Numbered from the stretch's first letter, positions 1 to 20,989 are shown. The stretch is DNA of 20,989 nt from a virus (IMGVR_UViG_3300025010_000886:1-20989), one strand, 5' to 3'. Numbers and translations: made by a program. The notes: generated from the sequence alone by a model not told the origin.

Positions 1-1064
1 TTATCCTGCCGATTCTCTACACTCCGGCTTAGTTGTGCTAGAGCGACAACCGGTACGTCAAGTTCCTTGGCTAATGCCTTTAGAGAGGTCGCTATCTCTG
101 TTATCTCCTGATCCCTAGTCCCGACTTTTCTGTGACACTTAATCAATTGCAGGTAGTCGATAACTATCAAATCCAACCCATCACGCCTTTTTATTGCCCG
201 ACACTTTAAGCGCATCTCCGGGACCGTAGTAACCGAAGCGTCTTCGATAACAAAATTAGATTTGTGCAGCCTTTCTCCTAAGCGGTTAACCTTATTCCAT
301 TCATTTCCATCCAGATTGCCAATTCTAAACTTAGATCCATTTAGCAGGCAGTGCTGAACAAAAATCCTGTTCAGTATTTGCTCTTTGGACATTTCCAGGC
401 TAAAAAATGCTACGCCTTTACCTTCCAGAGCTGCAAATGTCGCTATCTCGGTCAGCAATGAGGTCTTACCCATACTTGGCCTGGCAGCTATAACTATCAA
501 GTCTTTTCGCTGAAGTCCATTGGTCATATACTCAAAGCGCTTAAACGGCATTTCCAGGCCGGTTATCCCTGGTTTTCTTTCCTCAATGCTCTGTATATAG
601 CCTAAAACATTGTCTTTAACCCGGTATAACTCTGTACCTCTACCCTGTCCAAGCTCGTAAAAATAACGCTCAGCCTCCGCTACCAGTTCTTCCGCCGACT
701 CATAATCACCGTCGTAAATTTTATTACTTATTCTGGTTGCCATAACAGAAGCCTTACGCAAAAGGCTATATTCCCTGATTTGCTTGGCATAATAACTGGC
801 ATTAGCAGCTGTCGGTGAATAGGTTATCAGCTCTGCTATGTAAATTGCTGATATGTTAGCAGCTTTAGCCGACACAGACACCAGATCCGGAACAATATTT
901 TCAGCATCAAGCTCCAGGATAGTACGAAATATCGCGCCATTACGATTATCATAAAAATCATCTTGGGTTAGTAAATTACTTACCTCGTCTATGATTTCTT
1001 TGTCGCGAAAGATAGCGCCAAGCAGTGTTTTTTCTGCGTCAAGGTTTGCAAGCGTTTTGTTCAT
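1..1064 (-). CDS. dnaB: Replicative DNA helicase, DnaB family (C-terminus beyond window edge)
   Basis: This is the ring helicase that unwinds DNA at the phage replication fork. It was read by direct translation because the frame runs off the left edge; 354 residues are visible. The N-terminal part (MNKTLANLDAEKTLLGAIF) is the usual DnaB N-domain. The RecA-like domain shows Walker A ARPSMGKTSLL near residue 190, the FSLEMS motif, Walker B LIVIDYLQLI near residue 300, and ALAQLSRSVE just before the edge. The ATG at 1064 overlaps the stop of the upstream DnaD-like gene as ATGA, so the two are translationally coupled. An initiator followed by DnaB is the standard replication pair of Firmicute phages. 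Only the last roughly 90-100 residues of a normal DnaB are missing. Identification is firm; whether it is phage or host origin rests on context, which favours phage. Confidence 0.95.
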   Translation of the reverse strand, partial: MNKTLANLDAEKTLLGAIFRDKEIIDEVSNLLTQDDFYDNRNGAIFRTILELDAENIVPDLVSVSAKAANISAIYIAELITYSPTAANASYYAKQIREYSLLRKASVMATRISNKIYDGDYESAEELVAEAERYFYELGQGRGTELYRVKDNVLGYIQSIEERKPGITGLEMPFKRFEYMTNGLQRKDLIVIAARPSMGKTSLLTEIATFAALEGKGVAFFSLEMSKEQILNRIFVQHCLLNGSKFRIGNLDGNEWNKVNRLGERLHKSNFVIEDASVTTVPEMRLKCRAIKRRDGLDLIVIDYLQLIKCHRKVGTRDQEITEIATSLKALAKELDVPVVALAQLSRSVENRQD

Positions 1065-1999
1065 TTACGCCCACCTATGGTTTTTAGGTAAAATTGATAA
1101 TTTTCGTCGTCTTCAAAAGACGGCTTTGAAATACTTGGTTGCTGATTTGTCTTAGGGCTATTGCTATTTTTAGACTTACTCTGCTCGAACTGCTTGTCAG
1201 CTTCCTCAGCATCCCGTATAGTCCGAATATTGTTTTTTACCCAGTCTAAAATAATGCTGTCGATGTACCTGAAGTTATATTTACCAATCATTACAGCCTT
1301 TTTAAGAGCTAGTAATATCATGTCTTCGCTCATCTCTTTTAACCAACTGGTTATCTGCTCAATCTCAAAAGGAGATAGGCCCCTGGCAAAATTATTTTCA
1401 AATGATTTGTAAATATTAACCTTTTCTATATTGACCAGATCATGATCATGATCTTTGTTTTGTTTTGTTTGTTTAGTTATATTATTAACATTAGAAGAAA
1501 CTCGGTTTTTAGTGTCGTGATTAGTGTTAGGATTAGTGTGGAGATTAGTGGTGTGATTAGTGTTAGGATTAATCGTATTTTCCGAGTAATCATTAATTGC
1601 CTTTTCCGGGCAATCCTTATTAATAGTAAATTCCGACCAATCTTCTAAGTAATCTAGTACTAACCAGTAATCATTTTTTGTCCTAAAAAATGAGGAAAAC
1701 CCACTATAATTTATCTGGTAAACACCTGCTTTCCTCGTACCCATGCTTAGGTATTTTAGGATGTGCAGGCCATTTATTTTTAATTGCAGTAACTTATTTC
1801 TCGCTGGATGTAACTCATCTTTGGTTAATCCGCTTAGGTCTAAGAGTTCCGAATTATATATTGCAAGCGATTCTGGATAGCGTAAAGTATTAGCCTTGTC
1901 CATAATAGACCTAAATAGGCTGTTAGCTTTAGATCCTACCTGCTTAGCTATTTTTAATTCATTGTAACTTCTTAGTATTTCGAAATAGTTTATCTGCAA
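1061..1999 (-). CDS. Phage replication initiation protein with DnaD domain
   Basis: This 312-aa protein probably binds the phage origin and helps load DnaB. The N-terminal 110 residues look like a winged-helix initiator domain. A low-complexity linker follows, and a DnaD/DnaB2 domain spans about residues 197-265 with the diagnostic motif YNFRYIDSIILDW (about 241-253). The C-terminal tail is polar. The start is TTG, nine bases after AGGAG. A CAGCTTAGGAGCTG hairpin (2006-2019) folds over this ribosome site and could dampen translation. The linker is internally repetitive: three copies of a DxSExTIN-like unit, then repeated four-residue TN-rich units. At DNA level these are tandem 12-bp repeats, a likely origin. 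The stop overlaps the dnaB start. Confidence 0.9.
   Translation of the reverse strand: MQINYFEILRSYNELKIAKQVGSKANSLFRSIMDKANTLRYPESLAIYNSELLDLSGLTKDELHPARNKLLQLKINGLHILKYLSMGTRKAGVYQINYSGFSSFFRTKNDYWLVLDYLEDWSEFTINKDCPEKAINDYSENTINPNTNHTTNLHTNPNTNHDTKNRVSSNVNNITKQTKQNKDHDHDLVNIEKVNIYKSFENNFARGLSPFEIEQITSWLKEMSEDMILLALKKAVMIGKYNFRYIDSIILDWVKNNIRTIRDAEEADKQFEQSKSKNSNSPKTNQQPSISKPSFEDDENYQFYLKTIGGRK
1507..1578. repeat. Six tandem 12-bp iteron-like repeats inside the initiator gene (candidate origin)
   Basis: Units start at 1507, 1519, 1531, 1543, 1555 and 1567, an exact 12-bp period. They read TTTTAGTGTCGT, GATTAGTGTTAG, GATTAGTGTGGA, GATTAGTGGTGT, GATTAGTGTTAG and a degenerate GATTAATCGTAT on the plus strand. 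They encode the TN-rich four-residue linker repeats. Iterons inside an initiator gene are known for phage origins such as lambda O. Calling this an origin is inference. Confidence 0.7.
1580..1642. repeat. Three copies of TTCCGRSYAATC next to the 12-bp iterons
   Basis: Copies lie at 1580-1591, 1604-1615 and 1631-1642, spaced 24 and 27 bases, with AT-rich ATTAAT-type sequence between them. They encode the repeated DxSExTIN units of the initiator linker. They may be a second class of initiator site or part of the unwinding region of the same origin. Confidence 0.5.
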
Positions 2000-2005
2000 T
2001 TAAAT

Positions 2006-2019
2006 CAGCTCCTAAGCTG
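2006..2019 (-). promoter_or_regulatory. Hairpin over the initiator ribosome binding site
   Basis: CAGCT-TAGG-AGCTG is a 5-bp stem with a 4-base loop that contains most of the AGGAG ribosome site of the TTG-started initiator gene. It could limit initiator translation, but it is short and may be fortuitous. The rest of the gap (2020-2093) is GC-rich with CCGG repeats and holds no ORF that I can support. Confidence 0.3.
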
Positions 2020-2093
2020 CTAGTTAAAAAGTTTCCCGGGAACCGGCACACCACCGGCCCAGGATATAGGAAGTTTAGGTATTATGCCTTAAG

Positions 2094-2258
2094 CTAAGCT
2101 ACATTTACGTTGTCTTTACTTAGTACCCGGTAATACTCATTAATAAGTTCATCCATTTCCTGACTTATCTTAAGCCTATCCTTTTCAGTAGCATTATTTA
2201 ATTCTCTCCGTAATTCCTCAATCCTTATGGTTAAGCGGGCTTTATAAAGCGCGTCCAA
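2094..2258 (-). CDS. Spo0E-like aspartyl-phosphate phosphatase (phage-borne)
   Basis: This 54-aa ORF was read directly from the sequence. Spo0E-family proteins remove phosphate from Spo0A~P and so block entry into sporulation. The protein is a predicted two-helix hairpin: a first helix IRIEELRRELNNA (about 11-23) and a second helix carrying SQEMDELINEYY (about 32-43), which matches the family signature SxxxDxLIxxY. The usual length is 50-90 residues. The most likely start is TTG at 2258, six bases after a strong GGGGGAG site, so the gene overlaps the end of the methyltransferase in another frame. No ATG lies in frame upstream of the motif. It sits between the methyltransferase and the replication initiator. 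Family assignment rests on the motif; activity on Spo0A is inferred. Confidence 0.75.
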   Translation of the reverse strand: MDALYKARLTIRIEELRRELNNATEKDRLKISQEMDELINEYYRVLSKDNVNVA

Positions 2259-2842
2259 GCAGTACTCCCCCAATCACTTATTTCGTCGCCCCAAGCAGAC
2301 CATCCAGGATGAATATGTCGGGCAAAAAGCTCCAACTTCGGACCATCTGAAACCATTCTCCCGGCTATCGTATATTGCTCGTATGGCTTCGCGCTGTGCT
2401 GAGTTCTCGGCGCTATTATCGCCCCAGGTATTCCCCTGTCAGCGACCAGCGAAGCGCCTTTACCTTTGGTGCATACAAGCAGTTCCTCGCTACACGACCT
2501 GGTAGTCTTTCCCCCGCCGATTTGATACACGAAACGTCCCTGCTTTTCATCCCACCTAGCCTTCACCCAAGGAATTGCGGTTGAATATCTGAACCCCCAT
2601 GCCTTTATCACCGGCCATGGATGCGTTTGCTTGATCGGGTGGGTGCTCCACAGCAGCAGGATCGCTTCCTGTGCTGTGATAGACTTTACCCACTCGCCCA
2701 AACTGCATATCTCCTGCAGTGTCATGGTGTCATAATGTCTGCCCGATTTGCGCTGTTTGCCCTCATACTGAGGACTTAGCCTGGTTCCTTGGTCGTTATA
2801 GCGCCAGGGAGGATCCGCGAGAATAAGGCGGTATTTAAGCAC
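2231..2842 (-). CDS. MT-A70-family DNA adenine N6-methyltransferase
   Basis: This 203-aa enzyme transfers a methyl group from S-adenosylmethionine to adenine N6. The catalytic DPPW motif is at residues 10-13 (LILADPPWRY). Other family features are the YDTMTLQEICSLGEWV helix, the LLLWST strand, WGFRYSTAIPWVKA, and SEELLVCTKGKG followed by an APRTQHSAKPYEQY segment. Length is typical for compact phage members. It starts with GTG and overlaps the preceding 287-aa gene by 8 bp. No restriction endonuclease is nearby, so it is an orphan methylase. It may protect phage DNA from host restriction or mark the origin region. The target site cannot be read from sequence. Confidence 0.9.
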   Translation of the reverse strand: MLKYRLILADPPWRYNDQGTRLSPQYEGKQRKSGRHYDTMTLQEICSLGEWVKSITAQEAILLLWSTHPIKQTHPWPVIKAWGFRYSTAIPWVKARWDEKQGRFVYQIGGGKTTRSCSEELLVCTKGKGASLVADRGIPGAIIAPRTQHSAKPYEQYTIAGRMVSDGPKLELFARHIHPGWSAWGDEISDWGSTAWTRFIKPA

Positions 2843-3698
2843 TTGCTTTTATCCCACGACGCTTTAATTCATTAAGCAGTTCCCTGTTGCTGGCCTGCTG
2901 TAACTTTTCCATTTTGTCTAAATACTCTTTAGGTTTCTTGCCTACCTTTAATCTCTTACACTTAAAATCTTCAACAGTGGCATCAAACAATTCAAAATTA
3001 GCAATGTTTCTATAAAAATAGCGATTTATAATTACCCACCACATATTGTTGATGTTTCTATATACCCTACCCCTCAAAAGCCTGCCGCTTATTGAGCACC
3101 TGAAATACTTAACCTGGCCGTTATAAATAACTTTTTTATCCCTGTCGGTATGGTTATAGCTATATTTGTCCGTTTGCCCATCCAAATCCGATAACGCAAA
3201 GTCCATAGATTTTTGTGAATGGTGCCATGACTTTACAAAGTTATATTTAATTACGTCCTCAGCCAACGTGTAAGCAGGCTCGCTAATATCAACACAACCC
3301 AAACTTTCCAAAAACTTTTTCATATGTCTAACTTCGTTAAGATAAACCAACTTAACAATATACGGCATTTTATTAAACCTATCGAAGTCATACCTTCCAC
3401 CGTGTGCATTTTCAAAAACTATATTTTGATAAAACTCAAATTCAAATCCTCGCGGATACCTGTGTAGGACGAATTCTAAATCACCCTTCTTGCCATAAAA
3501 GTGATCTTTTCTGATAAGCTTACTTACGCTATCATCATTCTGAATGCACCAACCACGAGACCTCATAAAGTTTAGAAGTCTATGCAGTGTCCCATAATGC
3601 GACCAATGCCTGTCAAGAATGCCTCTTTTTTCTCCTGTTTCATTAACAAAATGCAAATCAGCGTAATATTTTCTTATGCTGAATGTGTAACCTTTCAA
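2835..3698 (-). CDS. Phage protein of unknown function, 287 aa
   Basis: I do not recognise this family. The protein is soluble, basic and rich in aromatics (many Tyr, Phe, His and Trp), with no signal peptide or membrane segment. The C-terminus (about residues 250-287) is a likely amphipathic helix containing KMEKLQQASNRELLNELKRRG. The start is TTG at 3698, overlapping the previous stop as TTGA and preceded by GGTGGTGAG. The stop region overlaps the methyltransferase start by 8 bp. Its place between the metallopeptidase and the methylase suggests a DNA metabolism or host-interaction role, but nothing in the sequence shows catalysis. Confidence 0.8.
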   Translation of the reverse strand: MKGYTFSIRKYYADLHFVNETGEKRGILDRHWSHYGTLHRLLNFMRSRGWCIQNDDSVSKLIRKDHFYGKKGDLEFVLHRYPRGFEFEFYQNIVFENAHGGRYDFDRFNKMPYIVKLVYLNEVRHMKKFLESLGCVDISEPAYTLAEDVIKYNFVKSWHHSQKSMDFALSDLDGQTDKYSYNHTDRDKKVIYNGQVKYFRCSISGRLLRGRVYRNINNMWWVIINRYFYRNIANFELFDATVEDFKCKRLKVGKKPKEYLDKMEKLQQASNRELLNELKRRGIKASA

Positions 3699-3892
3699 TA
3701 TCTCACCACCTGCCCGACCATAAACAAAAGCGCCATAACAATAACCCCATGCCCAACGACCTTGGAGGGAAGTTTGTCCTCACTCTCCAGCCACTCCTGG
3801 GTTACTGTCACTAACCGATCAACCTTACTAACCAACTGCTTAATTAGGGAGGCCTTCCGATAGCTTTTGCTGATCTGTAAACGACAATACAT
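3695..3892 (-). CDS. Small membrane-anchored protein, unknown function (about 65 aa)
   Basis: The C-terminal half has one hydrophobic segment (VIVMALLFMVGQVV) likely to span the membrane, after a charged amphipathic N-terminal part (VDRLVTVTQEWLESEDK). The open frame extends upstream to 4006, but that part reads as a shadow of the metallopeptidase. I chose the ATG at 3892, nine bases after AGGAGGAGG; an ATG at 3901 is also possible. This makes a roughly 50-bp overlap with the metallopeptidase gene, long but within phage habits. The stop overlaps the next TTG start. It could be a small inner-membrane accessory or holin-like protein; function is unknown. Confidence 0.5.
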   Translation of the reverse strand: MYCRLQISKSYRKASLIKQLVSKVDRLVTVTQEWLESEDKLPSKVVGHGVIVMALLFMVGQVVRY

Positions 3893-4382
3893 TAGTCTCA
3901 TCCTCCTCCTGCTCAGGTTCTTCGAGACCGAATTCCAACAGAGAAGGCCCGCTGTGCTGCTCAATAGCCCGTGCAATTTTCCGCACGTCTTCGGACCATA
4001 GTCCATGGCGTCTTACAATACCGGCAAAGTCCTCAATATCATGGCTAACTTCATACCATTGTGGGTTTCCGTCCTCGTCATCGTCAGCCCTGCGCCCGCA
4101 ATGGCTTAATTCATGGTCTACCAGTGCTACTTTCTGGTGCTGCTCAATAATACTCCACACCTTGCGGTTAATAACAACACAGAAATCAAAGCCAGTTAAA
4201 AACCTCTCTCTTGCGGTAACTTTAAAACCTCTGCCCCATGTAGTACGGTCTTTACTGCTCCAAGGTCCTTCCCGAAAAAGGTACTTAATTCTAGCCTCTA
4301 CAAGGTGCCCATGATGTGAACCTATGCACTTTCGCGCAATAATTTCTACCTCGTAAGCGTTTTCAAACTCTATTGCTGCCAT
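3840..4382 (-). CDS. Putative phage metallopeptidase
   Basis: This is a zincin-like protein of the putative phage metallopeptidase family. The metal-binding helix VDHELSHCG (about residues 88-96) gives HExxH, and a downstream acidic region (ADDDEDGNP, then SHDIEDFAGIVRRHG) is typical of this family. The C-terminal 30 residues are very acidic (EEPEQEEDETN). An in-frame TTG at 4388 abuts GGTGAG, so I prefer the ATG at 4382, which lies six bases after that site. The gene begins two bases after the stop of the 37-aa ORF. Substrate and role are unknown; such genes recur in early operons of Firmicute phages. Confidence 0.75.
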   Translation of the reverse strand: MAAIEFENAYEVEIIARKCIGSHHGHLVEARIKYLFREGPWSSKDRTTWGRGFKVTARERFLTGFDFCVVINRKVWSIIEQHQKVALVDHELSHCGRRADDDEDGNPQWYEVSHDIEDFAGIVRRHGLWSEDVRKIARAIEQHSGPSLLEFGLEEPEQEEDETNVLSFTDQQKLSEGLPN

Positions 4383-4384
4383 TC

Positions 4385-4498
4385 TCAACTCACCTTCTTG
4401 TGATTCTTCTTAGGCGCTGCATTCATCTTCCGTAGCGCCTTATCAACCGTATATCCCGCCACAATGCTTAAATATAGAGCAAGATAATTAGCTTTCAT
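4385..4498 (-). CDS. Micro-protein, 37 aa, with hydrophobic N-terminal segment
   Basis: The peptide begins MKANYLALYLSIVAGYTV, a short hydrophobic stretch, and ends in a very basic tail (KALRKMNAAPKKNHKK). The ATG overlaps the stop of the upstream HTH gene as TAATG and has an AGGTGG site about seven bases upstream. Its stop lies two bases before the metallopeptidase ATG. Tight packing and a good ribosome site argue that it is translated. It could be a small membrane peptide; no family recognised. Confidence 0.55.
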   Translation of the reverse strand: MKANYLALYLSIVAGYTVDKALRKMNAAPKKNHKKVS

Positions 4499-4749
4499 TA
4501 GCCCGCCACCTTTTTCTTAAGATACCGACTAACTCTCTTTTCCACAGCTCCGTCGCTCATTCCATATATCTCGCCAATCTGCTTATAGGTCATGGTTTCC
4601 TTGAGGCGAACCATCATTTCAACATCATCACTATTTACCTTCCGATTTTCTAGTTTAAAAAATACTTTCTCCGGTTCCCAGTCCGTTATGATGCAGATAG
4701 CTAGAGCACAGTAGTTGTATTCCAAGCCGTCCGATAAAGTTTTAATCAT
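4498..4749 (-). CDS. Small helix-turn-helix protein (sigma-70 region 4-like)
   Basis: This 83-aa protein has a C-terminal helix-turn-helix: MTYKQIGEIYGMSDGAVEKRVSRYLKKK (about residues 53-80, described here as two helices and a turn around GMSD). This resembles sigma region 4 or phage transcription regulators of the ArpU/Sak type. The N-terminal part (EYNYCALAICIITDWEPEKVF) may form the dimer or partner surface. It is followed by TAATG coupling to the micro-protein. A role in timing phage transcription is plausible but inferred. Confidence 0.7.
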   Translation of the reverse strand: MIKTLSDGLEYNYCALAICIITDWEPEKVFFKLENRKVNSDDVEMMVRLKETMTYKQIGEIYGMSDGAVEKRVSRYLKKKVAG

Positions 4750-4806
4750 AACATACTCGCCACCCTCATATTCATAATTAGAGGGATATTGTTCCAGTGT
4801 GAGAGA

Positions 4807-5508
4807 TTAAAAAAAATATCTTAAACAATTCCCCGGTAGCATTTTAAGATCTTCTATGGCCAAAATAACGCCTTGACTTTCGGCAATCAGGAGAAGCTGC
4901 TTGAACTTTTCCTCGTAACTTGCCTGTAGTTTTAATACTTTATCGTTGTATTGCCGCTCCAGTTGTTTATACAGGGCTTGGTTCATTTGTAGTCCCATCA
5001 TAAAATCATTGTAACTGGTGAGTAGGGCACGACACTCGGCAATCAATCGTGTTTCCTCTTGCAGTTTGAGACCTCTTACTTTTTCGGTAAAGGCAAAACA
5101 AAAGTTCTGGTATGGCGTTACATGCATTGTTTTCCCAAGTGTTTGCATCACCCTGTTAAACGCCTTAACCATTTCCCAGTAATCAAAACGATTAAGTTCT
5201 TCAAGTTCAGCAGTGTATTGCTCGGCAATTTCGTCATATTCAGACTTATCGCCAGCCAGCATCTTGTCTATAAAGAGCTTTTTGAATCCCACTCGTTTTG
5301 CTAAATTAGGATTTACCAGCGACTCGTAAACCAGATCGTGGATTTCGGCTTGATCAATCTGCCACACAGCCAAGTCCATTATCCACATTTTATCGCCGTA
5401 TTCAGTTAATTTTTCAAACTTTTCTTTAAGAGTACTACCCTTGTCAGTGTAGTAGTAGGTTTGGCCGTCATAGCTCACATCAGCGAACATTTCGGACAAT
5501 ATGCTCAT
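4807..5508 (-). CDS. Phage protein of unknown function, 233 aa, helical
   Basis: I do not recognise a family. The protein is acidic and mostly helical. The C-terminal third (about residues 150-215) has a coiled-coil character (LQMNQALYKQLERQYNDKV). No signal, membrane segment or catalytic motif is visible. The first ATG (5508) lies only two bases after AGAGG, so translation may start at the downstream TTG (MSI-L) or at the ATG of SEMF, a few residues later. It follows the 27-aa ORF after 9 bases, forming a two-gene unit behind the 5618-5647 regulatory region. Confidence 0.7.
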   Translation of the reverse strand: MSILSEMFADVSYDGQTYYYTDKGSTLKEKFEKLTEYGDKMWIMDLAVWQIDQAEIHDLVYESLVNPNLAKRVGFKKLFIDKMLAGDKSEYDEIAEQYTAELEELNRFDYWEMVKAFNRVMQTLGKTMHVTPYQNFCFAFTEKVRGLKLQEETRLIAECRALLTSYNDFMMGLQMNQALYKQLERQYNDKVLKLQASYEEKFKQLLLIAESQGVILAIEDLKMLPGNCLRYFF

Positions 5509-5517
5509 TTCCTCTGT

Positions 5518-5601
5518 TTAAACCAATTCACACAAAGCATCATAAATGCTTGAGGCTGTTGTGTATTTTTGGGTGCCAGTTTCAAACGGATCACTATTCA
5601 T
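5518..5601 (-). CDS. Micro-ORF, 27 aa, unknown
   Basis: The peptide begins MNSDPFETGTQKYTTASS and ends with ALCELV. It has a textbook ribosome site, GGAGGTG five bases before ATG. It is the first ORF after the palindrome-bearing region at 5618-5647 and ends nine bases before the 233-aa gene. It could be a leader peptide or a short phage protein. Confidence 0.45.
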   Translation of the reverse strand: MNSDPFETGTQKYTTASSIYDALCELV

Positions 5602-5617
5602 TCGTACACCTCCGGGC

Positions 5618-5647
5618 TTGATATACACCTAGAGTAAAGTGTATAAT
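5618..5647 (+). promoter_or_regulatory. Plus-strand SigA-type promoter overlapped by an operator-like palindrome
   Basis: TTGATA (5618-5623), an 18-bp spacer and TATAAT (5642-5647) point rightward, opposite to every gene around. The inverted repeat TATACAC-N10-GTGTATA (5622-5645) covers the spacer and both hexamers, as a repressor site would. The same palindrome lies just upstream of the minus-strand 27-aa ORF, so it could also act on leftward transcription. Confidence 0.5.
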
Positions 5648-5653
5648 TATTCA

Positions 5654-5702
5654 GGATATTTATTTTTGCGGCGGGAGTTAGCGGCTCCCGTCTTTATTTT
5701 TT
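5654..5702 (+). ncRNA. Candidate short RNA or antisense transcript (about 50 nt)
   Basis: A start near 5654 is predicted from the promoter at 5618-5647, and a terminator ends the unit at about 5702. The transcript would be AU-rich for some 16 bases, then an 8-bp hairpin. No ORF of note fits. The last bases are antisense to the 3' end of the 47-aa zinc-protein gene. This is inferred from promoter and terminator only. Confidence 0.35.
5670..5702 (+). terminator. Rho-independent terminator, plus strand
   Basis: The stem GGCGGGAG (5670-5677) pairs with CTCCCGTC (5685-5692) including one G-U pair, with loop TTAGCGG and then TTTATTTTTT. On the minus strand the hairpin is followed by GCAAAAATAAAT, so it would not terminate the leftward operon. 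Confidence 0.6.
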
Positions 5703-5837
5703 AGGCTGGTTAATCTGTTCTCTCCCCTGCTTTTTAAGCTCTTTGTTGGCACAATCGGTACATAATGCGTGACTTAATTGCCCTCTGTCGATCGAAAATT
5801 TAGCCTCTGCAGCCTTACAGTCGTAACACGTAGCCAT
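5694..5837 (-). CDS. Zinc-finger micro-protein, 47 aa
   Basis: The ORF was read directly between uvrD-like and the 27-aa ORF. It has two CxxC knuckles, C4-Y-D-C7 and C26-T-D-C29, suited to bind one zinc ion, followed by a basic tail (KELKKQGREQINQPKK). The ATG at 5837 is preceded by GGGAGG about ten bases away. It follows the helicase gene closely, in the same operon. Function unknown; such zinc knuckle peptides are common in Firmicute phages. Confidence 0.7.
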   Translation of the reverse strand: MATCYDCKAAEAKFSIDRGQLSHALCTDCANKELKKQGREQINQPKK

Positions 5838-5860
5838 ATCCTCATTACCTCCCAAAATAT

Positions 5861-7696
5861 TTATATCTCACTTAAATATTGACTTGGCACCCCCGGTACC
5901 TGTTTGCCCTGCCAGTCCGAATATGTCAGAGACCGGCATAGTACCAACCTGTTCTTAGCCCGCGTCAGCGCTACATAACAGAGTCTTCTTTCCTCTTCCT
6001 CATCCACGTTGCTCTTGCTAGGGAAAACCCCCTGATTTAGCCCCAAAACAAACACTGTATCAAATTCAAGCCCCTTGCTTGCATGTACAGTCATTAATTT
6101 AACAGCAGGTTTTTCCTCGATGAGTTTTTCTTGAATATCGCGGTATTTCAACCATTTCAGGAAGCTTTGTACGCTGTCGCTCTCAAATAGGTTCCTCTTT
6201 CCCTGCTCCCAGTTCTCCATAGTGGCAATGGCTTTTTTAATATCATCTACCCTGTTCTGCTGGCCACATTGGGTAAGTCTTTCCGTAATACCAAGCACAA
6301 GGTCTATGCTCTTGAGATACTGGCTTGCTTTTGTGTATTGTCCGTTCTCAATTACCATTTGAATATCTTCTACCATTTTCCTAAAGGGAAATATTGAACT
6401 ATTTTCGCCACACGTATAAGTAGCTTCATAAAGACTACAACAATTATCCAAAGCGAATAATTCAATCTCTTGCAGTTCTATTTCACTAAATTGCTTTAGC
6501 GAAAATTTAAGGCATTTCCTAAATGTGTAGTTATCTTTTTTGTTGTTAAGGAAGTCCATCCACTCCAGGATCCCTCGAACTCCGTTTTTCTTGAAGACAT
6601 CATCACTGCCAGCGACAATTTGAGTAGGCAGTCCCTGAGCATCTAAGAACCGCGAAGCATTTTCAATCTGTCGGTTTGTCCGGGCTAGAATTGCTATATC
6701 CTGCGGCATGGTTCCGTTTTTAATAAGCTGCTTAATGCACTCACCAACCAGCAAGGCCTCCTGCTTATCGTCCTGCCCGACTATGCTGGATATTTCCACC
6801 CCGTCTTTGTGTGCTATTAATTTCTTTTCAGTCTGATTGACGTTGAAGGAGATAAGCCTGTTAGCCGCTGCCACTATCGCCCCGGTTGACCTATAATTAT
6901 CTTCCAGCTTGATAACTTCACAACCCGGATATTCTTCCGGGAATCGAAGTATGTAGTCAACTCTGGCTCCCCTCCAGCCGTAGATCGCCTGAAAATCATC
7001 ACCCACCACGAACAGGTTCTTTGGTGCTAGGTAGTTAATCATCTTCTTCTGATCATCTGAAGTATCTTGAAATTCATCCACGAATACGTGAGTATAATTT
7101 CTTTGATACTCGTCCAGTGCTTCGGGGCATATTTCCCATAGGCGGTTAACTAAATCAATAAGTCTATCTAGGTCAACGGCGTTGTTTTGCCTTAACCTAT
7201 AGCCGTATTCAACCAATACCCGGCATTCCTCAGGGTATATTGTTTTTTCTACAGCTATATCAATACAGTTTTCAAATCTCATCATTACTTTTTTGAGATT
7301 AGTTCTGTGTCCTAATTCATCTATGATGTTTTTTAAAATACTCTCTCGGTCTGCCTGATCGTAGATTGTAAAATTAGGCTCAATGCCTAACTTATGTCCC
7401 CACCGACGTAGCACCGACACCGCAAAGGCATGAAAAGTATTACAGAATAGCTTCTTGCCCTGCTCCTCGCCAATTAGCGAAATAACCCGCTCTTTCATTT
7501 CCTTCCCCGCCAGGCGGGTAAAGGTTAAACAAAGCATCTGTCCGGTACCAACCCGGCATTCCTGGTTTAAACAAGCCACCCTGTGTGTTAATGTCCTTGT
7601 TTTGCCGGTACCGGCCCCGGCCAGCGTGAGTATAACCGGGGCATCTGATATAACTGCAGTACGCTGGGCATCGTTAAGGCCGTTAAGAAGCTTCAT
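5861..7696 (-). CDS. UvrD/PcrA/Rep-type superfamily 1 DNA helicase
   Basis: This 611-aa ATP-driven 3'-5' helicase would unwind DNA during phage replication or recombination. Motif I is GAGTGKT (27-33), followed by LTFTRLAGKEMKERV and TFHAFAVSVLRRWG. Motif II is FVDEFQDTS (about 207-215), motif III VVGDDFQAIYGWRGA, motif IV LEDNYRST, motif V TVHASKGLEFDTVFV (about 533-547) and motif VI VALTRAKNRL (about 576). It is about 110 residues shorter than PcrA, with no extended C-terminal tail. The ATG has GGAGG upstream and overlaps the 81-aa gene by 14 bp. Coupling to the ATPase gene upstream suggests a joint recombination role. Confidence 0.93.
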   Translation of the reverse strand: MKLLNGLNDAQRTAVISDAPVILTLAGAGTGKTRTLTHRVACLNQECRVGTGQMLCLTFTRLAGKEMKERVISLIGEEQGKKLFCNTFHAFAVSVLRRWGHKLGIEPNFTIYDQADRESILKNIIDELGHRTNLKKVMMRFENCIDIAVEKTIYPEECRVLVEYGYRLRQNNAVDLDRLIDLVNRLWEICPEALDEYQRNYTHVFVDEFQDTSDDQKKMINYLAPKNLFVVGDDFQAIYGWRGARVDYILRFPEEYPGCEVIKLEDNYRSTGAIVAAANRLISFNVNQTEKKLIAHKDGVEISSIVGQDDKQEALLVGECIKQLIKNGTMPQDIAILARTNRQIENASRFLDAQGLPTQIVAGSDDVFKKNGVRGILEWMDFLNNKKDNYTFRKCLKFSLKQFSEIELQEIELFALDNCCSLYEATYTCGENSSIFPFRKMVEDIQMVIENGQYTKASQYLKSIDLVLGITERLTQCGQQNRVDDIKKAIATMENWEQGKRNLFESDSVQSFLKWLKYRDIQEKLIEEKPAVKLMTVHASKGLEFDTVFVLGLNQGVFPSKSNVDEEEERRLCYVALTRAKNRLVLCRSLTYSDWQGKQVPGVPSQYLSEI

Positions 7697-7928
7697 TTAC
7701 GTTATCCTCCGGCTTAACTTGCCCTTTCGGTGACTCCACTTCAATCAGAATCCGCACTATCGAACCTAAAGGCATACTTGATAAAGTTTTGCTAGCATAT
7801 TTAAAGATTTCGTCTATCGGCATAGATCCTGGCGTTCTGCTTGATGATTCCGAAACTACTCCAATTGCCCAACTATTTCCTGGCATCTTAACCATTGCAG
7901 TTTTTCCCTCTACGATAATCTCACGCAC
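7683..7928 (-). CDS. Hypothetical protein, 81 aa, between ATPase and helicase genes
   Basis: The protein has a beta-rich N-terminal half (MREIIVEGKTAMVKMPGNSW) and a second strand region near the end (GSIVRILIEVES). There are no motifs that I recognise. The start is GTG at 7928, eight bases after GAGGTGAG; it overlaps the ATPase stop by 8 bp, and its own end overlaps uvrD-like by 14 bp. This tight coupling implies production in ratio with the two enzymes. It could be a small cofactor of them. Confidence 0.7.
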   Translation of the reverse strand: MREIIVEGKTAMVKMPGNSWAIGVVSESSSRTPGSMPIDEIFKYASKTLSSMPLGSIVRILIEVESPKGQVKPEDNVNEAS

Positions 7929-10074
7929 TTTGGCTCACCTCGCTTACTGGCGAACTCAAGTCCCAAACCTTCCACCTATCAGCCTCAAAAGAAAACTCTA
8001 TGGCACCAGCAAGGATAATATTGTCCAGCTTGTCAGATAGCTTACTTAATCCATTAATCAGCATCTGGAAATTTTGTCTGTCTAAGTGGTTTAAATCGTC
8101 CATGACAAGTATCTTCAGCTTGGGATTAGCCCGGTCTAAAATTGTGACCGTCATAGCGGCCAGGAAAACTGTTTGCTGTCCAGTGCTCAGAGCGTCAAAG
8201 TTAACTCTGTGTCCCTTTTCGTTCACCCATCCGAACTGAAAAATTTCTTTCCCTGTATCTGATTCGGTCTGAAAAAATGGGGTTTGGTTAAATCCCATCA
8301 GTTGCAGGTTTCCGCTAATGTCTGACCTGATAGGTTCCAAGATTTCCTTCACCAGTTCGCCTTGTATGCCCTTGGGCCCCAGCGCCTGACTCAGAGATTT
8401 TAGCCCCAGGCTCATGTATTCGGCTTTGGTATTTTCAATCATACTTTGCTGCAGGAGAAGGATTGTCTGCTTAGCCTTTTCCTTTTCCTCTACAGACAGC
8501 TTTAGTTCTGTTATCCTGGACCGGATCCCCTCAGCCTGTTTCTCCTGAATGTCAACAGGCGCAAATCCTTCTGCCGGTTCATTCATTAGTTTAATTAGCT
8601 CTGTTTTATGCATGTTAAGCTGATTTGTGTACTTTTCAGCATCCGACAGGACTTTATTCTTTTCGCGCTCCATGGCAGTTATTTTATTCTGGATAACAGT
8701 ATTTTGGCTATTGGCCTTTTGCGCCTGTAGTACAGCGGCTTCACGCTTATCTTCCAGTGCTTCCGATTCTGCTTCCAGTGCTTTGATCTGTAGGTTTAAC
8801 TCCTCAACCTTGGCGGTCAATTCTGCAGTTTTAGCCTCGCCCTCAGCCTTTTTCTTTTCCGCAAAACTATCCAAGCCAGTCCAATCCTTAGGGCAACTAA
8901 TCTGCTGGTGCAGCGTACATTTCCCGGCCAATTCGCCAGTCTTAGCTACTGCATCCTGAATCGTTTTAACTTGTGTTCTGATAGTTGTTATTTGGCTGTT
9001 AAGCTCCATGCGCTCATTAGTCAATACCTTAAGCTGCTTCTTTGCCTCGGCCAATTTTTTCTTGATTTCTGCTGTCTCTGCTTCGGTGTCCACCGGAGGT
9101 GTAATCTGCCCCTGCAGGTCTTTGATTTGCTGGTCCAGAGCTGCAGTATCATTGTTTACCGGTGATTCCTCCAACTTGCTGATAATGGACTGCAGTTCGG
9201 CTATCTTTATGGTTCTCTTGTCTGCAGTCTTCTTTTTTTCGGTACCAGATGAAATCTGCTTCTCAACCGCAATTAATTGCTGCTGCAGTTCTTCAAGCTC
9301 CGCTTTGGCCTGAATAATATTCCGGTCCGTTTCCTCTAGCTCGTTTTTCTTTTCTGCGATTTGTCTGACTGCTCCCTGAGCATCCTTCTGCTTGCCATTC
9401 CAATAGGACAATTGGGCAGAAGTCCAGTCCAACATGCTTTGCAATCCTGCGTGAATATCGACTGCTTCCGGATATTCTGCCATGGCTTTAGTAATAATTT
9501 CGTGATTTGCCATGTACCGATCCGGGCTGTTGGCCTTAATGGCCAGAGTTAGCATCTGATTGTCAAGGTACTTCTCAACGTCTTCCCTAGTCCAAGTATT
9601 TGAGGTAATCGGGCTCAAAGAGTATATGAAATCCCGACGTCTGGCATCCGAAAGGCCAAGGAACTCTGAGAAATCAAGCATCACTGGGAAACTGCCGATT
9701 TCTTCAAGTATGCGGGCTTTCTTTGCAGTGTCGTTTTTCTCTCCCTTGCCCGGCGAGACTAAAATAGACTCGCTGACAGTCACTTTTTTCTCACCGGTCT
9801 TCCGGTCCTCAGATTCTTTTCTTGTGAAGGTTCTGCTAAATTTAAAATGGTCCGTCTGCAGCCCCACCGTCATGGCCCCATTGGTCGATAACTTAAAGGT
9901 GTCCTCTGCCCTCTTGCCGTTTCCAGGTACATAACCCATTATTGCAGCACCCAAAGCCTGTACGCGGGTAGTTTTGCCTGCACCATTCCTGCCTACGAAA
10001 ATATCCATTCCGGTAAGTGGTTGACTGCAGGTCTGCCCCTTAACGTTCTTCATTTCAATGGTGTTAATGCTCAA
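7921..10074 (-). CDS. SbcC/RecF/SMC-like ATPase, 717 aa
   Basis: The protein has an ABC-type split head with a long coiled coil. Walker A is GRNGAGKTT (28-36). Coiled-coil arms cover about 210-385 and 405-550. The apex holds C-x6-C in GKCTLHQQISCPKDW (about 390), a possible metal hook although not the classic CxxC of Rad50. The signature motif is LSTGQQ (629-634) and Walker B is LVMDDLNHLD (about 657), with Asp where most ABC ATPases have the catalytic Glu. The TTG start overlaps the previous stop as TTTTGA. No SbcD nuclease partner is present. It probably works on DNA ends or recombination intermediates with the neighbouring helicase and 341-aa protein. Confidence 0.88.
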   Translation of the reverse strand: MSINTIEMKNVKGQTCSQPLTGMDIFVGRNGAGKTTRVQALGAAIMGYVPGNGKRAEDTFKLSTNGAMTVGLQTDHFKFSRTFTRKESEDRKTGEKKVTVSESILVSPGKGEKNDTAKKARILEEIGSFPVMLDFSEFLGLSDARRRDFIYSLSPITSNTWTREDVEKYLDNQMLTLAIKANSPDRYMANHEIITKAMAEYPEAVDIHAGLQSMLDWTSAQLSYWNGKQKDAQGAVRQIAEKKNELEETDRNIIQAKAELEELQQQLIAVEKQISSGTEKKKTADKRTIKIAELQSIISKLEESPVNNDTAALDQQIKDLQGQITPPVDTEAETAEIKKKLAEAKKQLKVLTNERMELNSQITTIRTQVKTIQDAVAKTGELAGKCTLHQQISCPKDWTGLDSFAEKKKAEGEAKTAELTAKVEELNLQIKALEAESEALEDKREAAVLQAQKANSQNTVIQNKITAMEREKNKVLSDAEKYTNQLNMHKTELIKLMNEPAEGFAPVDIQEKQAEGIRSRITELKLSVEEKEKAKQTILLLQQSMIENTKAEYMSLGLKSLSQALGPKGIQGELVKEILEPIRSDISGNLQLMGFNQTPFFQTESDTGKEIFQFGWVNEKGHRVNFDALSTGQQTVFLAAMTVTILDRANPKLKILVMDDLNHLDRQNFQMLINGLSKLSDKLDNIILAGAIEFSFEADRWKVWDLSSPVSEVSQSA

Positions 10075-11096
10075 AACATATCACCACCTAAGCCGTTCAG
10101 GTCCGGTTGTCCAAACCCATTGTTGCTAGATGTGTTATTTTCCGCAGCCTCTGGTTCTTCTGACGCCACCGCATTTAGGCGTTCTTCCTCGTCCATTTCA
10201 GCGCCAATTTCCTCAGCAGAAACTTCGGCTTTAACGTCAATAACCTCAGCCTTTTGACCTCCTACCGTTACCTCGGCTCCCTGCTCAGCCTGACTCGCCA
10301 TTTCTAAAAGCTGATCCTGAGTGAAGTTATGGACAAAACCAACCAGAGTAACTTTAGCTGTCCGGCGTTTCTCTTGGCCCTCAGCGTTTACATATGCTAT
10401 ATGCGACAATGCTGGATGCTGACTCATTGCTAGCCTCGTAGCTATGGTTTGGGCGTTCCGCTCTGCAAACTGCTTTTTATTTACGAAGGTGTCGATGGCC
10501 TTGAGTATTTCCTTGTGTCCAACGTCGGCCCAAACTCCCATAACTCCGTCAATTTTGTAAAATATCCCGGTTTGTTTCTCTTTGTCGGTTAGCATACTTT
10601 CCATGCATACCCGACCGGCACCGGCATTGTATCCTACTTTTTTGAGTAAATCCTGAATGAAGTACATATTGATGTCATACATGAGGGTTGCTGTAGTGAT
10701 GACTAAATTTCCAATTGGCCCATATCCGACAGCCATTTTCTTGGCCCATACTTTGCGGATGGTACCGCTATCCGGGTCAACTATCGGGTAAGGATTTACC
10801 ACGACATGGCCGTCCGGCAAGGTTAATTTGTCAGGTGTGATGATAGATAAGGATGTGATTTGATTTGCACGGTTAAAGCCTTTTCCCGTGACCATGGCCT
10901 TGCCGCTTATTACTGCTATATCGCCATTGGTCTCGTCTAGTGTTACGGTTCCCTTGACAGACCTTAGTGTTCCGTTTGCGTGCCTCTTAACAAAAACTTC
11001 ACCGTCGCCCAGCATTGCTATGTGCTGTTTTCTAAGTGCGGTTATCTGTGTCTGCATATTCTGAACCAAAGCTACGTTACTCTCTGCTAATGCCAT
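10071..11096 (-). CDS. Unrecognised 341-aa protein in the recombinase position, with a GGDMF tail
   Basis: I cannot assign a family. The N-terminal helix is followed by a beta-rich core (about 45-240) with few hydrophobic segments. After about residue 255 the protein becomes an acidic, disordered linker and ends NNGFGQPDLNGLGGDMF. Such a tail resembles the acidic phenylalanine-ended tips of single-strand DNA binding proteins. The ATG follows GGAGGCG. It directly precedes the SbcC-like ATPase (overlap TTTTGA). In phage operons this slot often holds RecT, Erf or a ssDNA-binding protein, so a ssDNA-binding or annealing role is a reasonable hypothesis, not shown by any motif. Confidence 0.75.
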   Translation of the reverse strand: MALAESNVALVQNMQTQITALRKQHIAMLGDGEVFVKRHANGTLRSVKGTVTLDETNGDIAVISGKAMVTGKGFNRANQITSLSIITPDKLTLPDGHVVVNPYPIVDPDSGTIRKVWAKKMAVGYGPIGNLVITTATLMYDINMYFIQDLLKKVGYNAGAGRVCMESMLTDKEKQTGIFYKIDGVMGVWADVGHKEILKAIDTFVNKKQFAERNAQTIATRLAMSQHPALSHIAYVNAEGQEKRRTAKVTLVGFVHNFTQDQLLEMASQAEQGAEVTVGGQKAEVIDVKAEVSAEEIGAEMDEEERLNAVASEEPEAAENNTSSNNGFGQPDLNGLGGDMF

Positions 11097-11100
11097 TTGT

Positions 11101-11337
11101 TTACGCCTCCATTTCCCTTAACTTGATTCGGCTATAAAAACTACTTACAAGCTGATAAAGCTCGTCCGATGCCTTACTGAATGAATCTTCCCTGCACCTA
11201 TCGTCGCAATAGTTTCTACTAGCACCTATACTTAGCTCGTGCAGGTAAATCTTTCGCTTACAGGTCCGGCAAATTCCAACCACAGGGTTAACTTCCGTAC
11301 CTGCTTTAATTTCCATGTCGTGCAGCCAGCCTTGCAT
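11101..11337 (-). CDS. Zinc-ribbon small protein, 78 aa
   Basis: Cysteines CRTC (C23, C26) and CDDRC (C44, C48) form a plausible four-Cys zinc site, followed by a helical C-terminal region (ASDELYQLVSSFYSRIKLREME). The ATG at 11337 lies after GAGGTGATT. It ends four bases before the 341-aa gene. Family unknown; a nucleic acid or protein binding adaptor is possible. Confidence 0.7.
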   Translation of the reverse strand: MQGWLHDMEIKAGTEVNPVVGICRTCKRKIYLHELSIGASRNYCDDRCREDSFSKASDELYQLVSSFYSRIKLREMEA

Positions 11338-11348
11338 AAATAATCACC

Positions 11349-11525
11349 TCAGAATGGTATAAAATCAGGCTCCATCTCTCTTCCTAGCTCAACGCAGTCC
11401 AAGTTAGGACAAATCAGGAAACAGTCCAAGTCCTCTCTATCTAGCATGATGCCTGCCGATACCTCCGGTCTAGTTGTTGGGATATTAACTTCCACCATTT
11501 TCGTTTTGCAGTATTTGCATTGCAT
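11349..11525 (-). CDS. Zinc-ribbon micro-protein, 58 aa, ending DFIPF
   Basis: The ORF was read directly. The peptide has C3-K-Y-C6 near the start and C39-PNLD-C44 near the end, a probable zinc ribbon. It ends MEPDFIPF, which recalls the DDDIPF tail of bacterial SSB. The ATG follows GGAGG with a seven-base spacer. It overlaps the end of the upstream 75-aa ORF by 85 bp in another frame, and its stop is 11 bases before the next gene. The cysteines and ribosome site make it real; function is unknown. Confidence 0.7.
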   Translation of the reverse strand: MQCKYCKTKMVEVNIPTTRPEVSAGIMLDREDLDCFLICPNLDCVELGREMEPDFIPF

Positions 11526-11668
11526 ATTCTTTCCTCCAATGCCCTCTCCCGGCAGTTTCGGGATATCGTCTCAAGTGACACAATTACATGTTCTGAATGT
11601 CCCTGCTTAATTGCATTAGCCATACTTTGGGTTAATTTAGCTATCTCCAAATACTCCTGACTATCCAA
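11441..11668 (-). CDS. Hypothetical helical protein, 75 aa
   Basis: The N-terminal 50 residues look like a genuine helical protein (EYLEIAKLTQSMANAIKQG). The last 25 residues are read through the start of the 58-aa zinc gene and look less natural (KRKWWKLISQQ). The start is TTG at 11668, seven bases after GGGAGG; a GTG at 11689 is in frame but has no ribosome site. No family recognised. Confidence 0.5.
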   Translation of the reverse strand: MDSQEYLEIAKLTQSMANAIKQGHSEHVIVSLETISRNCRERALEERICNANTAKRKWWKLISQQLDRRYRQASC

Positions 11669-11704
11669 GCCTGTTCCTCCCTTGACCACACCAACGCGAC
11701 ATGG

Positions 11705-11717
11705 TACAATATTTGTA
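11705..11717. promoter_or_regulatory. Short palindrome TACAATATTTGTA
   Basis: TACAA-TAT-TTGTA is a 13-bp inverted repeat in the only clear gap between the XRE-like gene and the 75-aa gene. It might be a binding site for the adjacent 192-aa regulator. Short AT-rich palindromes also arise by chance. Confidence 0.25.
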
Positions 11718-11724
11718 AGTATTT

Positions 11725-12303
11725 TTAAAAGTTATAATTTGCCCTTCGTTCGGCGGCCACCGATGCGAGGGGTTTTTGCTTTTGGCGGCGTTGTTGGAGT
11801 ATCTTAGCTATTCTGAGCTTCTCATTTGCCCGCCGTAGATAAGTATGAATCCTGCTTTCAAGTGTGATTAATCTATTTACGATAACCTTCAAATCCTCGA
11901 TCTCGTCATCTGTGATCTGGTTATCATCCGCAATTTCAGACATTCGACTGATACATTTTTCTGTATCACGGAAGGAATTCATAAAGCCCAAAGTAGACCC
12001 ACATAGATCCTTTTCCTCTGACTTCTCCCGGATTCTTTGACTAATAGTGCACTGTTCCTGACAATAGAAGTAGATAAGCCTGTCCTGCTCGTATTTATCA
12101 GCCATAATGCAGACTTCTTCATCTGTCGGCTTCCTCTTGCTGCTCTCTATTCTAGTTAGGGTAGTGTCACCAATCGGGAGAACCTCACAAGCATCTTTTC
12201 TGCTTTTAAAGCCAGCCATCAGCCTGGCTTCCATGTAAATATTCATTTCCTGCGGATGTGCATTTTGACATATCTGACCACCGTAAACGTTACATACTGG
12301 CAT
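11725..12303 (-). CDS. XRE-family regulator with Cys-containing N-terminus, 192 aa
   Basis: Residues about 22-75 form a helix-turn-helix of the Cro/CI type (ARLMAGFKSRKDACEVLPIG, then DTTLTRIESSKRKPTDEEV, then IMADKYE). The N-terminus carries C4 and C12, and more cysteines follow the HTH (YFYCQEQC), so metal binding is possible. The C-terminal half is helical and ends very basic (RRQKQKPLASVAAERR). This arrangement is seen in regulators of Firmicute prophages. The ATG at 12303 follows a G-rich site and overlaps nothing. It may govern later steps of the leftward operon. Confidence 0.8.
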   Translation of the reverse strand: MPVCNVYGGQICQNAHPQEMNIYMEARLMAGFKSRKDACEVLPIGDTTLTRIESSKRKPTDEEVCIMADKYEQDRLIYFYCQEQCTISQRIREKSEEKDLCGSTLGFMNSFRDTEKCISRMSEIADDNQITDDEIEDLKVIVNRLITLESRIHTYLRRANEKLRIAKILQQRRQKQKPLASVAAERRANYNF

Positions 12304-12384
12304 TTACTTACACCCCCCTTCTATGGTGTAATATAGAAAAATCACCTTTGCTTGCTGACCACAAGTACCTCCTGGCGGGTTCAC
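12304..12384 (-). CDS. Possible micro-ORF, 26 aa
   Basis: A short frame begins at GTG (12384), six bases after AAGGAG, and encodes VNPPGGTCGQQAKVIFLYY followed by TIEGGCK. Its TAA directly abuts the ATG of the XRE-like gene. It has two cysteines. The evidence is only the ribosome site and the junction, so it may simply be leader sequence. Confidence 0.25.
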   Translation of the reverse strand: MNPPGGTCGQQAKVIFLYYTIEGGCK

Positions 12385-12407
12385 CACCCGCTCCTTCCCC
12401 GGCCGGT

Positions 12408-12734
12408 TTACCTCCCCACAGGTTCAGCCATCAAAATATCGTGATCTGCATACCACTTATCATCGTTCACATTCTTAAACCACAGAAATCCACTCTTGAT
12501 CCGATACTCTGTAGCTATATCCGGCATCTTGATTGATTCTGTAATCTCACGCTCCAGGTCGTTTAGAGCCTTTACCGCTTTATCCAGATCAAGTTCACCC
12601 TTACCGGTCTTAAGTTGATCTAGGATGCTGCTTCTTAGTTCTTGCTTAACCCAAATATCAAAACAAGGACGGATTAGCTGATATGCAGCCTTGGCAGCCG
12701 GTAAGACCTCTAAAGTTAAGTCAACGTGTTTCAA
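12408..12734 (-). CDS. Hypothetical phage protein, 108 aa
   Basis: The protein starts MKHVDLTLEVLPAAKAAYQL and contains a helical middle region with LDLDKAVKALNDLEREI. A C-terminal beta region WFKNVNDDKWYADHDILMAE follows. I do not recognise it. The frame is open up to 12908, but that upstream part is a shadow of the 59-aa gene. TTG at 12734 is chosen because AGGAGGTG lies about nine bases before it. No membrane or signal segments are visible. Confidence 0.65.
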   Translation of the reverse strand: MKHVDLTLEVLPAAKAAYQLIRPCFDIWVKQELRSSILDQLKTGKGELDLDKAVKALNDLEREITESIKMPDIATEYRIKSGFLWFKNVNDDKWYADHDILMAEPVGR

Positions 12735-12750
12735 AGATTTCACCTCCTGC

Positions 12751-12930
12751 TTAGCTGGTTCTGTGTATCGAAACTTTCTCACCATAATAGCCTTCAACGA
12801 CATTGCCACGTATGAAGATAAGCCTGATAAACCGCGCATGGTTTCTATCCAGGACATCAACAACCTTACCCTTGTTCTTAACACAGTCACCAACTTGAAC
12901 GGTTTCAATATTTACTAAACGGTACTGCAC
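12751..12930 (-). CDS. Hypothetical beta-rich small protein, 59 aa
   Basis: The ORF was read directly. It begins MQYRLVNIETVQVGDCVKN and continues with KGKVVDVLDRNHARFIRLIF, a pattern of short strands suggesting a small beta-barrel such as an SH3-like fold. The GTG start at 12930 has GGAGGTGAG seven bases upstream. The start overlaps the end of the previous gene by 16 bp. The stop sits just before the ribosome site of the 108-aa gene. No family assigned. Confidence 0.65.
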   Translation of the reverse strand: MQYRLVNIETVQVGDCVKNKGKVVDVLDRNHARFIRLIFIRGNVVEGYYGEKVSIHRTS

Positions 12931-13184
12931 AATCTCACCTCCAGCCTGTCCAACAGTGTTTTAAAAAAAAGGCATCTACTGTTATGTCGATTTAAGTTGG
13001 TCTCTCCTTTGGCCCTCATGGTTAAAATCTGCATATGCTCCCGGGCTAAAGCCTGACCGACTATCTTAGCCACTCGCCGCCATCTTGCATCAAGCTCCGG
13101 GTCACTCGCTCTAGCCTGACGCAAAGCCTCTTTAGCTTCTGCCAGGCCTTTTTCGGTGTTATCTGAAGTCGGTAACGCTTTCAT
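12915..13184 (-). CDS. Hypothetical protein, 89 aa
   Basis: The protein begins MKALPTSDNTEKGLAEAKEA and is helical and charged, with a C-terminal part (CLFFKTLLDRLEVRLCSTV) that follows a run of eight T. A GTG at 13199 is in frame but overlaps the ribosome site; ATG at 13184 is preceded by GGAGGTG at eight bases. The T run is a place where slippage or an assembly error could alter the last 20 residues. No family recognised. Confidence 0.6.
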   Translation of the reverse strand: MKALPTSDNTEKGLAEAKEALRQARASDPELDARWRRVAKIVGQALAREHMQILTMRAKGETNLNRHNSRCLFFKTLLDRLEVRLCSTV

Positions 13185-13215
13185 TGTTAGCACCTCCACC
13201 CACTTACCACCGGAA

Positions 13216-13473
13216 CTATAAATTTTCTGTGTAATCCAGGATATACTCCATTAATTCAAGGACTGCCTTAGCTGATTTCTCCGGGTTTTGTTGGCTGTCC
13301 AGTATTCCTCCCGCAATGTCGTGCAGTTTGATATAAATAGTTTGAAAAGCCACTAAGTTGTCGTGTGCGTGTATTTGGTCTAGCAGTTCTTCGGTGCTGA
13401 CAATTGAACCATTATTTACTGGTACTTCCTCGCTGCCCGACATGTTACAATTTAACTGTGTAACTGTTGACAT
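13216..13473 (-). CDS. Hypothetical protein, 85 aa
   Basis: An acidic, helical protein with a polar N-terminal 25 residues. The region ELLDQIHAHDNLVAFQTIY is followed by a C-terminal helix KAVLELMEYILDYTENL. The ATG at 13473 overlaps the stop of the Cse60-like gene (TAATG). The internal ATG of MSGSEEVPV is an alternative start. No family recognised. Confidence 0.6.
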   Translation of the reverse strand: MSTVTQLNCNMSGSEEVPVNNGSIVSTEELLDQIHAHDNLVAFQTIYIKLHDIAGGILDSQQNPEKSAKAVLELMEYILDYTENL

Positions 13474-13640
13474 TACTTTTCAGATTCACCACCTTTATAG
13501 TAGATAAGTACTGAATATGGAAACTCAATACCTTCGGCGCTATAATTCATAAACCGAATAACCGGCCTAACTTCTAATAGCCAGTCGTTGATTTGTTTCT
13601 CTAAATCCGTCGACGTTTCCGCTGTTATGATTTTTACCAT
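13473..13640 (-). CDS. Cse60-like small protein, 55 aa
   Basis: The ORF was read directly. It begins MVKIITAETSTDLEKQINDW and continues with a two-strand region (IRFMNYSAEG, then SVLIYYKGG). The pattern VKIITAxTSxxLExxIN matches my knowledge of small Cse60-type proteins, first described as a sporulation gene product in Bacillus and widespread in prophages. Start ATG at 13640, after GGGAG about eight bases upstream. It is coupled to the next gene by TAATG. It is close to the Cro-like gene, so it is an early product. Function is not known; the family name does not prove a sporulation role. Confidence 0.55.
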   Translation of the reverse strand: MVKIITAETSTDLEKQINDWLLEVRPVIRFMNYSAEGIEFPYSVLIYYKGGESEK

Positions 13641-13669
13641 GATGTCAACTCCCGTGGGGCCGATTATAT

Positions 13670-13894
13670 TTAGGTACCGGTGGCCCTATGTGTCACTTCG
13701 TTACATTGACTGTCGTAAAAAAAAGTCCAGTCAAAGTCTAAAACCTCAGCAATTCTTTTTGCTACATTGACACTTGGACTTCTTGTATCGTTTTCAATCA
13801 TAGTGTAGTAAGCGCGTTTTATATTTGCTGCGGTTGCAACATCTTCATGCGTCATCTCTTTTTGATTTCTTAATTTTTGTAACCAACTTCTCAA
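13670..13894 (-). CDS. Cro-like XRE repressor, 74 aa
   Basis: A compact helix-turn-helix protein with motif THEDVATAANIKRAYYTMIE (about residues 15-34), then NDTRSPSVNVAKRIAEVL. This is the first gene left of the switch, in the position of Cro. The frame opens at GTG (13903), which overlaps AGGAGG, so TTG at 13894 with eight bases spacing is preferred. Its promoter is a perfect consensus at 13939-13967. It probably represses the rightward CI-like gene by binding the operators described here. Its C-terminal coding region contains a GTCAC-TTC-GTTAC element (13692-13704). Confidence 0.85.
   Translation of the reverse strand: MRSWLQKLRNQKEMTHEDVATAANIKRAYYTMIENDTRSPSVNVAKRIAEVLDFDWTFFYDSQCNEVTHRATGT
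13692..13704. promoter_or_regulatory. Operator-like element inside the Cro-like gene
   Basis: GTCAC-TTC-GTTAC matches the element GTCAC-ATT-GTTAC at 13948-13960. It is within coding sequence, about 210 bp from the promoters. It could allow looping between distant sites, or it may be coincidence. Confidence 0.3.
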
Positions 13895-13913
13895 TGTATT
13901 CACCTCCTGTGAA

Positions 13914-13928
13914 GTAACGTTTTGCTAC
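13914..13928. promoter_or_regulatory. Operator candidate O1 (GTAAC-N5-GCTAC)
   Basis: GTAACGTTTTGCTAC lies just downstream of the predicted leftward start site, in the leader of the Cro-like gene. Spacing and half-sites match the operator at 14011-14025. Confidence 0.5.
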
Positions 13929-13938
13929 CTCAATATTT

Positions 13939-13967
13939 ATTATAAGTGTCACATTGTTACTTGTCAA
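13939..13967 (-). promoter_or_regulatory. Leftward early promoter, perfect SigA consensus
   Basis: On the minus strand TTGACA (13967-13962), a 17-bp spacer, TATAAT (13944-13939). The start site is expected near 13932. It drives the Cro-like gene and probably the whole leftward operon to position 1. Confidence 0.85.
13948..13960. promoter_or_regulatory. Operator candidate O2 in the leftward promoter spacer
   Basis: GTCAC-ATT-GTTAC sits between the -35 and -10 hexamers of the leftward promoter, so bound repressor would block RNA polymerase. A further lone half-site GTTAC lies at 13995-13999. Confidence 0.55.
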
Positions 13968-14004
13968 GAGTTGCTATAAAAAAAGTTTCGATTTGTTACC
14001 CATC

Positions 14005-14033
14005 TTTACTGTAACGCATTGTTACGGTAAAAT
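14005..14033 (+). promoter_or_regulatory. Rightward promoter for the CI-like operon
   Basis: TTTACT (14005-14010), a 17-bp spacer, TAAAAT (14028-14033). The -35 box is weak, as expected for a regulated lysogeny promoter. The gene starts about 25 bp after the expected transcription start. Confidence 0.65.
14011..14025. promoter_or_regulatory. Operator candidate O3 in the rightward promoter spacer
   Basis: GTAACGCATTGTTAC is a 15-bp inverted repeat with five-base centre, filling the spacer of the rightward promoter. It mirrors the arrangement at the leftward promoter and suits autoregulation or Cro control. Confidence 0.6.
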
Positions 14034-14063
14034 ATATCTAAATACAATTGGTGGTGGGTCATA

Positions 14064-14558
14064 TTGCTGTCTGCACGTTTAGCATATTTGAGAAAACTTA
14101 ATAATAAAAAGCAGGAAGATATGGCTAACTACCTTGGTATATCTAGGCCTGCTTATACTGCGTATGAATCGGGTAGAAGGCAACCAGACTATGCAGCCTT
14201 ACAAAAACTTGCTGATTTCTTTAAGGTCAGCACTGATTATCTTTTAGGTCGTTGCGACACAAGAGAAATTGATCTAGTAGATGTGTTTGAGTATAACGCC
14301 GATAATCTCAAGGCAGCCGGCAAACCTGTCACGCCAGAACAAAGGACTGAGATATTAAAGATATTAGATCAAGATAATAAACCCCAACCAGAACCGCCAC
14401 CTCAAAGAAAAAAAGTCGATCTAAGCGACATGGTAATTGCTGCTGATATCGAAAACCGGCGAGAGTTGGTTCCTATTTCCGATGAACTCAGGGCTATTCT
14501 CGAAGATGTAATCGAAGAAATCCTAGAGGAAAGGGAACAGAAAAAACGAGGTGAGTAA
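14064..14558 (+). CDS. CI-like phage repressor, XRE family, 164 aa
   Basis: The N-terminal helix-turn-helix (about residues 6-60) contains RKLNNKKQEDMANYLGISRP, then AYTAYESGRRQPDYAALQKL and a DFFKVSTDYLLGR end, typical of SOS-independent repressors. The C-terminal part is acidic and helical, with no LexA-type Ser/Lys peptidase motifs. Inactivation probably depends on the nearby ImmA-type protease. Start TTG at 14064, after GGTGGTGGG. It maintains lysogeny by binding the GTNAC/GTTAC sites. It overlaps the next gene's possible GTG start and is divergent from the Cro-like gene. Confidence 0.88.
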   Translation: MLSARLAYLRKLNNKKQEDMANYLGISRPAYTAYESGRRQPDYAALQKLADFFKVSTDYLLGRCDTREIDLVDVFEYNADNLKAAGKPVTPEQRTEILKILDQDNKPQPEPPPQRKKVDLSDMVIAADIENRRELVPISDELRAILEDVIEEILEEREQKKRGE

Positions 14559-14559
14559 C

Positions 14560-14832
14560 TTGGAGGAAGCATTAAAACAAATACTTGATGGTCAAAATCT
14601 AATCCTTAAAACACTACAACAACACAGCGCACAACTAGAAACATTACAAAAAGGTCAGCAAAAACTTGAATCTCGCATAGAAAATGAAGTTATAGACAAA
14701 ATTCGTATTCTGTTTGATGCTAGAGAGGTTCAAAAGGATCTAAACCAGCAAATCATAAATACGCTAGGCCGTATTGAAGCTAAAATAGATGTGCTTCAAT
14801 TAGAAACGGCTCATATTCGCAGGGTAAAATAA
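14560..14832 (+). CDS. Coiled-coil protein of the lysogeny operon, 90 aa
   Basis: A heptad pattern runs through nearly the whole length (ILDGQNLILKTLQQHSAQLE, then TLQKGQQKLESRIENEVI), so the protein is probably an elongated coiled-coil dimer. TTG at 14560 is preferred with GAGGTGAG upstream; a GTG at 14551 would overlap the ribosome site. It follows the repressor stop by one base and ends at a terminator. It may bind the repressor or the ImmA-type protease, but this is only contextual. Confidence 0.7.
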   Translation: MEEALKQILDGQNLILKTLQQHSAQLETLQKGQQKLESRIENEVIDKIRILFDAREVQKDLNQQIINTLGRIEAKIDVLQLETAHIRRVK

Positions 14833-14846
14833 ATATTTTATTAACT

Positions 14847-14875
14847 ACCACCCAGCGGGTGGTTTTCGTGTTTTT
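14847..14875 (+). terminator. Rho-independent terminator after the coiled-coil gene
   Basis: ACCACCC (14847-14853), loop AGC, GGGTGGT (14857-14863), then TTTCGTGTTTTT. A 7-bp stem, strong. Confidence 0.75.
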
Positions 14876-14926
14876 CAGGTAATTCGACAATATTAAACAA
14901 AATATAATTACGGGAGTACTTATATA

Positions 14927-15481
14927 TTGGATGAAAAATTAAAATATATATGGAAAAAGATTGCCGATGAAAACATTATAGTGAAATACAAAAACATACG
15001 CCAAACAAAAGAAAAGCTTAATGGCGTATATGTGAGTCGGGAAGATGCGGGCCCGTTAATAATACTGGATACTAGTCTACTACGTAAACCGAGAGAACAT
15101 AGGTGTATTCTTGCGCACGAAGTAGGACACTATTTCACCGGGGCAAAAACAAATATACTTCATGCCAGCAAAAGCTACACAGCAGAGATTGAAAGATCGC
15201 GTGACGAATACCGTGCCATGCGCTGGGCCACCAGTATATTGATGCCGGATAGGGAAATACACAGTGCAGTCCATGAACTTGGGATAGTCAATTGCTATGA
15301 GTTAGCAGAGCATTTTGATGTAACGATACAGTTTTGCATGTCTAAATTGACATACATTAAACAATGCTTCTGGAAAATTGGGACAAGGGTTAAGGGGAGG
15401 GATATATTTACTTTTGAAGTAGTTTCATGTAGAGATATTCCTGCTGAGTTAAGTAATAAGATAGACACCCGTAACGGGTGA
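14927..15481 (+). CDS. ImmA/IrrE-type metallopeptidase, 184 aa
   Basis: Zinc protease predicted to cleave the CI-like repressor and release the lytic switch, as ImmA does for ImmR in ICEBs1. The HExxH motif is HEVGHYF (64-70). The third-ligand region RSRDEYRAMRWATSILMP (about 90-107) matches the EANRFAAxLLMP region of the family. A C-terminal helical domain contains ELAEHFDVTIQFCMSKLTY. Start TTG at 14927, with GGGAG ten bases away. Stop codon lies inside a terminator hairpin. Separated from the repressor by a terminator, so it probably has its own promoter. Confidence 0.85.
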   Translation: MDEKLKYIWKKIADENIIVKYKNIRQTKEKLNGVYVSREDAGPLIILDTSLLRKPREHRCILAHEVGHYFTGAKTNILHASKSYTAEIERSRDEYRAMRWATSILMPDREIHSAVHELGIVNCYELAEHFDVTIQFCMSKLTYIKQCFWKIGTRVKGRDIFTFEVVSCRDIPAELSNKIDTRNG

Positions 15482-15492
15482 TTTTGTGTTTT
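15466..15492 (+). terminator. Terminator overlapping the protease stop codon
   Basis: CACCCG (15466-15471), loop TAA, CGGGTG (15475-15480), then ATTTTGTGTTTT. The stop codon TGA uses the last two stem bases. Confidence 0.6.
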
Positions 15493-15594
15493 CGGGGGTA
15501 TTCGACAAAATAATCGCTAATTGTGAACATAGTTTATAAATATCAAGGTAGTAACGGCATAAAGCTTGCCGTAAAATAATAAAGGGGGTTTATT

Positions 15595-15951
15595 ATGGAC
15601 GAGTTATTACTCCAAAAAGACATGAACGATTCTCAAAGGATGATGTTCCAGTCAGAGATGGGTAAGGTTAGAAAGAACAGGACCACGGCATTATTATTTA
15701 CCTTATTTTTAGGTGGTATTGGAGCCCATCACTATTATATGGGTAATGTAAAATTGGGCATTCTTTACACTGTATTTTTCTGGACCTTTATTCCGGGGCT
15801 TGTGTCTTTTATAGAACTATTCCTGATTATGGGTAGAGTAGATCGCCATAACGAACGGATGGCACAAGAGATTGCAACAAGGGTTAGGGTTTTGTCATCA
15901 CCAACGCAGGTAAGTCCTGTTACACTGCTAGATAATAATATTAATCAATAG
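15595..15951 (+). CDS. TM2-domain membrane protein, 118 aa
   Basis: Two membrane segments: about residues 31-43 and 52-76. The loop between carries the family signature GGIGAHHYYMGN, and a charged cytoplasmic N-terminus and polar C-terminus flank them. TM2 proteins are widespread but mostly of unknown function. The start ATG follows AAGGGGG. In a prophage immunity region such a protein could alter the cell surface or block superinfection, which is speculative. An ACGGCA/TGCCGT inverted repeat lies in the leader just upstream (about 15555-15575). Confidence 0.85.
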   Translation: MDELLLQKDMNDSQRMMFQSEMGKVRKNRTTALLFTLFLGGIGAHHYYMGNVKLGILYTVFFWTFIPGLVSFIELFLIMGRVDRHNERMAQEIATRVRVLSSPTQVSPVTLLDNNINQ

Positions 15952-15962
15952 GAGGAATTAAA

Positions 15963-16304
15963 TTGAAACCTGCTAAATGTTTTGTTATTTGTTTAGTTAT
16001 GATTAGTTTAATGTTTACTTTAACCGGTTGTGGTAGTTCCGATACGCCTGAGACAAAGCAAGGGTCCAAAGAGGTAACTATCAGCAAGGCAGAATTTGAT
16101 CAAATTAAAAGTGGCATGTCTTATGAAGAAGTTAAGGCAATAATTGGTGGCGAGGGTGAAGTAATGTCTGAGTCAGGAAATCCAGGAGATCAATTTTATA
16201 CAGTTGCTTATATGTATAAAGGCAAAGGAGATCTTGGGGCTAACGCAAACTTTATGTTCCAGACTGACAAGTTGCAGAATAAAGCTCAATTTGGATTGAA
16301 ATAA
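15963..16304 (+). CDS. Lipoprotein with SmpA/BamE-like (DUF3862-type) domain, 113 aa
   Basis: Signal peptide of about 22 residues ending at lipobox LTGC, so the mature protein would be lipid-anchored on the outer face of the membrane. The mature part has a charged linker, then the domain with FDQIKSGMSYEEVKAIIGGEG, which fits the small beta-lactamase-inhibitor-like lipoprotein fold. TTG start at 15963 after AGGAGG. It follows the TM2 gene by 11 bases and probably shares its mRNA. Lysogenic-conversion role inferred only. Confidence 0.8.
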   Translation: MKPAKCFVICLVMISLMFTLTGCGSSDTPETKQGSKEVTISKAEFDQIKSGMSYEEVKAIIGGEGEVMSESGNPGDQFYTVAYMYKGKGDLGANANFMFQTDKLQNKAQFGLK

Positions 16305-16310
16305 TCTAGA

Positions 16311-16337
16311 CCCGGCAATCTGCCGGGCATAATTATT
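16311..16337 (+). terminator. Hairpin CCCGGCA-ATC-TGCCGGG after the lipoprotein
   Basis: A perfect 7-bp GC-rich stem with a 3-base loop. The following sequence (CATAATTATT) is only moderately T-rich, so it may be a weak terminator. Confidence 0.5.
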
Positions 16338-16352
16338 CCACGTGAAATAATT
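16331..16352. promoter_or_regulatory. Near-perfect 22-bp palindrome with CACGTG core
   Basis: AATTATTCCAC / GTGAAATAATT, one mismatch per arm, 20 bases before the second lipoprotein start. Could be an operator or a second hairpin reinforcing termination. Confidence 0.4.
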
Positions 16353-16372
16353 TAGTCAATCAAGGAGAACCA

Positions 16373-16717
16373 ATGCAAAAACTAATACTCCTACTCTGCT
16401 TCGTCCTGGCCGTTCTTACCGGCTGCCAACAGGACAAGCAGATCGAGCCACAACAATACATACTACAGAGCAGAAACCAAGTTATCGCCGTTGCAAAAGA
16501 CGAGAAAACCTTTGACACGGCATTTGCAGCCTTGAACGCAGGCAACCCCTCTCTAATTCGTGAACTAATTGGTTATGGTGATATATTTGCGGTTAAGAGT
16601 GGGACCAGGGTTGAGGTTATTGAAAGTGCAGGTAAGCGGTCTAAGGTAAGGCTAATGGATGAGGATATTGCCGGCAAGGTCGGGTGGGTGCAGACGGATT
16701 ATTTGAGGGAGAAGTAA
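16373..16717 (+). CDS. Lipoprotein with SH3-like domain, 114 aa
   Basis: Signal peptide MQKLILLLCFVLAVLTGC with lipobox LTGC, giving an exported lipid-anchored protein. The C-terminal half (about 65-112) fits a bacterial SH3-like fold: DIFAVKSGTRVEVIESAGKR and a final VGWVQTDYLREK, the usual SH3 ending. SH3 domains of this type often bind cell wall peptides. ATG has AGGAG five bases upstream. GC content is higher than in the following cassette. Possible surface or superinfection role, inferred. Confidence 0.8.
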   Translation: MQKLILLLCFVLAVLTGCQQDKQIEPQQYILQSRNQVIAVAKDEKTFDTAFAALNAGNPSLIRELIGYGDIFAVKSGTRVEVIESAGKRSKVRLMDEDIAGKVGWVQTDYLREK

Positions 16718-16769
16718 TTGTTTGCGTGTGGGATATTCTGCAAAGGAGGGTAGAGCAAGATCTAAAAAG

Positions 16770-16778
16770 TGATATAAT
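16770..16778 (+). promoter_or_regulatory. Extended -10 promoter candidate
   Basis: TGATATAAT (TGn-TATAAT) has no convincing -35. It would start near 16785 and run into the terminator at 16805-16833. Confidence 0.35.
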
Positions 16779-16804
16779 AAATCCGTGCAAAGTTCAATGC
16801 CAAC

Positions 16805-16833
16805 CTGCCGCTAGATGATATCGGGCAGTTTTT
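16805..16833 (+). terminator. Terminator candidate after the lipoprotein genes
   Basis: CTGCC (16805-16809) pairs with GGCAG (16824-16828), followed by TTTTT. Loop of 14 bases, so only moderate strength. Confidence 0.5.
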
Positions 16834-16909
16834 GACGATGATCCGGATGAATTATATAAAAAATTAGCCACTAAAAATTATGTTGCCCAATAAAACAATT
16901 AAAAACACA

Positions 16910-16938
16910 TTGCATAACTATATACTTAATATTATAGT
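16910..16938 (+). promoter_or_regulatory. Promoter for the two-gene cassette
   Basis: TTGCAT (16910-16915), 17-bp spacer, TATAGT (16933-16938). The -10 lies within the inverted repeat ATACT...AGTAT, and outer arms ACATTG...CAATGT surround the whole promoter, so regulation is likely. Confidence 0.6.
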
Positions 16939-17011
16939 ATTGTGTAATCAATGTTTATAATTAGGCTTTGGGCAAAACCTTGCCATTCTGATTTATGGAG
17001 AGGTGATATTA

Positions 17012-17737
17012 ATGGCTGATTGGGATCAAGTTAAAGAATGGGGAAGAATTTTCAAAGCTCTTATACCTTGGCTATTTGGTTTATTTGGTATTCACCACTG
17101 GGCTTATAACAAGTTTCCTAAATATTACTTTATGTTATTAAAAATTTTTTCAAAATTCAGAGACACTAAATGGTCAATTACTACAACGTTAGTAGTTGAT
17201 ATTGCCAGTGTAGCATCGGTATACTCCGAATTAGAAAAAATACTATTTCAACGTTATTCAGATGGACATTGTAAAAGAAAGTTTAATTTTAATAACAAAA
17301 AGATGTATGAATGTGGTTCTTTTATATTTACGATAACAGATAATTCAGACATGGGAAATCAAAAAGTTAATATATGGGTTAACATACCGCAATTAAATGT
17401 AACAGTTAATAATGCTACAAATTATTTAAGAGATATAAGAGAACTATTTCATGAAATTGAACTCCAAATAAAACCAGAAGAAACTTATTATAATATTGAT
17501 ATTTTCTTTCCCAATACATTTAATCCGTTTTATGGTTTAATGATTCAGCGACTAGGTTCTGAAAAAATTGAATATTTTGAATGCAGATTTCCTATTTCAG
17601 CTTTAGTCAAGAGAAACTATGAGTTAAAAAACAGAGATAATAATTTTTTACGAGTTTATAAGGATAAAATTACAATTAATGAAACTTCTTTTGATGCCTT
17701 AGAGGAAACTGCACTTAGAGCTTTGTTGCTAGAGTAA
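17012..17737 (+). CDS. Unknown protein of an AT-rich cassette, 241 aa, one membrane segment
   Basis: No family recognised. The N-terminus has a hydrophobic segment (IFKALIPWLFGLFGIHHWAY, about residues 13-32), probably a membrane anchor. The remaining 200 residues alternate beta-strand and helix (VNIWVNIPQLNVTVNNATNY) and look like a soluble domain. A GTG in frame at 17003 overlaps the ribosome site AGAGGTGAT, so ATG at 17012 is preferred. The gene is more AT-rich than the repressor or integrase and pairs with the 216-aa gene 16 bases later. Position beside the integrase is typical of phage accessory or defence genes. Confidence 0.7.
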   Translation: MADWDQVKEWGRIFKALIPWLFGLFGIHHWAYNKFPKYYFMLLKIFSKFRDTKWSITTTLVVDIASVASVYSELEKILFQRYSDGHCKRKFNFNNKKMYECGSFIFTITDNSDMGNQKVNIWVNIPQLNVTVNNATNYLRDIRELFHEIELQIKPEETYYNIDIFFPNTFNPFYGLMIQRLGSEKIEYFECRFPISALVKRNYELKNRDNNFLRVYKDKITINETSFDALEETALRALLLE

Positions 17738-17753
17738 TTACGGGGGGAAATTT

Positions 17754-18404
17754 ATGAACAGTATTAGTTCCTTTGATATTGAAAGCAAAACTGATTTTCA
17801 AATAGAAAATGGACACAAATTTGAAACAGTAAAAACAATAAATGGATTTGATGAAGTTTTGGAAACATGGATATACACTAATGAAACCACTCAAAGCGGT
17901 TATCGAAACTATAGAGTGATAACGGATGAAGTTTTAGATTTTAAGGTTAGAGTCAGAGGCGAATATGTGGATCAAGTTATAAAAAGGGAAGCATATTCAA
18001 CATATTATAATCCTAATAATTCACGATTAATCGCAATATGTAATAAGCATAATGCTTTTGAAATTGCAGGTATTTTTGAAAATAATTTTAATATTAAAGC
18101 AAAAAAACATAAGTTTAATATTCCTGAAATAATTAATCAATCATCTGATGTTAGAGGTGCTAAATTCGAGGTCCAGATTGAAACTGTTACAGGAGTATCA
18201 TTAAAAGGAACACAAATTAATTCAACTCATTATTATACTAACATGATTAATTCCGGTAAGCTATCCGGTGTTATTGTAACTTATGATTATGGTGATAGAA
18301 CAGTAACCTTTAGGGTATCAGTTGACGGTACACTATTATTTTATTCCCAGTTATCAGATCATGATTATTTAGATTTTATAGATATGTTGTATCAATTCGA
18401 ATAA
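17754..18404 (+). CDS. Unknown soluble partner protein, 216 aa
   Basis: No family recognised. Acidic, beta-rich, with no signal or membrane segment. It has a repeated strand pattern such as GAKFEVQIETVTGVSLKG and GVIVTYDYGDRTVTFRVSVD. ATG follows GGGGGG. It lies 16 bases after the 241-aa gene and ends before a terminator, so the two form an independent operon. AT-rich like its partner, suggesting a shared and separate origin from the phage core. Could be a toxin-antitoxin, exclusion or defence pair; the sequence does not decide. Confidence 0.7.
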   Translation: MNSISSFDIESKTDFQIENGHKFETVKTINGFDEVLETWIYTNETTQSGYRNYRVITDEVLDFKVRVRGEYVDQVIKREAYSTYYNPNNSRLIAICNKHNAFEIAGIFENNFNIKAKKHKFNIPEIINQSSDVRGAKFEVQIETVTGVSLKGTQINSTHYYTNMINSGKLSGVIVTYDYGDRTVTFRVSVDGTLLFYSQLSDHDYLDFIDMLYQFE

Positions 18405-18426
18405 AATTATGGGTATACTTTTACTA

Positions 18427-18455
18427 ACCCGGCCCCGTGCCGGGTATAATTTTCT
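18427..18455 (+). terminator. Terminator between cassette and integrase
   Basis: ACCCGGC (18427-18433), loop CCCGT, GCCGGGT (18439-18445), then ATAATTTTCT. A 7-bp perfect stem. The same area provides TATAAT (18445-18450), which may be the integrase -10. Confidence 0.6.
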
Positions 18456-18466
18456 GAGGTGACAAT

Positions 18467-19951
18467 ATGAAGCGCGGAGCAGTTTATATTAGAGTTAGTC
18501 ATTTAAAGGATGACGGAGTAAGCCCGGAAACCCAAATGGAGAAGGCGCAATTACAGGCAAGTTTGTCCTCTATCGACATCGTGAAAGTCTATGAGGACTT
18601 AGACATATCGGGCCGATCCGCGACCAAAAGAATAGGCTTTCAGCAGCTAATCGAGGACGTAAAGGCCGGGAAATATGATGTTGTCCTGGTCTACCGCCTT
18701 GATCGCTTTGCACGAAATGTTCGCGACTTCCATCACTACGTCGAAGTCCTAGAAAAAAATAATTGCAGTCTTATATCAATCAGCCAAAACATTGACACTG
18801 GCTCCCCCACCGGCCGCCTGCTCAGAAATATCCTTATAGACTTTGCCCAGTTTGAATCTGAAATGATATCTGAGAGAGTTAGAGACAACATGATCCAGAA
18901 TGCCAGGCGGGGATCATGGAACGGCGGGCAAAAAGCATATGGCTACGACTGGGATGATGAACAAAAACTACTGGTACCCAACGATAACGCCAAATGGGTA
19001 CTGCTTATTTTCGAAGAATACGCCTTAAATCCGGGGGCAAATAGAATACGCAATATTTTATACCAAGAAGCTATTCCCTCTCCTTCCGGGGGCAAATGGT
19101 GGGCTCCTACAACAATTCGATATATACTTAGGAACCCTGTTTACACCGGCAAAATAGAATACGCTGGTGAGGTTGCAGACGGCAAGCATCAGCCGATTGT
19201 TTCTCAGGATCTCTTTGATCGGGTGCAGCACCTTTTAGGAAAGAACAGCGAAATGGCCCCGCGCAGCCGGGATAGCCAGCACTTACTTTCCGGACTTCTA
19301 GTGTGCCCCTACTGCTGCCGCCACCTCCAGGCCAGATTTAACGGACAGAAACGAATACGCCGGTATGTGTGTTACACCCGGATTAACATGGGAATCCATG
19401 AGTGCAAATGCAAAATACTTGATGCTGACAGTCTAGAAACTGAAATAGTCAGGATTATGCTTATGTTAGGCGAATCGGTTGAATACTTTGAGGAAGCCAA
19501 GCAGGCACTAAAAGAAATCGCGGCAGCTGCGGAAGAAGAAAGACCAGCCGTAGAAAAAATAGAAAAAGAAAAACGGCTCAAAAAAGTTAGAGCCGCCATG
19601 AAGGATTTATTTAAAGACTATTATGAAGAAAAAATTATCCCAAGGGAGCAATTTATAGAGATAAATAAACAGTACCTTGAAGAAGAAAAACAATTAGTAA
19701 ACTACCTGGAAAAGTTTGATCAAGTAGATAACCATTTTGCCTCCCAGGAAGCTGACCTGATCCTATTACAAAGCCAGTTATCGGCACTTAAAACCGCCTG
19801 GCCAGTTATGACCTTTGAAGAAAAGAAAATGGCTTTAAGGGATATGGTTAAATCAATTGTACCACACGACGATCATGTGGAGCTGGATATATTTTTTAGA
19901 AAGATAGAAATAGTCCCACAGAAAAATACTGAAACAACTATGACCTTTTGA
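18467..19951 (+). CDS. Large serine recombinase (phage integrase), 494 aa
   Basis: Site-specific recombinase that integrates and excises the element through a phosphoserine bond. Catalytic domain 1-145: nucleophile S11 in YIRVS, then DLDISGRSATKRIGFQQLI, VLVYRLDRFARN and the SPTGRLLRNILIDFAQFE region. Recombinase domain about 160-260 (QKAYGYDW, RYILRNPVYTGKI). The zinc ribbon has CPYCCRHL and later CKCKILDADSLE cysteines, then a coiled coil about 335-430. Length suits phage serine integrases. ATG follows TGAGGTGAC. It lies at the right end of the prophage, pointing to a tRNA; attachment sequence not located. Confidence 0.95.
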   Translation: MKRGAVYIRVSHLKDDGVSPETQMEKAQLQASLSSIDIVKVYEDLDISGRSATKRIGFQQLIEDVKAGKYDVVLVYRLDRFARNVRDFHHYVEVLEKNNCSLISISQNIDTGSPTGRLLRNILIDFAQFESEMISERVRDNMIQNARRGSWNGGQKAYGYDWDDEQKLLVPNDNAKWVLLIFEEYALNPGANRIRNILYQEAIPSPSGGKWWAPTTIRYILRNPVYTGKIEYAGEVADGKHQPIVSQDLFDRVQHLLGKNSEMAPRSRDSQHLLSGLLVCPYCCRHLQARFNGQKRIRRYVCYTRINMGIHECKCKILDADSLETEIVRIMLMLGESVEYFEEAKQALKEIAAAAEEERPAVEKIEKEKRLKKVRAAMKDLFKDYYEEKIIPREQFIEINKQYLEEEKQLVNYLEKFDQVDNHFASQEADLILLQSQLSALKTAWPVMTFEEKKMALRDMVKSIVPHDDHVELDIFFRKIEIVPQKNTETTMTF

Positions 19952-19954
19952 AAT

Positions 19955-19985
19955 AAAAAACCCTCCTGAGTAAAGGAGGGTTTTT
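19955..19985. terminator. Bidirectional terminator shared by integrase and tRNA-Pro
   Basis: AAAAAA, CCCTCCT (19961-19967), loop GAGTAA, AGGAGGG (19974-19980), TTTTT. It works in both directions and ends both converging genes. Confidence 0.85.
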
Positions 19986-19988
19986 GGT

Positions 19989-20066
19989 TGGTCGGGATGA
20001 CATGATTCGAACATGCGACCTCACGGTCCCGAACCGTGCGCTCTAGCCAAGCTGAGCTACATCCCG
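19989..20066 (-). tRNA. tRNA-Pro (anticodon CGG)
   Basis: Full cloverleaf on the minus strand: acceptor CGGGATG/CATCCCG, D stem GCTC/GAGC, anticodon stem CACGG/CCGTG with loop TTCGGGA (anticodon CGG), T stem GCATG/CATGT with TTCGAAT loop, discriminator A and encoded CCA. The C1-G72 pair and A73 fit bacterial tRNA-Pro. It reads CCG. The gene is intact, three bases from the shared terminator. Confidence 0.95.
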
Positions 20067-20148
20067 GGAAAGATGGTACCTATTGGGGGTAAATGCTCTA
20101 CCATTCAAACCCAAACGGCACCACCTTTCCTCCCTTGATATTACTGAT

Positions 20149-20154
20149 ATTATA
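20149..20154 (-). promoter_or_regulatory. -10 box upstream of tRNA-Pro
   Basis: TATAAT on the minus strand, about 83 bases before the mature tRNA 5' end. No good -35 is visible at 17-18 bases. The leader between holds a GGGAGG-started eight-codon frame that I do not count as a gene. Confidence 0.35.
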
Positions 20155-20175
20155 GCACCTTAGTAGTCAGGCGAA

Positions 20176-20241
20176 CTAATCATTTTTATTTTTCTTCCGG
20201 GCTTCTTTCTTCGCCTCTTTAACTTTTATCATCGGACCCAT
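20176..20241 (-). CDS. Basic micro-ORF, 21 aa
   Basis: Encodes MGPMIKVKEAKKEARKKNKN then D, a highly basic helix. The ATG overlaps the preceding TAA (TAATG) and has GGAG about eight bases upstream. No function recognised; may be an RNA-binding peptide or chance. Confidence 0.35.
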   Translation of the reverse strand: MGPMIKVKEAKKEARKKNKND

Positions 20242-20429
20242 TATATTAACTCCACCCACTCAGCCATAGGCCAATTCCAAACAGCAGCCTGCAAAGCTTC
20301 TAGTGGCGACTCTCCCAATATTTCATCCTCCCAAACTTCAGAGGGTAAAATAAAACCATTGCCTAAGTTTATATCTGGGAAATATACCTTAACTTTAAAC
20401 CACCTTAAACCATCAATAGTTATGATCAA
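20241..20429 (-). CDS. Hypothetical protein, 62 aa
   Basis: Small, Trp-rich and acidic (five to six Trp, e.g. ALQAAVWNWPMAEWVELI), beta then helix. TTG start at 20429, about eight bases after AGGAGGG. It follows the ATPase gene on the same strand and probably belongs to the same unit. Family unknown. Confidence 0.6.
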   Translation of the reverse strand: MIITIDGLRWFKVKVYFPDINLGNGFILPSEVWEDEILGESPLEALQAAVWNWPMAEWVELI

Positions 20430-20456
20430 TTATAATACCCTCCTTCTTGAATTATT

Positions 20457-20989
20457 TTAACAACTCTCGAATACCATTCTTTGCATTTTTATAATCTCTG
20501 CGTTAACCTGATTTATATTCCTGCCATATGCCCTGGAATGTCGCTTGGTCAAAAAAGAATTATCTTGACTCTTATATCTTTTACCTACCATATCCGGTGC
20601 ATTAACCAAAAACGGCGACTGGTATTCCCCACTACTATCCAGCCAGGCTGCTATATATTGAAAGCGTTTAGTGCCATTCATGGCTGTCTCCGGGGTGAAT
20701 GTTGGCGCCAGATAACTTTCCAATCGCTTATATACATTGTCATTGGTGTTTTTAAATATATTCCAATTCAAGCTACCAGAAAGAAGAATTTCTACAAAGT
20801 CTGCCGGCAATTGCTTAAAGTTGTGAAATAAGAATACCGGGGCAATTTTATACTTTGGCCCCTCAGCTAATAACCGCTTACAGAAGTGAATTAGTCCCTT
20901 ACTTAAAAATTGATGCGGTTCATTGAGCACTAGCCATGACGGAGTACCTTCACCGCCCTGGGCTAGTTTGATTAGAAATGTAGTAAGAA
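20457..20989 (-). CDS. HerA/TraG-like ATPase, C-terminal part (N-terminus beyond window edge)
   Basis: The frame is open through the right edge; about 176 residues are visible. It includes TTFLIKLAQGGEGTPSWLVL, then NEPHQFLSKGLIHFCKRLL, and IAPVFLFHNFKQLPADFVEI. This matches the Walker B and sensor region of FtsK/HerA/VirD4-type motor ATPases, which pump DNA or couple to conjugation. The Walker B aspartate is replaced by Asn (LVLNEPHQ), which is odd but can occur in this group. The final 40 residues are basic. It may belong to a conjugative element or host locus beyond the prophage. Walker A is outside the window. Confidence 0.6.
   Translation of the reverse strand, partial: LTTFLIKLAQGGEGTPSWLVLNEPHQFLSKGLIHFCKRLLAEGPKYKIAPVFLFHNFKQLPADFVEILLSGSLNWNIFKNTNDNVYKRLESYLAPTFTPETAMNGTKRFQYIAAWLDSSGEYQSPFLVNAPDMVGKRYKSQDNSFLTKRHSRAYGRNINQVNAEIIKMQRMVFESC

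Follow-up and report, generated by a model that had tools for sequence, protein, structure and literature searches.

A candidate family of single-strand annealing proteins encoded beside a Rad50/SbcC-like ATPase and a UvrD-type helicase in phages of Bacillota

Results

Genes of the window

The window, i.e., the whole stretch of DNA that was analysed, is a 20,989-bp fragment of a phage record. The module described here lies in the early region, on the strand that it shares with a DnaD-like helicase loader, and consists of the following features:

11101..11337, minus strand: 78-aa Cys-rich ORF directly upstream of g341, with a homologue only in the closest relatives
10071..11096, minus strand: g341, candidate single-strand annealing protein (SSAP), phrog_32428, with a core of ~300 residues and an acidic disordered C-terminal tail
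10071..10092, minus strand: coupling region, with the Shine-Dalgarno-like AGGTGGTG within the 3' end of g341 and, for the ATPase, a TTG start that overlaps the stop of g341; it encodes GGDMF
7921..10074, minus strand: Rad50/SbcC-like coiled-coil ATPase of 717 aa with a TTG start, phrog_32642
7683..7928, minus strand: 81-aa ORF between ATPase and helicase, of no family, with a homologue in a minority of relatives
5861..7696, minus strand: SF1 helicase of the UvrD/PcrA type without a nuclease domain, assigned by matches to UvrD/PcrA models

The initial annotation had described an unrecognised 341-aa protein joined by overlapping junctions to a 717-aa ATPase, an 81-aa protein and a UvrD-type helicase, and the ORF coordinates agree with it, adding the minus strand, which had not been given. 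The g341 ORF of 341 aa starts with ATG, has a GGAGG Shine-Dalgarno sequence 5' of the start and overlaps the ATPase ORF by 4 nt; the ATPase ORF in turn overlaps the 81-aa ORF, and the latter the UvrD-like ORF. The reported lack of RecT, Erf and Sak families and of a nuclease also holds, as domain scans of proteins of the window, itself a fragment of the record, detected neither RecT, Rad52 or Erf nor an SSB or nuclease; there was no exonuclease in the module or among these proteins, and no SbcD-like/Mre11 nuclease partner among the module genes.

The ATPase is AAA_23/SbcC-like by profile match and carries Walker A, an LSTGQQ ABC signature and Walker B, the last reading D-[DNS] (DD, DN or DS) instead of DE in 12/12 cases. 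Its coiled coil contains an invariant C-x7-C pair (C386/C394) at the site that aligns with the zinc hook of Rad50, the alignment with the zinc-hook region of Pyrococcus Rad50 having an E value of 4e-4. Judged by the altered Walker B and the cysteine pair, the enzyme may therefore be a slow ATPase that dimerises through a variant hook. The best NCBIfam match of the helicase is pcrA (E 4e-124).

Elsewhere in the window, an MT-A70 family adenine methyltransferase is encoded in the early region (2231-2842, minus). A large serine recombinase with Resolvase, Recombinase and Zn-ribbon domains (18467-19951, plus) adjoins tRNA-Pro(cgg) (19989-20066, minus), a region that is a possible attachment site. 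Beside this integrase lie two genes for proteins without a Pfam or PADLOC match (17003-17737 and 17754-18404, both plus); the integrase-adjacent position is a frequent site of lysogeny or defence genes.

The g341 family and its operon

Homologues of g341 were collected from viral contigs, searched with the ATPase and a g341 alignment, and from bacterial genome contigs, searched with g341. They occur in phages and prophages of Bacillota, i.e., of Bacillus, Paenibacillus, Sporosarcina, Brevibacillus, Schinkia, Clostridium, Hathewaya, Lucifera and a Selenomonadales MAG, and are rare in the phylum (3/398 genomes sampled around one positive Bacillus, itself among the three). An alignment of 30 homologues, which share 38-80% identity, has 28 invariant columns, thus g341 is a real gene. 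The survey of the g341-ATPase neighbourhood that had been proposed earlier revealed a consistent linkage: in 37/37 loci found with g341 as bait the order g341, ATPase, UvrD was kept on one strand, and the g341-ATPase junction measured -7 to +29 nt in 36 of them and +61 in the remaining one. Two distant relatives with ~23% identity to the window g341 (L069 and L088) have the ATPase in the region, with small genes intervening.

The only assignment of g341 came from PHROGs, where it matches phrog_32428 (E 5e-133), annotated as of unknown function. Sequence searches of Pfam, NCBIfam and PDB with the protein gave no match (best Pfam E 0.09), the family profile found nothing beyond chance in these libraries either (best E in PDB 0.2), and tblastn against annotated phages and plasmids found none. 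Pfam matches to RecT/Red-beta (PF03837), Rad52/Sak (PF04098), Erf (PF04404) or the OB-fold SSB (PF00436) were absent from the window g341 and from all 31 members. Profile comparison by HHalign with RecT, Rad52/Sak, Erf and phrog_10048 stayed below 1% probability, which is uninformative and not negative, since the positive controls failed too (RecT with Red-beta 6%, Rad52 with Erf 0.2%).

The acidic linker noted at the C-terminus of g341 is a family trait, most members having 10-15 D/E within the last 45 residues. In a clostridial-type subgroup (L012, L036, L037, L038 and L052) and in L041, a longer C-terminal helical extension (..FRKPxEELTxGQLEMAK..) replaces the short acidic tail.

Junction with the ATPase gene

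The 3' end of g341, GGT GGT GAT ATG TTT TGA, is for the most part also the ribosome-binding site and the overlapping TTG start of the ATPase gene. At the same place relatives have GGAGG, GAGGTG or GGGGGTG, and most of them, like the Rad52 genes found in the slot, carry Shine-Dalgarno codons equivalent to those of g341. The GGDMF ending, in which the initial annotation saw a likeness to SSB tips, is indeed there, but it was rejected as evidence: the two glycines, and in part the last residue, are accounted for by the Shine-Dalgarno sequence together with the overlapping start, and the tip is largely an imprint of translational coupling. The terminal residue is aromatic in 25/31 members, among them some with TAATG or TGATG junctions, so it may still have a role.

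Other occupants of the slot before the ATPase

A scan with UvrD as bait gave 80 loci, 43 of them with the ATPase (E < 1e-8). In these 43 the gene before the ATPase was g341 in 36, RecT in three, phrog_10048 in two, and Rad52/Sak and ERF in one each; the slot was thus filled by g341, a known SSAP or phrog_10048 in 43/43. The RecT proteins of L190, L197 and L211 match PF03837 with E 4e-42, 2e-26 and 5e-30, respectively, and the ERF protein matches PF04404 in Pfam with E 3e-15. The scan with the ATPase as bait gave the Rad52/Sak loci L008 and L009, of which L008 is a second record beside that of the UvrD scan. In both, a Rad52_Rad22 protein (PF04098, E 2e-21 and 4e-23) is encoded in the slot, its gene overlapping that of the ATPase by 4 nt; it is ~49% identical to gene 28 of Sf6, and its identity to Sak (ORF252) of Lactococcus phage ul36 is 48%. 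A more distant operon with a weaker ATPase match (L073) has Sak4 there (PF13479, E 2e-23). In line with the view that this place is typically held by annealing proteins, related operons carry RecT, Rad52/Sak, ERF or Sak4 there. Counts are given per scan and are not pooled, as a few records recur across scans (e.g., a single contig appears as L009, L053 and L146). Two surveys of genomes of Bacillota, one for PF04098 (0/149) and one for PF04404 (1/101), served solely to collect comparison sequences. RecT, Rad52, ERF or Sak4 above the cut-off was found in 0/23 viral records bearing g341, which are possibly fragments.

The two phrog_10048 genes precede the ATPase and UvrD at L067:3923-4816 and L013:4273-5580, an SSB gene adjoining in L013, and phrog_10048, which is annotated as of unknown function, also lies near UvrD in L199, L205, L209 and L216. 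It is probably a second unrecognised family of annealing proteins.

Exchange of the annealing gene

In the ATPase tree, the ATPases of the Rad52-slot operons are nested within those of g341 operons, as sister to L020 (100/98), inside a clade of six (100/99) and a clade of 13 (100/100) to which the window belongs; in a quick UvrD tree the same operons fall into the same group of six. From this nesting, and the agreement of the UvrD tree, it follows that the annealing gene was exchanged with the ATPase and helicase retained.

In two loci the exchange is recorded within the gene itself:

L197:1982-3223: chimeric RecT gene with an in-frame N-terminal g341 remnant
L211:2540-3865: chimeric RecT gene with an in-frame N-terminal g341 remnant and also a g341-type C-terminus

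The first 66-100 residues of these ORFs match g341 of related phages only and have no RecT match (58% identity over 52 aa to g341 of L200, E 4e-16 or 7e-18; 47% over 55 aa to that of L195, E 5e-15; all E values depend on small search sets). The middle matches RecT only, with no g341 match, and the last 60 residues of the L211 ORF match g341 C-termini only (L225, 48% over 44 aa, E 7e-8 in a small set). The RecT profile has no match to g341, and the g341 profile finds only the remnant in the RecT ORFs. RecT may in truth start at a Met within the ORF, just ahead of SKELTV, which would make the N-terminal part an untranslated remnant; with either start, g341 sequence lies directly in front of the RecT domain in both loci. 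We read this arrangement as a RecT core that has taken the place of the g341 core within the gene. Slot occupancy and interchange with known SSAPs, two marks of the functional class of SSAPs, are both found for g341 by the slot survey, the trees and the in-gene replacement; further marks of the class are ssDNA binding, annealing and the formation of rings or filaments.

Predicted fold

An AlphaFold2 model of the window g341 from the 31-member alignment reached a mean pLDDT of 78 and pTM of 0.69, with a confident core covering most of residues 41-260 (block means ~84-91); that of the distant homologue L069 (~23% identity) reached pLDDT 84 and pTM 0.79. The comparison by AlphaFold and Foldseek that the initial annotation had suggested had a mixed outcome: RAD52 is the best match of both models by VIA-align 2, but Foldseek with the window model found no significant match in PDB. 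In BFVD it found none that is convincing, RecT- and RAD52-named models appearing at weak E values. On VIA realignment of the window model, human RAD52 came first (Z 5.5, 111 residues, rmsd 5.2 A) with a ribosomal protein just behind it (Z 5.3), and by the tool's own yardstick a Z of ~5.5 is within the range reachable by unrelated folds. For the L069 model the top six entries are all RAD52, five with Z 5.1-5.6 and one with Z 4.1, the best five aligning 127-134 residues over RAD52 31-183; the best other row has Z 3.8, and LiRecT, the Listeria phage RecT (7ub2), has Z 3.2. The SSAP fold consists of a beta-hairpin, alpha2, a three-stranded antiparallel sheet and alpha3 across the sheet (PMC9870868), and the DSSP order of elements in both models (hairpin, short helix, strands, long antiparallel pair, helix) is compatible with it. 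The models are no more than suggestive; a divergent Rad52-superfamily fold is probable, and the structural argument by itself would not carry the SSAP claim.

Discussion

Binding of ssDNA and annealing of complementary strands are established activities of RecT, Rad52, Erf and Sak. The slot that g341 shares with known SSAPs and its in-gene replacement by RecT lead us to conclude that with it a hitherto unrecognised family of annealing recombinases in phages has very probably been found, annealing being its predicted function. The proposal that an unrecognised recombinase works in a phage module with an SbcC-like ATPase and UvrD is strengthened by the complete operon linkage, the exchange of SSAPs in the slot, their exclusion from g341 records, the in-place RecT replacement and RAD52 as the best structural match. 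Genes that take the same place in an operon need not have the same biochemistry, and the following model is inferred by analogy. The g341 protein would bind the ssDNA that is exposed where phage DNA ends or where forks stall, oligomerise on it and anneal complementary ssDNA in the manner of RecT, Sak and Erf. The co-transcribed Rad50/SbcC-like ATPase, probably a hook-linked dimer, would bridge or hold the DNA ends, and the UvrD-type helicase would unwind and clear ssDNA, so that the two could handle the ends where other systems use a dedicated exonuclease.

A bolder version, which we regard as rather unlikely, would make g341 an annealase with an independently arisen and superficially Rad52-like fold, working in an exonuclease-free machine in which a hook-linked, hydrolysis-impaired ATPase and UvrD replace resection by bridging and unwinding. 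There is only a slight chance that g341 is instead a phage ssDNA-binding protein (SSB/gp2.5-like) or an SSB substitute and not an annealase. The acidic tail and the terminal aromatic residue of 25/31 members would suit such a protein, as would the weak resemblance of the window model to the OB folds of PriB and SSB (VIA Z 2.3-2.6) and the 17/23 g341 records without a PF00436 SSB; however, canonical SSB co-occurs with g341 in the other 6/23, the GG..F tip is largely a Shine-Dalgarno imprint, the better model (L069) yields RAD52 and RecT and not OB folds, and the proteins that replace g341 are RecT, ERF, Rad52 and Sak4, with no SSB alone seen in the slot, that of L013 standing beside phrog_10048. 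Translational coupling to a strictly conserved ATPase partner could also befit an accessory protein or mediator, i.e., a loader or adaptor of the ATPase or helicase without annealing activity that tends to be lost upon acquisition of an SSAP. This is highly improbable, as g341 operons would then be without an annealing function, no known SSAP being present in those records, and as the RecT domain sits exactly at the position of the g341 core with the g341 flanks kept, which argues for a swap of function. Matches of UvrD to PADLOC GajB models (E 1e-101) and weak matches of the ATPase to LmuB/JetC coiled-coil models would suit an anti-phage defence system borne by a prophage (Gabija- or Lamassu-like), but this reading is scarcely credible and was rejected. 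The GajB matches reflect general UvrD homology, as seen with pcrA, and the nine PADLOC families reported include no GajA (OLD/TOPRIM) match of the ATPase; moreover, the module belongs to the early region and shares the strand of the DnaD-like helicase loader, and g341 is replaced by SSAPs.

Recombination, replication restart and genome mosaicism in phages all depend on SSAPs as their driving proteins, and recombineering is built on them. The g341 family, missed by the profile libraries used, could add recombineering candidates for hosts in which RecT works poorly. If g341 is the annealing protein that we predict, a single recombination operon retains its ATPase and helicase and swaps the annealing subunit among at least five families. 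The RecT/g341 chimeric genes resemble a natural domain swap, and the functional equivalence of the two proteins is directly testable.

Several known systems resemble parts of this module. Canonical SbcCD/Rad50-Mre11 has a CxxC zinc hook, a catalytic Glu after Walker B and a nuclease partner. The module ATPase shares with Rad50/SbcC the Walker A and signature motifs and the alignment of the zinc-hook region, and differs in having C-x7-C in place of CxxC, in the replaced Walker B Glu and in the lack of SbcD/Mre11 alongside. In Gabija, GajA, an OLD-type ATPase with a TOPRIM nuclease, stands beside the helicase GajB, whereas the g341 module has GajB-type matches for its helicase only. RecT is usually partnered with an exonuclease or SSB. 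The slot before the ATPase and UvrD is common to g341 and RecT/Red-beta (PF03837), which have no detectable sequence similarity, and the RecT proteins found there have the ATPase and helicase as partners, unlike in the usual pairing. Rad52/Sak (PF04098; human RAD52, Sak of phage ul36) occupies the same slot before a related ATPase and UvrD; g341 has no sequence match to it and adds ~30 residues with strands between two helices as well as the acidic tail.

A survey of phage recombinases in Firmicutes, the same host phylum, distinguished seven families, i.e., RecA, RecT/Red-beta, Erf, Rad52/22, Sak3, Sak4 and Gp2.5, and found recT/red-beta genes adjoining those of SSB, SMC-like or uncharacterised AAA ATPases (PMC8093625). 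The g341 family is not among the seven, and the paper uses neither the term UvrD nor 'novel family' (PMC8093625). A structure screen has listed thousands of unannotated SSAP candidates (PMC11783212), which may include g341 proteins. Relative to the seven Firmicutes families and the profile libraries used here, g341 probably represents a new SSAP family, set in an ATPase-helicase operon.
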